A stretch of 64,000 nucleotides of DNA from Nitrosococcus wardiae (GTDB lineage Bacteria; Pseudomonadota; Gammaproteobacteria; Nitrosococcales; Nitrosococcaceae): the NCBI RefSeq assembly GCF_004421105.1, contig NZ_CP038033.1, positions 2,251,659 to 2,315,658 on the forward strand, given 5' to 3'. Each line of letters starts with the position of its first letter. Positions within the stretch are counted from its first letter, which is position 1. Under the pieces are notes generated by a model. That model was not told where the DNA came from, made no database searches, and worked only from the letters and a program-made list of their open reading frames with translations. Shown one piece after another: positions 1-64,000 of this stretch. Both the position numbers and the translations under genes were made by a program.

Positions 1-1
1 C

Positions 2-898
2 GGCATATTGACCGCGCTCCTTGGTCTCTGGTTAGTCAAGTTCATTCCCAGGAAAATAAATCACACGCTCACGCGTTTGTTCAATCGTAAAGTGATTTCA
101 TTAGATTCTGCGCAGGAAGATCATTTAAGAAAAGAACTCAAGGAACGTGCTGCCATCTGGGCGACCGCCTCAGGAGGTCTAGTGGGTAGCGCTGTTTTGA
201 TAAGCTTTATTATCAAAAATGGGTTGCCCTATCCTGCCGCCCAGATCCCCTTAACCCTCTTTGAAGCCATTGGGGGTTATATTGTCGGCCGCCATCTCGG
301 AATCATGGCTTCTTACGGCCGACTCGGTCATTGGCTAAAAAGGCAGGGAATTCGGATCCAAATCAAGCCCGGTTACCCCGATGGAGCGGTAGGGCTTAAG
401 CCCGTGGGCGATTTTTACTTCTTCCAAGCGATGCTCTTGGCCTTGCCTGTGCTGTATTTATTCCTTTGGTGGTTGATGATGCCCTTGTGGCCGAGATATG
501 AGGCCTGGAGAAACATCTACCTTGGGCTATTACCCGTCGCGATCACTTTTGAAGTGATTGCTTTTTTGGTGCCTGTGTGGTTTTTCCACCGGGAGATGCA
601 AAAGCAGAAGATGCAGCTTTTGAGGGAAGCGGATGTTCTGGGGCAGGAAATCAATGATGTGGAAACCACTTTAATCGAGTCTCAAGACCCTGCTCAACGT
701 GAACTTCTTAAAGATCGGTTGTCCTTTATGACGAAACGCTATGGGGAAATCGAACATATGCCCACCTGGCCCGTCAATGCGAAAACCTGGCGTTACTTTT
801 TTATCAATAACCTCACCTTAATTCTGCTTCCATTATTAAGTGAGTTCATCAAAATGCTGGTAAACCCACTCATTAAAATAATGAATAAACTCTTATAG
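2..898 (+). CDS. Multi-pass membrane protein of unknown function, 5' end cut by window
   Basis: The reading frame is open to the left edge. The first in-frame start candidate is TTG at 8, with no room for a ribosome site, so the true start probably lies outside. About 296 residues are visible. Hydrophobic segments lie near residues 53-71, 140-160, 172-195 and 268-288, with a charged helical stretch (about 200-245, rich in E, Q and K) between the last two. The protein is probably in the inner membrane with a cytoplasmic coiled region. I recognise no family motif. The next gene is 380 bases away, so no operon partner is evident. Confidence 0.75.
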   Translation, partial: GILTALLGLWLVKFIPRKINHTLTRLFNRKVISLDSAQEDHLRKELKERAAIWATASGGLVGSAVLISFIIKNGLPYPAAQIPLTLFEAIGGYIVGRHLGIMASYGRLGHWLKRQGIRIQIKPGYPDGAVGLKPVGDFYFFQAMLLALPVLYLFLWWLMMPLWPRYEAWRNIYLGLLPVAITFEVIAFLVPVWFFHREMQKQKMQLLREADVLGQEINDVETTLIESQDPAQRELLKDRLSFMTKRYGEIEHMPTWPVNAKTWRYFFINNLTLILLPLLSEFIKMLVNPLIKIMNKLL

Positions 899-1278
899 GC
901 CTTGGAACAAAACTCATTTGGATCAGACTCCTCTTTCTAGGCGAAACTCCACAAAAGCCCGGAGGGGGGTCACGGCTAAGCCATAAAATTGACCTTTACA
1001 CCACACGCTATAATGGGAGAATAGCGCAACGGCCTAGGGCTCAAAAAGCCCATCCGCGAATATCCAGGCGGCACAAAGAAACCGTCTATGTTCTATATGC
1101 CAGAGCTTCCAGATAAGGTGGACAATCCACAAGGGGCAATGTCTTTAGCGAGAAGGGGGTAGCGCCGCTTTATAATTAACCGCTTTAACACTGAGGGTTG
1201 ACCGCGGTGCTGATGAATGGACCTTTTTCTATCTTTGTCACAGCGCCGCCGTATGCCTTCCTCTAAAGAGACGTATTG
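899..1278. other. Intergenic region, no gene recognised
   Basis: No convincing coding frame. Two perfect TATAAT hexamers occur (1009-1014 and 1171-1176), but neither has a well-spaced -35. TTGACC at 989-994 is only 14 bases from the first. The trkH promoter is probably here. Confidence 0.4.
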
Positions 1279-2727
1279 ATGCTCCATTTAGTTGTGGTGA
1301 TCCGCACCCTGGGCGTTCTTCTGCTCGTCTATAGCGTGGCGATTATCCCGCCTTTGCTCATCTCGGTGGGATATCAAGACGGTGAATGGCCCTATTGGCT
1401 GATAATCTGGATGGAGGCTTTGTTACTCGGGTGGGTGATGTGGTGGCCCCTGCGCCGTAGAGAACTCGATCTTCACCGAAGGGATGGCTTTACTATAGTG
1501 ACCCTTTTTTGGTTTATCTTGGGCTTCATCAGCGCGGTGCCTTTTCTTTTTATGCCCCAACTCGATTTTTCCGATGCCGTGTTTGAGGCCATCTCCGCCT
1601 TCACGACGACGGGTGCAACGGTGATAGTGGGCTTGGACCAGTTACCTCCTTCGATTCTATTTTGGCGCCAGGAACTGCAATGGCTAGGCGGCATCGGGGT
1701 CATTGTCACCGCCGTGGCTATTTTGCCCATGCTCGGTATTGGTGGGATGCAGTTATATCGGGCGGAAACTCCGGGACCCATTAAAGGAGAAAAACTGACC
1801 CCCCGTATTGCCCAAACCGCCCGGGCCTTGTGGTTTATTTATGGGGGGCTGACGATAACTTGTGCCACAGCTTATTGGCTCGCGGGTATGTCCTGGTTTG
1901 ATGCCGTGGCTCATAGCCTGACCACCGTCTCTACCGGTGGATTTTCCACCCATGATGACAGCCTAGCGTATTTTGACAGTGCCTTGATCGAAGCTATTGC
2001 CTGTCTTTTCATGTTGCTTGGCGCCATTAATTTCGGGATTCACTACTTGGCTTTGCACAAGGGACGCATTGATCTCTATTGGCGCCAAGACGAAATCCGC
2101 ATTTTCCTAAAGGTTGTGGCGATATTGATTGCCCTGATTGCTGCTACCTTATTCCTCTCCGGGACATATACGCACCCTCTCACGGCCCTGCGCTATGCCG
2201 CTTTTCAAACCATCTCGGTGATTACAAGCACCGGCTATGGGACCGCCGATTTTTCCCTGTGGCCCTTGTTCCTGCCCGTGTTGCTGATTTTCTCCAGTTT
2301 CATGGGGGGCTGTGCGGGATCGACCGCAGGAGGCATGAAGGTGATCCGTTTTTTGCTATTAGTCAAGCAAGGCCGACGGGAGATTTATCGGCTGGTTCAC
2401 CCCCAGATCGTACGCACGCTTAAAATAGACGGCCGACCTGTTGCCGAGGAGGTCACCAGTGCCGTATGGGGGTTTTTCTCCCTTTATATCCTGCTCTTTG
2501 CCATTCTCATGATGGTGCTTATGGCCTATGGTATGGACCAGGTCACCGCCTTTGGCGCCGTGGCCACTTGCTTGAATAACTTGGGTCCCGGCCTCGGGGA
2601 GGTGGCCACGAATTTTATCGGGGTGAGCGATGGGGCCAAATGGTTGCTCAGTTTCGCCATGTTGGCTGGTCGGTTGGAGTTATTTACGGTCCTGGTGCTA
2701 TTTTCTCGAATATTCTGGCGTAGTTAA
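1279..2727 (+). CDS. trkH: TrkH/TrkG-type potassium uptake channel subunit
   Basis: This is the potassium-translocating inner-membrane subunit of the Trk system, which in the family works with the cytoplasmic TrkA NAD-binding subunit. The 482-residue length is typical. All four pore-loop filters are visible: TTTGATV (about residue 110), STGGFSTHD (about 220), TSTGYGTADF (about 315) and NNLGPGLGEV (about 435). The C-terminus LELFTVLVLF is characteristic. ATG at 1279 is preferred over the TTG at 1276 because the protein then begins like E. coli TrkH, with an AAAGAGA purine stretch upstream. trkA is not in the window, and the gene stands alone between unknown genes. Confidence 0.93.
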   Translation: MLHLVVVIRTLGVLLLVYSVAIIPPLLISVGYQDGEWPYWLIIWMEALLLGWVMWWPLRRRELDLHRRDGFTIVTLFWFILGFISAVPFLFMPQLDFSDAVFEAISAFTTTGATVIVGLDQLPPSILFWRQELQWLGGIGVIVTAVAILPMLGIGGMQLYRAETPGPIKGEKLTPRIAQTARALWFIYGGLTITCATAYWLAGMSWFDAVAHSLTTVSTGGFSTHDDSLAYFDSALIEAIACLFMLLGAINFGIHYLALHKGRIDLYWRQDEIRIFLKVVAILIALIAATLFLSGTYTHPLTALRYAAFQTISVITSTGYGTADFSLWPLFLPVLLIFSSFMGGCAGSTAGGMKVIRFLLLVKQGRREIYRLVHPQIVRTLKIDGRPVAEEVTSAVWGFFSLYILLFAILMMVLMAYGMDQVTAFGAVATCLNNLGPGLGEVATNFIGVSDGAKWLLSFAMLAGRLELFTVLVLFSRIFWRS

Positions 2728-2791
2728 AAGCTGTTGGAAGACCTTCGCATTTTGCCGCACTAAAATCTCCTATTTTTAGATAAAAGCGTGT

Positions 2792-2821
2792 TTGACCTGG
2801 TGTACTATGTACACATAGACT
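2792..2821 (+). promoter_or_regulatory. Putative sigma70 promoter with internal palindrome
   Basis: TTGACC at 2792-2797 and TAGACT at 2816-2821 are 18 bases apart. Between them sits the palindrome GTGTAC-TAT-GTACAC (2800-2814), a plausible operator position for a repressor of the gene at 2919. Confidence 0.4.
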
Positions 2822-2918
2822 ATGAAGCTCATTCAAGCTCATTTCCATTTATAAGAGTAAAACAGGAAAGCTTGTATCACACAAAAAACAGTCCAACAGA
2901 TAATGAACTCAAACGCAT

Positions 2919-3278
2919 ATGAATAATGAATCTAAATTTCGCAAAGCCATGGATGAGCATTTAACACTCGTTGAAAAATTAGGAGACGACCATCCCGAAG
3001 CGATGTGGGCCATGTGGAGAGTCATGGAGTTAGCCCCCCAAGAATTGCAAGATTCCATGATGGCTAAAGCCAAAGCGGTGGGCCTCATACCCGAGAAGCC
3101 TGATGGATATTTCGACAATAAACCTGTTTACCGGCTAGAGAATATCGCCAAGCGGCTTGGGATGACGCCACAGGAGGCTGAGGTCGCGATATATCAAATG
3201 ATCGCCGAACGACAAGCCGCCGGGCTGCCTGTTGACGAGTTAGTTATGGATGCCGAAAGGATAGAGAAGGTACATTAA
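2919..3278 (+). CDS. Small hypothetical protein, soluble, 119 aa
   Basis: A 119-residue acidic soluble protein with no signal peptide or membrane segment. The N-terminal half is Met- and Trp-rich (MWAMWRVMELAP near residue 29). The C-terminal half (about 70-119) looks like a small helical domain with a RLGMTPQEAEVAIYQM stretch, possibly a helix-turn-helix-like fold, but I do not recognise the family. It has its own likely promoter with a palindrome, and an 11-bp hairpin 12 bases after the stop, so it is probably a single-gene transcript. Confidence 0.7.
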   Translation: MNNESKFRKAMDEHLTLVEKLGDDHPEAMWAMWRVMELAPQELQDSMMAKAKAVGLIPEKPDGYFDNKPVYRLENIAKRLGMTPQEAEVAIYQMIAERQAAGLPVDELVMDAERIEKVH

Positions 3279-3289
3279 TCTTAGCCGTT

Positions 3290-3315
3290 CTAGCCGGTAC
3301 CGCCGTACCGGCTAG
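3290..3315. repeat. Perfect 11-bp inverted repeat after the 119-aa gene
   Basis: The arms CTAGCCGGTAC (3290-3300) and GTACCGGCTAG (3305-3315) are separated by CGCC. The stem is strong and lies 12 bases after the stop codon, but there is no T-run on either side. It could stop or protect the transcript, or it could be a protein-binding dyad. Confidence 0.6.
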
Positions 3316-3343
3316 GGCCTCAACATAACCCCATTCTGGAGAG

Positions 3344-3455
3344 ATGATGATGCCTACAAGAAATTCAAAAAAAAGACTTTGCCAGAAAACGGTTGTGCCA
3401 GGAGATCACCAGAGGCTACGAGATCGGGCTGCTCGATAAATCGGAGCTGCCCTGA
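3344..3455 (+). pseudogene. Possible small ORF broken at an A8 run
   Basis: ATG triplets at 3344-3352 follow a GGAG motif. The frame enters an A8 run (3367-3374). Just after the run, the +1 frame reads 26 codons of protein-like sequence (beginning DFARKRLCQEITRGYE) to TGA at 3453. A one-base slip in the A-run would join start and body into about 36 residues. No family is recognised. It may be a remnant or chance. Confidence 0.25.
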
Positions 3456-3795
3456 TCGCTTACACTTATCAGGACAAAAAAACCCCTCTCTTAACCTTCG
3501 CTTTCACTCCACTCAAACCCTCCCCATCGGCATCTAGCTTATGCCGAACTGACATTGGCAAACGGCGATGGAAGTGGCATCAATAAATGCTACTCCTGGG
3601 CTTGGCCCTTACGCTGCTGGAGATAAGCACACAGGGGAATCAACACTGAAGGGATTAAGGCCATAATAGGGTAGTAGACGTCCGCCACCCTATTGAAAAG
3701 TTGGTATCAACGACTATCTTTAATTTCTCAAGCGATGCATAAAAATGGGAGTCCAGAACATCTGATGGTCCTTAACTTAAGAAGGAGTATTTATC

Positions 3796-4071
3796 ATGAA
3801 ACGAGCAAAGAACACATTATTTGTATTAATAATACTCTTATTATGCATACTGCTTGTTCCAGCTTGTGAGAAGAAAGACCAAAGTCCGATACCACCAGCC
3901 GGTACAAGTGTAAGCACCACATCTGAGGTATTTAGACAAACTGCTAGGGGGTTAGCGCAAGACTGTGAGCGAATTGGTGGTTGCACCTGCATTCTTGATG
4001 GAATTCAGACGACGTGCGCTGTTGTTTTTGCCTGCTTGGATGCCGGATTCTGCCAACGGGTAGAGAGGTAG
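3796..4071 (+). CDS. Small Cys-rich lipoprotein, 91 aa
   Basis: AAGAAGGAG lies upstream of ATG 3796. The N-terminus is a lipoprotein signal: positive KRAK, a hydrophobic core, and the lipobox LVPAC with Cys at residue 24. The mature part is short and has six further Cys (CERIGGCTC, TTCAVVFAC, GFC), suggesting disulfides in an extracytoplasmic protein. No family is recognised. The last codons (V-E-R-stop) lie inside an 8-bp tandem repeat, so copy-number change would alter the C-terminus. The 516 bases upstream hold only the hairpin at 3290 and the weak broken ORF at 3344. Confidence 0.7.
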   Translation: MKRAKNTLFVLIILLLCILLVPACEKKDQSPIPPAGTSVSTTSEVFRQTARGLAQDCERIGGCTCILDGIQTTCAVVFACLDAGFCQRVER

Positions 4072-4090
4072 AGAGGTAGAGAGGTAGAGA
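4060..4090 (+). repeat. Tandem 8-bp repeat across a stop codon
   Basis: The unit GTAGAGAG is repeated almost four times (4060, 4068, 4076, and a partial copy at 4084). The stop codon of the lipoprotein gene (TAG 4069-4071) lies in it. Because 8 is not a multiple of 3, slippage shifts the terminal frame. Confidence 0.85.
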
Positions 4091-4284
4091 TGCGGCAAGC
4101 GGGGGTTATCTGCACCCTTATCCGCAGACTCCTCTAAAAAGTAAGAGGAGGGATAGTGTTACCGAGCCCCATGAGCTAGAGAATTCATTATTCGAGACGG
4201 CTGATCGAGACGGCAATGGTGCGCTTAATAAGGAGGCGTTTCTCTATGTTCCATAAAAAGTCGCCGCAAGAGTAATCGCTCGCG

Positions 4285-4596
4285 ATGTCGCTGTTTCCTC
4301 AGGACAAGAACCTAGATAGTACACTCGCTCTTTGGCGTGATGGCTATCCCTTTCCCTCAAAGCGGTTTCAGCATTATCAGTCCGACATCTTTCCTTAGGG
4401 TGCAGGCGATCATTACCACACTCACCGTTGTCCAGGAGAATGGATCACGATAGCACTCATGAAGCGAGCACTACGCTTACTCACCCAGTCTATGGAGTAT
4501 GCTGAACCCAAACAGGATCTGCGAATCAGCCTCACAAGAATGCCAACTCTTCCGAAAAGTCGATTTCTCATCAGCCGCGTAAAGCAAGCATCATGA
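4285..4596 (+). pseudogene. Remnant of a CYP152-type cytochrome P450 (peroxygenase family)
   Basis: The frame from ATG 4285 gives an N-terminus like CYP152 fatty-acid peroxygenases (PQDKNLDSTLALWRDGY then YQSDIF) and stops at TAG 4396. In the same frame, from 4399 to TGA 4594, lies the C-terminal end of the same family: GAGDHYHTHRCPGEW with the haem-ligand Cys codon at 4429-4431, then ITIALMKRALRLLTQ, and RMPTLPKSRFLIS. CYP152 enzymes are about 415 residues, so roughly 310 central residues, including the distal acid/arginine pocket, have been deleted and a stop sits at the junction. It cannot be functional. The match is from memory of the family (P450 BS-beta, SP-alpha, OleT). Confidence 0.8.
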
Positions 4597-4612
4597 TGGG
4601 CAGCAAGGAGAG

Positions 4613-5959
4613 CTAGCCTGGATTGCTTCGATAGCTGCTCGGAAGATTCAGCCCCGGTGTTGATGCTTCCCCAAGATTAGCGGTGGAAAGCTCCTTGCGG
4701 ATCAAGCGGCGGGCAGCAAGAAATCCCGCCATTACGCCACAAGCGCCGGCTAAAAGTGCTAGGAGCACAAGACTCAGCACTTGCTCTCTGGTTGAAGAAT
4801 CGAGTACCTGGAGGGTGGTCTCGTTAAGGGGAGCTCCCTTGACGCTCACCTCCCCGTTTCTGTCCACCACGAGGAGCTCCCGGGTGTTGTCGTTGCTCAC
4901 AATCCGCAGGCCACTGACGCCGGCTCGAAGCGTCAGCCAGTCGTCTGTCTCCTGCCCAGGCCACCGATTGCCCGCGTAAATCTCCCCCCCCTTTCCCTCA
5001 TTGAAAATCAACCCGGTTCCGGCCCCTTCAGAGCGAAAAAGGCCCGCCCCCTGCGTGAACAGCGTCTTCCGGTAGTCGATTCCCATCATGGCCCGGCTTT
5101 GATCTGAAACCATGAACCGTCCATATTGAGGAACCAGGGCATTCTGCGCGTAGAGTACCGCTTCGAATTGACCGTCTTGTTGGTCTTCCGGTCGGTCGAA
5201 ACCGTGGGCAATAATGGAGAGGGCATGGGAGTTGGGGTTACCAAAGCCGACGATTTGTACACCATGCTTGGCCATATTGGGATACACCCCAGGTTTTCCG
5301 GCGTTTAGGACGTCCACTTCTAGACCGGTCAATTGGGCATCAAAGTCTTTGCTGCATTCCTGTACTGCTTGTGGCAAGGTGGTCTCGATCACAGGGTTAT
5401 CGCAGTAAGAACGCGCGGAGAAGAAGGAACCCCACGCGGAGGCGCCGGAAACAGCCGCGGTAGAGTCTCCCCAAATGGGCACGGCGTTGGCGCCAGGGAG
5501 AACGGACGTCAACTCCACCAGCAGCGATTGATAGTGGTTGTGGGCACTATCGTAGTTTTCTGGCGTTTGTTCCGCCACATCAACGGGTTCTGCGGGTAAA
5601 CCGTCCCACAGTTGCCAGGGTGTGCTCTGGGTAAGAACATCACTGATAAAGTGGCGTCCCCCAAGGGGGGTGCCAAGACCTGTATATTGAAAGGTCTTTC
5701 CGGTCACCCCACGCGGAGATTCCGGATGGATGAGCAAGAGGCGTTCATTATAGATTTCAGTTGCCTGAAGTTTCTGACTCGCCTTCGAGTCACGCTGGGC
5801 AAAAGCAGGAAATATCGCTATTTGCAGGTTCAAGGCAAGTGCCCCTACCAGGATGACAATAATATTTCCTAAGCGATTCAGCCGATGGCGTGGGCTCGGA
5901 ATTACTCCCTCAATATCGACTCTAGGGTTGAGAATGGGACAGGGATAATAGTTAGACAC
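4613..5959 (-). CDS. Hypothetical exported protein anchored at both ends, 448 aa
   Basis: The gene reads from 5959 to 4613. An N-terminal hydrophobic segment (about residues 30-54, ending AFAQ) resembles a late signal peptide or anchor. A C-terminal transmembrane helix (about 398-420, LVLLALLAGACGVMAGFLAA) is followed by RR, so the C-terminus is probably cytoplasmic. The roughly 340-residue region between is beta-rich in appearance, with few Cys. The frame is intact and codon use is ordinary. No family is recognised. It converges on the P450 remnant. Confidence 0.7.
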   Translation of the reverse strand: MSNYYPCPILNPRVDIEGVIPSPRHRLNRLGNIIVILVGALALNLQIAIFPAFAQRDSKASQKLQATEIYNERLLLIHPESPRGVTGKTFQYTGLGTPLGGRHFISDVLTQSTPWQLWDGLPAEPVDVAEQTPENYDSAHNHYQSLLVELTSVLPGANAVPIWGDSTAAVSGASAWGSFFSARSYCDNPVIETTLPQAVQECSKDFDAQLTGLEVDVLNAGKPGVYPNMAKHGVQIVGFGNPNSHALSIIAHGFDRPEDQQDGQFEAVLYAQNALVPQYGRFMVSDQSRAMMGIDYRKTLFTQGAGLFRSEGAGTGLIFNEGKGGEIYAGNRWPGQETDDWLTLRAGVSGLRIVSNDNTRELLVVDRNGEVSVKGAPLNETTLQVLDSSTREQVLSLVLLALLAGACGVMAGFLAARRLIRKELSTANLGEASTPGLNLPSSYRSNPG

Positions 5960-6438
5960 GAATGTTCAAATAGATAGATGAGGAATAAGAAAATCAAAGC
6001 AAATCGTTCATTTCTTTTGATAAAAATTACACGGTGTCGAGGCGCTTAGCAAGGCATTTTTAGCCTGCTTCCACGAACTTGTTTATCTCCCCTTGGCCGC
6101 CTGTTGCTGTTGGGCCCGGATGTTTTTCTTCCTGGAAAAATTAAATGACTTCGGCTATAGGTGTGATATCAGTGATTTTTTGCTCTGTTTAGAGAGAGGG
6201 TCTGCGTCTTACTAAAATGCAGGTGTGTCAGTCTATTTCGTGCTGGGCATAGCGCTCAAGGAACCGGGAGATGTACTCCAGGATAGCCATGTCCACGGAT
6301 CAGCCCAGCGTTTCGTTCTTCCCGGGCGCATAACATTTGGATTTTGTTCGGGGATGGGAACCAAAATTGTACTTGGCGGTGCCCATCTGACATATCCTAA
6401 AAGGTGCTTACCAAAAATGAATACCAGGGGAAATAGCC
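5960..6438. other. Intergenic region, no gene recognised
   Basis: About 480 bases. A frame without a start codon (about 6035-6214, plus strand) is open for some 60 codons, but I recognise nothing in it. No clear promoter is seen. AGGGGAA at 6426-6432 is the likely ribosome site for the gene at 6439. Confidence 0.4.
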
Positions 6439-9216
6439 ATGCCGCTCACGACTGAGTCCACTACGTTTACTCGAGACGTGCTCGGGCGTTACACTTGCAA
6501 TACGTTTGACGAAATGCTCGTCACCATTGACCCAAATGCACGGGCCGCTGCGGGTCTACCCCCACGCGGCGATCTTCGGCCATTCGACTTCATCATTATT
6601 GGCGGCGGCACATTCGGTGCAGTCCTTGCCGAACATCTCTGGTTCCGCAGCACAAACCGCAGTGAGCGCATCCTTGTACTCGACGGTGGATCATTCCTGC
6701 TGCCAGAGCACGTGCAGAATCTATCGGTGCTCGGTCTCAACGCTGGCGGCCCGCGCAAAGATCATTTGCCGCAGAATGAAGTCTGGAGGCTTGCCTGGAA
6801 TTCAAATGATCCTATTGGCTTTCCCGGCCTGGCCTACTGCGTCGGCGGACGCTCTGTGTTCTGGGGCGGCTGGTCGCCGCGGCTGCTGGATTCGGAACTA
6901 CCAAAAAACCTCTGGCCGAAGGCGGTGGTGGAGGATTTGACGCCGAAGAATCTACCCGACGGCCGCAAAGGTTACTTCCACCAGTCAAGCGATCAGATGG
7001 GTGTCACCGAGACGAACGACTTTATCTTCGGCGATCTGCACCGCGCAATGCGAAAGCAGCTTTTCAACGGCCTTGCCGCTGGCCGAATAACCGACGCATT
7101 AGATCTCGCAGCACTGCCCGACCATCCTGAGGTTGAGTATCGAGACACGCCTGCGGCACTCGACGACCTAGCTAACACATTACCTAGTCCGTCCTCTATC
7201 CAGAAACTCCGCAACTTAGTTAAGGTGCTCGGCATTGATAAATTACCCAGCTCGCCCCCTATCCAGAAACTTCATAATCTAGCTAAGATGCTCGGCATTG
7301 ACAAATTACCCAGTCCGCCCCCTATCCAGAAACTCCGCAATGAGGCGAAACTCGAAGCACCACTTGCCGTGCAAGGACAATCGGGCCATGCCGGATTCTT
7401 CCCCTTTAACAAATTCAGCACCGTTCCGCTGCTCATGAAAGCAGTGCGCGAGGCAGCCGACCAATCCGGGTTTGATGACGTGAAAAAGCGGCTGATGTTC
7501 GTGGCCCGCTGCCATGTGATTCGGCTGAACACCATTAACGACATGGGCAGCCAGCGTGTGAACGAGATTATCACTGAACGAGGGCCGCTGCCCGTATCGC
7601 CGGATGCCAAAGTGATCATCGCGCTCGGCACAATTGAGAGTACACGGCTCGCGCTACTCTCTTTTGGCAGCGACGGAAAGATCGGCAGGAATCTCATGGC
7701 GCATCTGCGCTCGAATGTGGACATCCGCGTGCCGCGTGCGGCGCTGACGGCGTTGCCGGAGACGGCGAAAGCGCTTGAGACGTCGGCGCTGTTCGTCAAA
7801 GGCCAACACCAGTTCGAAAAGTCAGACGGATCCCCAGACGGTGTCGGGCACTTTCATTTTCAGATTACCGCATCGGGATTGAGTGCGAGCGGGACTAACT
7901 CTGAGGCTGAGCTTTTTAAGAAGATTCCCGATATCGACACGTTCGATGCACACAAGAACGCGACCGATACGCAGGTTGTGATTACCATTCGCGGCATTGG
8001 GGAGATGGAGCCGAAAAATGATAATGATTTCAGCAATTCAGTCACACTTGATCTCGATCCGCAACAGGACGACGAGTTTCAAATGCGTCGGGCGTTTGTC
8101 AATCTTCAGCCGAGCACTCGCGATGAGGAACTGTGGAACGCAATGGACAAGGCTGCAGATGACGTCGTGAAGGTTTTCGCCAACGGGCAAAAAATCGATG
8201 TGATTAAAAATGGGCAAGTAATTGCAGAGCACGTCGATCCTAGCCAGATTTCGAGAATTCTGCCATATAAATTCTCGGATGCAAGTGGTCTGGGGCGCCG
8301 CGACGGCCTCGGCACGACTCATCATGAAGCAGGCACACTGCGGATGGGTGAGGACCCGAATAAATCAGTGACCGACGCCAACAGCCGTTTTCACCATATC
8401 ACCAATGCATATGTCGCCGGGCCTGCACTCTTTCCCACAATCGGCTCGCCGAACCCAATGCTCACGGGCATTGCGCTTACGCGCCGACTTGGAGATCACT
8501 TAATACCGGAGCCGCCGCTGGCAATACCGGAACCAAATTTTACCTATTTGTTCGACGGAAGCGAGGCGCAGTTCGTGAATTGGCAAAAGGTCGGCGGCGG
8601 CGGCTTTCTCCGGTTCGGCCGAACCATAATCGCGCAACAGGATGGGAGAGGCATTGGATTGCTCTTCTACACACCGCAGCGCTTTGAGAATTTTATTCTG
8701 CGCCTTAATTTCTTGCTCCCGCAACCCCGCGGCAACAACAACGACAACTCAGGCGTCTTTGTCCGCTTCCGCGATCCACGTTTGCCTGAGCCGACCCTTA
8801 ATCCGAACGACCCGCCGAATAATCCTGCTCTTGTCGCGGTACACACCGGGTTTGAAATTCAGATTGACGAAGAAGCGCGCGGCGACACACGTTTTGGCGA
8901 GTCCGATGGTTCGTTCTTTGCCCGCACCGGAGCCATTTACAAAATTAAATCGCTAGGCACGGAGCCGGGGCAGCAGGATTACAAGAACAATCAAAATCTC
9001 GCCGCGGAGCGCTGGCACAGCTACGAAATCGAGGTAAACAACCAGGACTATATTGTCCGCCTCAATGGCCAGGAAGCAACTCGGTTCCGGCGTAGCGCGA
9101 CCGATACGGTCCGGGGGAATCCGCCTAGTGTCGATCCCGATTCGGGCTTTATCGGCCTGCAGACACATACCGGCAATGTCGCCTTCGCAAATATCCGAAT
9201 CAAATTAATTGGGTAA
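6439..9216 (+). CDS. GMC-family FAD oxidoreductase fused to a DUF1080 (3-keto-disaccharide hydrolase-like) domain
   Basis: Residues 50-62 carry the FAD dinucleotide motif FIIIGGGTFGAV. The GMC C-terminal active-site region is present near 628 (HHEAGTLRMG) and 670 (GSPNPMLTG). From about residue 700 to 925 a second domain begins FTYLFDGSE and contains NSGVFVRFRDP and GFEIQIDEEARGD, typical of DUF1080/3-keto-glycoside hydrolase folds. GMC enzymes oxidise alcohol or sugar hydroxyls. With this partner I infer oxidation of a sugar to a keto-sugar followed by cleavage, as in 3-keto-glucoside pathways, but the substrate is unknown. No signal peptide is visible. A 21-residue tandem repeat sits near residues 254-305. 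The GC-rich codon use differs from neighbouring genes, consistent with acquisition. Confidence 0.85.
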   Translation: MPLTTESTTFTRDVLGRYTCNTFDEMLVTIDPNARAAAGLPPRGDLRPFDFIIIGGGTFGAVLAEHLWFRSTNRSERILVLDGGSFLLPEHVQNLSVLGLNAGGPRKDHLPQNEVWRLAWNSNDPIGFPGLAYCVGGRSVFWGGWSPRLLDSELPKNLWPKAVVEDLTPKNLPDGRKGYFHQSSDQMGVTETNDFIFGDLHRAMRKQLFNGLAAGRITDALDLAALPDHPEVEYRDTPAALDDLANTLPSPSSIQKLRNLVKVLGIDKLPSSPPIQKLHNLAKMLGIDKLPSPPPIQKLRNEAKLEAPLAVQGQSGHAGFFPFNKFSTVPLLMKAVREAADQSGFDDVKKRLMFVARCHVIRLNTINDMGSQRVNEIITERGPLPVSPDAKVIIALGTIESTRLALLSFGSDGKIGRNLMAHLRSNVDIRVPRAALTALPETAKALETSALFVKGQHQFEKSDGSPDGVGHFHFQITASGLSASGTNSEAELFKKIPDIDTFDAHKNATDTQVVITIRGIGEMEPKNDNDFSNSVTLDLDPQQDDEFQMRRAFVNLQPSTRDEELWNAMDKAADDVVKVFANGQKIDVIKNGQVIAEHVDPSQISRILPYKFSDASGLGRRDGLGTTHHEAGTLRMGEDPNKSVTDANSRFHHITNAYVAGPALFPTIGSPNPMLTGIALTRRLGDHLIPEPPLAIPEPNFTYLFDGSEAQFVNWQKVGGGGFLRFGRTIIAQQDGRGIGLLFYTPQRFENFILRLNFLLPQPRGNNNDNSGVFVRFRDPRLPEPTLNPNDPPNNPALVAVHTGFEIQIDEEARGDTRFGESDGSFFARTGAIYKIKSLGTEPGQQDYKNNQNLAAERWHSYEIEVNNQDYIVRLNGQEATRFRRSATDTVRGNPPSVDPDSGFIGLQTHTGNVAFANIRIKLIG
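7198..7353 (+). repeat. 63-bp tandem repeat inside the GMC gene
   Basis: Copies start at 7198, 7261 and 7324 (the third partial), each coding IQKLxNxxKxLGIDKLPSxP-type 21-residue units. A degenerate earlier piece (NTLPSPSS) precedes them. The unit is a multiple of three, so frame is kept if copy number changes. Confidence 0.9.
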
Positions 9217-9352
9217 ACTTTGGATATCGAATACAAGTTCCCCATTCAAGCAGGTGAGAGAGAAAACTAGGTTCTATCCCAGGGGTACTGGCGCGCACTC
9301 CCCGCGGCGGTCAATAGAAATTCCCGCCTGAGCCGCTTTGCAAGCGCGTCTT

Positions 9353-9634
9353 TTAATAAGCTTTCCCTAAGATCACGGGCCGAGAATTCAAGACGCTCCC
9401 TAATCGAAGAAAGACGTCTGCCCGTGCTATTTGTGGAAAGACGGTATTCAGTAATATCGATTCCTGGGCCGTTGCGTGCGTTGCATGCCAGAAGCCAGAA
9501 GGCAGATAAAATACCGAACCTGGGTGCAGATGGACTACCTTATGCTCTGACGACATTTCAAGAGCCAATGAATTAAGCCAAAAGCTTTCCATAACCCGGG
9601 CCGTTTTAACCTCTTGAAAACTAAAGTGGAAATG
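9353..9634 (-). pseudogene. Fragment of a cupin/JmjC-like domain gene
   Basis: Reading leftward from about 9634, the open frame begins HFHFSFQEVK without a start codon. From an internal ATG at 9592 it continues 79 codons, including LHPGSVFYLPSGFWHATHA and ESILLNTVF, a metal-binding beta-barrel pattern of cupin or JmjC-like proteins (short-side His in FWHATH). An upstream in-frame stop at 9635-9637 and the short length indicate that the N-terminal half is missing. The frame ends at 9353 soon after the barrel strand. It could still be expressed from ATG 9592 but lacks a complete barrel. Confidence 0.45.
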
Positions 9635-9750
9635 CTAAACCCTGAACTAAGGGCGGGGTGATTTGCCGCCGCATGGAAATATGGAAATAAAAACTCTTAA
9701 GGGGAGAACCGAGCAATAAGTATCTCAGTAAAAGTTTTGCAGTATTCCTG

Positions 9751-9848
9751 GAGCGAGCCGGTGGCGTGGAACCAGGGGACAGGGAAGTCCCCACAAACCC
9801 TTTTTTCAGGGAGGAAAAACGGGTTTGTGGAACACCTCCGGCTCGCTC
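9751..9848. repeat. Long nested inverted repeat, MITE-like
   Basis: The outer arms GAGCGAGCCGG (9751-9761) and CCGGCTCGCTC (9838-9848) enclose inner arms CCACAAACCC (9791-9800) and GGGTTTGTGG (9821-9830). The roughly 100-base element could form a long imperfect hairpin. It contains no gene. Confidence 0.7.
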
Positions 9849-9994
9849 CTAAAACACCTCATATTTTATTCATAGGTACTTAGCTTATGAAGGCCTGCAT
9901 GCCAGGTGCAAGAGAGTGGCATTGGCTAGGTTTACTGGTGAAAAGATCGAAAGCAGTACTGATAGAAAAGGACAAATATCGAGGAGGCTTGATC

Positions 9995-11326
9995 ATGGTA
10001 GGCGCGTTATCAAAGCCGGAAGACGCAATTCAGCAGCAAGCTTATCCGTTCCAGGGGAAGTGGGATGATTATGATCCGCTGATGGAGTTGATCGGCGATA
10101 AATCCTTTATTTTACTAGGTGAGGCCACCCATGGCACCCACGAGTTCTATGCCACCCGTGCTGAGATTACCCAGCGTTTGATACTGGAGCAGGATTTGAA
10201 TGCGGTGGCAGTGGAAGCGGACTGGCCAAGTGCCTATCGGTTGAATCGTTATGTGCGTGGTTTAGGCAAGGACAGTAGCGCGCAAGAAGCGATGAGCGAC
10301 TTTAGGCGCTTTCCGCTGTGGATGTGGCGCAATACGGTCATTCACAACTTTATCGAATGGCTGCGCGAATACAATCAACAGTGTGCACCGGCACAACAAG
10401 TGGGTTTTTACGGATTGGATTTGTATAGTTTGTATGAGTCCGTAGCGGTGGTACTCGACTATTTACAAAAGGTCGATCCAGAAGCGGCTGAAGAAGCACG
10501 CAAAGCCTATGAATGTTTAGATCATAGAGGGGATGAGCAGCGCTACGGATCCGGTGTGATGTTGGGGCTTCGGCGATCCTGCGAAGACGAAGTGGTGCAA
10601 CAGTTAATAGCCTTGCGTCATAATGCTTTGGATTATGTCCAACGAAATGGTATGGCGGCAGCCGATGAACAATTTCAGGCGGAGCAAAATGCACGCCTGA
10701 TTAAAAATGCCGAAGCTTACTATCGTGGTCTGTTCAGCCGGCGCGTCAATACCTGGAATATACGTGACCAGCATATGAGCAATACGCTAAATGAGTTGCA
10801 TCAACATCTCTCTGCCCAGGCGGGGCGTAATGCCCGGATTGCTGTGTGGGAACATAACTCGCATTTGGGCGATGCCCGCGCTACCGAAATGGGTCGCCAG
10901 GGAGAATTAAATGTGGGTCAATTAACCCGTGAGCGGCATGGGAGCAATTGCGTGCTGATTGGTTTTACCACCTATACTGGTACAGTCGCTGCCGCCTCCT
11001 CTTGGGATGGTCCGGTGGAGCGCAAGTTAGTGCGGCCGGCGTTGGCGGAAAGTTTTGAAGACCTGTTTCATCGCACCGGTCTCCGCCGTTTTCTGTTGAT
11101 TCCCTGCAAGGGGAGCGCTGAAGTTCTAAGAGAGTGGCACTTGGAGCGGGCTATCGGTGTACTGTATTTGCCGGAAACCGAACGGGCTAGTCACTATTTT
11201 TATGCACGTATGGCGGACCAATTTGATGCTGTGCTGCATTTTGATCAAACCCAGGCGCTCGAACCGTTAGATACAATAGCGGAATGGGAAAGGGGTGAGG
11301 AGGAAACTTATCCGTTTGGTGTGTAG
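9995..11326 (+). CDS. Erythromycin esterase family protein
   Basis: A 443-residue protein of the erythromycin-esterase/EreA-like superfamily. Motifs: GEATHGTHEFY (about residue 42), VEADWPSAYRLNRYV, FYGLDLYSL, and WEHNSHLGDARATEMG (about 285), which hold the conserved Glu and His residues of the active site. The frame extends upstream to 9887, but ATG 9995 has GAGGAGG at 9981-9987, so I use it. The Ere enzymes open macrolide lactones. Most chromosomal relatives have unknown substrates, so macrolide resistance should not be assumed. It follows a MITE-like palindrome, and no operon partner is visible. Confidence 0.85.
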   Translation: MVGALSKPEDAIQQQAYPFQGKWDDYDPLMELIGDKSFILLGEATHGTHEFYATRAEITQRLILEQDLNAVAVEADWPSAYRLNRYVRGLGKDSSAQEAMSDFRRFPLWMWRNTVIHNFIEWLREYNQQCAPAQQVGFYGLDLYSLYESVAVVLDYLQKVDPEAAEEARKAYECLDHRGDEQRYGSGVMLGLRRSCEDEVVQQLIALRHNALDYVQRNGMAAADEQFQAEQNARLIKNAEAYYRGLFSRRVNTWNIRDQHMSNTLNELHQHLSAQAGRNARIAVWEHNSHLGDARATEMGRQGELNVGQLTRERHGSNCVLIGFTTYTGTVAAASSWDGPVERKLVRPALAESFEDLFHRTGLRRFLLIPCKGSAEVLREWHLERAIGVLYLPETERASHYFYARMADQFDAVLHFDQTQALEPLDTIAEWERGEEETYPFGV

Positions 11327-11613
11327 ATGTGTGTAAAAAAACTGTATTGAGAAGATAGATACCCTTGACGTGGCTAGACTATTCCGGACACTTGTGCCTT
11401 GGCTACCTGGCCCCAGCTGTGTTTGCTTAAAACTTCCACTTTCTGCATTAATAGGGGAGGTGGGTAGGTCTAAGCGGAGGCTAAGGTCTGCCAATCAGCA
11501 GCCTCTTCCTGTGGGTGGGCGATCACCGCCAGCGTGCTCGCCAGTGACCCGACAATGTGTTTAGAATCCGCTATTGAAAACCGCATTCCCTGCCGACAGA
11601 GGAGATTTTGACG

Positions 11614-13134
11614 ATGCCCGGCCCCTTCAATCACCCCTTGACGTCGCCACGCCAGCAAACGGCCCGTATCCCCACCGGAGTTCCGGGCTTAGACGCCGTG
11701 CTCGGCGGTGGGCTGCCAGGCCATCATACCTATTTAGTGGAGGGGGGCCACGGCGCGGGAAAAACCATGCTCAGTCTCCAATTTTGTATTGCCGGGGCGC
11801 AGCGAGGCGAGCGGGTCCTCTATCTGAGCACCTGCGAATCCGAGGAAGATATCCGCGAGATTGCCCACGCCCATGATTGGTCCCTGGAGGGGGTCCACCT
11901 TCATTATCTTGACCCCCAGGAGATCCTGGGGGAAACGCCTGCGCAGTCGGTTTTTCATCCCGCCGAGATTGAGCTTCCCCAGATGGTCGACACCCTCCTG
12001 TCGGTGATTGCGGCGAGCGACCCGCAGCGGTTGGTGATCGACTCCTTGGCGGAGATTCGCCTGTTGGCCGATAGCCCCCGCTGGTTTCGCAGCCAGGTGC
12101 TCGCCCTCGGGAAGCATTTGGCCGACCGCTCGTGCACTATCCTCTTTTGCGACGATCAACTGGACGAGCGGGAGTCCGGCCAGAGCATCGTCCATGGGGT
12201 GATTCGCCTTGAACAGCGGGCCCGCGATTATGGTCCCGACCGCCGCCGGCTGCGGATCACCAAGCTGCGGGGACACCCTTTTTACAGCGGCTATCATGAC
12301 ATGGCCATTCGCACCGGAGGCCTTGAGGTCTACCCGCGCCTGGTTGCCGCGGAGCATCGCCAGGAGGTGGCGCCAGCAGTGATCTCCAGCGGCTTGCCCG
12401 AATTAGACGCCCTGTTTGGCGGGGGGATCGATCGCAGTACGGCCACCCTGCTGCTCGGGCCGTCCGGCACCGGCAAATCCATTCTCGCCAGCCAGTTTGC
12501 GGTGGCGGCCGCCGGGCGGGGTGAGCGCGCGGCCCTGTACCTCTTTGATGAGCGGGTCCACACATTCTTGAGACGTGCCCAGGGGCTGGGGATCGATCTG
12601 ACCGGACAGCGGGACCGGGGCCGCATTGAGCTCCAGCAGGTTGATCCGGCGGAGATGACCCCCGGTGAGTTCAGCCACCAAGTTCAACAGGCCATCACCG
12701 AACGGGACGTTCGGCTGGTGGTTATCGACAGCCTGGCCGGTTACGCCCACGCCATGCCCGATGAGCGCTGGCTGACGCTCCACCTCCATGAGTTGCTCGC
12801 CTACTTGAGTCAGCAACAGATCACTGTCCTGCTGGTGATGGCCCAGCACGGGCTGCCCGGCACCCCGCGGCACGTTTCCTTCGATCTGAGCTACATTGCC
12901 GATTCCGTGCTGTTGTTCCACGCTTTCGAGTACGCTGGCGAGATTCGGAAGGTGATTTCGGCCTACAAGCGCCGTGGCGGCGCCCACGAAGCCGCGCTCC
13001 GGGAGCTTCGGTTCGGCCCAAAAGGCATTGGCATCGGCGCGCCGCTGCGCCAATTTGAGGGGATCTTGACGGGCACCCCCCACTTTACCGGAGAAGAATT
13101 AACCCCGATTGACCCCCACCACGACCAAAGCTAA
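11614..13134 (+). CDS. KaiC-like double-RecA ATPase
   Basis: 506 residues with two tandem RecA/KaiC domains. Domain 1 has GVPGLDAVLGGGLPGH and Walker A EGGHGAGKT (about residue 44), then the acidic pair in CESEEDIRE. Domain 2 has GLPELDALFGGG and Walker A GPSGTGKS (about 282), with FDERVHTF after it. Walker B-like strands RLVIDSLAE and LVVIDSLAG are visible. This is the KaiC layout seen outside cyanobacteria, usually an ATPase/autokinase in signalling. No kaiA, kaiB or histidine-kinase gene is next to it. The start is ATG 11614, since GAGGAG is about 9 bases upstream; TTG 11608 would be too close. The codon use is distinctly GC-rich. Confidence 0.85.
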   Translation: MPGPFNHPLTSPRQQTARIPTGVPGLDAVLGGGLPGHHTYLVEGGHGAGKTMLSLQFCIAGAQRGERVLYLSTCESEEDIREIAHAHDWSLEGVHLHYLDPQEILGETPAQSVFHPAEIELPQMVDTLLSVIAASDPQRLVIDSLAEIRLLADSPRWFRSQVLALGKHLADRSCTILFCDDQLDERESGQSIVHGVIRLEQRARDYGPDRRRLRITKLRGHPFYSGYHDMAIRTGGLEVYPRLVAAEHRQEVAPAVISSGLPELDALFGGGIDRSTATLLLGPSGTGKSILASQFAVAAAGRGERAALYLFDERVHTFLRRAQGLGIDLTGQRDRGRIELQQVDPAEMTPGEFSHQVQQAITERDVRLVVIDSLAGYAHAMPDERWLTLHLHELLAYLSQQQITVLLVMAQHGLPGTPRHVSFDLSYIADSVLLFHAFEYAGEIRKVISAYKRRGGAHEAALRELRFGPKGIGIGAPLRQFEGILTGTPHFTGEELTPIDPHHDQS

Positions 13135-13274
13135 GCCTTGGCACCTCATTGGCGTACTTTTGGCATCAGTAACCTCGATGAGCGCTTTAGTGTCGAGGAG
13201 TATTGTAGGGTGCCAAACTTAAACTCAGTTCTACGGCTTCTCTCACTGGGTGTTTCCTCTCAGTTCCACTCACC

Positions 13275-13829
13275 TCAAGTAATCTGGCAGTAGGTATTAA
13301 TTTCAGAATCGCCAAACCGGAGTTGTTGATCAATAAAATCAGGCACTTCTTTTCCTAATCCGCGCTGGACAGCAACGAAGACAGCCCGGTGAAAGTGGTA
13401 GATATCCGCATTCTCATCACTGTGAACGATGGAAGGTTCCTTCGAGTTACTTATCCCATGGCAAGCTAGATCGATGAGGCCCAAAGAGACCGTTGACCTA
13501 TAATCTGCCAAATCAATCACCTCATACCCAGCTTGTTGGATGAAACTGCCGATCTTTGAATTGACCACCGCATCCAATATTAAGAATTTGCGGTAAGGGG
13601 CTGTAAGGGCGGTGATGATTTTGAAATCAAAGCAATAGCAGACATCCTCAGTGCCGATGTTGTATTCGGAGCGCCCACACGGCTCGGTCAGCGGGCTGAG
13701 TTCCATGCCCGGCTTCCAATCAACTACATTTTCCCCATCCTTATAAGGATCTAACAATTGGCCCGATTCATTGCATGGGTAACCCGTTTTCAGGTCTGTG
13801 CCCGCTACCGTGGTAGAAATATCACTCAT
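13275..13829 (-). CDS. Hypothetical soluble protein, 184 aa
   Basis: The gene reads from 13829 with CGAGGAG upstream of ATG. There is no signal peptide or membrane helix. The middle region (FLILDAVVNSKIGSFIQQAG, then YEVIDLADYRS) suggests an alpha/beta fold, and Cys residues are scattered (CNESG, CGRSEY, CYCFDF). I recognise no family. It converges with the KaiC-like gene, 140 bases away. A minus-strand intrinsic terminator lies 205 bases upstream, so a separate transcript ends before this gene begins. Confidence 0.65.
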   Translation of the reverse strand: MSDISTTVAGTDLKTGYPCNESGQLLDPYKDGENVVDWKPGMELSPLTEPCGRSEYNIGTEDVCYCFDFKIITALTAPYRKFLILDAVVNSKIGSFIQQAGYEVIDLADYRSTVSLGLIDLACHGISNSKEPSIVHSDENADIYHFHRAVFVAVQRGLGKEVPDFIDQQLRFGDSEINTYCQIT

Positions 13830-14629
13830 TGCTTGCTCCTCGTGGTAGAGGCCATCCCTAGCCGTTATTTTTTCTCGCCTCCGCTTCTCCTGGCTTCCAG
13901 TAGCTAGTCTAGTTCCCGCTTGGCCTCTATTTCATCCGCATCAAACTGCGCATGCGCCGAGGAGGTGTCAACAGGACCCGCCGACTAAGACCTTTTGAAT
14001 CGCAGCCCATCACTCGGGATCCAGAGAATTTATAAAAAAATAGCCCGGAGAGGAATCCGGGCTAGTAGGAAGGCTAAATGCCACGAATTTTCCGCCTCGT
14101 GGCCAGACGGGATAGGGGGAGGCTCTTAGAGACAAGTTTATGTTTATGCTCGCGAGAGTGCTATAAAGGAATACCCTATTAGGAATAACCCTAGGTGAGC
14201 ATGCCCCCCCTGAAGTCGGAACATTTCGGATTCCTCATCTAGGCAAAATCAAAAAAATACGTTGCGTTCTAGCCAACTATTTTTGTTTTTTATCGGTTTA
14301 ACCCCCACGCTTTTTGGAAAAAAATTTTCTCCTTCGGCCTCATTCTAAGCCAAGAAGATAAAAATATAATTATTCTTACTTAATAACTTACATTGTTTGC
14401 AACGTTCTTCTTTATCGACCTGGCATGGTAAGTGCCCTATGGAGGGAAACATCCGATTAGTCCCAAGGGTGATAGGCATTTCCAAGCCCACCTTCTACAA
14501 ATACATTCGTGAGCAGCAGAAAAAACCAATAGAGTGTAAGCCGTGCTACCTAAAATCCTTAGTGTGTATTTTTACAGTAATTGGGGTGCTATCCTATCTG
14601 TAAAAAAGGCCAAATCGCTCTACAGCTAT
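13830..14629. other. Long region without a clear gene; possible structured RNA on minus strand
   Basis: A minus-strand terminator at 14034-14064 is preceded (in that direction) by a 7-bp hairpin, GCCACGA 14080-14086 with TCGTGGC 14097-14103, and no minus-strand gene lies to its right before the subtilase. A small RNA or leader transcribed leftward from about 14150-14250 would fit. Around 14439-14540 a plus-strand frame reads VIGISKPTFYKYIREQQKK, reminiscent of a recombinase helix-turn-helix, but too short to call. The rest shows nothing. Confidence 0.35.
14034..14064 (-). terminator. Intrinsic terminator, minus strand
   Basis: Stem TAGCCCGGA (14041-14049) with TCCGGGCTA (14056-14064) and a 6-base loop. 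On the minus strand it is followed by T7 (complement of A 14034-14040). Confidence 0.8.
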
Positions 14630-15121
14630 ATGGCATATATTCCAAGTAGAATCTTCCTTCTAATGGGTGGCTGTTGCTTTGCTTTTGGACTACCTGGTAT
14701 GGAGGAATTAAGTGAAAGGCGTCAAATCGGACCTGTGGAGATCACAGTTCCTTCAATGGAAATCGATATACCGGCACCTGAAATACGGGAAGGCCTTATG
14801 ACGACCGCATTGCCAGGTAAGGCTGAATCTTTGGTGGAGCTGGCTAAGCATGATCTCGCCGAAAAGCTCGACATCAATTCTGATGAGATCGAACGTGTTC
14901 TTTTCGAGGAGGTCACCTGGCGGGATGGCAGCCTAGGCTGTCCGCAATCCGGCCGAGCCTACCCCCAGGTTCTGGTCAACGGGACACGCATCATTCTGCG
15001 AGCTGTGGGCCGGGATTGGCACTATCACAGCGGCGCGGGCCGCGCTCCATTTTTGTGCATGATGCCCCAAGAACCGCTCTCCGCCAAGGATAATCCCAGC
15101 AGCGGCTCCGGGGACCGTTAA
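14630..15121 (+). CDS. Exported protein with a WxDGSLGCP domain of unknown function
   Basis: 163 residues from ATG 14630; GTG 14543 and ATG 14663 are alternatives and no start has a strong ribosome site. The N-terminus (MAYIPSRIFLLMGGCCFAFG) is a short hydrophobic signal, perhaps a lipoprotein (GGC or GCC). From about residue 70 a compact domain reads VELAKHDLAEKLDI, TWRDGSLGCPQSGRAYPQVL, GTRIILRAVGRDWHYHS and PFLC. I recall this domain in many small extracytoplasmic bacterial proteins, without a known activity. The gene converges on the subtilase and shares the terminator region with it. Secretion beside a secreted protease is suggestive only. Confidence 0.65.
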   Translation: MAYIPSRIFLLMGGCCFAFGLPGMEELSERRQIGPVEITVPSMEIDIPAPEIREGLMTTALPGKAESLVELAKHDLAEKLDINSDEIERVLFEEVTWRDGSLGCPQSGRAYPQVLVNGTRIILRAVGRDWHYHSGAGRAPFLCMMPQEPLSAKDNPSSGSGDR

Positions 15122-15155
15122 CCCCGAACCAATATTCGTTTTTGCAAATTTTTAA

Positions 15156-15183
15156 AAAGGGCACCCCTGGCAGAGTGCCCTTT
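15156..15183 (-). terminator. Terminator between convergent genes
   Basis: Stem AAAGGGCAC (15156-15164) with GTGCCCTTT (15175-15183). On the minus strand the stem is followed by TTAAAAATTT, which suits the end of the subtilase transcript. Confidence 0.75.
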
Positions 15184-15195
15184 GACGATACGATA

Positions 15196-18100
15196 TTAAT
15201 GCCAATCCGTGTCGATCCTGACGAGGGTGAAGTCGATAAGACCGTCATTGTAGCCGCTCGGCGAAGTGATATCATGATAGGTGACGCTGCCGAGGTACTT
15301 GGTGGCGGTTTCCAGACTGCTCCAATCTACCGTCACAGTGTCGGAGGCTCCCAGTATTGCGGAGGATGGCGCCGTCACCGTCATATTGCCGGCATCGGCT
15401 GCCCCCAGTGCCCAACTAAAGAGGGTGTAATTGGCATCCGGGCCGTCGGTCTGCCAACCATGGACTACCACCTGGTACATCCCTGGATCAGGGTTCTCAA
15501 GATTGACTTCTTCCGCTGAGGTGGGTGTTCCACTACTTCCAACGAAGTCGGCCGTATCAGGGTCAAACACGTACAGGTCTAGGTCGTCTTGCCCATCGGT
15601 GTCACCGTCGAAGAGGGAAAACCTGGCGTATTTCGTTCCCGCAGGAATATCAACCACATGAACCGTGATGCCGACCCCGGTAGACAGAGCCGTGTTGATG
15701 TCATTCGCGGGATCATCCACCACCGTATCGGCCTGGGTCTCTGCCGGGATCAGTCCGTGGGGGTTGGCTGCAAAGTCACCAGAATAGCCGAAGGTAATCT
15801 CATAACTCAAGGTGCCATCGGTCCCGGTTCCCGAAACTTCATCTGGAGCCGCCAGTACAACGGGTTTAATGGCGATCGGGCTGCGCACATTGTGTACGCT
15901 GTCACTCCATGCCAGGGAACCGAAGGCCCATTCATCCAGGGTTGCACTCGAAGTCGTGGTGAAGGTGACCTCATAGGTACCGGATTCCCCTTCGGCGAGA
16001 GTCAGCGATGAGGGGTTCACTGCGACACTGATTCCCGGCGGTGCATCGACCGACACGTTATAGGTGGCCGCCCCCGGTGTTACGCTAGTGACCGTGCGCG
16101 GGACCGTCTGGACACCGGCCAACTCGGCGATGCCAATGGAGGCCAGGTTTAGATCGCTGGCATCGAACGAGAAACCAAAGCGTTCGAGAACATCACAGGT
16201 GTTTTGGCTTACGCCGGTGGTGGCTCCGCACAAGAAAGCCTGATAATCCCGGAAGCCGGCCTGGTAGAGCCATCCCGGATCGACGGCGGAATTCGGAGCG
16301 ATATGCCCGCTACCCATGTCAAAGGGATCGGCCGGTGTCGCGCCGTCCTCCTTCTTGACATCTTGCGAACCAGTGGTCATGAGGGCCGATTTGATCATGG
16401 CTGGTGTCCAGTCCGGGTGGGCCTGTTTCAGCAATGCACCTACCCCGGCCACATGCGGGCTCGACATGGAAGTGCCGCTGATGGCCAGGAAGAGCTCACC
16501 TGGTGCCCCAAAGTAGGGATTGGGCGTGTTCCCGGCTAGGATGTTGACGCCTGGGGCAGTTACATCGGGCTTGATGATGTCAGGCGCAATCCCATTCGGG
16601 CCGCGCGAGGAGAAGGCTGCCATCCAGGGGGCAGGAATCGTGACCTTCTCGCCACCAGTAATCTGAGCGGTTGCAGTGGGACCAGCACTGTCGATGTAAG
16701 CTTTGGCTGCTAGGCCGTCGGTGTTATTGATATGCACGGTGGGCACAAAGTGGTTATCTGTGATCTGCGCCTCGGTGTCGCTGGTGTTGTAGAGCACCAT
16801 GCCGGCGGCGCCGGCCTCAAAGACGGCCCGGCTTTTGTCCACCCGGGCGATTTCTCCCCGCAGGCAGAGGACGATCTTATCTGCCACCAGGGCTGGATCG
16901 AGCGCATCCGGATGGCAAAGCTCCGATCCGGCGTCTTCGGCATCCACTAAAGGCAGCACATCCGTGCCCCCCGTGAGGGAAGCGCCGAAATACTCTGCAC
17001 CATTCTCTAGCTTCACAGAACCCTCAAAAGTGCGATCCTGGGTGCTGGCTCCCACTGCGGTGATCCACGGGACGGAGGCCGGTCCACTAACGGTATCGGG
17101 ACCCGGACCCGAGTTCCCGGCGGAGGTTGCCACGAACACTCCCGCCTCCGCTGCGAACAGATAGGCTATATCATCGGGGCCGAGCAGGCTAGCTCCGCCG
17201 CCGATCGAGTAGTTGATGACATCCACACCGTCGGCAACGGCATCATCGATGGCCTTTATAATATCCGATACAAAGCAGCCGACATTGTTCCAGCACACTT
17301 TGTAGGCCGCGATGCGGGCGCGGGGAGCAATGCCGCTTACCATGCCTCGGTCGATACCGAAGATCTCAGCCGGGACATTTGCATTGCCGCCCGCCGTGCT
17401 AGCCGTATGGGTGCCATGTCCGTCCCTGTCGCGAGGTGATAGGTAATCCTCCGTGATGACCGTGGCGGCTTCAGCGCCCACTCGATAAAAGCGTGCCCCA
17501 ATAAGCTTATTGTTACAGTCCTCCTGGGAGAACTGCTCGCCGGAAACGCACTCGCCGAACCAGTCCGAGGGCGGCGGGCCGTAGGCGGAATTGCGCTTGC
17601 CGCTTCTCCCGGATGCGTCACTGAGATCCAACTGGTCCGAGAAGCTCGGATGCTCAGGCCAAATACCGGTGTCGATCACGCCGATGATGATGTCCTCCCC
17701 GGCATTACCCCGGCCACCAAGCTGGTCCCAAAGTCCTCTTTCAGTCAAGCCCAGGAACTCCGGCGTGTTATCCGTCTCAATCTGTAGGATTTCCTCAGGA
17801 AAGATCATCTGAACGTTGGGGTGTTTGGCGGTAGCAATAGCCTGTTGCCTCGTAAGAGCGGCTGAATAGCCATTGAAGCTGTAGACGTAATTGTAGAACT
17901 GTTCAACCGCGCCGGTAGCGTTCAGTACCGCTGCCTGTTGATCCCTAAGGTGATTAGTGTACCCGCGTATCGAAGCACTGTGAGGATTTATTTTCTTCCC
18001 CTTAGTCAGCTTTGTAGCTGGAAGATCTTGAATGCCACCGTCGTAGGTAACAACCGGCTCATCGACTAACTGGACGATGTAGGTATTTGTCCCGGTTTTG

Positions 18101-18234
18101 ATCCCGAACGTCTCCGCCAGCGCTTCATCTGGCACACTGACGTCCGGGCGGTTATCCTGGGCAAATCCTGGCATAGTAATGCTCACCACTAAGATGAGCA
18201 CTGCTCCAAGCAAGCTAAAAATTTTTCTCGCCAT
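15196..18234 (-). CDS. Secreted subtilisin-family serine protease (S8) with PA and C-terminal domains, 1012 aa
   Basis: The start is ATG 18234, because AAAGGGAGG (18241-18249) precedes it; a longer frame begins at 18273. Layout: signal peptide (ARKIFSLLGAVLILVV to GFAQ), an I9-type propeptide (about 50-145), then the catalytic domain with Asp in VIDTGIWPEHPSF (about residue 188), His in DGHGTHTAS (about 273) and Ser in GTSMSSPHVAG (about 587). A PA-type insert lies between His and Ser (LCLRGEIARVDKS, GAAGMVLYN). After it come a fibronectin-like region and a PPC-like domain (DDLDLYVFDPD near 910), as in cucumisin-like plant and bacterial subtilases. It probably degrades extracellular proteins. 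All triad residues are intact. It lies 254 bases from the decayed PatG-like protease remnant, on the opposite strand. Confidence 0.93.
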   Translation of the reverse strand: MARKIFSLLGAVLILVVSITMPGFAQDNRPDVSVPDEALAETFGIKTGTNTYIVQLVDEPVVTYDGGIQDLPATKLTKGKKINPHSASIRGYTNHLRDQQAAVLNATGAVEQFYNYVYSFNGYSAALTRQQAIATAKHPNVQMIFPEEILQIETDNTPEFLGLTERGLWDQLGGRGNAGEDIIIGVIDTGIWPEHPSFSDQLDLSDASGRSGKRNSAYGPPPSDWFGECVSGEQFSQEDCNNKLIGARFYRVGAEAATVITEDYLSPRDRDGHGTHTASTAGGNANVPAEIFGIDRGMVSGIAPRARIAAYKVCWNNVGCFVSDIIKAIDDAVADGVDVINYSIGGGASLLGPDDIAYLFAAEAGVFVATSAGNSGPGPDTVSGPASVPWITAVGASTQDRTFEGSVKLENGAEYFGASLTGGTDVLPLVDAEDAGSELCHPDALDPALVADKIVLCLRGEIARVDKSRAVFEAGAAGMVLYNTSDTEAQITDNHFVPTVHINNTDGLAAKAYIDSAGPTATAQITGGEKVTIPAPWMAAFSSRGPNGIAPDIIKPDVTAPGVNILAGNTPNPYFGAPGELFLAISGTSMSSPHVAGVGALLKQAHPDWTPAMIKSALMTTGSQDVKKEDGATPADPFDMGSGHIAPNSAVDPGWLYQAGFRDYQAFLCGATTGVSQNTCDVLERFGFSFDASDLNLASIGIAELAGVQTVPRTVTSVTPGAATYNVSVDAPPGISVAVNPSSLTLAEGESGTYEVTFTTTSSATLDEWAFGSLAWSDSVHNVRSPIAIKPVVLAAPDEVSGTGTDGTLSYEITFGYSGDFAANPHGLIPAETQADTVVDDPANDINTALSTGVGITVHVVDIPAGTKYARFSLFDGDTDGQDDLDLYVFDPDTADFVGSSGTPTSAEEVNLENPDPGMYQVVVHGWQTDGPDANYTLFSWALGAADAGNMTVTAPSSAILGASDTVTVDWSSLETATKYLGSVTYHDITSPSGYNDGLIDFTLVRIDTDWH

Positions 18235-18487
18235 AATAAACCTCCCTTTATTCAAAGCTTGAATGATCTTCATCTTTCATATTTTTTGACAAATTCCGCC
18301 TTGCATTCCTGGTCTGTTATGTCTGTCATGATTGCCCTCTTGCCCCTTCTTAACCGGCCTCCGAGGCAGCTATCTACGTCTAGAAAAGGGGAAGCGACGC
18401 CCATTCCCACAGCAGCAATATGGAGCATCTGCCTAAAATGCTCTTGATAGATTTATAGTTCACCAATCTGGGAATTACCGTTGAATT

Positions 18488-19165
18488 TTGTATGCGGAGG
18501 AGTCTTCTGCCGACCCCCAGCAGCGACTCATGATAAGGTTAAGGGTTGGTAACGATTTGTGTGCTACCCATATCGCCAGCATTATTTTTGGTCAGCACGA
18601 GGGACTTGTAAAAGGGATCGCGCCCATTGCCGCGGTCTCATTGTGCCGGTCTTTAAGGAGGGCAATGATCACGCTATCGCCCTTTGTTCCCAACTCGACC
18701 TAGCCCGTGGCCTCCTGCAAGCCGCACAAAAAGGGGCTCATATCATCAATATCAGCGGTGGCGAACTTTCCCCTTCCGGTACGGCCCATCCTCTCCTGGC
18801 CGATGCGGTCCGGCATTGTGCCGCCCAGGGTATCCTGATGGTTGCTGCCGTCGGCAACGAGGGCTGCGATTGCCTTCATATTCCCGGCGCATTGCCCACG
18901 GTATTGGCGGTAGTGGCGATGAATGCCCAAGGCAAGCCGCTTCCCTTAAGTAACTGGGGTCAAAATTATCAATCCAGATGACCCTAAGCAGCTGCTGGCT
19001 TATCTTGAAGAGAGCCCTTGGAATGCGGCGGCCATTCTCTGGACCCTCAATCTAGATGCGACCCCCATTTATGAGATACAGGGACAAGGAGCTTTTGCCA
19101 GTGATGGTGGGGCCGGTGCGCTCCTGGTTTGTGCGGTAACCTCCTTAAGCGAAGAGGCACTAAAG
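18488..19165 (+). pseudogene. Decayed PatG-like subtilase (cyanobactin-type maturation protease) remnant
   Basis: Three pieces are readable. Frame A (from GTG/ATG near 18488) includes ATHIASIIFGQHEGLVKGIAP, the region after the catalytic His, though GHGTH is degraded to LCATH. Near 18622 one base is missing, and the frame continues as HCRGLIVPVFKEGN, GAHIINISGGELSPSG, GILMVAAVGNEG, LPLSNWG to TGA 18979. From 18968 a third frame reads INPDDPKQLLAYLEE, AAAILWTLNLDATPIYEIQ, the conserved C-terminal PatG domain. The catalytic Ser segment and much of the C-terminal region are deleted. It is therefore inactive. The PatG assignment rests on recall of the NP(x)DPxxLLAYL and WTLNLDATPIY motifs. Confidence 0.7.
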
Positions 19166-19540
19166 ATGAGACTTCCAACCCAGCCAGCGGGAATTCTCCC
19201 CGCTGCATTTGCTCGGGGTTGTGCCCGGGCAGCCAGGCTTGTACCTCCAGGCGTAGACCCGGAATGTTATAGGGATTGCTACCGACCGTGCCTTGAGGAC
19301 TGTTTACAAGATCCAGCACTGGGCAGGCATAGCGTCTGTGTTCCGCTTTGCAGACAAGAATGCACTGCAGTATGCACTCCACAGCCATTACCCCCGGAAG
19401 GGTGCATTGACATTCATTATGTTCCCCAGTGCTATCGCCCCAATCCTTTTACTGAGTGTTGTACCACGCGCCATGAGGTCAGGTGCACAGAGTGTCATTC
19501 AATCTTTACGCCTGCCTCTGGGGCGAGCCACTTTTTTTAG
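19166..19540 (+). CDS. Cys-rich small peptide with MRLPTQ start, possible RiPP-like precursor
   Basis: 124 residues from ATG 19166, preceded by GAAGAGG. The N-terminus MRLPTQPAGILPAAF is followed from about residue 30 by a Cys-dense body: GVDPECYRDCYRPCLEDC, SVCVPLCRQECTAVC, GCIDIHYVPQC, ECCTTR, RCTEC; 15 Cys in all. No membrane signal. It lies immediately after, and in frame with, the PatG-like remnant, and shares its first residues and ribosome-site region with the next small gene. I infer a leader plus a core or scaffold. A structural Cys-rich or metal-binding protein is the alternative. Whether it is still expressed is unclear. Confidence 0.55.
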   Translation: MRLPTQPAGILPAAFARGCARAARLVPPGVDPECYRDCYRPCLEDCLQDPALGRHSVCVPLCRQECTAVCTPQPLPPEGCIDIHYVPQCYRPNPFTECCTTRHEVRCTECHSIFTPASGASHFF

Positions 19541-19626
19541 AATGGACGGCATGCTTATCAAGCGAGGGGGGTATGTCAACGCATGATTCTCGTATATGCA
19601 ACGCCCTATTGAAGAGGTATGGGGAG

Positions 19627-19932
19627 ATGAGACTTCCCAAACAATCGGCAGGGACCCAATTTACTAAATTTTTAACATTTAGTCAGGATGGTATTATCCC
19701 TACTCAAGTGGCAGCTCTACAATGGCATTCCGCTCCACAAACTGTTAGAAGCTTCAGACAAACTCTGCCCACGTGTAGAGCGGAGGGTGGTCGATCAGTT
19801 ATTGTGATGGAACCGTGCGGCAGCGCTCCCAAGGGGATTCCACCGCCAATGTGCCCAACCGCTAGAGTAGAGTGTGATTATGTATGCAGATGGCCGAGTG
19901 GTGCGGAAGGGCGAACAATAATTTTGTTATGA
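19627..19932 (+). CDS. Second small peptide with MRLPKQ start, possible paralogous precursor
   Basis: 101 residues from ATG 19627. The DNA around the start repeats that of the gene at 19166: GAAGAGG, 8-9 bases, ATGAGACTTCC. The protein begins MRLPKQSAGTQFTKFLTF, then DGIIPTQ (compare GVDPEC in the first peptide), and has 5 Cys near its end (PTCRAEGG, MEPCG, MCPTARVECDYVC). The last residues look less protein-like, so the 3' end may be frame-altered. Earlier in-frame starts exist (19483), but the conserved start region favours 19627. Confidence 0.45.
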   Translation: MRLPKQSAGTQFTKFLTFSQDGIIPTQVAALQWHSAPQTVRSFRQTLPTCRAEGGRSVIVMEPCGSAPKGIPPPMCPTARVECDYVCRWPSGAEGRTIILL

Positions 19933-20236
19933 ATATCCTTTCCGTAATAGATTGCATTTTTTGGGTAAATTGGTATGACTTATCTCCCATCAGTGAAAGA
20001 CACCATCAGTATAGCATTGTGGCTATACTGATGGTGATGACCTGGAGAATGGGCACCCTCAACGCGAGGAGGGTAGACGAAATTTGGCTACGCTGTCCCT
20101 AGAGAGGCCTGCCCGGTTCAGCCAAATAGCCAATCTGATTAAGGCTGATCGGCCTGGAACAGGTCCATGAGCCAGAGTTAATGCATGAAAACTCTGGCCC
20201 TAAGCGGCAGCCGTGAATTGGCGGGAAAGCGCCATT
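19933..20236. other. Intergenic region with two hairpins
   Basis: It contains the perfect 15-bp stem at 20001-20036 and a second inverted repeat, GCCAGAGTT 20171-20179 with AACTCTGGC 20190-20198. No gene is recognised. Confidence 0.5.
20001..20036. repeat. Perfect 15-bp hairpin
   Basis: CACCATCAGTATAGC (20001-20015) pairs with GCTATACTGATGGTG (20022-20036) across ATTGTG. There is no T-run, so it is not a simple intrinsic terminator. It lies 68 bases after the second small peptide gene. Confidence 0.85.
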
Positions 20237-20755
20237 TTAGAAACACAATTCTCCGGAAAACTCCATATCAATTGCTAGGCTACAGAATAAGGTTCCTTCG
20301 ATGGTGATGGAACCGCCCGTTACTCCATCGAATCGACCCGTTCCGGTGCCAAGCACGGGCTGCGATACTTCCAAAAAAGAGAAGCTCTGGAGGCCATGCC
20401 CACAGTCTTCTGGTTCGCTCGTTGGATAGCCACTTGTGTCCCACACCAATTGGGAATGAACTGGAAATTCATAGCCCACATCATCGTCGCACACTATGGT
20501 GTGATCAAAGTTCAGAGGCCCGATATCATCGGGGTCATTAGGATTCTGATTCTTTCCGTCTCCTCTCAACCCGCACTTGAATTTTTCTTTACCGAAAATG
20601 ATATGTGCAATTCCAAGCGTGCTTCCGGGACCAAGTGCATTATTAAAAAATTTTCCTTTTATTGGAATGCAGTCTCCAGCAGCTGTCGCCGGGCCCGCTA
20701 GCCCAATACTAAGTAAAACAGCACCAAAAGATGCAAGCCCATACTTTCTGTTCAT
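20237..20755 (-). CDS. Secreted hypothetical protein, 172 aa
   Basis: The gene reads from ATG 20755. A clear Sec signal peptide (NRKYGLASFGAVLLSIGLAG, cleavage after ATAA) is followed by a mature domain with Cys at GDCIPIK, FKCGLRGDG, IVCDDDVGYEF, EDCGHGLQ, LFCSLAID and GELCF. These six Cys could form three disulfides. A GTGTGRFDGVTGGSITIEG stretch resembles the barrel repeats of allene-oxide-cyclase-like or similar secreted beta-barrels. I do not recognise the family. It probably has its own promoter; its neighbours are fragments. Confidence 0.7.
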   Translation of the reverse strand: MNRKYGLASFGAVLLSIGLAGPATAAGDCIPIKGKFFNNALGPGSTLGIAHIIFGKEKFKCGLRGDGKNQNPNDPDDIGPLNFDHTIVCDDDVGYEFPVHSQLVWDTSGYPTSEPEDCGHGLQSFSFLEVSQPVLGTGTGRFDGVTGGSITIEGTLFCSLAIDMEFSGELCF

Positions 20756-20875
20756 TGAATCCTCTCACCTAGTCCAATGAAAAGGAATAGTCCAGCAAAT
20801 GCTGTACCTGTACGATTACGATTCGCAACGCTAGGATATAGGTGAATATTTCCTAAGTAAACTTAAAGTGAGCTG

Positions 20876-21067
20876 CTAATTGACAGTCCTCCAGAGCACT
20901 GCCAGTTTGAATAGATTATTGAGCAGATATACGAAAGCCGTGAGCGCCACCGCCACAGTAACCGGAAAGAAAATCGCGACTACCGGCATAAGCAGGGTTC
21001 CCAGTCCAAAGCCAGAGAACAACGTTAGTAGTGAGGCGAGAAAGGCGGCGATAATAATAGCCGTCAT
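20876..21067 (-). pseudogene. N-terminal stub of a TauE/SafE (TSUP) sulfite exporter-like permease
   Basis: 63 codons from ATG 21067: AAFLASLLTLFSGFGLGTLL then MPVVAIFFPVTVAVALTAFV and LNNLFKLAVLWR, the first two helices of TSUP permeases, which are about 250 residues. The frame stops at 20876 and nothing recognisable follows, so the remaining six or so helices are lost. It lies downstream of selO on the same strand. Confidence 0.75.
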
Positions 21068-21113
21068 AATAACGTCATGGCACTTAAGTACCTATCCGCT
21101 GGTATATAGGTTA

Positions 21114-22595
21114 TCAAGTACCACAAAAAGTTTGGGACACACGTTCTTTCGGCGCAGGAGGGTTTTTGAATTCAGTGTATTTCTCTTTATCTTTATAGGG
21201 CTCAGACAGCACATCCAGCAGTTCGTGTAACTTTGAGAAGTCAGTGTTCTGTGCTGCAGCGTTGAGCGCTGCTTCTACACGATGATTACGGGGGATGACC
21301 ACCGGGTTAGCCGCATCCATGAGGCACAGGGAGGATGGGAACGGTTTGGTGTTACGCTCCAACCGCTGTTGCCATCTATTATGCCAATGTTTGAATTCTT
21401 GATCCTGGTAGTGTGGCTCTTCGGGAAAATGCTTATCCATCAGGTCACGAAATGTATTGGTATAATCCGCATGGCTGCGCTGCATCCATTGCAGAAGCCT
21501 GTTGATGAATTCCATATCTTCTTTTTCTTCACCGAACAGCCCCAGCTTGCGACGCATCATTGCCAGCCATTCCTGCTGAAATAATACCTTAAATGATTGG
21601 ATGGTTTCCTCTGCCATTGCGGCAGCTTTCTCCATATTTTCATGCAGTAGCGGAAGGATAGCTTCGGCAAACCGTGCTAAGTTCCACTGCGCGATACGGG
21701 GCTGATTGGCATAGGCATAACGCCCCATATGGTCGATGGAGCTGAACACGGTGCTGGGATCATAGCTATCCATGAATGCACAGGGGCCATAGTCAATGGT
21801 CTGACAGGAAATGGCCATATTGTCCGTGTTCATCACGCCGTGAATAAACCCTACTCGCAGCCATTCGGTGATAAGTTTTATCTGGCAAGCCATGACGGCC
21901 TTGAGCAGATCAAGATAGGGAGTATCAGAGTCTATTATTTCCGGATAATGGCGCTGGATAGTATACTCAGCAAGTTGCTTCAGGCCTGCTGTATCTTCTT
22001 GTGCGGCCAGATATTCAAATGTGCCCACACGCAAATGACTGGATGCGACGCGTGTCAGAATCGCTCCTTGCAGTACCGTTTCCCGGTAAACAGGTTCGCC
22101 GGTGGTGGCTACTGCCAGACTACGGGTGGTAGGGGTGCCTAGCGCATGCATGGCTTCGCTGATGAGATACTCTCGCAGCATCGGACCTAGTGCGGCACGC
22201 CCATCACCGCGCCGGGCATAGGGTGTTTGGCCCGAGCCTTTGAACTGAATATCCACCCGTTTGCCGTCTGGAGTGAGATGCTCGCCGATTAAATGGGCCC
22301 GCCCATCGCCCAAGTAGGTAAAATGGCCAAACTGATGCCCCGCATAGGCCTGTGCCAAGGGTTCTGCACCTTCTGGAAGCTGATTGCCTGAAAAAAGCTG
22401 CGCTAATTCATCCTCAGAGGTGGCTTTGAAATTTAATCCTAGTTCTTCTGCCAGGGCATCATTGACAATGACAAGGCGTGGTTCACGCACAGGAACAGGA
22501 TGTAGCTTCGTGTAAAAGTGGCCAGGCAGCTGCGCATAGGTGTTATCAAAATGCCAACCGATATCTTGATGCTTCATGACTGTGGGTGATGGCAT
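21114..22595 (-). CDS. selO: Protein adenylyltransferase SelO (YdiU family)
   Basis: SelO is a pseudokinase-fold enzyme that moves AMP from ATP onto Ser, Thr or Tyr of target proteins, acting in redox stress. Motifs seen: QAYAGHQFGHFTYLGDGRA, KGSGQTPYARRGDGRAALGP, GVMNTDNMAISCQTIDYGP (catalytic-loop Asn/Asp and metal-binding Asp), and a C-terminal FCGT with the Cys that replaces selenocysteine of some homologues. The start at ATG 22595 has GGAG just upstream; the frame extends 6 codons further without a good site. The length of 493 residues is normal for the family. Confidence 0.93.
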   Translation of the reverse strand: MPSPTVMKHQDIGWHFDNTYAQLPGHFYTKLHPVPVREPRLVIVNDALAEELGLNFKATSEDELAQLFSGNQLPEGAEPLAQAYAGHQFGHFTYLGDGRAHLIGEHLTPDGKRVDIQFKGSGQTPYARRGDGRAALGPMLREYLISEAMHALGTPTTRSLAVATTGEPVYRETVLQGAILTRVASSHLRVGTFEYLAAQEDTAGLKQLAEYTIQRHYPEIIDSDTPYLDLLKAVMACQIKLITEWLRVGFIHGVMNTDNMAISCQTIDYGPCAFMDSYDPSTVFSSIDHMGRYAYANQPRIAQWNLARFAEAILPLLHENMEKAAAMAEETIQSFKVLFQQEWLAMMRRKLGLFGEEKEDMEFINRLLQWMQRSHADYTNTFRDLMDKHFPEEPHYQDQEFKHWHNRWQQRLERNTKPFPSSLCLMDAANPVVIPRNHRVEAALNAAAQNTDFSKLHELLDVLSEPYKDKEKYTEFKNPPAPKERVSQTFCGT

Positions 22596-22867
22596 GGGTC
22601 TCCAAATCTTCAATCGTTACTGATTCTCCTCGATTAGTTCATTCTAACCCATCAAAAACGTCAGTTCGACATAAGCCAAGGGTTATTCCCGTTGTGCCTG
22701 GAGGGGGTATGGAATCAAGACTAACGCATGAAGAATAAAAGAGATGGCGTTGTCTACCAGCGCTTGCACACGGGCCCAGGAGAATGGGGTAAGAAAGGTA
22801 TGATGGCATCAGTCGAACGTTCCAGCACGAATTGACAGGCCACTGAGGGGTTTCCAATGTCCGACCC

Positions 22868-23280
22868 TCACTGCCACCCCATCATGGCGATGATCCCATT
22901 GAGCACTAGCGACAGCACGGTGGCGGCCAGGCCTAGGGGCACCAGGGCGATGAAGGCCATCAGCAGCTTGCGCCCGTCCCCCCAAGCCGTGCGCCGCGCG
23001 ATGAGTATCTCCAGGCCAGGGGGGCCAATAGCATCAACACGAACCAGCCCACGAAGTTGAGCAGGGGGATTCCGTAATAGATTTCCCCCGGCACGAACCA
23101 CACCCAATAGCCGACGGCCACGGCGATGGGATCGATAAACAAATCCAGCCCAACTGCGATCACGCCGGTAACCCAGGGCGCCTGCCACTTCAATCGAGGC
23201 GCACTCAGCAGGTCTTCATTGGCGCGGGCTAGTATCCCTTCGGTGAGGAGCAGGCAGATCCCGCACACCGCCATCCAGCG
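22868..23280 (-). pseudogene. Frameshifted fragment of a CruF/DUF422 carotenoid-biosynthesis-type membrane protein
   Basis: Reading from 23280, one frame gives AVCGICLLLTEGILARANED, then LDLFIDPIAVAVGYWVWFV, GEIYYGIPLLNFVGWFVLML and APLAW. A one-base change near 23010 moves the sequence to another frame: LEILIARRTAWGDGRKLL, LSLVLNGIIAMMGWQ to the stop at 22868. The DPxAVxxGxW and YYGIPLxNFxGW motifs are those of DUF422 proteins (carotenoid hydratase CruF and relatives). The 5' part is missing, abutting an amidohydrolase fragment on the other strand. Confidence 0.65.
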
Positions 23281-23281
23281 G

Positions 23282-23490
23282 GAAATGGCCCGGGCGGCGG
23301 TGGAGGCGGGTGCGGATATTCTGGTCCATAGCATTGAGGATAAGGCGGTTGAGCCCGCGCTGATTCAACGTCTGAAGGCGTGCCACATCCCCTACATCAC
23401 CACCTTCATGGTCCACGAAGGCTACCGGGAAGTTTTGGGACAGGAGGTTGAACTTTCCCCCATTGAGCAACGTAGGGGCGATCCCCAAAA
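23282..23490 (+). pseudogene. Fragment of an imidazolonepropionase-like amidohydrolase gene
   Basis: About 65 codons in one frame: EMARAAVEAGADILVHSIED, KAVEPALIQRLKACHIPYIT, FMVHEGYREVLGQEVELSP. The AGADILVHSxxD and HxIPYITT patterns match the metal-dependent amidohydrolase family, including the metal-binding His of the LVHS strand. Both ends are missing. It starts where the DUF422 fragment starts on the opposite strand and runs into the 3' end of the SDR gene, so this is a rearrangement junction. Confidence 0.6.
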
Positions 23491-23497
23491 GCCTCGC

Positions 23498-24280
23498 TTA
23501 GGCGCCTTGGCCCTGGAACAGCATCAACGCGCCATCCACGACTAAGGTCGTGCCGTGGATATAACGGGCATCCTCGGAGGCGAGAAATACCGCCGCTTTG
23601 GCAATTTCCTCGGGTTCGGCGGCACGTTTCATCGGAATCGACTGAACCTGCTGCTCCCGCACCTTGGGATCGTCCATGGCCTGCTGGTTAAAGGGAGTTA
23701 ACACCATGCCCGGCGCAATGTTATTGACATTGATGTTTTTCTCGGCCAGTTCCAAGGCCAGCGTGGTCGTGAGATTCTTGAGCCCTCCCTTAACCACATC
23801 ATAACCTGCTGCGCCGGCCCGTGGGATTTCCTGGTGAACACTGGTGATGTTGATGATCACGCCGTGCTTGTCCGTGCCTTCCAATCCGCGGATGAACTGC
23901 TGGCAACAGAAGAAGGGCCCGTAGAGATTGGTTTTGAGTTCATTGTCCCAATCCTCAATGGGCATGTCCTTCACGTACTGACCAGTGGAATCGATGCCGG
24001 CGTTGTTCACCAGGATAGTGGGCGTGTCCAGTTGCTCTCGCGTGATTTGAAAAAGCTGGGCGACCTGGTCCGGGTCCCGCTGGTCGAATTGAACCACCAC
24101 CGCCCGGCGTCCCGCCTGCTCGACGGCTTGCCGGGTGTGCTCGGCACCTTGCTGGTCATGGAGGTAGGTCACCATGACATCTGCGCCTTCTTGGGCAAAG
24201 GCCATCGCGGTGGCTTGACCGATGCCGGAGTCGGAGCCGGTGACCACCGCAGTCTGATTTCTAAGTCGCTGATTTCTCAT
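23498..24280 (-). CDS. Short-chain dehydrogenase/reductase (glucose 1-dehydrogenase-like)
   Basis: A 260-residue classical SDR that oxidises or reduces an alcohol or carbonyl group with NAD(P). Rossmann motif TGSDSGIGQA (about residue 15), NNAG (about 92), catalytic Ser in NITSVHQE (about 145) and the YxxxK pair in YDVVKGG (about 158-162). The tail IHGTTLVVDGALM is typical of family members annotated as glucose 1-dehydrogenase or 3-oxoacyl reductase. The substrate cannot be set from sequence. The start ATG 24280 has AGGAGAAC upstream. The gene is complete, although its 3' end lies against amidohydrolase debris. Confidence 0.9.
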   Translation of the reverse strand: MRNQRLRNQTAVVTGSDSGIGQATAMAFAQEGADVMVTYLHDQQGAEHTRQAVEQAGRRAVVVQFDQRDPDQVAQLFQITREQLDTPTILVNNAGIDSTGQYVKDMPIEDWDNELKTNLYGPFFCCQQFIRGLEGTDKHGVIINITSVHQEIPRAGAAGYDVVKGGLKNLTTTLALELAEKNINVNNIAPGMVLTPFNQQAMDDPKVREQQVQSIPMKRAAEPEEIAKAAVFLASEDARYIHGTTLVVDGALMLFQGQGA

Positions 24281-24856
24281 GACCTGTTCTCCTCACGAGG
24301 GCCTCAAGGGGAGTAATGACATATGCAGTGCAGCAAGAAACGCATGGTTCAGGCTGTCTCCAATTTGGAGATCAATTAGTAGAGAGTTAAGCACTTTCCC
24401 CTGTGAAGTCAATTTCCACCTCATCATGGGGTGAACATGTGCCTTTTATAGTGAGAACAGGTATATGAGAATAGGTGGTTTAGTGGACAATGACTTGTAT
24501 ATCGAATGACGTAAATATTACAAATGCATTTGCAGCTATTGCAACAAGTACATACTAGCGACTGCCATAGATGCTCCTAATAAACCCATTAGACAGGCGA
24601 TGCGACTGTCTATGCCAAGGGAGCAGGCTTTGAACAGACTCACTTGGCATATGCCTTGCTATTTTTGCTAGGTAAGGACCCATAAAGGCAATACCTCGGT
24701 AGAGCCAAAGTGGGTGCTAGCCCATAGAGGGCATATCAGCCTATGCGCATCCTATCCGCGCTCCTCTGCAAAGGGAAAAGTAATTGGCGGCCACGCGCTA
24801 TCTTCAGTCTAAGCGGGCCATGCACTTAACCCCATTGACTCAATTAAGGAGAAGAG
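24281..24856. other. Long intergenic region, no gene recognised
   Basis: About 575 bases. A 30-codon plus-strand frame near 24592-24681 (ending LLFLLGKDP) is protein-like but unidentified and has no start. AAGGAG at 24846-24851 is the likely former ribosome site of the SYLF gene. Confidence 0.35.
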
Positions 24857-25554
24857 AGTAAGAATACTAAAATTACTCTATTGACAGCCGCTGGTTTTTT
24901 CGCCGTCATATCAATAATTCTTCCACTCAGTACTGCGCAAGCTGCCGAATCCGTTGAGGAGAGGACCGAACAACTGGCAGAAGCCCAAGAGACGGTTAAT
25001 GAGGCGGCCAAAGTTGTGCAGCAAATGAAATCCGATCCCGACTTAGTGCAGCAGATGAGAACGGCGAAAGGCATTTTTATCGTACCCAATTATGGAAGGG
25101 CCGCACTAGGCGTGGGGGGGGGGCAGGTGGTGAAGGGGTATTGCTCACACACCGTAATGGCCAATGGAGCAGCCCCATGTTCTATAATCTTGCCGCTATC
25201 AGCGCTGGAGCTGAGGCCGGTATTGAAGCGGGGCAGATTGCCATGCTCCTGATGACTGAGAAAGCCGTAGAGAGTTTTATGACCAATAATAACTTCTCTC
25301 TGAATGCTGACGCCGGGTTCACTATCATCGACTCTTCGGCACGTGCCCAAGGTTCCTTAGGTAAAGGCGATATCATTATCTGGTCTGATACCGAAGGCCT
25401 CTTTGCCGATCTCGCTATCAACGTGGAGGATATTGTCTGGGATGATGAAGAAAACGCCGCCTATTACGGCACCACAACAGTATCCCCGGCAGCCGTTGCT
25501 AAAGGCGAGATAAAAGCCAGCCAGGATGAAACGATTCATAATGTCCTGCCCTAA
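24857..25554 (+). pseudogene. SYLF/Ysc84-family protein gene, frameshifted and without a start codon
   Basis: Reading from 24857, the triplet where ATG would be expected is AGT, five bases after AAGGAG. The frame then gives KNTKITLLTAAGFFAVISI and a signal cleavage site AQA-AES, followed by RTAKGIFIVPNYGRAALGVG. A G10 run (25114-25123) breaks the frame; with eight Gs it would read GVGGAGGEGVLLTHRNGQW and continue in the frame that ends at 25554 (FYNLAAISAGAEAGIEAGQI, MLLMTEKAVESF, DAGFTIIDSSARAQG). SYLF proteins bind lipids and here would be periplasmic. A TTG at 24881 could start a shortened product. Two lesions argue for a pseudogene, but a G-run can also be a switch or an assembly error. 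Confidence 0.8.
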
Positions 25555-25755
25555 ATTTTACTCCCCTTGAACGGCGGATAACTTTTTTCTTGTTTAAGAA
25601 GGGGCGGTGGAAAGCATATCCCTTTTCCTCTGCCCACTTCGCCTTCCCTGGCTAAAGTATTCTAGAGGGAGGGCGTTTTCCTTGGCTAAGGGATGATCCG
25701 GGAGCAGAATGGACACCGGCACGTTCTCCATGAACGGCCGTGCATATTGGGCCAA

Positions 25756-26178
25756 TTACAGTAAACGCCGCAAGCAGCCCAAATAGGCCTCTTCCGAGGG
25801 GGGCCTACCGGTATCCTGGGCATCCCAGAGGGTTTGAGCTAGACATTCCATCATCCGATGCTCTGTCTGATGGAGATCGGGGAAGCGGGAGGCTAGGGTT
25901 TGGTAGATGCCCCGAATTCCAGGGGGACGATCCACGTTGATTTGCTCCTGGATCGAGATATGTAACGCCATGTGCAGAAAAGGATTTTCTTGCCCGTTTT
26001 GACCGGAAAACTCTTGCTCCAAGGATTCTTTGCGGTCTAGCAAGGGATAATACTCAGGATGCTGGTCGATGACCTGTCCAATGATGGCTTCCAAGGGAGA
26101 AAGGGGTTCTTGCGCGCGCTGCTTTTCCCGCACTGCGAGGAAGATTTGCCGCATTTGTTGCCGGTCTTGACTGTACAT
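25756..26178 (-). CDS. DUF1841 family protein
   Basis: A 140-residue soluble protein: RQQMRQIFLAVREKQRAQEP, IGQVIDQHPEYYPLL, NPFLHMALHISIQEQ, IRGIYQTLASRF and the HRMMECLAQTLWDAQ stretch are the conserved blocks of DUF1841. The function is unknown. It begins 3 bases after the stop of nth and is thus the last gene of the metG-rnf-nth series, where gammaproteobacterial homologues often lie. Confidence 0.85.
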   Translation of the reverse strand: MYSQDRQQMRQIFLAVREKQRAQEPLSPLEAIIGQVIDQHPEYYPLLDRKESLEQEFSGQNGQENPFLHMALHISIQEQINVDRPPGIRGIYQTLASRFPDLHQTEHRMMECLAQTLWDAQDTGRPPSEEAYLGCLRRLL

Positions 26179-26181
26179 GAT

Positions 26182-26853
26182 TTAGCTCGCTGTTTTTTTT
26201 AATCCACGGGATTCTGCTGTGGCTATCTTTTGATAATAGTCACAAAGGTCGCTGATTAAACAGTCTTGGCAGTGGGGATTGCGGGCGGTGCACACGTAGC
26301 GGCCATGGAGAATGAGCCAATGGTGGGCGTCGTGCTTAAATTCATCCGGAACTACGTGGGTCAGCATGTCCTCTACCTGGCGCGGCGTTTTACCCGGGGC
26401 CAAACCGATGCGGTTGGCCACTCGGAAAATATGGGTATCGACGGCAATAACGGGTTGGCCAAAAGCAGTGTTAAGCATGACATTGGCGGTCTTTCGTCCC
26501 ACCCCGGGTAGGGCTTCTAAAGCGGCTCGTTCATTAGGCACTTGGCCACCATGCCGCTCTAGCAGAAGATGGCAGGTCTGGAGGATATTCTTCGCTTTGC
26601 TATTGAATAGGCCAATGGTCTTGATGTAACCCTTTAGTCCTTCTTCTCCCAGATCTAGGATGGCCTGGGGAGTATTGGCTACCGGAAAAAGCTTGGCGGT
26701 GGCTTTATTGACTCCTTTGTCAGTGGCTTGGGCGGACAAGATGACGGCAACGAGAAGTTCAAAGGGGGTGTGATGCTTCAGTTCCGTAGTGGGCTTAGGG
26801 TTGGCCGCCTGGAAGCGGGAGAATATTTCATGAATTTCTTCGCTATTTTTCAT
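26182..26853 (-). CDS. nth: Endonuclease III, DNA glycosylase/AP lyase
   Basis: Removes oxidised pyrimidines and cleaves the abasic strand. 223 residues with HhH-GPD LPGVGRKTANVMLN (catalytic Lys in GRKTAN), Asp in AVDTHIFRVANR, and a C-terminal 4Fe-4S cluster loop CTARNPHCQDCLISDLC (C-x6-C-x2-C-x5-C). Complete. It sits 15 bases after rnfE, the same arrangement as in E. coli rsxE-nth, so it is cotranscribed with the Rnf genes. Confidence 0.97.
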   Translation of the reverse strand: MKNSEEIHEIFSRFQAANPKPTTELKHHTPFELLVAVILSAQATDKGVNKATAKLFPVANTPQAILDLGEEGLKGYIKTIGLFNSKAKNILQTCHLLLERHGGQVPNERAALEALPGVGRKTANVMLNTAFGQPVIAVDTHIFRVANRIGLAPGKTPRQVEDMLTHVVPDEFKHDAHHWLILHGRYVCTARNPHCQDCLISDLCDYYQKIATAESRGLKKTAS

Positions 26854-26868
26854 GGCAGGAATGGTTTT

Positions 26869-27576
26869 TCAAATGCGCTCGGGCAAGATACCTGCGGGTT
26901 TGGCGGCACGGCTTTTTCGGGCTGCCGCCCGTTGCGCAAGCCGGTGGTCAATGACATTTTTCAGGGCGATCAAAAGCCCGAGGCCGATAAAAGCGCCCGG
27001 TGGCAGCACGGCCATGAGAAAGCCCCGGTAATCTTCTATGAGGGTCAATTTCAAATCGCGGGCGGCTTCACCAAACATGAGATGGGCCTGGTCCAGCAAG
27101 GTTCCTTGGCCCAGGGCTTCCCGTAGGCCACCCAAGAGCACCAGCACTAGGGTAAAACCTAGGCCCATCATGAGGCCGTCGGCAAAAGCCGGCCCCACTT
27201 TTTGCCGGGAGGCAAAGGCTTCGGCGCGGCCAATAATCGCGCAATTAGTGACAATCAGCGGGATAAAAATGCCCAGAACTTTATATAAATCATAAAAATA
27301 GGCATTCATTAACAGTTCGATGGTGGTCACAATGGAGGCGATAATCAGCACGAACACCGGTAGGCGCACTTCCGTGGGAACCCAGTGGCGGATAAGGGCC
27401 ACCAGGCTGTTGGAGGCCACTAAAGTTAACAAGGTGGCCAGCCCCAGACCCAGGCCGTTGATCACCGTTCCGGTGACCGCCAGCAGGGGACAGAGTCCCA
27501 GTAATTGCACCAACGCGACATTATTGTTCCATAGTCCTTCTTGGCTGATCTGACCGTAGCTAACGGGGGCTGCCAT
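26869..27576 (-). CDS. rnfE: Rnf/Rsx electron transport complex subunit E
   Basis: Integral membrane subunit of the ion-pumping ferredoxin:NAD oxidoreductase. 235 residues with six hydrophobic segments. Family motifs: [20 protein letters not shown] near the N-terminus, [34 protein letters not shown] (the conserved membrane Cys that binds iron with RnfA), and the [14 protein letters not shown] helix. The C-terminus is Arg/Lys-rich. It overlaps the end of rnfG by 17 bases. Confidence 0.95.
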
Positions 27577-28204
27577 GGAAGTGTTCCTCCTCTTTGGAAA
27601 AGAGCCTATGCCGATGATTTTCGAAATACTTCAAGGTATTGCGGACTGCTTTGACGATGGCCCGGGGAGTGACGGTGGCTCCGGTAAACTGATCGAAGGT
27701 GCCACCGTCTCGCTTGACTTGCCACTTGGATTCAGGGGGATTGCCGAGGGAGCGGTTCCTAAAACCCAAGATCCACTCAGACTTTCCTTCCTCGATCTCA
27801 TCCCCCAGCCCAGGGGTTTCCTTATGGGAGAGGACCCTTACCCCCGCCAGGCTGCCGTCGTAGTGGATTCCCACCAGCAGCTTAATCGCCCCATTATAAC
27901 CCTCCGGCGCTACGGGCGTGAGGATCACCGCCACCGGTTGGCTATCCCGGCGGGCCCGGTAAGCCAGTATGGGATTTTCCGTTCCCAGCAGGGGGTCGCT
28001 CACTTGGAGCGTGTCTTCTAGAATAGGGTTATTGTAAGTCGTACTAGGCAAGACTGCCTCAATGGCCTGCCGTAAGGCTGCCCGTTCATTGGCTGCAATC
28101 TGTTCTCGGGTCAGGGCTTCGGTGATGGCCACGATGCCGGTCCCCACTACCCCAAAGAGGCCGAGCAGCAAGCCGACTCGGAGCATTGGGCGATTCCCCA
28201 TCAC
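27560..28204 (-). CDS. rnfG: Rnf/Rsx electron transport complex subunit G
   Basis: A 214-residue subunit with an N-terminal helix ([20 protein letters not shown]) and a periplasmic FMN-binding domain. The covalent flavinylation motif [14 protein letters not shown] near residue 173 has the Thr that carries [18 protein letters not shown] is a conserved block. It overlaps rnfD by 4 bases (ATGA type), so translation is coupled. Confidence 0.95.
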
Positions 28205-29238
28205 GGGCGCCGGTTTTGGCCAAAAACCCGCGGCGGGGTGTAATAGTCAATGAGGGGAACCGCCATATTCATGAGCAGGACGGCAAAGGCCACGCCATCC
28301 GGGTAACCTCCCCAAGTGCGAATGATATAAGTCAGGCAGCCGATTCCGACCCCATAAAGCAAACGGCCCCGGGGTGTAGCCGCGGCGGTGACCGGATCGG
28401 TGGCAATGAAAAAGGCCCCCAGCAGGGTACCGCCACTGACAAAGTGGAGCAGGGCGGAGGGATGGGTGGTGGGATCCAGCCATTGGAAAAGCAAGGCCAG
28501 GGTCAGCAAGCTGCCCACCATGGCAAAGGGAATATGCCAACTGATCACCCGTTTATAGAGAAGCCACAGGCCTCCCAGGAGGAACCCCATATTGATCCAC
28601 TCCCAACCCTTGCCTCCCAGCGTACCAAATAGGGGGTGGGTGCGGATTTCCGCCATGGGTTGACCTAGCCCCAATTGGGTTTTGGTATAGTCCAAGGGGG
28701 TTGCTCCTGAAAGGGCATCGATTGCTATTCCTTGAACAGAGGTACCGGTGAATACCCAGGTTAGACTCTCTTTCAGACTTAAAGGTTGGGCAGCCAGCTC
28801 CTGCACCGGTAGCCAGGTGGTCATTTCCTTGGGAAAGGAAATCAGCAATAGTACATAGCCGACCATGGCGGGATTGAAGGGGTTGTAGCCCAGACCTCCA
28901 TAGAGATGCTTGGCAAAAATAAGGGCAAACGCAGTGCCGACGACGGGCACCCACCAGGAATTCAGGGGGGGGAGGCAAAGAGCGAGCAGAACGGCCGTCA
29001 CCACCGCGCTGCCATCGGTCAAAAAGGGGGTGAGGGGTTGCTGCCGGGTGATTAACATGAGCGCTTCGGTAGCCAAAGCAGCAATGACGGCAAGGGCGAT
29101 ATTGATGAGGACTCCATAACCGAAATACCCCACATAGAGGGCAATGGCCGGCACCAGGGCATAAATCACCTGGAACATGAGCTGGGAAATGCCCTTTCCC
29201 TGATGGAGATGGGGGGAGCTGAAAAATTGAAACGGCAT
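28201..29238 (-). CDS. rnfD: Rnf/Rsx electron transport complex subunit D
   Basis: A 345-residue membrane subunit, NqrB-like, with about nine hydrophobic segments. The FMN attachment motif ALSGATPLDYTK (Thr in SGAT, about residue 188) is intact, as are GGLGYNPFNPAMVGYVLL and SGGTLLGAFFIATDPVT. It carries electrons and helps to form the ion path. The gap to rnfC is 34 bases. Confidence 0.95.
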   Translation of the reverse strand: MPFQFFSSPHLHQGKGISQLMFQVIYALVPAIALYVGYFGYGVLINIALAVIAALATEALMLITRQQPLTPFLTDGSAVVTAVLLALCLPPLNSWWVPVVGTAFALIFAKHLYGGLGYNPFNPAMVGYVLLLISFPKEMTTWLPVQELAAQPLSLKESLTWVFTGTSVQGIAIDALSGATPLDYTKTQLGLGQPMAEIRTHPLFGTLGGKGWEWINMGFLLGGLWLLYKRVISWHIPFAMVGSLLTLALLFQWLDPTTHPSALLHFVSGGTLLGAFFIATDPVTAAATPRGRLLYGVGIGCLTYIIRTWGGYPDGVAFAVLLMNMAVPLIDYYTPPRVFGQNRRP

Positions 29239-29272
29239 GGGTGAATATTGGTATTCTGGGATATCAGTGGCC

Positions 29273-30820
29273 CTATTGAGAGGGAGGCGTTTCGTCTATC
29301 GTTTTTTTCTGGGCGGTGCGTTTGGCCCGGGCCCGTTCTACTGCGGCTTGAATGGCCGCCTGCTTGTCTGTCTTACTGGCCGAAGGGGCCACAGCGGCTT
29401 TTTTGGCTTGCTGCCGGGCTGCCCTTTCTTGTTGTTCCCGTTCCCGCCGTTGGCGCCGAAACTCATACCGCTGGCGGGCCAAATCAGCTTTTTCCCGCTC
29501 CTGTTCTTGGGCCCAGATTTCACTTTTGGCGTAACGATAATAATGAACTAAGGGAATGTGGCTTGGGCAAACATAGTCACAACAGCCACATTCAATACAA
29601 TCAAAAAGATGGTAATCCTGTAGTTTATCCAATTCTTTGGCCCGAGCATGCCAGTAGAGCTGTTGGGGCAGGAGCTGCACCGGGCAAACCTCCCCGCAAG
29701 CGCCACAACGAATGCAGGGCATCACCGGGGGTTGCCGGCTTCCTTCCTGAAGGCCCGCCAGCAGACAGTTGGTAGTTTTGATAACCGGCGCGGCGTCATG
29801 GTGGAGGGTGAAGCCCATCATGGGGCCGCCCATGATCAGGCGGTCGATGCAGTCAATCTCTGTATCACACTGGGTTAACAGATGGCGGATGGGGGTTCCC
29901 AACAGGACTTCTAGGTTGCGGGGGCGGGCCACGGCGCTGCCGGTGACGGTCACGATTCGGGAGATAAGGGGTTCCCCTAAGTTTATGGCTCGATGGACGG
30001 CCACTGCGGTGCCCACATTGTGGCAGACAACCCCGATATCGATGGGGAGACCGTTGCTCGGGACCTCCTGGCCGGTTAAGACCTTAATGAGCTGTTTCTC
30101 GCCTCCGGTGGGATAGCGGGTTGGAAGCGGCACGACCTCGATTCCCTCGGTCGCTGTGGCCGCCAAAGCGCGATAAGCGTCAGGCTTGTTGTCTTCAATG
30201 CCGATGAGGCAATGGCGGGCGTGGAGGGCATGGCCTATGACCCCAATCCCTTGGATAATCTCCTCGGCCCGCTCCCGCATGAGCAGGTCATCGCAGGTAA
30301 TATAAGGTTCGCACTCGGCGCCATTGAGAATCAGAGTCTCAACCCGGGGCTCGGGACCGGGATTGAGCTTGATAAAGGTGGGGAAACCCGCTCCCCCTAG
30401 CCCTACGATCCCCGCCTGGCGGATCAGGTTGCGCAACTGGCTAGGATTGAGTTGCCGGTAATTTTCCACCGGCTGGCGTTCGCCCCAGGCGTCCTCGCCA
30501 TCGGTTTCGATAACGATGCAAGGGGCGCTCAGACCGGAAGGATGGGGAATCGGCAAGTTGTCAATAGCCACCACTTGGCCGGAACTTGAGGCATGCACGG
30601 GGGCACTGAGGTAGCCCTGGGCGGTGGCAATGACTTGGCCCTTAAGCACCCGCTCACCGAGGTTAACCACTGGCTCCGCCGGTTCGCCAATGTGCTGTTG
30701 CAAAGGCAACACCAGTTGTTTTGGCAGCGCTGCTGGGGCAATCGGCGTTTGGGTAGAGGGGCTTTTGTGGTCAGGTAGTTTCAGGCCGCCAGGGAATGAC
30801 CAAAGCCGACGTTTTTTCAT
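29273..30820 (-). CDS. rnfC: Rnf/Rsx electron transport complex subunit C
   Basis: A 515-residue peripheral subunit that binds NADH and FMN. Seen: [14 protein letters not shown] (FMN/NADH site), [15 protein letters not shown], and two 4Fe-4S loops [12 protein letters not shown] (about 375) and [12 protein letters not shown] (about 415). The C-terminus (about 435-515) is a highly charged Arg/Glu/Ala helix, as in gammaproteobacterial RnfC/RsxC, where it is an interaction arm. Its start overlaps the rnfB stop by 4 bases. Confidence 0.95.
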
Positions 30821-31446
30821 GAAGCCTTTTCTCCCTGAAAGTCGCTAACTTCAGGCAAAAGAGGTTTATTCGCCTCTACCTTTTGCTGTTGGAGGGCAAT
30901 GGGTAATGGCGGTTCTGTGACCTCCGGAAATGGCCACTTCCAGGTGGCTAGCTCAGGGGTGAGGGGAACCATCTCAATACAGTCCACCGGGCAGGGGGCG
31001 ACGCACAGCTCACAGCCCGTGCATTCAGCCGCGATCACGGTATGGAGTTGCTTGGCCGCGCCGAGGATGGCATCCACCGGGCAAGCCTGGATGCAGAGGG
31101 TGCAGCCAATGCAGTGCTTTTCATCAATCACCGCCAGCGCTTTGGGTTTTTCTTCCTGCTCCGAATCCAGGGGTTTGGGATCGCGTCCTAATAAATCCGC
31201 TAGGGCGATGATGGTTGCCTCTCCTCCTGGAGGACAACGGTTGATATCCGCTTCCTCGGCGGCAATGGCTTGAGCATAGGGGCGGCAGCCGGGATAGCTG
31301 CACTGACCGCATTGGGTCTGGGGCAGGAGGGCGTCGATCTGATCTACTACCGGATCGCCATCCACTTTAAAGCGCAGGTTGGCATACCCCAAAAGGAGGC
31401 CAAACAGTGCCGCTAGCGCGGACAACGCCAAAATTGCAACCAGCAT
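30817..31446 (-). CDS. rnfB: Rnf/Rsx electron transport complex subunit B
   Basis: A 209-residue ferredoxin-like subunit. An N-terminal membrane helix ([18 protein letters not shown]) is followed by a 4Fe-4S domain with [13 protein letters not shown] and, after it, two ferredoxin loops: [16 protein letters not shown] and [18 protein letters not shown]. It accepts electrons from ferredoxin. It starts 4 bases after rnfA. Confidence 0.96.
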
Positions 31447-31450
31447 GGGA

Positions 31451-32032
31451 TTATCCTTTGACCAGTCCGGAAAAGCCCATAAAGGCCATGGACATCAGCC
31501 CAGCGGTAATTAGTCCAATGGCCGGTCCCTGAAAGGGACGGGGCACTTCTGCTGCCGCAATTCGCTCCCGCAGGGCCGCAAATAAGACCAATACCAGGGA
31601 AAAACCCAGGGCGGCCCCAAAGCCATAGAGGGCTGAGGGCAAGAATCCCTGTTGATGCTGTATATTCAGCAAAGCCACTCCCAGCACTGCGCAGTTGGTG
31701 GTAATCAGGGGTAGAAAAATCCCTAATACCTGATATAAGAGCGGGCTGGTTTTATGGACCACCATTTCCGTAAATTGCACGACAAAGGCGATGGCGAGGA
31801 TAAAGGCGATGGTACGCAGATACTCAATCCCCAAGGGTGCCAATAGGTATTGATTGAGCAAATAGCTACATACGGAAGAGAGGGTGAGCACAAAAGTCGT
31901 GGCTAGCCCCATTCCTATCGCGGTCTCCAGTTTCCGGGAGACGCCCATAAAGGGGCAGAGACCTAAAAACTTCACCAGCACAAAATTATTGACCAGCACT
32001 GTGCTGACTAGAATCAAAGCATACTCGGTCAT
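31451..32032 (-). CDS. rnfA: Rnf/Rsx electron transport complex subunit A
   Basis: A 193-residue, six-helix membrane subunit. Motifs [20 protein letters not shown] and [17 protein letters not shown] hold the two conserved Cys that with RnfE form the intramembrane iron site. It is the first Rnf gene, 15 bases after metG, so metG and rnf may share a transcript. Confidence 0.96.
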
Positions 32033-32047
32033 GGGAAGGCTTTAAGG

Positions 32048-34072
32048 CTATTTGACCCGCATTCCAGGCTGTGCACCTTCATCGGGATTGAGCAGGTAAA
32101 TTTCTTTACCTCCCGGGCCGGCTGCCAGGACCATGCCTTCGGAAACCCCAAAGCGCATTTTTCGTGGAGCCAAGTTAGCCACCATAATTGTGAGACGGCC
32201 GATTACGCTCTCCGGTGCGTAAGCGGCCTTGATTCCAGCAAAGACCTGGCGAGTTTCACCCCCCAAATCTAGCTCTAGGCGTAGGAGTTTATCGGCACCT
32301 TCCACCTGCTCTGCTTTAAGGATTCGGGCCACCCGCAGATCGAGTTTGGCAAAATCCTCAAACTGAATAATTTCCGCGATGGGATTTTCAGCTAAGGGGC
32401 CATTTGCTTGAGCAGGGCTTGCCTTTTTCTCCAGATGTTCTTTGGAATCCTCAACCATGGCATCGATCTTGGGTTTTTCCACACGGGTCATCAGGGGTTG
32501 AAAACGGTTAATGGTCTGACTGAGCAAAGGGGTGTTGGCATCGGACCAAGCTAGTGGGCGGCAATTGAGAAACTCTTCGGCTTTTTCTGCCATCATCGGC
32601 AAGACCGGTTTGAGATAGACCATTAACTGTCGGAAGAGGTTGAGGCCGAGGGTGCAAACCTGTTGGACTTCCTGCTCTCGCCCCGGCTCTTTGATGGCCA
32701 CCCAGGGCTGACGGTCGTCAATATAGCGGTTGGCCTGGTCGGCAAGTGCCATGATTTCTCGCATGGCGTGGCCAAATTCCCGATTTTCGTAGTATTGGGC
32801 CAAGCGGTCAGCGGCTGCTGCAAACTCCTGAAATAGCGTTTCCTTGAGCAACTGGTTTGCAAGGCGGCTGTGAAAGTGTTTATTAATAAAGCCCGCGCAA
32901 CGACTGGCAATATTCACCACCTTACCTACCAGATCGGCATTGACCCGAGCAGTGAAATCTTCGAAATTTAGGTCTAAATCCTCAATCCCGCTGCCTAGTT
33001 TGGCGGCAAAGTAATAACGCAGATACTCTGGGTCCAAATGGTTGAGATAAGTGCGCGCCTTGATAAAGGTTCCCCGGGATTTGGACATTTTCTGGCCATT
33101 GACCGTCAAAAAGCCATGGGCAAAGATGGCCGTGGGCAAACGAAAGTCAGCTCCATGAAGCATGGCGGGCCAGAATAAAGCATGGAAATAGAGGATATCC
33201 TTGCCAATGAAATGGTAAAGCTCGGCGATACTGTCTGGGGCCATAAAGGCGTCAAAATCAAGCCCATTGCGGTCGCACAGGTGCTTGAAGCTGGCCAGAT
33301 AGCCAATCGGCGCATCGAGCCAAACATAGAAATATTTGTCGGTGGCATCAGGGATCGGGAAGCCAAAGTAGGGGGCATCGCGGGAGATATCCCAGTCCTG
33401 CAGTCCGGCCTCAAACCACTCATTTAATTTGTTGGCCATTTCATGCTGAAGATGTCCTCCCTGGGTCCACGCCTTCAGCAAAGGTTCGAAGTCGTTAAGT
33501 TTGAAAAAATAATGCTCCGATTCCCGCTCTACCGGGGGCGTTCCCGAGAGCACCGAGATGGCATCTTTCAATTCAGTGGGGGTGTAGGTCGCCCCGCAGG
33601 CTTCACAACTATCGCCGTATTGATCGGGAGCCCCGCAGCGGGGACAGGTGCCGCGAATAAACCGATCCGGCAGGAACATCTCCTTGATGGGATCATAGGC
33701 CTGTCGAACGGTGCGGGTGGTGATATGTCCTCCATCCCGGTTACGAAGATAGATCGTTTCCGAGAGGGTGCGGTTTTCTGACGAGTGGGTACTGTAGTAG
33801 TTATCAAAGCTGATAGCAAAGTCGGTAAAGTCAGCCCGATGTTCCCGGCCACATTGTTCAATCAACGCCTCGGGAGTAATCCCCTCTTGTTGGGCCCGCA
33901 GCATAATAGGCGTGCCATGGGCATCGTCAGCGCAGACGTAATAACATTCATGGCCACGCATCCGCTGGAAGCGCGCCCAGATGTCAGTTTGGATGTACTC
34001 CACTAAGTGGCCAAGGTGGATTGGGCCATTGGCGTAAGGGAGAGCGCTGGTAACGAGTATCCTACGCGGCAT
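32048..34072 (-). CDS. metG: Methionyl-tRNA synthetase
   Basis: Charges tRNA-Met. 674 residues, dimeric long form. Class I HIGH motif [17 protein letters not shown] near residue 13, zinc knuckle [18 protein letters not shown] (about 145), KMSKS loop at [13 protein letters not shown] (about 330), and a C-terminal tRNA-binding EMAP-like domain (about 570-674: [20 protein letters not shown]). Divergent from apbC with 184 bases between, as in other gammaproteobacteria. Confidence 0.98.
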
Positions 34073-34256
34073 AAATAAATTTAATGAGGGTTAAAAAACC
34101 CCATAAGGTACCAGTTTTACTCAGTCTACGCTATCACCCTGTGGATATGACGTCCAGGGAGTACTATAGTAAAATACTCAAGAATTCATCTATCCCTATC
34201 TATTTTGTCAATTAGGGATCTGCTATAAAAGCTAAAAGTGTTCTGGAGAATATATT

Positions 34257-35342
34257 ATGGTCACCCAAGCCCAGGTCGAAGAGACCCTAAAGAGTTATCA
34301 CGACCCGTACCTGGAACAGGACCTGGTCTCTGCGAAAGCAGTGGATTCCATTGTCATTGAGGGGGATAGGGTCGACTTGAAGATCAAGCTCGGGTTTCCC
34401 GCCAAGGGTTATATTCCAGAATTAGTGGCGGCCATTCAAAAAACAACGGCCTCTTTGGAAGGTGTGGCCCATACCCAGGTAGACGTCAGTTGGGAAGTGG
34501 TTGCCCATAAAGTCCAACAGGGAGTGAAGCCCTATCCGACCATTAAGAATGTGATTGCGGTGGCCTCTGGCAAGGGAGGGGTGGGCAAATCCACGACAGC
34601 CGTTAATTTGGCGTTAGCTTTGGCGGCGGAAGGTGCCTCGGTGGGAGTATTAGATGCCGATATTTATGGCCCCAGCCAGCCCCGGATGCTAGGCGTTCAG
34701 CGCCGACCCGAATCCCGGGATGGCAAGTCTATCGAGCCCTTGATGAATTATGGGGTTCAGGCCATGTCTATTGGGTTTCTCATCGACGAAGAAGAACCCA
34801 TGATTTGGCGGGGTCCCATGGTGACCTCAGCCCTGCAACAGATGTTACAGGATACTAACTGGCGGGATTTAGATTATTTGGTGGTGGATTTGCCGCCAGG
34901 GACGGGGGATACCCAGCTTACTTTGGCTCAACGGGTACCTGTCAGCGGTGCTGTAATCGTCACCACGCCCCAAGATATTGCCCTTTTAGATGCCCGTAAG
35001 GGGCTTAAGATGTTTGAGAAGGTTAATGTGCCCGTATTGGGAATCGTGGAAAACATGAGCATCCATATCTGCAGTCAGTGTGGGCATGAAGAGCCCATTT
35101 TTGGTGAAGGGGGAGGAGAGCGTATGGCAGCCCAGTACGGGGTCACCCTTTTGGGACAGCTTCCCCTGGATAAACGTATCCGTGAAGACGCCGACAATGG
35201 CCATCCCAGCGTTGTCACCGATCCGGAGGGACGTATCGCTCAGATCTATCGGGATATTGCTCGCCGGGTTGCGGCCAAGCTCTCGTTGCAGGGCAAAGAC
35301 TACAGTACCAAATTTCCTAATATTGTGGTGGAGAATAGTTAA
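34257..35342 (+). CDS. apbC: Iron-sulfur cluster carrier ATPase ApbC/Mrp
   Basis: A 361-residue P-loop protein that carries and transfers 4Fe-4S clusters to apo-proteins. An N-terminal MIP18/DUF59 domain (about 1-80) is followed by Walker A VASGKGGVGKSTTAVNLALA (about 100), DADIYGPSQPRMLG, VVDLPPGTGDTQLTL, and the CxxC cluster motif ICSQCGHEEPIFG near residue 270. GGAG lies 8-9 bases before ATG. The divergent neighbour is metG. Confidence 0.96.
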   Translation: MVTQAQVEETLKSYHDPYLEQDLVSAKAVDSIVIEGDRVDLKIKLGFPAKGYIPELVAAIQKTTASLEGVAHTQVDVSWEVVAHKVQQGVKPYPTIKNVIAVASGKGGVGKSTTAVNLALALAAEGASVGVLDADIYGPSQPRMLGVQRRPESRDGKSIEPLMNYGVQAMSIGFLIDEEEPMIWRGPMVTSALQQMLQDTNWRDLDYLVVDLPPGTGDTQLTLAQRVPVSGAVIVTTPQDIALLDARKGLKMFEKVNVPVLGIVENMSIHICSQCGHEEPIFGEGGGERMAAQYGVTLLGQLPLDKRIREDADNGHPSVVTDPEGRIAQIYRDIARRVAAKLSLQGKDYSTKFPNIVVENS

Positions 35343-35428
35343 TAGGTCATGGTCTCTTGCTTTTTTGGGTCCCGCCTTCTAGATAGTCATTATTATAAGT
35401 TGGCGCAGTTAACTTGAGGAGAGCAATA

Positions 35429-35788
35429 ATGGCGACATTTATTATCTCTGGTAGCCGAGGTACTGATGACCCGACGATGGCCACTCTGCCGTTTATGGCC
35501 GCTAAGGTGGCAAAGGAAGAAGGTCATGAGGTAGTTCTCTGGTTATGGAATGAAGCGGTTACCTTGGCCCGAAAAGGTACGGCCGATCATATCACCGGGG
35601 TAAATCTAACCCCGCTTAAGGAATTGCTCGTGACGATTCAATCTCTGGATGTTCCGATTTGGGTCTGCGGTGCTTGTGCAGTAGCCCGTCAGATTGCCGA
35701 AGAGGATCTGGTCAAAGGCGCCACGGTTAAAGGGATGCCAGATTATATTAAGGCAGTCGCCGAACGGGATCGCAGCGTTGTATTTTGA
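35429..35788 (+). CDS. DsrE family protein
   Basis: A 119-residue alpha/beta protein: MATFIISGSRGTDDPTMATL, then GHEVVLWLWNEAV and a Cys-containing turn WVCGACAVAR (Cys about 77 and 80). DsrE/TusD-like folds use such a Cys to carry persulfide sulfur, but many members are uncharacterised. ATG 35429 is chosen because GAGGAGAG is just upstream; TTG 35414 would overlap that site. It is 86 bases after apbC on the same strand, an Fe-S gene, so a sulfur-transfer role is plausible. Confidence 0.8.
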   Translation: MATFIISGSRGTDDPTMATLPFMAAKVAKEEGHEVVLWLWNEAVTLARKGTADHITGVNLTPLKELLVTIQSLDVPIWVCGACAVARQIAEEDLVKGATVKGMPDYIKAVAERDRSVVF

Positions 35789-36022
35789 GACCGTCAACTT
35801 CCATTAATTATAGAAGTTTCCTTTACTACCTTTTTATTAAAGGGAGCAGATCCTGGAATTAGGGACCCAGCCAAGTAGGTATCTGCCATCCTGTTTAATT
35901 ACAGAAGTGGCTACAAGCTAATCCCTTATAATCCTTGTTGCCCGCAGTCCTGATGTCAGCGTTCCAATAAACGCCTAAGGTGCCCTGCTCGTTGGCAGGC
36001 CCAAAGGGAAGGGGGATTTAAG

Positions 36023-36445
36023 ATGTTACGCAGGCGCATTTTGTATGCAGTACTTCTCCTTTGTATACCTCTTTCAGGGCTCATTTTATCGTGCGGGGTT
36101 GATTTTGAGAGTGGTCGCTCGGAATATACTATTCGTTATAGTCGCATTGGCCCCCTGGCCAAGTTTAATATTCCCTCTTCTGCAAGAGCTTATGGTAGCG
36201 ATGGTTATTTGCTTGCTGAAGCCAAAGCGATGGATGGGATGGAAATCCCAGAGGAGGGAATACCCAGCCAAATTGTGCTCTTAGAAACCCAATATGCAGG
36301 CGGTCGTGCAGGCAAGAAGGTGGTCTACGAGGGAAAATTAATCTTTGATGCCCAAACCGGTCAACTACTCAGGGAGCAACCCCTGCAAGGGAAGAAACGA
36401 TTCGAGAATGTTTTTCCCGATTGGCCCTTTATCACCCAGCCCTAG
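36023..36445 (+). CDS. Small lipoprotein-like hypothetical protein
   Basis: 140 residues. The N-terminus LRRRILYAVLLLCIPLSG then LILSC forms a lipobox with Cys at residue 24. The mature part (ARAYGSDGYLLAEAKAMDGM, QTGQLLREQPLQGKKRFE) is a small beta-rich domain I do not recognise. AAGGGGGAT precedes the ATG. Its last 14 bases overlap the 3' end of the AsmA-like gene on the other strand (convergent). Confidence 0.65.
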   Translation: MLRRRILYAVLLLCIPLSGLILSCGVDFESGRSEYTIRYSRIGPLAKFNIPSSARAYGSDGYLLAEAKAMDGMEIPEEGIPSQIVLLETQYAGGRAGKKVVYEGKLIFDAQTGQLLREQPLQGKKRFENVFPDWPFITQP

Positions 36446-37178
36446 TTTTACTTTTTTGGCCTGTTATTTTCCCAATTTCCTTAAAAGCATCGCTTAGATA
36501 TTCTTCTGTTTTTGCCCGGAGTCCAGAAGCTGCTGAATCGATGGGGTTGATAAGTATTGCCATCACTTTTTCTGCCATTTCTCTGGGGGAGAACCCCCCT
36601 GTTTTATCTCCAATATCCATTAATTCAAGTCGTGGCAATTTTCCCCCCAATTGAGGTCCTTTTCGGCCCGTCATTCTTGCCTGAATTTGGCCATCTTCCA
36701 CGATTAACCGTCGAATCACTAATTTAATCTCTTTTTTACCGGCTTGTTTCAGTTTTGGTGGAGTAAACTGACTCCCCGTCACGATATTTTTTCTCAAGAC
36801 GCTAATATTGGATTTGCCGGGCGGGTTAATTTCAAAAAGTACTTGTGGTGAGTGGATAATCACTTCGCTCAGGATGATGGGATTTTGAGTAAGGGTGGCG
36901 GTGTCAATTTTGATACTGATGGTGTCTAAGGTAATAGCGCTGGAGCCTGAAAATCCAGGTGGATTGCTAATGGTAAAATGGGATAGGGAGCCTCCACCGG
37001 CAGTAGGCGCAATTTTAACCTTAGAGACCTGTACCTTAGTTTGAGTCACCTGGGAACCATACCTTTCAATGGCAACTTTTATGAGCCCATTAAGGGAAAA
37101 CCATGCATAAATAAGTACAATTGCAATAATGACAATAAAAATTACGATACTAATCAGAAGCGTTTCGCCTGTTTCCAT
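36432..37178 (-). CDS. AsmA-family-like membrane-anchored protein
   Basis: 248 residues: one N-terminal helix (LLISIVIFIVIIAIVLIYAW) and a periplasmic domain resembling AsmA/DUF748 N-terminal regions: VSKVKIAPTAGGGSLSHFTI, NPPGFSGSSAITLDTISIKI, ILSEVIIHSPQVLFEI, IRRLIVEDGQIQARM. Family members are linked to outer-membrane lipid transport or assembly. It starts 36 bases after the GCS2-CBS gene, so they may be cotranscribed. Confidence 0.7.
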   Translation of the reverse strand: METGETLLISIVIFIVIIAIVLIYAWFSLNGLIKVAIERYGSQVTQTKVQVSKVKIAPTAGGGSLSHFTISNPPGFSGSSAITLDTISIKIDTATLTQNPIILSEVIIHSPQVLFEINPPGKSNISVLRKNIVTGSQFTPPKLKQAGKKEIKLVIRRLIVEDGQIQARMTGRKGPQLGGKLPRLELMDIGDKTGGFSPREMAEKVMAILINPIDSAASGLRAKTEEYLSDAFKEIGKITGQKSKTRAG

Positions 37179-37214
37179 AATATTTTCTCAGCGTCATTTT
37201 TCGGTACCAAATAG

Positions 37215-39119
37215 TTAGGAGACAGTAGTGAGCAGCTGGCACGCTGCGCGGACTAGGTCCCGCTCGGTGACGATCCCTAATAATTGAGTACGATTGACAA
37301 CCAATAGAGAACCGGTCTCGGAGGCAAGCATAAGTTGCATTGCTTCTAGGATGGGCATATCAGAAGGGATGGTAATCGGTTTTGGATTCATCATTTCAGC
37401 CACAGGAATAGGACGGGGGGCGTCCTGTGTAGACAGGATATTATGGGCATGTAATAGCTCGTGAATGGTGAGAAGTCCAACCAATTTACCTTTTTCCGTT
37501 TCCACTGGGATGTGCCGCACATGCTTCCAGTCCATGATGCGACTCGCAAGATCAATGATATCATCAGGGCGAACGGTAAAAAGGTTTTGAGCCATGATAT
37601 CGCTAACCGTGTGGGGAAGGCGGGCCGATTCACTCTGGTTTGCCACCATTAAAGGCGCCCATCGATGCACCGGTATGCCCTGTTGCTGATAGTGGAGCAT
37701 TGCCAACACAGCATGGTGCAACAGGGTTGTTGAGTCTTGATGAGGGTTCTGTGCCAGTGCATTTAGCAACCAGAGGGCCCCTGTTTGGCCTTTGCGAACG
37801 CGGGCATTAAGCGTGCCTAAGTATCTTTCAAGATCCTCAGAAAGCACGCCCACCTGAGTAAGCCCCCGCCGGGCTTTAGGGATAAGCTCCTCCAACAGCA
37901 AGCTGCGCGCCCGGATGACCCGGCCGTCAAGCCAGGTAAAGCGGGCATCAAGACCCTGTTGGGCGGCCGCCAAGAAGTTGGCTCTCGCTTCATGGAAGGG
38001 TAACCGGGAAGTAAAGTCATGGTATTCCTCCGCGAGCCCTAGCATTAGCCCATAAAAAAGGGCAGCATTGGCCACTTCATCCAAGAGGGTGGGACCTGCC
38101 GGCAATACCCGGTTTTCAATGCGAAGATGAGGTTTGCCTTCAAGGATTCCATAGCAGGGTCGGTTCCAACGCCAGACCGTGCCGCTGTGAAGGGTCAAGG
38201 CGGATAATTTAGGGATGATCCCCTGCTCAATCAGCTTAAGGGGGTTAGGGTCTGGTTTGCGGGTCATGATAATAGGATACCGAGCGGCGTTGTCTTGGAA
38301 GATTTCCAGGATCGACTCTTGGACCCAGGCACTTCCAAAGCTGATCCGGGAGGGCATCCCGCGAGTGAGTTGCGGGCCGCTTCGGGTATCCAAGGCCCGT
38401 TCGAAAAGAGCTATTCGGGTTTCGTGCCAAAGCCGGTGGCCAAAGAGCACCGGTGAGTTAACCGCAGCCGCAAGCAAGGGAGCGCTGATAAGCTGTGCTA
38501 GATTGTAGTAGTAGGCTGCGTTTTCAGGTTCCACTTGCCAATGTAGTTGCAAGCTGATGTTCGCTCCCTCTAAGGCCACACTGTCATGGGTTCCCTCGTA
38601 TTGGTCCGGTCCATCAATGAGCACGGATACCGGTTGCGGATGAGTATGAAAAACCGAATCATCGATCCGTTGATAGCGGGCATCGGGGGTAAGCATGTCT
38701 GGCCTGATATCTTCATGGCGCAAGGTGGGTAAGATTCCCGTGAGCAGAATCTGGGTATTCACGGCGGCGGCCGCTTCCCCAGCTTTATCGAGTCCTGCTG
38801 TTAATTCCTCTTCGAGCTGGCGCAGGAAACCTCCGCTGAGTGGCTTGGGATCTAAGTTGAACTCCAAGTTAAAGCGGGCCAATTCAGTCTTAAAGCGGGG
38901 ATCGGAAAGATGGGTGAGTAATTCGGCCGCAGTGGGTGCGGCATGGGTTTTCCCATCAATCAGAAACATTTCCTGCTCCGCCCCGGTGCGGGTGATGCCT
39001 CCTTCGAACAGATGGCGTTCAATCATGACTTCAAGGGCGCGAAGATCACTTAAGATGGCTTGCATGAAAGCGCGTAATTCCTGCTTGCTGGTGCTTTTGT
39101 GAACTTCATGCTCTCCCAT
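37215..39119 (-). CDS. GCS2-family glutamate-cysteine ligase-like enzyme fused to two CBS domains
   Basis: 634 residues. Residues about 35-400 match the GCS2 ATP-dependent ligase family: GAEQEMFLIDG (substrate/metal Glu), EFNLDPKPLSGG, ISLQLHWQVEPENAA, RISFGSAWV, RIENRVLPAGPTLLDE. Residues about 500-634 are a CBS pair: TVRPDDIIDLASRIMDWKHV with VGLLTIHELLHAHN, then MNPKPITIPSDMPI with LGIVTERDLVRAAC. CBS modules bind adenosyl nucleotides, so I infer energy-dependent control of a ligase. GCS2 proteins are not all true gamma-glutamylcysteine synthetases, and the substrate is uncertain. It lies between DUF1499 and AsmA-like genes on the same strand. Confidence 0.85.
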   Translation of the reverse strand: MGEHEVHKSTSKQELRAFMQAILSDLRALEVMIERHLFEGGITRTGAEQEMFLIDGKTHAAPTAAELLTHLSDPRFKTELARFNLEFNLDPKPLSGGFLRQLEEELTAGLDKAGEAAAAVNTQILLTGILPTLRHEDIRPDMLTPDARYQRIDDSVFHTHPQPVSVLIDGPDQYEGTHDSVALEGANISLQLHWQVEPENAAYYYNLAQLISAPLLAAAVNSPVLFGHRLWHETRIALFERALDTRSGPQLTRGMPSRISFGSAWVQESILEIFQDNAARYPIIMTRKPDPNPLKLIEQGIIPKLSALTLHSGTVWRWNRPCYGILEGKPHLRIENRVLPAGPTLLDEVANAALFYGLMLGLAEEYHDFTSRLPFHEARANFLAAAQQGLDARFTWLDGRVIRARSLLLEELIPKARRGLTQVGVLSEDLERYLGTLNARVRKGQTGALWLLNALAQNPHQDSTTLLHHAVLAMLHYQQQGIPVHRWAPLMVANQSESARLPHTVSDIMAQNLFTVRPDDIIDLASRIMDWKHVRHIPVETEKGKLVGLLTIHELLHAHNILSTQDAPRPIPVAEMMNPKPITIPSDMPILEAMQLMLASETGSLLVVNRTQLLGIVTERDLVRAACQLLTTVS

Positions 39120-39133
39120 GGCCTTAACCTAGA

Positions 39134-39598
39134 TTACTGTGATTCCGGGATTGACTGTAAGACTTCCCGGGCGCGGAGCTTGTGGCGTATTTTCTCAATT
39201 CGACTTCGATTAACCCCAAAATCGTAGTATCCCAAACGCGCGGCTGAACGAACAGCAATAATCCCTTGCCGTGGGCGCAGCTGAAATTCCAGGTCATCGA
39301 CAAAGCGGAAAATACGGCTTCTGGCTTCTGCGTGTAGATAATGGCTAGAGGCTGAAATAATCCTTGTCCGGGGTAATGAGCTGATCACTTCTTTCAGTGC
39401 CTCCCATCCTTGGTAGGGTTCAACTTTGAGTCGATAGGGCTCGATGTAGTGTTTTTCATCTGTTGAATCGCTGCACACACAATTGGGATTACTTGGACAG
39501 GAGGATAATTTGTCATTGTGGACGCCTAGCATTTCAGATCGCTCCAGAGTACATGAAATAAGTAAGAGTGCGGCCAGAAGTATATTCATGGTGGCCAT
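39134..39598 (-). CDS. DUF1499 family lipoprotein
   Basis: The conserved DUF1499 block is seen: SSCPSNPNCVCSDSTDEKHY, PYQGWEALKEVIS, ISASSHYLHAEARSRIFRFV and VRSAARLGYYDFGVNRSRIE. The function is unknown. The frame opens at 39745, but the first 49 residues look non-protein-like. From ATG 39598 the N-terminus NILLAALLLISC forms a lipobox, so I choose that start (154 residues), although no strong ribosome site supports it. ATG 39589 is an alternative. It is 14 bases ahead of the GCS2-CBS gene on the same strand. Confidence 0.7.
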   Translation of the reverse strand: MATMNILLAALLLISCTLERSEMLGVHNDKLSSCPSNPNCVCSDSTDEKHYIEPYRLKVEPYQGWEALKEVISSLPRTRIISASSHYLHAEARSRIFRFVDDLEFQLRPRQGIIAVRSAARLGYYDFGVNRSRIEKIRHKLRAREVLQSIPESQ

Positions 39599-39816
39599 TG
39601 GGTGCCGGCCGCTGGGCTGATTCTTAAGTTTGGACGAGGATGACAGTGGAGATCTATTCATGGCCGAAAAAATTTGGATGATTGACTTAAATTCTATATC
39701 ACGCCGGTTCAACCCCAAAGGATAAGCACTATCGACTTTACGCAAGATGATAACTCTGGTGTACTAGCAAGGGGTTAATTACCCATTACCTTGTGTCTAA
39801 TTGGGTTCAGAAGGTT

Positions 39817-40722
39817 ATGCCCACCACACTGGGTGACAAACTCGTCGTCGCTATCTCTTCACGGGCCTTGTTCGATCTGGATGAAAGTCATCAGGTCTTT
39901 GAGGAACAGGGGACCGATTCGTACTGTCAGTATCAGATTGAGCGGGAAGAGGTGCTTTTGGAGCCGGGGGTGGCTTTCCCGCTGGTACGGAAGCTGTTGG
40001 CCCTTAATCAGGGGCGCCCCGACCAACCACGAGTGGAAGTCATCTTGCTGTCGCGAAACAATGCAGATACGGGTCTTCGGGTATTTAATTCCATTCAACA
40101 CCATAAGCTTGAGGTGACCCGGGCAGCTTTTACCTCCGGGGAAAGCCCCTATCGTTATGTTTCCGCATTCGGTGCTCATTTGTTTCTTTCTGCCGATCCC
40201 GATGATGTCAAAAAAGCGCTGGAGGCAGGGGTAGCGGCAGCCACTATTGTGCGCTCGAAAGCTAGTCTCAATGTCTACTCAGAGCAACTGCGGATTGCCT
40301 TTGACGGCGATGCTGTCCTATTTTCCGATGATGCCGAGCGGATTTTCAAGGAACAAGGTTTGACTGCTTTTCAAACCAGTGAGCAAGCCTCAGCCCGGCA
40401 GCCTCTTTCAGGAGGGCCATTCCGCAATTTCTTGGCAGCGCTACAGCGGATTCAACGGGAATACCCCCCAGAGAAATCACCTATCCGAACGGCCCTTGTT
40501 ACGGCACGGGGGGCACCGGCCCATGAGCGAGTGATCCGCACTTTGCGGGCCTGGGATATTCGCATCGACGAGGCTTTATTCCTTGGTGGACTGGATAAGG
40601 GCGATTTCCTTAAGGCCTTTGGCGCCGATATCTTTTTTGATGACCAGCAGGGCCATTGCGAATCCGCCAGCCGTCACGTGACTACAGGTCATGTCCCCCA
40701 CGGGGTCTCCCATCAGGGCTAG
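39817..40722 (+). CDS. 5'-nucleotidase (cytosolic 5'-nucleotidase I family)
   Basis: 301 residues. HAD-like fold with the motif VVAISSRALFDLDESHQVFE near the N-terminus, VILLSRNNADTGLRVFNSIQ, and LFLGGLDKGDFLKAFGADIF near the C-terminus. The family hydrolyses nucleoside monophosphates. The motif FFDDQQGHCESASRHVTTGH closes the domain. A GTG at 39793 gives a longer protein, but ATG 39817 follows AAGG and is preferred. The tail (PHGVSHQG) is family-typical. Confidence 0.85.
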   Translation: MPTTLGDKLVVAISSRALFDLDESHQVFEEQGTDSYCQYQIEREEVLLEPGVAFPLVRKLLALNQGRPDQPRVEVILLSRNNADTGLRVFNSIQHHKLEVTRAAFTSGESPYRYVSAFGAHLFLSADPDDVKKALEAGVAAATIVRSKASLNVYSEQLRIAFDGDAVLFSDDAERIFKEQGLTAFQTSEQASARQPLSGGPFRNFLAALQRIQREYPPEKSPIRTALVTARGAPAHERVIRTLRAWDIRIDEALFLGGLDKGDFLKAFGADIFFDDQQGHCESASRHVTTGHVPHGVSHQG

Positions 40723-40803
40723 CCGCAAAAAGTAGGCCGGAATAAGGCCTTAGGGCCGTTTCCGGCATGGTTTTGTCTACTGGAAGCCAAGGGGCTCAGG
40801 CCG

Positions 40804-42294
40804 TCAGAATCTGTCCAATTCTGGAAAGGGGAGCTTACCCTGGTGAACATGCATGGTGCCAAATTCGGCACAGCGGTGCAAAGTAGGAATAGCTTTGCCG
40901 GGATTGAGCAGGCCCTTGGGATCAAAGGCCCCTTTGAGGGCATGAAATTGTTGCAGTTCAGCAGTGCCAAATTGGACGCACATCTGATTAATCTTTTCTA
41001 TTCCTACCCCGTGTTCACCTGTAATCGTGCCACCAACGGCAACGCAAAGCTCTAGGATTTGGGCACCAAGCTGCTCAGCCCGCTCCAGCTCGCCGGGTTG
41101 ATTGGCATCGTAGAGAATAAGAGGGTGCAAGTTTCCGTCACCGGCATGGAAGACGTTAGCCACAGGTAGGTTAAACTCTTGAGAGAGTTCGGTGATGCGT
41201 TCTAAGACTTGGGGTAAGCGTTTACGGGGAATGGTGCCATCCATGCAATAATAATCGGGTGCCAGGCGCCCGACGGCTGGGAAAGCGGCCTTACGCCCCT
41301 GCCATAGTTTTGCCCGTTCCTGCTTATCCTGGGCAGTCCGGATTTTTACGGCACCATAGTCCAGCAGTAATTCGCGGACCTGATAGATCTGTTGGGAAAC
41401 TTCCGCATTAGTACCGTCCAGCTCACAAAGTAGAATGGCGGCCGCATCCCGAGGATAACCTGCATGGACGAAATCCTCGGCAGCCTGAATAGCCAAGTGA
41501 TCCATCATCTCCAGCCCCGCGGGGATGATCCCCGCACTAATAACCCCTCCTACGGCAGCGCTTGCCTTAGCTACCTCATCAAAGGCCGCTAGAACCACCT
41601 GAGCACGCTCGGGGAGAGGTAAAAGCTTTACCGTGACTTCGACGATAACTCCGAGTAACCCTTCTGACCCTGTCATCAGGGCCAGCAAATCATAGCCTGG
41701 GGAGTCCAAGGTTTCACCCCCCAGTGAAATCTGTTCTCCATCCATGGTCAGAATTTTTAGGGCTAAGATATTATGGACAGTCAGGCCATATTTGAGGCAG
41801 TGGACGCCGCCGGAATTTTCTGCCACGTTGCCCCCAATGGTGCAGGCAATTTGGGAGGACGGATCAGGGGCATAATAGAGTCCATCGGGTGCAGCAGCTT
41901 CAGAAATGGCAAGGTTCCGCACCCCCGGTTGCACGCGGGCCGTGCGATTGATAGGGTCGATGGCAAGGATCTTGTTAAATTTAGCAAGGCTGAGCAAAAC
42001 ACCGTTTTGTAAGGGTAAGGCACCACCGGAAAGGCCGGTACCCGCACCTCGTGCCACCACGGGAATATCCCAAGCATGGCAAATTTGGAGGATTTTTTGG
42101 GCCTGTTCAACGGTTTCCGGCAGTACTGCCAGCCAGGGAAGGGCGCGATAGGCAGAGAGTCCATCGCACTCATAGGGGTATAGATCTTCCTCCTCAGAGA
42201 GGATGGCTTCTGGAGGGAGAAAAGTGCCAAATTCTTTAATGAGATCTCCCTTGGGAATGCCAGGGGCGAGGGTTTCTTGAGCTGATGAAGGCAA
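40804..42294 (-). CDS. glcD: Glycolate oxidase subunit GlcD (FAD-linked)
   Basis: 496 residues. PCMH-type FAD domain: VVARGAGTGLSGGALPLQNG (about residue 80), QPGVRNLAISEAAAPDGLYY, GNVAENSGGVHCLKYGLT, LLALMTGSEGLLGVIVEVTV. The C-terminal FAD-oxidase domain has NVFHAGDGNLHPLILYD (about 395) and GTITGEHGVGIEK (about 425). It oxidises glycolate (or D-lactate) to the keto acid. The partners glcE and glcF are not in the window. It is divergent from the glycerate kinase gene, with 83 bases between, and near the aminotransferase gene, consistent with phosphoglycolate salvage. Confidence 0.92.
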   Translation of the reverse strand: MPSSAQETLAPGIPKGDLIKEFGTFLPPEAILSEEEDLYPYECDGLSAYRALPWLAVLPETVEQAQKILQICHAWDIPVVARGAGTGLSGGALPLQNGVLLSLAKFNKILAIDPINRTARVQPGVRNLAISEAAAPDGLYYAPDPSSQIACTIGGNVAENSGGVHCLKYGLTVHNILALKILTMDGEQISLGGETLDSPGYDLLALMTGSEGLLGVIVEVTVKLLPLPERAQVVLAAFDEVAKASAAVGGVISAGIIPAGLEMMDHLAIQAAEDFVHAGYPRDAAAILLCELDGTNAEVSQQIYQVRELLLDYGAVKIRTAQDKQERAKLWQGRKAAFPAVGRLAPDYYCMDGTIPRKRLPQVLERITELSQEFNLPVANVFHAGDGNLHPLILYDANQPGELERAEQLGAQILELCVAVGGTITGEHGVGIEKINQMCVQFGTAELQQFHALKGAFDPKGLLNPGKAIPTLHRCAEFGTMHVHQGKLPFPELDRF

Positions 42295-42377
42295 ACTTTA
42301 GGTTCCTATATGACAATCCACTTCCAATCCTAAATCATAGCATTTTACTATAGCTAAGCTAAGTATGTCCGAGCAGA

Positions 42378-43481
42378 ATGAGCATGGATCATTCGAACTC
42401 TAGCATTCTTCGCCTGGTGGGGAAAGGCAAAAGGATGGGGACTCTTGATGCCCGTGCCCGCCATGTCCTTGAGCAGTTGGAAATCTGTACGGACCGGTTT
42501 TGGGGCGTATCCGAACCCCCTTATGCCCAGAAGCTGGAGACCAAGTGCCAGCTATTATCGTTAGTCTATTCCGCTTTTGAGGTCAGATGTCAGCAGTTAC
42601 AGTTGGTGGCGCCACCGCTAGAAATGCTATGGCGGGTTTATCTCCCCTTGGCGCAATGGATAGTGGCGCAAGGGGAAAGAGCTCCAATGGAGGTGTTTGT
42701 GCTGGGGGTAAATGGGGCTCAGGGGTCTGGAAAGTCCACCCTTTGCAGTTTACTTCAGGTTATTCTTGAGATTGGTTTTGGACAGCGGGTAGCGATTTTG
42801 TCCATTGATGATTTTTATCTTAGCCGGGCCGAGCGCCAACATTTAGCGGACCAAGTCCACCCCCTATTGGTTACCCGGGGAGTGCCTGGCACTCACGATG
42901 TGCCCTTGGCCATTGACGTTTTAAAGTCCTTGCAAGGGGCGAACCAAGAGACTTCAACGCCATTACCGGTTTTTGACAAGGCGCTCGATGATCCCCTACC
43001 GCGGGAAAAGTGGCCCGCTTTTCAGGGAAAGCCGGATGTTATTTTATTCGAGGGATGGTGTGTGGGGGCCAAGCCTGAGCCTGAGCAGCGTTTAGCAAGG
43101 CCAGTGAATACTCTGGAGGCGGAGGAGGACGTTGATGGGGTGTGGCGAGGTTATGTCAACCAGGTATTAGGAAGCCAGTATAGGCGACTGTTCGGTTTGC
43201 TAGATGGGTTACTCTTTCTTAAGATACCTGAGTTTGAGGTAGTTTATACTCAGCGATTGGAGCAAGAACAGCAACTTGCGCAAGCACTTCGGCAGGGGCG
43301 GATAGGTAGAGCAGGTCGGCGTGCGATGAGTATGCCGGAACTTCGACGCTTTATTATGCATTTTCAACGGTTGACGGAGTACCTGTTGGAGGAGATGCCG
43401 GGGCGGGCCGATCTCGTGCTTGAAATTGACGAACATCGTCAATTTCAAGGGGTTACCCAAAAGGATCTTTTTCCGTCCTAA
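42378..43481 (+). CDS. D-glycerate 3-kinase
   Basis: 367 residues of the plant/cyanobacterial GLYK type: P-loop FVLGVNGAQGSGKSTLCSLL (about residue 112), ILSIDDFYLSRAERQHLAD, LLVTRGVPGTHD and ILFEGWCVGAKPEP. It makes 3-phosphoglycerate from glycerate. It is next to glcD and followed by the serine-glyoxylate aminotransferase, matching the last steps of the glycolate cycle. ATG 42378 and 42384 are both possible starts. Confidence 0.9.
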   Translation: MSMDHSNSSILRLVGKGKRMGTLDARARHVLEQLEICTDRFWGVSEPPYAQKLETKCQLLSLVYSAFEVRCQQLQLVAPPLEMLWRVYLPLAQWIVAQGERAPMEVFVLGVNGAQGSGKSTLCSLLQVILEIGFGQRVAILSIDDFYLSRAERQHLADQVHPLLVTRGVPGTHDVPLAIDVLKSLQGANQETSTPLPVFDKALDDPLPREKWPAFQGKPDVILFEGWCVGAKPEPEQRLARPVNTLEAEEDVDGVWRGYVNQVLGSQYRRLFGLLDGLLFLKIPEFEVVYTQRLEQEQQLAQALRQGRIGRAGRRAMSMPELRRFIMHFQRLTEYLLEEMPGRADLVLEIDEHRQFQGVTQKDLFPS

Positions 43482-43880
43482 AAGAAATAGCGGGTGATGG
43501 CAGGGCCGACTTGGTATTTATAGCCATCATCGGTAGACTATCCAGCCCATTATGCATGAGGAGTAGGGTGATTTTTGAGGTCGGGGACTCATTGGCTTTG
43601 CCATCGCTGCTGTTTTCCAGTATCGAGGAGCAGCCAGCCTGGATTTTTTACCACTAAAACACAAAAGGACACGAAGGTGAAGGAATCTCACTCGGTTGGG
43701 AGAAACTGATGGAGATGCTCGTTGCTCATGAAGCCAACTATTTTTATCTATTTAAGTTTTTGATTTTTTTTTGTGGTGATCTCATGAATTATTCAGGTTA
43801 GAGCCTGATTATTGCTCGTCCCCGAGGATACCGCTGACCTAACCCAATCTGTAGCGATTATTATTTTTAGAGGAGAGTCC
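43482..43880. other. Intergenic region, no gene recognised
   Basis: About 400 bases. A stretch near 43650-43676 resembles the common CTAAxxCACAAAAGGACACGAAG-type intergenic repeat debris. The region ends with AGAGGAGAG, the ribosome site of the aminotransferase gene. Confidence 0.35.
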
Positions 43881-45056
43881 ATGTCCATCACTTCCTTTTA
43901 TCCCCCTGTCCGTATCCTCATGGGGCCGGGGCCCTCGGATGTGAATCCACGCATTCTTGAAGCCATGTCCCGGCCCACTATCGGCCATTTAGATCCTATT
44001 TTTATTACCATGATGGATGAGATGAAGGGCCTATTACAATATGCCTTTCAAACCAAAAACGAATTGACTTTCTCTGTTTCTGCGCCGGGCAGTGCAGGAA
44101 TGGAAACTTGCTTTGTGAATTTGCTAGAGCCTGGCGATAAGGTGATCATCTGCCAAAATGGCGTATTTGGTGGGCGGATGAAGGAAAATGCCGAGCGTTG
44201 CGGCGCTGTCCCTATCCTGGTCCAGGATCCCTGGGGTGCGGCAGTGGACCCGCATAAACTGGAAGAGGCCCTTAAATCCCACCCAGACGCCAAGGTAGTG
44301 GCTTTTGTCCATGCGGAAACTTCTACCGGTGCCTGTTCTGATGTAAAGACTCTGGTGGAAATCGCGCATCGTAATGATTGTTTGACGATAGTGGATACGG
44401 TGACCTCTCTGGGAGGTAGTCCCCTGAAAGTGGATGAGTGGGGTATTGATGCAGTTTACTCCGGGAGTCAAAAATGCCTTTCCTGTACGCCGGGGTTGTC
44501 GCCAGTAAGCTTTAATGAGCGTGCTGCTGAGCGGATCCGGACTCGGCAGACCAAGGTGCAGAGCTGGTTTCTTGACTTGAATCTGGTGATGGGTTACTGG
44601 GGAGGGGGCGGCAAACGGGCTTATCACCACACTGCACCGATAAATGCCCTCTATGGACTGCATGAGGCTTTGGTGTTGTTGCAAGAAGAAGGATTGGAAA
44701 AAGCCTGGGAGCGGCATCAGCGCAACCATCAAGCACTGGGTGCGGGTATCGAAGCGATGGGATTACGGTTTGTCGTTAAGGAGGAGGAGCGCCTCCCTCA
44801 GCTTAACGCAATTGCGATTCCTGAAGGCATTGACGATGCTACAGTGCGGACTCGGCTGCTGCAAGAATATGGGTTAGAAATTGGTGCAGGACTAGGTGAA
44901 ATGGCGGGAAAGATTTGGCGTGTTGGCCTGATGGGTTATGGCTCTAATCCACGCAATGTCCTGGTTTTCCTGGGTGCGCTGGAAGCTGTGCTCCACGACC
45001 TGGGAGCTGATATTGAGCCAGGGGTCGCCGTCAGAGCGGCCCGGGCAGTTTGGTAA
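43881..45056 (+). CDS. Serine-glyoxylate (or alanine-glyoxylate) aminotransferase, class V
   Basis: 391 residues, PLP-dependent. Motifs: PVRILMGPGPSDVNPRILEA, SAPGSAGMETCFVNLLEPGD, VHAETSTGACSDVKTL, DTVTSLGGSPLKVDEWGID and the lysine loop YSGSQKCLSCTPGLSPVSF (PLP-binding Lys near residue 196). The start at ATG 43881 is preferred because AGAGGAGAG is at 43870-43878. It converts glyoxylate to glycine with serine or alanine as donor. With glcD and glycerate kinase beside it, it fits glycolate salvage. The N-terminus extends in frame to 43812. Confidence 0.92.
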   Translation: MSITSFYPPVRILMGPGPSDVNPRILEAMSRPTIGHLDPIFITMMDEMKGLLQYAFQTKNELTFSVSAPGSAGMETCFVNLLEPGDKVIICQNGVFGGRMKENAERCGAVPILVQDPWGAAVDPHKLEEALKSHPDAKVVAFVHAETSTGACSDVKTLVEIAHRNDCLTIVDTVTSLGGSPLKVDEWGIDAVYSGSQKCLSCTPGLSPVSFNERAAERIRTRQTKVQSWFLDLNLVMGYWGGGGKRAYHHTAPINALYGLHEALVLLQEEGLEKAWERHQRNHQALGAGIEAMGLRFVVKEEERLPQLNAIAIPEGIDDATVRTRLLQEYGLEIGAGLGEMAGKIWRVGLMGYGSNPRNVLVFLGALEAVLHDLGADIEPGVAVRAARAVW

Positions 45057-45086
45057 TCTGTCCAATATTTGCCTTTCCAAGCCATA

Positions 45087-46139
45087 ATGGGAAACAGTTG
45101 CCAGCAACGGGTTTCCGGTTTGCGCGCCTCTCCATTCCAGGTGAGCTACGAAAATACGGCGTGTATTCCAACCCTGCTGAAGGAAGAAGATCTCTTGGTG
45201 CTTATTTCCTTTGGCCAAGAGGTCAGGGGTGGGGGAGGGGATCCGCGTCTAGTGACCGTGGAACTGCCGGAACTGGGTGGGGAGTCCACCCTAGAAGTTT
45301 GGCGTGCCCCCTGTGCGCCGGAGACGGGCTATGACGGGGAGATCCGCTACAGCCGGACGGATGCGGTGTTGTTTGGTTGCTTACCCTTTGAAGAAGGACG
45401 TGTTCCAGGGATGGAGCAGGCCACTTATTATGCCTACCGCTCAATTCTGGCTTGTCAGCAGCGCCTCGGCTATCCTTATTTGCTACGGACATGGAATTAT
45501 CTTCCGGATATTCACCGGGAAGAGGGGGGGTTGGAGCGCTATCGGGCCTTCTGCTTAGGACGTCACCGAATCCTAGAAACGACTCCAAACTTTGAACACC
45601 ACTTGGTGGCGGCTACCGCCATGGGAACCCGTACTTCCCAGGGGCTCATCTATTTTTTGGCCGCGCTTGAACCCGGGGTTCGGGTAGAAAACCCGCGCCA
45701 GGTCAGCGCTTTCCACTATCCCTCTCGCTATGCTCCCCGCAGCCCCTCCTTCTCCCGGGCCACCTTAAAATCTTGGGGAAGCGAGGCCCATCTCTACATT
45801 TCCGGGACGGCCAGTATTGTGGGACACGAAACCCAGCATGTGGGGAATCCTTCGGCCCAGCTTGATGAGATCCTCAATAATTTGCAAGCACTGGCAGATA
45901 ATGCCCGCTGTTTACATGGATTAAAAATTCAAGCCCTCAACGAGCTTAGCTTACTGAAGGTTTATTTGCGGCAGGGAGTGGATAGGGCCTCTATCGCCCA
46001 ACGCCTGCAACAACGCCTCGGTGGTGGTGTGCCCACTTTGTTTCTCCAGGGGGATATCTGCAGGAACGATCTATTGCTGGAAATTGAAGCCTTCCATGCG
46101 GGAGCAATAGAATCTCCTGATGAGACGCCCAGGGAATAA
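45087..46139 (+). CDS. Chorismatase (FkbO/Hyg5/XanB2 family) candidate
   Basis: 350 residues. Conserved pattern: YLLRTWNYLPDIHREEGGLE then RYRAFCLGRH, PAT-like region VAATAMGTRTSQGLIYFLAA, VENPRQVSAFHYPSRYAPRS then PSFSRA, and LYISGTASIVGHETQHVGNP. These fit chorismatases, which cleave chorismate to hydroxybenzoate-type products plus pyruvate. Family members make 3- or 4-hydroxybenzoate or a dihydroxy product, and the choice cannot be told here. It follows the aminotransferase by 30 bases, probably in one transcript. TTG 45069 is an alternative start. No ribosome site is clear. Confidence 0.75.
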   Translation: MGNSCQQRVSGLRASPFQVSYENTACIPTLLKEEDLLVLISFGQEVRGGGGDPRLVTVELPELGGESTLEVWRAPCAPETGYDGEIRYSRTDAVLFGCLPFEEGRVPGMEQATYYAYRSILACQQRLGYPYLLRTWNYLPDIHREEGGLERYRAFCLGRHRILETTPNFEHHLVAATAMGTRTSQGLIYFLAALEPGVRVENPRQVSAFHYPSRYAPRSPSFSRATLKSWGSEAHLYISGTASIVGHETQHVGNPSAQLDEILNNLQALADNARCLHGLKIQALNELSLLKVYLRQGVDRASIAQRLQQRLGGGVPTLFLQGDICRNDLLLEIEAFHAGAIESPDETPRE

Positions 46140-46167
46140 TTCCTGTTCTGAGGGATTGGGATAACTT

Positions 46168-48133
<1,966 letters not shown>

Positions 48134-48155
48134 GAGCTACTCCATTATTAATCAT

Positions 48156-49355
48156 TTAAATCGTATTGATAAAATTTCTGATCCGCCACGCGGCTTCAAC
48201 GCATTCATCATGGGGGGCGACGAGGGCCAAACGGATTCGTTGCTCTCCTGGATTAGCCCCGTTGGCTTCTCGGGCCAGGAAGCGCCCAGGCAATACCAAG
48301 ACATTTTCCTGTTGGTACAGTCCGCGGGCAAAATCAGGATCAGCAATTGGGGTTTTCGGCCAGAGATAAAATCCTGCCATGGGAGAAGAGAGAGACAGGG
48401 CAGAACCTAGAACATCAAGGACGGCAGAAAATTTTTCCCGGTAGCGGCGGCGGTTTTCTATCACATGGTGCTCGTCATTCCAAGCAGCGATACTGGCCGC
48501 TTGGGTTGGAGGGGGCATGGCGCAACCATGATAGGTGCGGTAGCGCAAGAATTGCTTGATGAGCTGACTGTCACCGGCCACAAAACCTGAGCGCAGTCCG
48601 GGCGCGTTGGAGCGTTTGGAGAGACTATGAAAGACCAAGCAGCGATGGAAATCATTCAAGCCACTTTGGGCGGCTGCCTGCAATAGGCCTGGTGGAGGGG
48701 CGCTCTCATCAAAATAGATTTCAGAATAGCATTCGTCCGCAGCGATAATAAAATCAAAACGCTGAGACAGTTCAATAAGTTCGGTTAGTGTGTCTAGGTC
48801 CAAGACGGCCCCGGTGGGGTTACCGGGCGAGCAGAGATAGAGAAGTTGACAGCGTTGCCACACCTGTTGGGGTACAGCACGATAATCAGGGACAAAATGA
48901 TTTTCGGCGGTACAGTTAACATAATAGGGTTGAGCACCGGCAAGCAAGGCGGCCCCTTCATAAATTTGGTAAAAGGGATTAGGTATGATTACCACCGGGG
49001 CCTTGCTAGAATCGATTGTGCACTGGGCAATGGCAAACAGGGCTTCGCGGGTTCCATTGACCGGGAGGATATGGCGTTCAGGGTCGATCGCCTCGACAGG
49101 CAAATGAAACCGCCCGGTGAGCCAGGCGGCGATGGTTTCTCGAAAGGCTGCCGTCCCTCGGGTGGTGGGATAAGTGGCTAAGCCATGCAGGTGGCTGATA
49201 ACCGCTTCAACGATCAAGCCAGGCGTGGCATGCTTAGGCTCGCCGATGGAAAGGGCAAGGGGAGATTTTGAAGACGATGGCACCACCTCCTTGAACAGTT
49301 GGGCTAAGCGCTCGAAGGGATAAGCTTGGAGTTGGTTGAGATCCGGATTGGTCAT
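48156..49355 (-). CDS. dapC: Succinyldiaminopimelate aminotransferase
   Basis: A 399-residue class I/II PLP aminotransferase. Seen: LYLCSPGNPTGAVLDLDTL, DFIIAADECYSEIYFDE, and the Lys loop VFHSLSKRSNAPGLRSGFVA (PLP Lys about residue 250). The end has NPGEQRIRLALVAPHDE. The assignment to dapC over other aminotransferases rests on its place before dapD and dapE. First gene of the dap run. Confidence 0.94.
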   Translation of the reverse strand: MTNPDLNQLQAYPFERLAQLFKEVVPSSSKSPLALSIGEPKHATPGLIVEAVISHLHGLATYPTTRGTAAFRETIAAWLTGRFHLPVEAIDPERHILPVNGTREALFAIAQCTIDSSKAPVVIIPNPFYQIYEGAALLAGAQPYYVNCTAENHFVPDYRAVPQQVWQRCQLLYLCSPGNPTGAVLDLDTLTELIELSQRFDFIIAADECYSEIYFDESAPPPGLLQAAAQSGLNDFHRCLVFHSLSKRSNAPGLRSGFVAGDSQLIKQFLRYRTYHGCAMPPPTQAASIAAWNDEHHVIENRRRYREKFSAVLDVLGSALSLSSPMAGFYLWPKTPIADPDFARGLYQQENVLVLPGRFLAREANGANPGEQRIRLALVAPHDECVEAAWRIRNFINTI

Positions 49356-49434
49356 TTTGAAGACTGAAGATCATGCAGCGAGGGTGGGTAGTATAAGCGA
49401 TTGTACTTCACTTCCATAATCCTCGTCAGGGGAA

Positions 49435-50319
49435 TTAAGAGGCCTCGTTAAGTCCATGGCGGCCGGCAAAATCACGGGCAAACTGCCATGCGGTACGGCC
49501 GCTACGGGAACCTCTAAGCAAAGCCCACTGCAGGGCAGCTTCAGTGGCCTGCTCCCTTAATTCAGGGGCTACGCCGTAATGGTTGAGCCAGGCCTTAACG
49601 ATCGTAATATAGCTTTTGTGATCAAAGGGATAAAAGGATAACCAGAGACCAAACCGGTCAGAGAGCGCAATCTTTTCCTCCGCCGCTTCGCTGGGGTGGA
49701 TTTCCCCCTTAACTCGTCGGGCATGTTGGTTTTCTTCCATGTATTCGGGCAATAAATGGCGGCGGTTGGAGGTGGCATAGACCAGAATGTTTTCCGGGGT
49801 GGTGCTCACGGAACCATCGAGTACCACTTTAAGTGCCTTATAGCTAGGGTCGTCGGCTTCAAAGGAGAGGTCATCACAGAACAGAATAAAACGTTCCGGG
49901 CGTTGGGAAACAAGGGCGACAATGTCAGGTAGATTGAGTAACTCATGTCGATCGACTTCGATAAGACGCAAGCCTTGGTCAGCGAAAGCGTTGAGCAGCG
50001 CTTTGATGAGCGAGGATTTACCTGTCCCCCGGGCGCCCCAGAGGAGGACGTTGTTAGCCGGTAGGCCAGAAAGGAACTGAGCAGTGTTTTGGACAATTTG
50101 CCGCTTTTGAACTTCAATGCCCTGAAGTTCACTTAGCTGGATGTTATGGGTATGGGGAACCGCTTCTAAATGGCCAGGATCCCGGGTGTGGATTCGGCGC
50201 CAGCGAAAAGCAATCGAATGCTCCCAATCGGGTTCTAATACCTCAGCCGTCAGCAAATTTTCAAAGCGCTCTAATAGCCCTGATGCTTGCTCTATGAGTT
50301 GTTCGACGGGTGTTTTCAT
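49435..50319 (-). CDS. DUF815-family ATP-binding protein (AAA fold)
   Basis: 294 residues. Walker A LLWGARGTGKSSLIKALLNA and Walker B FILFCDDLSFEADDPSYKAL are clear. ILVYATSNRRHLLPEYM and LSFYPFDHKSYITIVKAWL are typical DUF815 blocks. Role unknown. The frame extends to 50343, but M9 (ATG 50319) begins the conserved part KTPVEQLIEQASGLL and is preferred. It lies 79 bases upstream of dapC and may be cotranscribed. Confidence 0.88.
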   Translation of the reverse strand: MKTPVEQLIEQASGLLERFENLLTAEVLEPDWEHSIAFRWRRIHTRDPGHLEAVPHTHNIQLSELQGIEVQKRQIVQNTAQFLSGLPANNVLLWGARGTGKSSLIKALLNAFADQGLRLIEVDRHELLNLPDIVALVSQRPERFILFCDDLSFEADDPSYKALKVVLDGSVSTTPENILVYATSNRRHLLPEYMEENQHARRVKGEIHPSEAAEEKIALSDRFGLWLSFYPFDHKSYITIVKAWLNHYGVAPELREQATEAALQWALLRGSRSGRTAWQFARDFAGRHGLNEAS

Positions 50320-50343
50320 TACTTTTGGTTTAAATATACCCAA

Positions 50344-50711
50344 AAATATTATGTTACCATTTGCACAAGGATAACGGAGTAACGCTATTTAAAAATCCTT
50401 CGGTTAGAAGGTGTCTTGGAGTCTTCCATGGATGGTGAATGTCCCCCTAGCGAGGCCGCGAAGTGAAATGGCGCGTCGAGCGCGAGGGTCGAAATCAAAA
50501 CTTGTTTCATCCTCAAATTCGCGCTACGATTTGTCTGCTCGCGGAGCCTAGGGTCGGGAGGATCCGAAGCCAAAGCGCGTGGAGCGGTAAAGACCCCGAG
50601 GCCAAGATTCCCCTTCGCCAAGGACTGCTGAGAAACGCGAATTTGTCGGACTGATGAAATTTTGAATGGACAAAATCAGTCACGATGAAACTCCAATTAG
50701 ATCAGCTTAGC
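50344..50711. other. Intergenic region with an inverted-repeat element
   Basis: CAAATTCGCG (50514-50523) and CGCGAATTTG (50636-50645) are perfect inverted arms 112 bases apart, with TTCATC just outside both arms. A chance frame of about 78 codons on the minus strand spans it. It is possibly a repeated or MITE-like segment; no gene is recognised. Confidence 0.4.
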
Positions 50712-50740
50712 TTGAAAGCATTTTATCTATTAGATATCAT
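50712..50740 (+). promoter_or_regulatory. Sigma70 promoter of tRNA-fMet/rimP-nusA series
   Basis: TTGAAA (50712-50717), a 17-base spacer and TATCAT (50735-50740), 23 bases ahead of the tRNA. The likely start of the long transcript. Confidence 0.7.
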
Positions 50741-50762
50741 AAAGAGATATCGAGGTTGCAGA

Positions 50763-50839
50763 TGCGGGGTGGAGCAGTCTGGCAGCTCGTCGGGCTCATA
50801 ACCCGAAGGTCGCAGGTTCAAATCCTGCCCCCGCTACCA
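50763..50839 (+). tRNA. Initiator tRNA-fMet (anticodon CAT)
   Basis: A 77-base cloverleaf with encoded CCA. Acceptor TGCGGGG with CCCCGCT, D-stem GGAGCAG region, anticodon CAT (50797-50799) in a stem with three G-C pairs (GGG/CCC), T-arm GCAGG-TTCAAATC-CTGC. Position 1 (T) and 72 (T) are unpaired, the initiator hallmark; enterobacterial initiators have C1-A72. It is placed directly before rimP-nusA, as metY in E. coli. Confidence 0.97.
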
Positions 50840-50850
50840 AATTTAAATGG

Positions 50851-50874
50851 CAAAACCCCGAATTCGGGGTTTTG
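50851..50874 (+). terminator. Palindromic hairpin after tRNA-fMet
   Basis: CAAAACCCCGAA (50851-50862) and TTCGGGGTTTTG (50863-50874) form a perfect palindrome ending TTTTG. It is likely an RNA-processing/attenuation structure that lets part of the transcription continue into rimP. Confidence 0.7.
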
Positions 50875-50920
50875 TCGTATATGGCGCTCGCAATCTGAGA
50901 GGTACTTGTTGATTAAAACT

Positions 50921-50940
50921 GGGCCATTGGCCCTTTTTTT
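50921..50940 (+). terminator. Short weak terminator-like hairpin before rimP
   Basis: GGGC-CATTG-GCCC followed by T7. The stem is only 4-6 bp, so termination would be partial. Confidence 0.45.
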
Positions 50941-50952
50941 GTTTCTGTCAGT

Positions 50953-51405
50953 ATGTGGGGCGACGAACGAATTAGCAAATTAGTGGAACCGGTAGTGACC
51001 GCCCTTGGCTATGAGTTAGTAGGCGTGGAGCGCTTATCGATAGGCAAAGGGGTCCTTTTGCGGATATACATTGATACTCCTTTAGGGGTGACTGTGGACG
51101 ACTGCGAGCGAGTGAGTCATCAAATTAGTGCCCTACTCGATGTAGAGGAGCCTGTGGCGTCACCCTATACTCTAGAGATTTCTTCCCCCGGACTGAATCG
51201 GCCGCTGTTTACGGAAGAGCACTTCAAGCGCTTTGCTGGTGCAGAGGTCTCTATCACCTTAAGTGAACCGTTAAACGGGCGCCGTAGGTTTAAAGGCCTA
51301 CTTAGAGGGGTGCGCGGCAATGGTGTGATGATTTTAGTGGAAGGTGAAGAATTTGAGTTGCCATTAGAGCGTATTAAAAAAGCTCAATTAATACCGGAAC
51401 TCTAA
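50953..51405 (+). CDS. rimP: Ribosome maturation factor RimP
   Basis: 150-residue factor for 30S subunit maturation. Blocks: [57 protein letters not shown]. It is first in the rimP-nusA-infB order, after the tRNA-fMet gene, 44 bases before nusA. Confidence 0.95.
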
Positions 51406-51449
51406 ACTCTGAAGGAAGTGTTGAGGATGGACCTAGCTCGAGGGCGGCA

Positions 51450-52970
51450 ATGAACAAAGAAATCCTGATGGTGGTAGACGCCGTTTCTAATGAAAAAGGC
51501 GTAGCCAAGGAAATCATTTTCCAGGCCATAGAAGCAGCCTTGGCAATGGCGACTCGCAAGCGTTACCAAGAGGATATTGCGGTACGGATTGCTATTGACC
51601 GGACCACGGGAGACTACCAATCTTTCCGGATCTGGGAGGTTATGGAGGATGAGGCAGAATTAGAGGCACCTCAGCGCCAGATATATTTGAGTGAAGCGCT
51701 CAAGCGTGATCCCAATGTTGAAGTGGGGGGCTTTATAGAAGAACCCATGGAATCGATCGCATTTGGGCGTATTGCTGCCCAAACCGCTAAACAGGTGATC
51801 GTGCAAAAGGTGCGGGAGGCGGAACGGGCTAAAGTTGTGGCTGCCTACAAGGACCGGGTTGGAGAAATGGCCATGGGTGTGGTCAAACGTACCGATCGTG
51901 GTAATGTGATTTTGGACCTGGGAGATAATGCCGAGGGTATGATCCCCCAGGAGGAAATGATACCCCGCGAGGCAGTTCGACCAGGGGACCGGCTGCGGGG
52001 CTATCTTAAGGAAGTACGTGCTGAGGGGCGGGGGCCTCAGCTGGTGCTTAGTCGGACCGCTCCGGAACTTTTGATCGAATTGTTTAAGCTAGAGGTTCCT
52101 GAAATTAACGAAAACCGGATTGAGGTTAAGGGCGCCGCCCGGGATCCCGGACTCCGGGCTAAGATTGCGGTGAAAACTAATGAAGCACGTATTGATCCTG
52201 TGGGAGCCTGCGTGGGGATGAGGGGTTCCAGAGTCCAGGCTGTATCAAATGAACTTGCGGGCGAGCGGGTAGATATTGTGCTTTGGGACGAAGATCCTGC
52301 TCATTTTGTAATTAATGCCATGGCACCGGCGGAGGTCGCCTCCATTGTGGTTGACGAGGAGAGCCATAGCATGGACGTTGCCGTAGCCGAGGGAAATCTA
52401 TCTCAGGCCATTGGTCGCGGAGGACAAAATATACGTTTGGCCAGCCAGTTGACTGGTTGGGAACTCAACGTCATGACTGAAGAAGAAGCCGGCGAGAAGG
52501 GTGAGGCCGAGGCAAAAGCACTCCAGCAAATGTTCATGGAACAGCTAGATGTAGATGAAGAAGTGGCGGCTATTCTGGTGCACGAAGGTTTTTCCAGTAT
52601 TGAGGAAGTGGCCTATGTGCCGGAACAGGAGATCCTTGCTGTTGAAGAGTTTGACTCCCAGATTGTTCAGGAACTGCGCAATCGGGCCCGTGATGTTCTT
52701 CTCACGCGAGCGATTGCTAATGAAGAAACTATTGAAACCATGCAGCCGGACCAGGAATTGTTAGACATGGAAGAAATTGACTATGAATTGGCCGGCATAT
52801 TGGCTAGCAAAGGTATTGTAACCAAAGACGACTTGGCAGAGCAGTCGGTGGACGACCTAATGGAAATTGAAGGAATGGACAAGGAAAAGGCTGCTCGCCT
52901 CATCATGGCGGCACGGGAGTCCTGGTTTGCTAGCGAGCAGGAGGGTGAAGGAACGGAGGAACGGCAATGA
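51450..52970 (+). CDS. nusA: Transcription elongation/termination factor NusA
   Basis: 506 residues. N-terminal RNAP-binding domain (about 1-130), S1 domain ([20 protein letters not shown], about 135), KH1 and KH2 ([20 protein letters not shown] and [17 protein letters not shown]), then two acidic C-terminal repeats ending [20 protein letters not shown]. It modulates pausing, termination and antitermination. It overlaps infB by 4 bases. Confidence 0.97.
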
Positions 52971-55618
52971 GTGATGTAACCGTACGACAACTTGCCCATG
53001 TAGTCGGCACCCCTGTCGGCCGCTTGCTTGAGCAGCTACGTGAAGCGGGTATTGGTGTTGACTGCGAGGATGCGGCGATTACAGAGGCGCAAAAACTGCA
53101 GCTGCTAAGGTATTTGAGACGTAGTCACGGTGCTAGTGTGGATGCTGCAACACCAAAAAAGATTACCTTAAAGCGCCGGAGTCATAGTGAGATTCAGGTC
53201 AATGCCGGTGGTGGCCGCTCCAAAACAGTTAACGTTGAGGTGCGTAAAAAGCGCACCTATATTAAGCGCAGCGTGATACTAGAGCAGGAGCAAAAGCGTC
53301 TAGCAGAAGTCCAGGCGGAGCGTCGTCGGCAAGAAGAGGAACAGGCACTTCAGGAGCAGGCATCCCTTCGTGCTCAACAAGAACGAGAAGCACGGCTTAT
53401 CGCTGAGGAAGAGGCCAAGCGCCGTGCCGAGGAAGAAGCCAAGCGCCATGCCGAGGAAGAGGCCAAGCGCCATGCCGAGGCAGAAGCCAAGCGCCGTGCC
53501 GAGGAAGAGACCAAGCGCCGTGCAGAAGCCAAGCGCCATGCCGAGGAAGAGACTAAGCGCCGTGCTGAGGAAGAGACTAAGCGCCGTGCTGAGGAAGAGA
53601 CTAAGCGCCGTGCTGAGGAGGAGAGGAAGCCGAGGCCCAGAGTTGAGCCTGAAAAAGCTAGAACCGAAAAATCTGCTGGGAGGAAGGCGAAACCCCGTTC
53701 CCGCTCTGGGGACCGGGAACTTGAGCAAGAGCAGCGGAGAACCAAGTTTGGGCGCAAGGAATTGCACATCACTCCGGGTAAGCCCAGTAAGCGTAAAAAA
53801 CTCCGCTCCCAAAAGACGGCGGCACCCACACCTAAGCATGGTTTTGAAAAACCAACGGCTCCTATTGTGCGCGAAGTACCGATTCCCGAGACCATTACTG
53901 TTGCCGAGTTAGCCCAGAAAATGTCTGTGAAGGCAGCCGAGGTCATTAAGGTCCTCATGAAACTGGGAACTATGGCGACGATAAATCAAGCCTTGGACCA
54001 GGAGACAGCCACGATTGTCGTGGAGGAAATGGGACATAAGCCTAAACTCTTGCAAGAAAATGCGCTTGAATTAGAGTTGACCCAGCCTGAGCAGGAAGTC
54101 AGTAAGCAAGTTTCACGGGCCGCTGTGGTTACGATTATGGGTCATGTGGATCACGGTAAAACTTCGCTCCTTGACTATATCCGGCGAGCCAAGGTGGCCT
54201 CGGGTGAAGCAGGGGGGATTACCCAGCATATTGGGGCTTATAAAGTCCATTCGGACAGAGGTGAAATTACTTTTATCGATACTCCAGGTCACGCAGCTTT
54301 TACTGCCATGCGCGCCCGTGGAGCTAAAGTAACCGATATTGTGATTCTGGTGGTTGCTGCGGACGATGGCGTTATGCCACAGACCGTAGAAGCGATTCAA
54401 CATGCGGGTGCAGCAGGGGCGCCGCTGGTAGTAGCAGTCAATAAGATTGACCGTCCTGATGCTGATCCCGATCGAGTTAAGCAAGAATTGACTAATCACG
54501 ATGTGATCCCTGAGGAATGGGGAGGGGAAACTCAGTTTGTCAATGTCTCTGCCAAGACTGGAGAAGGAATTGATGAACTGATTGAAGCCATTTTGCTCCA
54601 GGCGGAAATAATGGAACTTAAGGCCTCTTCTGAAGGGACTGCTCGGGGAGTTGTGATCGAATCCCGGTTGGATAAAGGGCGGGGCCCGGTAGCTACCGTT
54701 TTGGTGCAAAGTGGTACCCTGTATAAAGGCGACATCCTTCTTAGCGGAGTAGAGACGGGTCGAGTTCGTGCCATGCTTACTGAAACGGGTCAGGAAATAA
54801 CGGAGGCAGGACCTTCGACGCCGGTAGAAATTCTTGGTTTGTCAGGAACACCCAATGCTGGTGATGAAGCCATAGTCGTCTCGGATGAGCGTAAAGCCCG
54901 GGAGATTGCGGGGCTTCGCCAAGCTAAAGAGCGTGAAGCTAAGCTAGCGCGACAGCAGTCGGCTAAGCTAGAGAATATGTTCAGTGAAATGGAAGAGGGC
55001 GAGGTTAGGACTCTTAATCTGGTGATTAAAGCTGATGTGCAAGGATCGGCCGAGGCTCTTTCTGAAGCTCTAATTAAGCTGTCGACTGATAAGGCAAAAG
55101 TTAAAGTGGTCGCTGCTGGTGTAGGCGGTATTAACGAGACGGACGTTAATCTGGCAGTCGCCTCTAATGCCATCCTTATCGGTTTTAACGTCCGAGCTGA
55201 TGCAACGGCTCGTCGTTCAATTGCGGAGAAAGGGGTTGATCTACATTATTATAGTGTGATCTACAATGCCATCGATGAAGTTAGAGGGGCTTTAACCGGT
55301 ATGCTAGAGCCCGAATATCGGGAGGAAATTATCGGTTTGGCTCGGGTGGATGATGTGTTCCGCTCACCCAAGTTTGGTGCTATTGCAGGTTGTTTGGTGA
55401 TTGAAGGTGTTGTGCGTCGTCATAACCCTATCCGGGTATTGCGTGATAATGTCGTTATCTTTGAAGGCCAATTGGAATCCTTGCGCCGCTTTAAAGAAGA
55501 TGTCCAAGAGGTTCGATCGGGGACTGAGTGTGGTATTGGCGTCAAGGATTATAGAGATGTCAAAGTGGGGGATCACATTGAGGTCTATGAAAAAATAAAA
55601 ATAGAGCCCACCTTATAG
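52967..55618 (+). CDS. infB: Translation initiation factor IF-2
   Basis: A GTPase that places initiator tRNA on the ribosome. 883 residues. N-terminal IF2N module [19 protein letters not shown], then a charged helix region (about 100-270) with an EEEAKRRA-type repeat array, a second IF2N at about 310, the G domain near 384-530 ([51 protein letters not shown]), then domains II to IV. ATG 52967 overlaps the nusA stop. Confidence 0.98.
53405..53614 (+). repeat. 24-bp tandem repeat in infB
   Basis: Eight copies of an 8-codon unit E-E-E-A-K-R-R-A (variants with H, T) plus one 6-codon unit, residues 147-216 of IF-2. It encodes a long charged helix. The repeat array is likely to vary between strains. 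Confidence 0.9.
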
Positions 55619-55627
55619 CAAATCGGC

Positions 55628-56011
55628 ATGAGTCAAGAATTCTCTCGTACCCGTCGCATTGGCGAACTGTTGCAACGAGAATTAGCTCAACTGATTCAGA
55701 AGGAGTTAAAGGATCCTCGAGTAAAGCTGGTTACTGTTTCTCATGTGGGGGTATCACCGGATCTGAGACAGGCCAAGGTCTACGTCACTTTCCTGGGAGG
55801 GGAAAAAAATATTCAGCAGCAGTTAGCGGTTCTCAATAAAGCCGCTGGATTTCTCCAACATGGTTTAAGCCAGCGGGTGGAGTTGCGGGTTATACCACGC
55901 CTACGGTTTGTTTATGATGATTCCATCGAGCGCGGTAGGCATTTAAGTGCACTTATTGATGAAGCGGTCCGAAAACAACCAGGTGGTGGATCAGAAAACT
56001 CGAGCGAATAA
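55628..56011 (+). CDS. rbfA: Ribosome-binding factor A
   Basis: A 127-residue KH-like factor for 16S rRNA 5' maturation and cold adaptation. Motifs: RTRRIGELLQRELAQLIQ, DPRVKLVTVSHVGVSPDLRQ, LRVIPRLRFVYDDSIERG. It starts 9 bases after infB. Confidence 0.96.
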   Translation: MSQEFSRTRRIGELLQRELAQLIQKELKDPRVKLVTVSHVGVSPDLRQAKVYVTFLGGEKNIQQQLAVLNKAAGFLQHGLSQRVELRVIPRLRFVYDDSIERGRHLSALIDEAVRKQPGGGSENSSE

Positions 56012-56047
56012 GGTTCTTAAATTAATGGGCAGGAACGTACACTGGAT

Positions 56048-56974
56048 ATGAGGAAGCAACGCCGATATCAAAGGCAAAATGTTCATGGCCTGCTCCTGTT
56101 GGATAAGCCAGTGGGTATTAGCTCCAATAGCGCTTTACAGCGAGTCAAGCGAATCTATCAAGCCCGCAAGGCAGGGCATACCGGTAGTCTAGATCCCCTT
56201 GCAAGTGGACTGTTACCCATTTGTTTGGGGGAAGCAACTAAGTTATCGGGATTTTTATTAGAAGCTGATAAACGTTATCAGGTGACCTGCCGCCTAGGCG
56301 TAGTGACGACAACCGGGGATGCGGATGGTGAGATCATAGAAACTCATCCAGTCAAGGAGTTAGATACGCAAGAGGCGGCAAAAGTGTTAGCCAGTTTTTC
56401 CGGCTCCCAGGAGCAAATGCCTCCTATGTATTCGGCAATTAAACGCCAGGGCCAGCCACTTTATAAGCTTGCTCGCCAAGGTATTGAAGTAGAGCGTGAG
56501 CCTCGCCAGATAACTATCCACGCTATTGAGTTGACAGCATTGGCCAAAGAGCACCTCAGTTTTGAGGTTTTTTGTTCCAAGGGAACTTATATCCGTACCT
56601 TAGCTGAGGATATTGGTCGGGCACTTGGGTGCGGTGCCCATGTGACGGCGTTGCGCCGTACCCAAGTCGGTTGTTTCAATGCTCCAGGAATGATCTCCCT
56701 AGAGCATTTAGAAATACTAGCTAAAACAGATGCTGAGCAACTCAGCGCATTGTTGCTGCCTCTGGAACAAGTTCTCGCTGATTGGCCTGCAGTAGACTTA
56801 ATTGCTGATTTGGCTTATTACTTGCGGCAAGGACAATCAGTACGGGTTCCAAAAGCCCCACATCAAGGTTGGGTTCGCCTGATAGAGCGCGACAAGGGAT
56901 TTTTTGGGGTAGGGCAGATTATGGAGGACGGTCGTATTGCTCCACGTCGCCTGGTTTTTACCCAGAGCGGTTGA
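56048..56974 (+). CDS. truB: tRNA pseudouridine-55 synthase TruB
   Basis: 308 residues. Catalytic-Asp block HTGSLDPLASGLLPICLGEA, GDADGEIIETH, PPMYSAIKRQGQPLY, CSKGTYIRTLAEDIGRALG and the C-terminal PUA-like TruB domain. It modifies U55 of tRNAs. Between rbfA and rpsO, as usual. Confidence 0.97.
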   Translation: MRKQRRYQRQNVHGLLLLDKPVGISSNSALQRVKRIYQARKAGHTGSLDPLASGLLPICLGEATKLSGFLLEADKRYQVTCRLGVVTTTGDADGEIIETHPVKELDTQEAAKVLASFSGSQEQMPPMYSAIKRQGQPLYKLARQGIEVEREPRQITIHAIELTALAKEHLSFEVFCSKGTYIRTLAEDIGRALGCGAHVTALRRTQVGCFNAPGMISLEHLEILAKTDAEQLSALLLPLEQVLADWPAVDLIADLAYYLRQGQSVRVPKAPHQGWVRLIERDKGFFGVGQIMEDGRIAPRRLVFTQSG

Positions 56975-57102
56975 ACCCTCATGATATGGGGTCGGTTACA
57001 GGTGACTTATTATTGTTGGAAATTCTCATTTATTAGTAAAATTTAAAGTTGATTAGCCAAACAGTCGGTATTAGCTGAAAGCCGAAATCGAGGAATGACA
57101 AT

Positions 57103-57372
57103 ATGCCCTTAAGCAGTGAAAAAAAATCGCAAATTATTAGGGAGTATCAGTGCTCCGTAAACGACACCGGCTCACCAGAGGTGCAGGTGGCTTTGCTATC
57201 CCAGCGCATCGATCAACTCTCTGGTCATTTCAAGCAGCACACCCATGACCATCACTCCCGTCAAGGATTGCTGCGGGCAGTGGGCCAACGCCGTAAGCTG
57301 TTGGACTATCTGAAGAAAAAAGATTTAGATCGTTATCGTGAGCTGATTAGCAGGCTTGGGCTACGTCGCTAG
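57103..57372 (+). CDS. rpsO: 30S ribosomal protein S15
   Basis: A complete 89-residue S15: [60 protein letters not shown]. It binds the 16S central domain and, in E. coli, represses its own mRNA. The 128 bases after truB have no clear promoter. Confidence 0.98.
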
Positions 57373-57499
57373 TAGTTGTAGCGCTTGAAGTTATCAGAAC
57401 TGAAATATCGCCGCCGTAGTTGCGCCACTGCTCTGTAGATGAGGCCACTCGGTGGTCGGCTGTCTCCCTTCCCTAGCTATCCAGTGTAAGGAAATAAAT

Positions 57500-59587
57500 G
57501 TGACCCCCATTAGAAAAGTAATCGAATACGGTGATCGCTCCTTAGTTCTTGAGACCGGTTGTATTGCGCGGCAGGCCACAGGGGCTGTTGTAGTCCACTA
57601 TGGTGAAACAGCCGTACTGGTGACGGCAGTAGGAGTGAAAGAAGCGATCGAGGGTCGTGATTTCTTTCCGCTAACGGTTAATTACCAGGAAAGGACCTAT
57701 GCTGCGGGTAAAATTCCGGGAGGGTTTTTTAAGCGTGAGGGAAGGCCTACTGAGAAGGAAACACTAACTTCTCGACTGATTGACCGCCCGCTGCGGCCCT
57801 TATTTCCGAAGGGTTTCACTAATGAGGTTCAAGTCATTGCGACCGTCATTTCTTCAGATGGTGAGAATGATCCAGACATTCCCTCTATCATTGGTGCTTC
57901 TGCTGCCTTAGCACTCTCTGGAATACCCTTTACCACGCCAATTGCAGCAGCCCGAGTGGGATATATCGATGGTCAATATGTACTCAATCCAACTTTGAGC
58001 CAAATGGAAAAATCCGCTCTTGATTTAGTGGTTGCAGGAACGGAAAAGGCGGTGTTGATGGTCGAGTCCGAGGCTCGAGAGTTGCCCGAGGAAATTATGC
58101 TGGGATCCGTCATCTTTGGTCACCAAGAAATGCAAGCGGTGATTCAGGCCATTCGGGAATTAGCGGAGGAAGCTGGAAAGCCTGCTTGGGATTGGTCGCC
58201 TCCTGTTGAAGATGAAGATTTGATGTCAGCTGTTCGGAACTGTGGAGAGGCCCGCTTGCAAGAAGCTTACCAAGTACGCTCGAAGCAAGAACGCCAAGCT
58301 TCCTTGGCAGAGGTGCGGAATTTTATTGCCGAGCACTTGGTACCGGAAGAAGAGCCCCAGTGGAGCAGAGAACAGGTATTGGAAGCTGTCAGTGCCTTAG
58401 AAAAACGTCTAGTGCGCGAGCAGATCCTGGCCGGAGAAGAGCGTATCGATGGTCGTGATACCCAATCAGTCCGGCCTATTGAGATTATGACGGGATTGTT
58501 ACCTCGGGCCCATGGTTCAGCCCTGTTTACCCGGGGTGAGACCCAGTCCTTAGTAGCGACGACCTTGGGGACTGAACGTGATGCCCAAGTAATTGATGCC
58601 ATTGAGGGGGAGCGTCGCGAGCGTTTTATGCTGCATTATAATTTTCCTCCCTATTGTGTTGGTGAAACAGGTTTTGTGGGAGCGCCTAAGCGGCGTGAAA
58701 TTGGTCATGGCCGCTTAGCTAAGCGCAGCTTAAATGCGGTGGTGCCCGATGAAGAAAGCTTCCCTTATGTGATTCGAGTGGTTTCTGAGATCACGGAATC
58801 AAATGGTTCTAGTTCCATGGCGACAGTGTGCGGTACCAGTCTCTCCCTAATGGATGCGGGAGTTCCCATTACTGAGCCAGTGGCGGGCATTGCTATGGGA
58901 CTTATTAAAGAAGGGGACCAGTTTGCTGTTTTGAGTGATATTCTTGGCGATGAAGATCATCTAGGGGATATGGATTTTAAAGTGGCTGGTACCGGAAAGG
59001 GAGTGACTGCTTTGCAAATGGATATCAAAATTGACGGTATTACTGAGGAAATCATGCGCACTGCATTGTCTCAGGCGAGAGAGGGCCGTCTTCATATCCT
59101 TCAGAAGATGAATGAGATCATTTCTGCGCCACGTCAGGAGATGTCTGAGTATGCCCCGCGCATGATTGTATTCAAAATTAATCCAGAGAAGATCCGTGAT
59201 GTGATCGGTAAGGGGGGAGCGACTATCCGGGCACTTACCGAGGAAACTGGTACCACCATTGACATTACAGACGATGGAACAGTGAAAATTTTTTCCTCTG
59301 ACAAGGCCGATGGCCAAGAAGCCCGGCGCCGAGTGGAAGAAATTGTCTCCGATGTGGAAGTAGGCAAAATCTATGAGGGACGAGTTTCTCGGCTGATGGA
59401 TTTTGGAGCCTTTGTCACCATCTTGCCTGGCAAAGACGGCTTGCTCCATATTTCTCAGATCTCAGACGAGCGAGTGAAGAACGTGAGCGATAAGTTGTCT
59501 GAAGGGGACATTATTCGCGTTAAGGTCTTAGAAGTAGATAAGCAAGGCCGGGTTCGTTTGAGTATCAAGGCGATTGGAAACGAATAG
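57500..59587 (+). CDS. pnp: Polynucleotide phosphorylase
   Basis: 3'-5' phosphorolytic exoribonuclease of the degradosome. The start is GTG 57500 with AAGGA at 57488-57492, giving 695 residues; the frame extends 16 codons upstream without a site. First RNase PH domain (about 1-230), second (about 300-540, [20 protein letters not shown] and catalytic Asp region [20 protein letters not shown]), KH ([20 protein letters not shown]), S1 ([20 protein letters not shown]). It follows rpsO, as in other bacteria. Confidence 0.97.
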
Positions 59588-59605
59588 CTTTGATGCGTTC
59601 CCGGT

Positions 59606-59666
59606 GGGACATCCTTCGGATGTCCCGATTTGCCGGGAGCAAATCGGTGAAAATAGTTTTTTTTAG
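59606..59666 (+). terminator. Double hairpin with T-run after pnp
   Basis: GGGACATCC (59606-59614) pairs with GGATGTCCC (59618-59626), then CGATTTGC (59626-59633) with GCAAATCG (59639-59646), followed after 12 bases by T8. It is the likely end of the rimP-pnp transcript. Confidence 0.75.
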
Positions 59667-59786
59667 CAATGCCTACATAGCGGGTTGGCAGCCAAACTCT
59701 TTAGTTGTTGCTGAATTTCTAGGTAGCAGAAAAGGGAGCGGCTGCCGGAGTTAATTTTCTCTTTAGCACCATGAGGGCAATACGCT

Positions 59787-62309
59787 ATGCCAACTCGGTA
59801 CGTATGCAATATCATACCCCCATCCAAGCTCACAGAATTACCTCCACTGGGTATGGATAGGGATAGTCTGGCCAATGACTACAAGGGCTATTTTGGCCGT
59901 TTTCTGGGACGTGATGAAAGTTGCGTATCGAAACATTACCTATATTTTGCTCTGGCGCTCACAATCCGCGACCGATTGATGGAGCGTTGGAAAAGTACTA
60001 ATCGTGCCTATGACGAGAGTAATTGTTCTCGGACTTACTATCTTTCCATGGAGTACCTGTTAGGGCGTTGCTTAGGTAATGCCATGCTTAATTTAGGTCT
60101 TGATGATCAGATGCATGAGGCCTTGGAAAAGTATGGCCTAGACTTAGAAGAATTGGCGGAGTTAGAGCACGATGCTGGCCTGGGTAATGGAGGCTTGGGA
60201 CGTCTGGCTGCTTGCTTCTTGGATAGCTGCGCTACTTTACAGCTTCCCGTCAGAGGCTATGGTTTGCGCTATGAGTACGGGATGTTCCGTCAGGAATTCA
60301 ACAATGGCTATCAGGTAGAAGAGCCCGACCATTGGCTCCGGGACGGCAATCCCTGGGAATTAGAAAGGCCGGAATACACCCAGAGGATCAAATTCGGTGG
60401 GCGCACTGAACATGTGGATGACGGTCATGGAGGTTGGCGTGTGCGGTGGGTTAACAGCCATGATGTTTTAGCCGTGCCCTATGATATTCCTATTCCAGGT
60501 TACCGCAATGGTACAGTCAATACTTTGCGGTTGTGGAAAGCTGAAGCTACGGATGTTTTTGATCTAGGTGAATTCAACGCGGGAAGATATCCAGAATCTG
60601 TCGCGGCAAAGAATGCTGCCGAAAATATCACCATGGTGCTCTATCCTAATGATGCCATGGAACTGGGTAAGGAAACACGTCTGCGCCAGCAGTATTTCCT
60701 GACTTCAGCAAGTCTGCAAGATATTCTTCGCGATTGGGTGCGGCGTTATGGTGAGGATTTTAGCCAATTTGCCGAGAAAAATCGTTTTCAACTTAACGAT
60801 ACCCACCCCACAAGCGTGGTGCCGGAGTTGATGCGCTTGCTGATGGATGAGCACGGATTAGGCTGGGACAAGGCTTGGGAAATTACTAGCCACACGGTGG
60901 CTTATACTAATCATACCCTATTGCCGGAAGCTCTGGAGAAATGGCCGGTGAGCCTGTTTGGTTCTCTGCTACCGCGCCTTTTAGAAATTATTTATGAAAT
61001 TAATGCACGTTTTTTAATTGAAGTTGCCCGCTGTTGGCCAGGAGATACTGACCGGCAGGCGCGTATGTCTATTATAGAGGAGGGAGAGAGTCAACAGGTG
61101 CGGATGGCTCACCTTGCCATCGTTGCTAGTTTTTCCGTTAATGGGGTGGCTGCTTTGCATACCCGTTTGCTGAAGCATGGGTTATTTCATGATTTTTATC
61201 AAATTTGGCCACACAAATTTAATAATAAAACTAACGGAGTGACCCCACGCCGTTGGCTGGCCAAATGCAATCCGGATTTAGCCCGTCTAATTACTGAGAC
61301 CATTGGGGATGGATGGACCACCGATTTAAGCCAGCTGCGCCGTCTTTCTCTCCATGCGGAAAATCCAGAGTTTCGGGCTCGGTGGCGCAGTATCAAATAT
61401 GCAAACAAGAGACGGTTGCTAGCGCTTCAGGCCCAATATGGTATCCAGGTCGATACTCATTTTTTATTCGATGTGCAAGTGAAGCGTATCCACGAATATA
61501 AGCGGCAGCTGCTGAATGTTTTGCATATCATCCACCTCTATGACCGGATCAAGCGGGGCGATATGGAAGGCTGGGTTCCTCGTTGTGTTTTGATCAGTGG
61601 AAAGGCAGCGCCGGGTTATTGGATGGCAAAATTAATTATTAAATTAATTAATAATGTTGCCGATGTGGTTAATCACGATCCGAAGGCAGATGAGGCCCTT
61701 AAAGTTTTCTTTCTCCCCAACTATGGGGTTTCAGCCATGGAAATTATTTGTCCTGGTGCTGATCTCTCAGAACAAATCTCTACTGCTGGCAAGGAAGCTT
61801 CCGGGACCGGCAATATGAAATTCATGATGAATGGTGCTATTACTATTGGAACGTTAGATGGTGCCAATATTGAGATTCTTGAGGAGGTGGGGAACGAGAA
61901 TTTCTTTTTATTCGGACTAAAGGCTGAAGAGGTCGAAGCAGCGCGCCATCATTATGATCCTAACGCTATTATTGCAAGTGATGAGGAGCTGCAACGGGTA
62001 ATACACCTGCTCGAGTGTGGCCATTTCAACCAGTTCGAGCCAAGAATCTTCGACCCTATCCTACACGCCTTGCGTAGTCCCCTTGATCCATGGATGACAA
62101 TTGCTGATTTTCGGAGTTATATCGATGCGCAGCGTCGGGTTGCAGAAGCCTATCGTGATGAAGAACGCTGGACCCGTATGGCTATCCTCAATACTGCAGC
62201 AAGTGGTAGATTTTCTACCGATCGGACTATCAAGGAATATAACGCTGATATTTGGAGACTGGAGCAGATTCCGGCTTATTCAGTGGGTAGTACTCAATCC
62301 GGCCCCTAA
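59787..62309 (+). CDS. glgP: Glycogen/starch/alpha-glucan phosphorylase
   Basis: 840 residues, PLP-dependent: releases glucose 1-phosphate from glycogen. Motifs: YYLSMEYLLGRCLGNAMLNL, DAGLGNGGLGRLAACFLDSC, FQLNDTHPTSVVPELMRLL, HKFNNKTNGVTPRRWLAKCN, VKRIHEYKRQLLNVLHIIH and the PLP-Lys block EASGTGNMKFMMNGAITIG (Lys about 685). Complete, with the start at ATG 59787. It stands between two likely termination regions, so it may be its own transcription unit. Confidence 0.97.
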   Translation: MPTRYVCNIIPPSKLTELPPLGMDRDSLANDYKGYFGRFLGRDESCVSKHYLYFALALTIRDRLMERWKSTNRAYDESNCSRTYYLSMEYLLGRCLGNAMLNLGLDDQMHEALEKYGLDLEELAELEHDAGLGNGGLGRLAACFLDSCATLQLPVRGYGLRYEYGMFRQEFNNGYQVEEPDHWLRDGNPWELERPEYTQRIKFGGRTEHVDDGHGGWRVRWVNSHDVLAVPYDIPIPGYRNGTVNTLRLWKAEATDVFDLGEFNAGRYPESVAAKNAAENITMVLYPNDAMELGKETRLRQQYFLTSASLQDILRDWVRRYGEDFSQFAEKNRFQLNDTHPTSVVPELMRLLMDEHGLGWDKAWEITSHTVAYTNHTLLPEALEKWPVSLFGSLLPRLLEIIYEINARFLIEVARCWPGDTDRQARMSIIEEGESQQVRMAHLAIVASFSVNGVAALHTRLLKHGLFHDFYQIWPHKFNNKTNGVTPRRWLAKCNPDLARLITETIGDGWTTDLSQLRRLSLHAENPEFRARWRSIKYANKRRLLALQAQYGIQVDTHFLFDVQVKRIHEYKRQLLNVLHIIHLYDRIKRGDMEGWVPRCVLISGKAAPGYWMAKLIIKLINNVADVVNHDPKADEALKVFFLPNYGVSAMEIICPGADLSEQISTAGKEASGTGNMKFMMNGAITIGTLDGANIEILEEVGNENFFLFGLKAEEVEAARHHYDPNAIIASDEELQRVIHLLECGHFNQFEPRIFDPILHALRSPLDPWMTIADFRSYIDAQRRVAEAYRDEERWTRMAILNTAASGRFSTDRTIKEYNADIWRLEQIPAYSVGSTQSGP

Positions 62310-62337
62310 CCCTAAACTAAGGTTTCCCTATAATAAA

Positions 62338-64000
62338 CTATAAATTATCGTGCATTTGACGTAGGCTTTTTAAAACAGACTCCAAAGCACGGTCTAAGAT
62401 GAGCTCATCAGCCAGGATTTTGACATGACCTTGGCGTATCCCTTCCACAAGAGCCGAAGGTGATCGCTCCAATACTTTGATGCCTGCACGGTTCACAAAA
62501 ACGTAATTGCCACCTCCAGCAATTCGGATGGAGAGCTTAGCACGGTGTTTCTGCCCTTCGGCATTTGTAAATAAGAACCAACTTCCAAGAGGTGCGGACT
62601 CCAGTTCTTGTAAATATTGATCTTTTTCAGCGGAGGAGGGTGTTCCGGTGGGTGAAGAAGAAGAAACATGATCAGTCTCTTGACTCATTTGGTTAGAATG
62701 AGGTTTAGACTGATTTTCAAAAAATGGGGTTGGCTTTGAGTGGCTTGTACCTGAGCAGGGCTGCTCGAATTTTTCTACTGCGGCTGCCTGGTTCCTGGTA
62801 TTCTGGGAACTATGCTTAGATGAAGCACGGATACAGTTAATGTGGCAGGTTTCTAGGGTTTTGAAAAATCGTAGGGTATCCATCGGATTGCACTGGACTT
62901 GCTTAAAGCCCTGGCGCAGCTCCTGTAATAAACCCGGTATAGTTGTTAGAAGTTTTTTTCTTTCTTCCTCGGTGTGTTTAGGAACTAATGTCCAAGTCAA
63001 TTTATCAAGGGTGGCGATAGTTTGCTGCCAATCGTGGCTGGTCGGTCCTTCCCTGAGATAAATGAGTAGCGGAATTTTAGACCAAACTTGATGGAGTAAA
63101 GTCGTCATCGCTTCAGGTAGCGTATTGATTTGGGCACGAGTCTCTATCACTTTTTGTATTTGGGCACGAGCTTCGGCAACTCGATACTTTCCTTCCTCGG
63201 CTTGTCGGGTTCGTTCTTCAATAATTTTTACCTGAGTTTGTTCCGTGCTAAGGAATGTGCTGAACTCTTTTTGAAGTTCTATAAAAATTGAAATATCGTC
63301 GTCGAATTCATTGAGAATGCGGTTAACAATATGTTGCATTTGGGTATAGAGTTCTTGCTGGGTTAAGGGGTCATCTTCATTCCAGCCGGTTCCTGCCCTT
63401 GCCAAGTCATTTAATAGCATCCGTGCCGGATGTTGCTTTTTGCTAAAGAAAGTTTTGTCCAGGATGCCGACCTTGAGCATTGGAATCTGAAGTCGGCCAA
63501 TCAGCGCTTTAATGGTATCGGGTATTCCTTGGTCATCGAGGATAAAATCGAACAGCATGCCGATGATATCGATGACATTGTCTTCGCTACGGCTAATGTT
63601 TGCTAGCTTTCCTTCGGGGGAAGATTGCTGAAATATCCCTATAAGTTTTTGTTTAAGAATATCTTTTTCAAGATAGGAAAATTTCTCTAAGGTTACGCCT
63701 GCTTTTTTTTGGGCACTACTTTGGATGGTGGATAAAACATTCACCAGTTTTTCCGCACTCCAAACCGGCTCGGATTCATGGGGGGATTCCTCAAGTGCAG
63801 GGGAGGTGGCGTGTTGCATGCCCTCGAAGGGAGCGGAAGCATTCAATAGCTGTTGCATTAATTGAAATAAATCAGCGGAACCCGTAGCTGAGCTCATTGA
63901 TGAGGTGACTACGGGATCTTGGCTAGGATTAACCGGCTGGGCATTGTCTACGGGCTCTGCTCTTTGGTTTCGGTGGTGGAGCCAAGGGGTTTGGCCAAAT
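62338..64000 (-). CDS. DUF1631 family protein, 5' end outside the window
   Basis: The frame is open from the stop at 62338 to the right edge without interruption; ATG 63897 is only an internal Met, since upstream codons (FGQTPWLHHRNQ) continue to the border. Blocks: LQIPMLKVGILDKTFFSKKQ, HPARMLLNDLARAGTGWNED, FIELQKEFSTFLSTEQTQVK and a C-terminal PilZ-like part (LGSWFLFTNAEGQKHRAKLS, RIAGGGNYVFVNRAGIKVLE). DUF1631 proteins are about 700-800 residues, and PilZ-like ends in other proteins bind cyclic di-GMP, so a second-messenger link is possible. Function unknown. Confidence 0.85.
   Translation of the reverse strand, partial: FGQTPWLHHRNQRAEPVDNAQPVNPSQDPVVTSSMSSATGSADLFQLMQQLLNASAPFEGMQHATSPALEESPHESEPVWSAEKLVNVLSTIQSSAQKKAGVTLEKFSYLEKDILKQKLIGIFQQSSPEGKLANISRSEDNVIDIIGMLFDFILDDQGIPDTIKALIGRLQIPMLKVGILDKTFFSKKQHPARMLLNDLARAGTGWNEDDPLTQQELYTQMQHIVNRILNEFDDDISIFIELQKEFSTFLSTEQTQVKIIEERTRQAEEGKYRVAEARAQIQKVIETRAQINTLPEAMTTLLHQVWSKIPLLIYLREGPTSHDWQQTIATLDKLTWTLVPKHTEEERKKLLTTIPGLLQELRQGFKQVQCNPMDTLRFFKTLETCHINCIRASSKHSSQNTRNQAAAVEKFEQPCSGTSHSKPTPFFENQSKPHSNQMSQETDHVSSSSPTGTPSSAEKDQYLQELESAPLGSWFLFTNAEGQKHRAKLSIRIAGGGNYVFVNRAGIKVLERSPSALVEGIRQGHVKILADELILDRALESVLKSLRQMHDNL

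Follow-up and report, generated by a model that had tools for sequence, protein, structure and literature searches.

As far as its accessible parts extend, the literature presents PatA/PatG proteases as components of cyanobactin clusters, and the available text of one account places the PatA/G-like enzymes there and reports them absent from NHLP and Nif11 clusters (PMC4603692). The PatA cut in cyanobactin precursors follows a consensus given, in the portion of the source at hand, as G(L/V)E(A/P)S (PMC10885120), and a LAELSEE motif is ascribed to these precursors in the available part of a further paper (PMC4558948). The product of gene B is characterised, in an extract of PMC4663559, as a short conserved, non-essential protein of unidentified function. 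A partly similar arrangement is found in the Group VI cyanobacterial bacteriocin clusters, in which, according to the passages available, an S8 peptidase lies amid small precursor genes (PMC3140520). A stand-alone PatA/PatG-type protease accompanied by its own precursors is not described in the accessible portions of PMC10885120, PMC4603692, PMC4663559, PMC13174530, PMC12710340, PMC10783134, PMC4558948, PMC3140520 and PMC10676384. More generally, no description of this arrangement was found in the open-licence literature, to the extent that its texts were available, so that its absence in print is not established.

The DNA analysed here, referred to as the window, is a 64-kb stretch of a genome (G000) that comprises 4,022,640 bases in a single contig. 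Its organism, which we take to be an ammonia oxidiser, carries in this window a protease pseudogene followed by two small open reading frames, p1 and p2, the three together lying between a subtilase gene at 15196-18273 and an ORF at 20237-20755, both on the minus strand. The locus is probably a decayed small peptide-maturation system, made up of a stand-alone PatA-type leader peptidase and its precursors; as such it would represent, in ruined form, a stand-alone variant of cyanobactin-type leader processing that is apparently undescribed.

The protease remnant

Positions 18566-19139 of the window hold a pseudogene of the PatA/PatG protease family, now in four pieces and three frames, with a one-base frameshift and two deletions. 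The positions of the pieces come from tblastn, with six relatives, whole or partial, as queries against the window:

18566-18625, plus strand: protease piece 1 (THIASIIFGQHEGLVKGIAP), placed by tblastn of the L031 protein (80% identity, E 1.8e-7)
18625-18978, plus strand: protease piece 2, the subtilase core with the GNEGCDC region, in a shifted frame (TIGR03895, 159.6 bits; 64.6% identity to Competibacteraceae L030)
18971-19105, plus strand: protease piece 3 (QLLAYLEESPWNAAAILWTLNLDATPIY...), TIGR03895 positions 367-413 at 44 bits, 78% identity to L030
19089-19139, plus strand: protease piece 4, the C-terminal end (ELLPVMVGPVRSWFVR) with the stop codon TAA, in the third frame (69% identity over 16 residues; tblastn E 1.2e-4 with L042 and 0.001 with L031)

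The frame at 18559-18981 matches the NCBIfam model of the PatA/PatG family, TIGR03895, with 159.6 bits (E 1.3e-46, model positions 18-137). When G000 was searched with the same model, the remnant was returned as a first piece of 156.8 bits and a second, at model positions 367-413, of 44 bits, neither of which reaches the family cut-off of 421 bits; elsewhere in G000 there was no match above 48 bits, that is, no whole protease of the family.

A first-pass annotation of this DNA had described a decayed protease with pieces in several frames, a one-base loss near 18622 and a deletion of the Ser segment, and the alignments bear out all three. The frames of pieces 1 and 2 overlap by one base at 18625, as fits a one-base loss; piece 2 stops short of the Ser segment, a deletion of about 230 model positions precedes piece 3, and the deletions together have cost the gene its Ser segment and the greater part of its C-terminal domains. 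At the upstream edge of piece 1 the catalytic His codon has been replaced, and because the window reads CATH where relatives read HGTH this residue is lost as well; the Asp region is absent. Catalytic Asp, His and Ser are thus all missing from the window protease. Two details had escaped the first-pass annotation, namely this loss of His in addition to Ser and the survival of the protease C-terminus, VGPVRSWFVR with its stop, which is intact at 19107-19139 (TAA at 19137-19139).

The pieces align far better to PatA/PatG proteins than to other subtilases, which had been proposed as a check on the assignment. The remnant had also been called PatG-like, and this stands as to family only: the protease core is far closer to solved structures of the PatA type (3zxy, 125.6 bits; 4h6w, an 'N-terminal cyanobactin protease', 122.4 bits) than to that of the PatG macrocyclase (4h6x, 43 bits). 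Nor can the motif WTLNLDATPIY be regarded as specific to PatG, since 6 of the 17 stand-alone-type proteases contain WTLNLDAT exactly and one more has a variant, and the pattern was found in neither protease of a true cyanobactin cluster (L046). With TIGR03895 as the best family match and PatA-type proteins as the best solved structures, the closest relatives of the remnant lie within the family, and the window gene is, judged by its sequence, a truncated derivative of it.

The large divergent subtilase at 15196-18273, which carries PA, fn3 and PPC domains, was considered as a further part of the system and rejected, as it belongs to another subfamily and scores only 18.8 bits with TIGR03895. 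A defence-system reading was likewise discarded, PADLOC giving 0 families for three proteins. An Rfam scan of window positions 14000-25000 gave 0 matches, and promoter and terminator scans did no better than chance.

Distribution of related proteases

Comparison of the remnant with contigs of other genomes brought up six loci, all but one of them close relatives; a Bdellovibrionales locus with a general subtilase (L035, E 2e-8) was dropped before the counts given below. In the window's class, TIGR03895 searches returned 2 of 369 genomes at E <= 1e-40 (G089 and G000), and in the phylum 1 of 398 at 1e-60 (G1036); G1036 is also one of the 5 genomes returned among the 249 of its order. A Desulfobulbaceae MAG and the Competibacteraceae MAG were each the only genome returned from the group surveyed, a phylum with 297 genomes for the former and an order with 40 for the latter. 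A search for relatives among 59 genomes, the window's own included, gave 0 above the cut-off. With so few carriers per survey, the protease is rare and scattered. Plasmid records contributed 12 protease matches, of which eight were analysed, the others being a near copy of H5 (H6), a partial match (H7) and two with identities of 36% (H11) and 31% (H12). Viral contigs, searched with the protease of L036, a locus from the class of the window, gave 8 stretches, none of them a relative.

Full-length relatives score 440.6-687.2 bits against TIGR03895, and all eight that were tested against Pfam combine subtilase, PatG_D and PatG_C domains. For the counts below, eighteen protease loci were retained, from which L046, a true cyanobactin cluster, was excluded and in which the contigs L030 and L042, which come from the same genome, were taken as one locus. 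Several loci are MAG contigs, and some of the eighteen have incomplete proteases: that of L034 (288.2 bits) is under the family cut-off, that of L047 is without the Ser stretch, that of L075 lies in more than one frame and has an approximate end, and those of L030 and L042 run into contig ends; L030 (505.8 bits) and L075 (427.4 bits) reach their scores only when neighbouring matches are added. Among 17 aligned stand-alone-type proteases Asp and His are kept in all and Ser in 16, the exception being the L047 gene with its missing stretch. In a tree drawn without L075, both cyanobactin-cluster proteases cluster with those of Streptomyces (0.99) and away from the others.

Two small reading frames behind the protease

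The following features lie downstream of the remnant, scores being those of a leader matrix described in the next section:

19151-19157, plus strand: GAAGAGG, ribosome-binding-like, 8 nt before the p1 start, read from the sequence
19166-19540, plus strand: p1, a precursor-like ORF of 124 aa (MRLPTQPAGILPA...) with 15 Cys; 9.3 bits, rank 5 of 495
19190-19204, plus strand: putative cleavage motif of p1, GILPA, read against the leader alignment
19265-19375, plus strand: p1 core with a twin CX3CX3CX3C, a predicted helical hairpin (shuffles; AlphaFold2)
19611-19617, plus strand: GAAGAGG, ribosome-binding-like, 9 nt before the p2 start, read from the sequence
19627-19932, plus strand: p2, a precursor-like ORF of 101 aa (MRLPKQSAGTQFTKFLTFSQDGIIPTQ...) with 5 Cys; 19.4 bits, rank 1 of 495
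19690-19704, plus strand: putative cleavage motif of p2, GIIPT, read against the leader alignment

The earlier observation that two small peptide genes with similar starts come directly after the protease is confirmed. The start of p1 lies 26 nt beyond the protease stop, and p2 repeats this start, the 28 nt around the two start codons being 75% identical and constituting the only direct-repeat family (at least 14 nt) reported in 18200-20300. As p1 shares its frame with protease piece 3 it can take on a fusion-like appearance; fusion to the protease was rejected because the protease stop codon sits in another frame 26 nt upstream, which makes p1 a separate gene. A start pattern of the MxLPxQ type occurs 15 times in the 4.02-Mb genome and opens an ORF of at least 100 aa in three cases only, which are p1, p2 and an ORF at C1:1765398 that is presumably a hibernation-factor-like protein. 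Similarly, a G[VIL].P[SAT] motif within the first 45 residues is found in 4 of 154 window ORFs of at least 60 aa, p1 and p2 among them. The spacer that follows MRLPTQ in p1 is unusually short, which suggests that, to go by its sequence, the p1 leader may have decayed too.

The core of p1 contains two CX3CX3CX3C runs 11 residues apart, and two such runs arise in only 6 of 100,000 shuffles of p1. Single-sequence AlphaFold2 prediction places helices at residues 32-47 and 55-70 with 10-residue block means of pLDDT 84-90, against an overall mean of 61.7 and low confidence across most of the remainder. Alpha-hairpinins and twin CX3C proteins consist of two helices tied by CX3C motifs, and the predicted p1 core resembles them, although a PDB sequence search with p1 gave 0 matches at E <= 10 and Foldseek with the p1 model none at E <= 0.001. 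The peptide at the Nitrospinaceae locus L031 has the same double Cys ladder and a predicted two-helix end. Searches of protein families, and of plasmids by tblastn, found no relative of p1 or p2, and p1 together with the upstream protein gave, besides itself, only weak matches with stops in the genus genomes.

A leader shared by small ORFs beside related proteases

The small ORFs found downstream of other PatA/PatG-family proteases have a common leader, [LIM]PxQxxPVxR followed by G[VI]x[PA][SA]. Their starts include MRLPSQ, MKLPKQ, MKLPSQ, MNLPIQ, MRIPNQ and similar; the consensus of 18 aligned leaders outside Streptomyces is MKLPxQxxxVxR ... GxxPS, and the variable cores are preceded by GVEPS, GVEA, GITPS, GIKPS, GVQPS and similar motifs; the candidate counterparts are GILPA in p1 and GIIPT in p2, the final residue of the latter not fitting the motif. 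Gamma- and other Pseudomonadota, MAGs of Desulfobulbaceae and Hydrogenedentota, and plasmids of cyanobacteria (three) and Streptomyces (four) carry such ORFs; in a Nitrospinaceae MAG the leader ORF beside the protease is weaker. The Desulfobulbaceae locus (L033) has five leader ORFs, four of which begin MKLPKQ and one MKLPKV, and L036 has two that begin MNLPIQ. Further examples are those of the Hydrogenedentota locus L032 (MKLPSQFSGVRR), the plasmids of Gloeocapsa (L044, MKLPVQAAPVQR), Acaryochloris (L045, MRIPNQSIGQIR) and Nostoc (L047, MNLPIQSKPIFR), and L076/L049 (MRLPSQSPPVHR), with MKLPSQAPAVIR and MNLPYQAKPIGR at L073/L069; at L042 the leader matrix picks out a peptide ORF 72 nt beyond the protease stop codon. 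On the four Streptomyces plasmids the ORFs form arrays, whose leaders include LQMPQQxPPVDR ... GVEA and whose short cores look amphipathic by eye. The earlier expectation that such peptides are Cys-rich describes many leader ORFs and is not general, the Streptomyces cores being mostly Cys-free. A scan of six peptides with TIGR03678 (patellamide family) gave a weak match in one (E 0.09), and its residues 3-15 are exactly the leader motif.

The leader was scored with a matrix of 13 columns, trained on 15 loci with the window sequences excluded. Among 495 window ORFs p2 comes first, the runner-up having 12.4 bits, and p1 comes fifth. In leave-one-locus-out tests the top ORF of the whole locus was the small ORF behind the protease at 13 of 15 loci, L031 and L074 ranking theirs second. 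It had been proposed that ORFs of the MRLPxQ type should be sought beside PatG-like genes in related genomes, and they are present: downstream ORFs (35-150 aa, -40 to +1500 nt, with the related group left out of training) score at least 12 bits at 15 of 18 non-cyanobactin protease loci and at none of 20 control subtilase loci, where the best reaches 6.8. The loci below 12 bits are L031 (6.6), L074 (7.9 at best) and L034 (none positive); two of the 15 positive loci, L042 and L075, lie outside the training set. Of the 469 ORFs at the control loci, a single one attains 12 bits and none attains 15, and in a wider, partly biased background 15 bits is reached by 7 of 1241, three of the seven being one ORF in overlapping loci that had been selected by leader search. 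Stray high scores occur at positive loci, for instance 17.5 bits on the other strand of L076. The peptides used for training had initially been selected in the vicinity of the protease, by visual inspection and by pattern, so these counts describe consistency and are not a blind trial.

By the matrix p1 alone is not significant, 9.3 bits being attained by 5 of the 495 window ORFs. This low score, the frame shared with protease piece 3, and the failure to find family or plasmid relatives of p1 and p2 or a PDB relative of p1 are all as would be expected if p1 and p2 were chance ORFs beside a subtilase pseudogene, or p1 a mere tail fused to the protease. We consider this improbable, since the protease ends in a different frame before p1 begins, the sequence around the start is common to p1 and p2, p2 ranks first by a matrix built outside the window, and the twin Cys ladder of p1 is rare among shuffles and recurs beside the L031 protease. 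That p1 and p2 derive from precursors of a leader-processing system is thus the reading preferred here, and the occurrence of leader ORFs beside proteases in several phyla supports, as to kind, the earlier proposal of peptide maturation outside cyanobacteria, in so far as sequence patterns can indicate it.

One of the L033 cores is a PLA2-like domain (PF06951, E 1.6e-13), and the leader can therefore precede an enzyme. This core, along with the amphipathic look of the Streptomyces cores, raises the alternative that the protease degrades or guards small proteins such as PLA2-like domains and membrane-active peptides, with the leader serving as an inactivating tag. It is an unlikely one, as a conserved G[VI]x[PA][SA] boundary in front of variable cores fits site-specific release better than it fits degradation.

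Comparison with cyanobactin and other clusters

The loci described here have the same protease family (TIGR03895) as cyanobactin PatA, with the same subtilase, PatG_D and PatG_C domains, and their leaders likewise possess an LPxQxxPVxR-like stretch and a site of the G(L/V)E(A/P)S type. They differ from cyanobactin clusters in their single long variable cores, their occurrence in several phyla and the absence of LAELSEE from the leaders seen; by reading, it is absent from p1 and p2. A further link is provided by the PatB/AcyB/McaB family (TIGR04220), whose member in L046 begins MRLPKLAPPVKR, a leader-like start that scores 23.0 bits with the matrix. According to the available portions of its literature, this protein is, unlike the leader ORFs, not a variable precursor; PatB searched against plasmids matched its own record only.

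Since cyanobactins have this protease family and these leader motifs, and since a PatB-family protein of a true cluster starts in the same way, the locus might be viewed as the ruin of a true cyanobactin cluster with a heterocyclised, macrocyclised product. Several observations render this very improbable. The window has a single protease remnant, nearer to PatA, and p1 and p2 combine long single cores with the lack of LAELSEE. In tblastn at E <= 0.01, neither the 64-kb window nor any of 20 other loci, of which nineteen are protease loci or fragments of such loci, yields a relative of the L046 heterocyclase-type protein, SagB dehydrogenase, PatB or PatC; the queries come from one cluster and could miss distant relatives, and more distant genes may be hidden by the short contigs of L032 (4.0 kb), L036 (4.7 kb) and L042 (2.0 kb). 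Genes of these four kinds are listed in 0 of seven annotated plasmid loci, over the stretches examined. The Group VI clusters differ in another respect, the comparison being by description: their precursors were sought, in the text available, by a double-glycine motif (PMC3140520), which is lacking at the boundary of p1 and p2, p1 having no GG and p2 only one at residues 54-55, inside the core.

Proposed mechanism and implications

In working copies of the stand-alone system, one PatA-type protease (subtilase, PatG_D and PatG_C) is followed by one to several precursor genes, the leader of each precursor offering a putative docking motif, [LIM]PxQxxPVxR, and a putative cut site, G[VI]x[PA][SA]. 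The protease would bind the leader, probably via its C-terminal domains, and cut at the G[VI]xPS-type motif, and the cut would free a variable C-terminal core, which could be a Cys-rich hairpin, a small PLA2-like domain or a short amphipathic peptide. Homology, the order of the genes, the common leader and the loss of the protease can be read from the sequences; binding, cutting and its site, and what the cores do and become, are inferred. With the protease triad lost in this genome, p1 and p2 would be orphan precursors, and as no whole family protease was found in the genome they are most likely unprocessed relics. We infer that the label 'RiPP' could be applied to the system to which they belonged.

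A broader proposition, put forward tentatively and open to considerable doubt, is that there exists a cross-phylum class of protease-plus-precursor systems, older and simpler than cyanobactin clusters, in which the PatA/PatG C-terminal domains recognise LPxQxxPVxR as their docking signal and cores as diverse as Cys-ladder hairpins, PLA2-like enzymes and amphipathic peptides are released. If so, cyanobactins would be this system with a heterocyclase and a macrocyclase added, PatB would be a relic precursor and the window a fossil. Should stand-alone leader peptidases operate in several phyla, hypothetical small genes would become predictable precursors of secreted or antimicrobial peptides, for which the two-motif leader would be a direct means of searching. 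Under this proposal, the PatG_D and PatG_C domains and the N-terminal part of the cyanobactin leader would acquire a role that can be tested, and a natural tool for freeing Cys-rich or enzymatic cores from a tag might be gained.

An orphan leader peptide in the genus

A 36-position leader HMM was run on four genomes of the genus, where it missed p1 and gave p2 an E-value of 1.1, which is not above noise. Its best match in the genus is a peptide of another member, G003, that begins MRLPKQAEGVIRNSGIFPQ... (MRLPKQAEGVIR..GIFPQ; E 0.0023) and scores 24.5 bits with the matrix. No protease piece was found at this peptide locus. The E-value by itself proves nothing, because at E <= 0.01 this HMM has matches in 14 of 274 genomes of the class; as a pattern in sequence, the match needs its start position and its place, and not its E-value alone, in order to count. 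The arrangement is not one of simple synteny, since the SelO gene near the peptide faces it with its 5' side in G003, and SelO faces the small ORFs with its 3' side in the window. The match does begin at the first position of the HMM, and the peptide lies 0.5-0.7 kb from a SelO gene that is 94% identical to the SelO found 1.2 kb from p2.

Leader peptides in other genomic settings

Small genes that share the leader found beside stand-alone PatA-type proteases are tandemly arrayed at four Streptomyces plasmid loci with a PatA/PatG-family protease, and a leader or leader-like start also occurs in three other settings:

L067 6445-7735, L065 6553-7988, L066 5116-6085, L048 8439-9611: tandem short-gene arrays, Streptomyces plasmids
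L033 8925-9308: leader peptide MKLPKQQAGV..., Desulfobulbaceae MAG
L046 10574-10789: PatB/AcyB/McaB protein from a genuine cyanobactin cluster
L086 7489-7761: orphan leader peptide in G003, another genome of the genus

Within the Streptomyces arrays the leaders are alike, many ending in GVEA, and the cores are variable and mostly lack Cys, the first gene of each array having a Cys-bearing core; the L067 array includes two identical gene copies. In the L033 peptide the core matches PF06951, a model of group XII phospholipase A2, with E 1.6e-13. At its N-terminus the L046 protein carries this leader-like motif too (MRLPKLAPPVKR). The G003 peptide lies 0.5-0.7 kb from a SelO gene, and a search of its vicinity found no protease piece.

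Surroundings of p1 and p2, and other subtilases

Directly ahead of p1, its frame reads TSLSEEALK (window 19139-19165), sharing LSEE with LAELSEE, a motif of cyanobactin leaders according to an excerpt of PMC4558948. Because the p1 ATG is the first ATG, GTG or TTG after a stop in its frame (ORF list), and a ribosome-binding-like site falls within these same bases, we take this sequence likeness as coincidence. Two features lie 3' of p2:

20001-20036: perfect inverted repeat, 15-nt arms, 6-nt spacer, no T run, 69 nt past the p2 stop
20876-21067, minus strand: 63-aa ORF, matching the start of the TauE model only

This ORF aligns with positions 1-58 of 237 in PF01925 (TauE), under the curated cut-off, and is perhaps a truncated gene. 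A genome search also returned three equal-scoring subtilase genes on the window's own contig (G000:C1:6390, 3993275 and 4011339), each with a 706-aa frame, which are perhaps recent copies.
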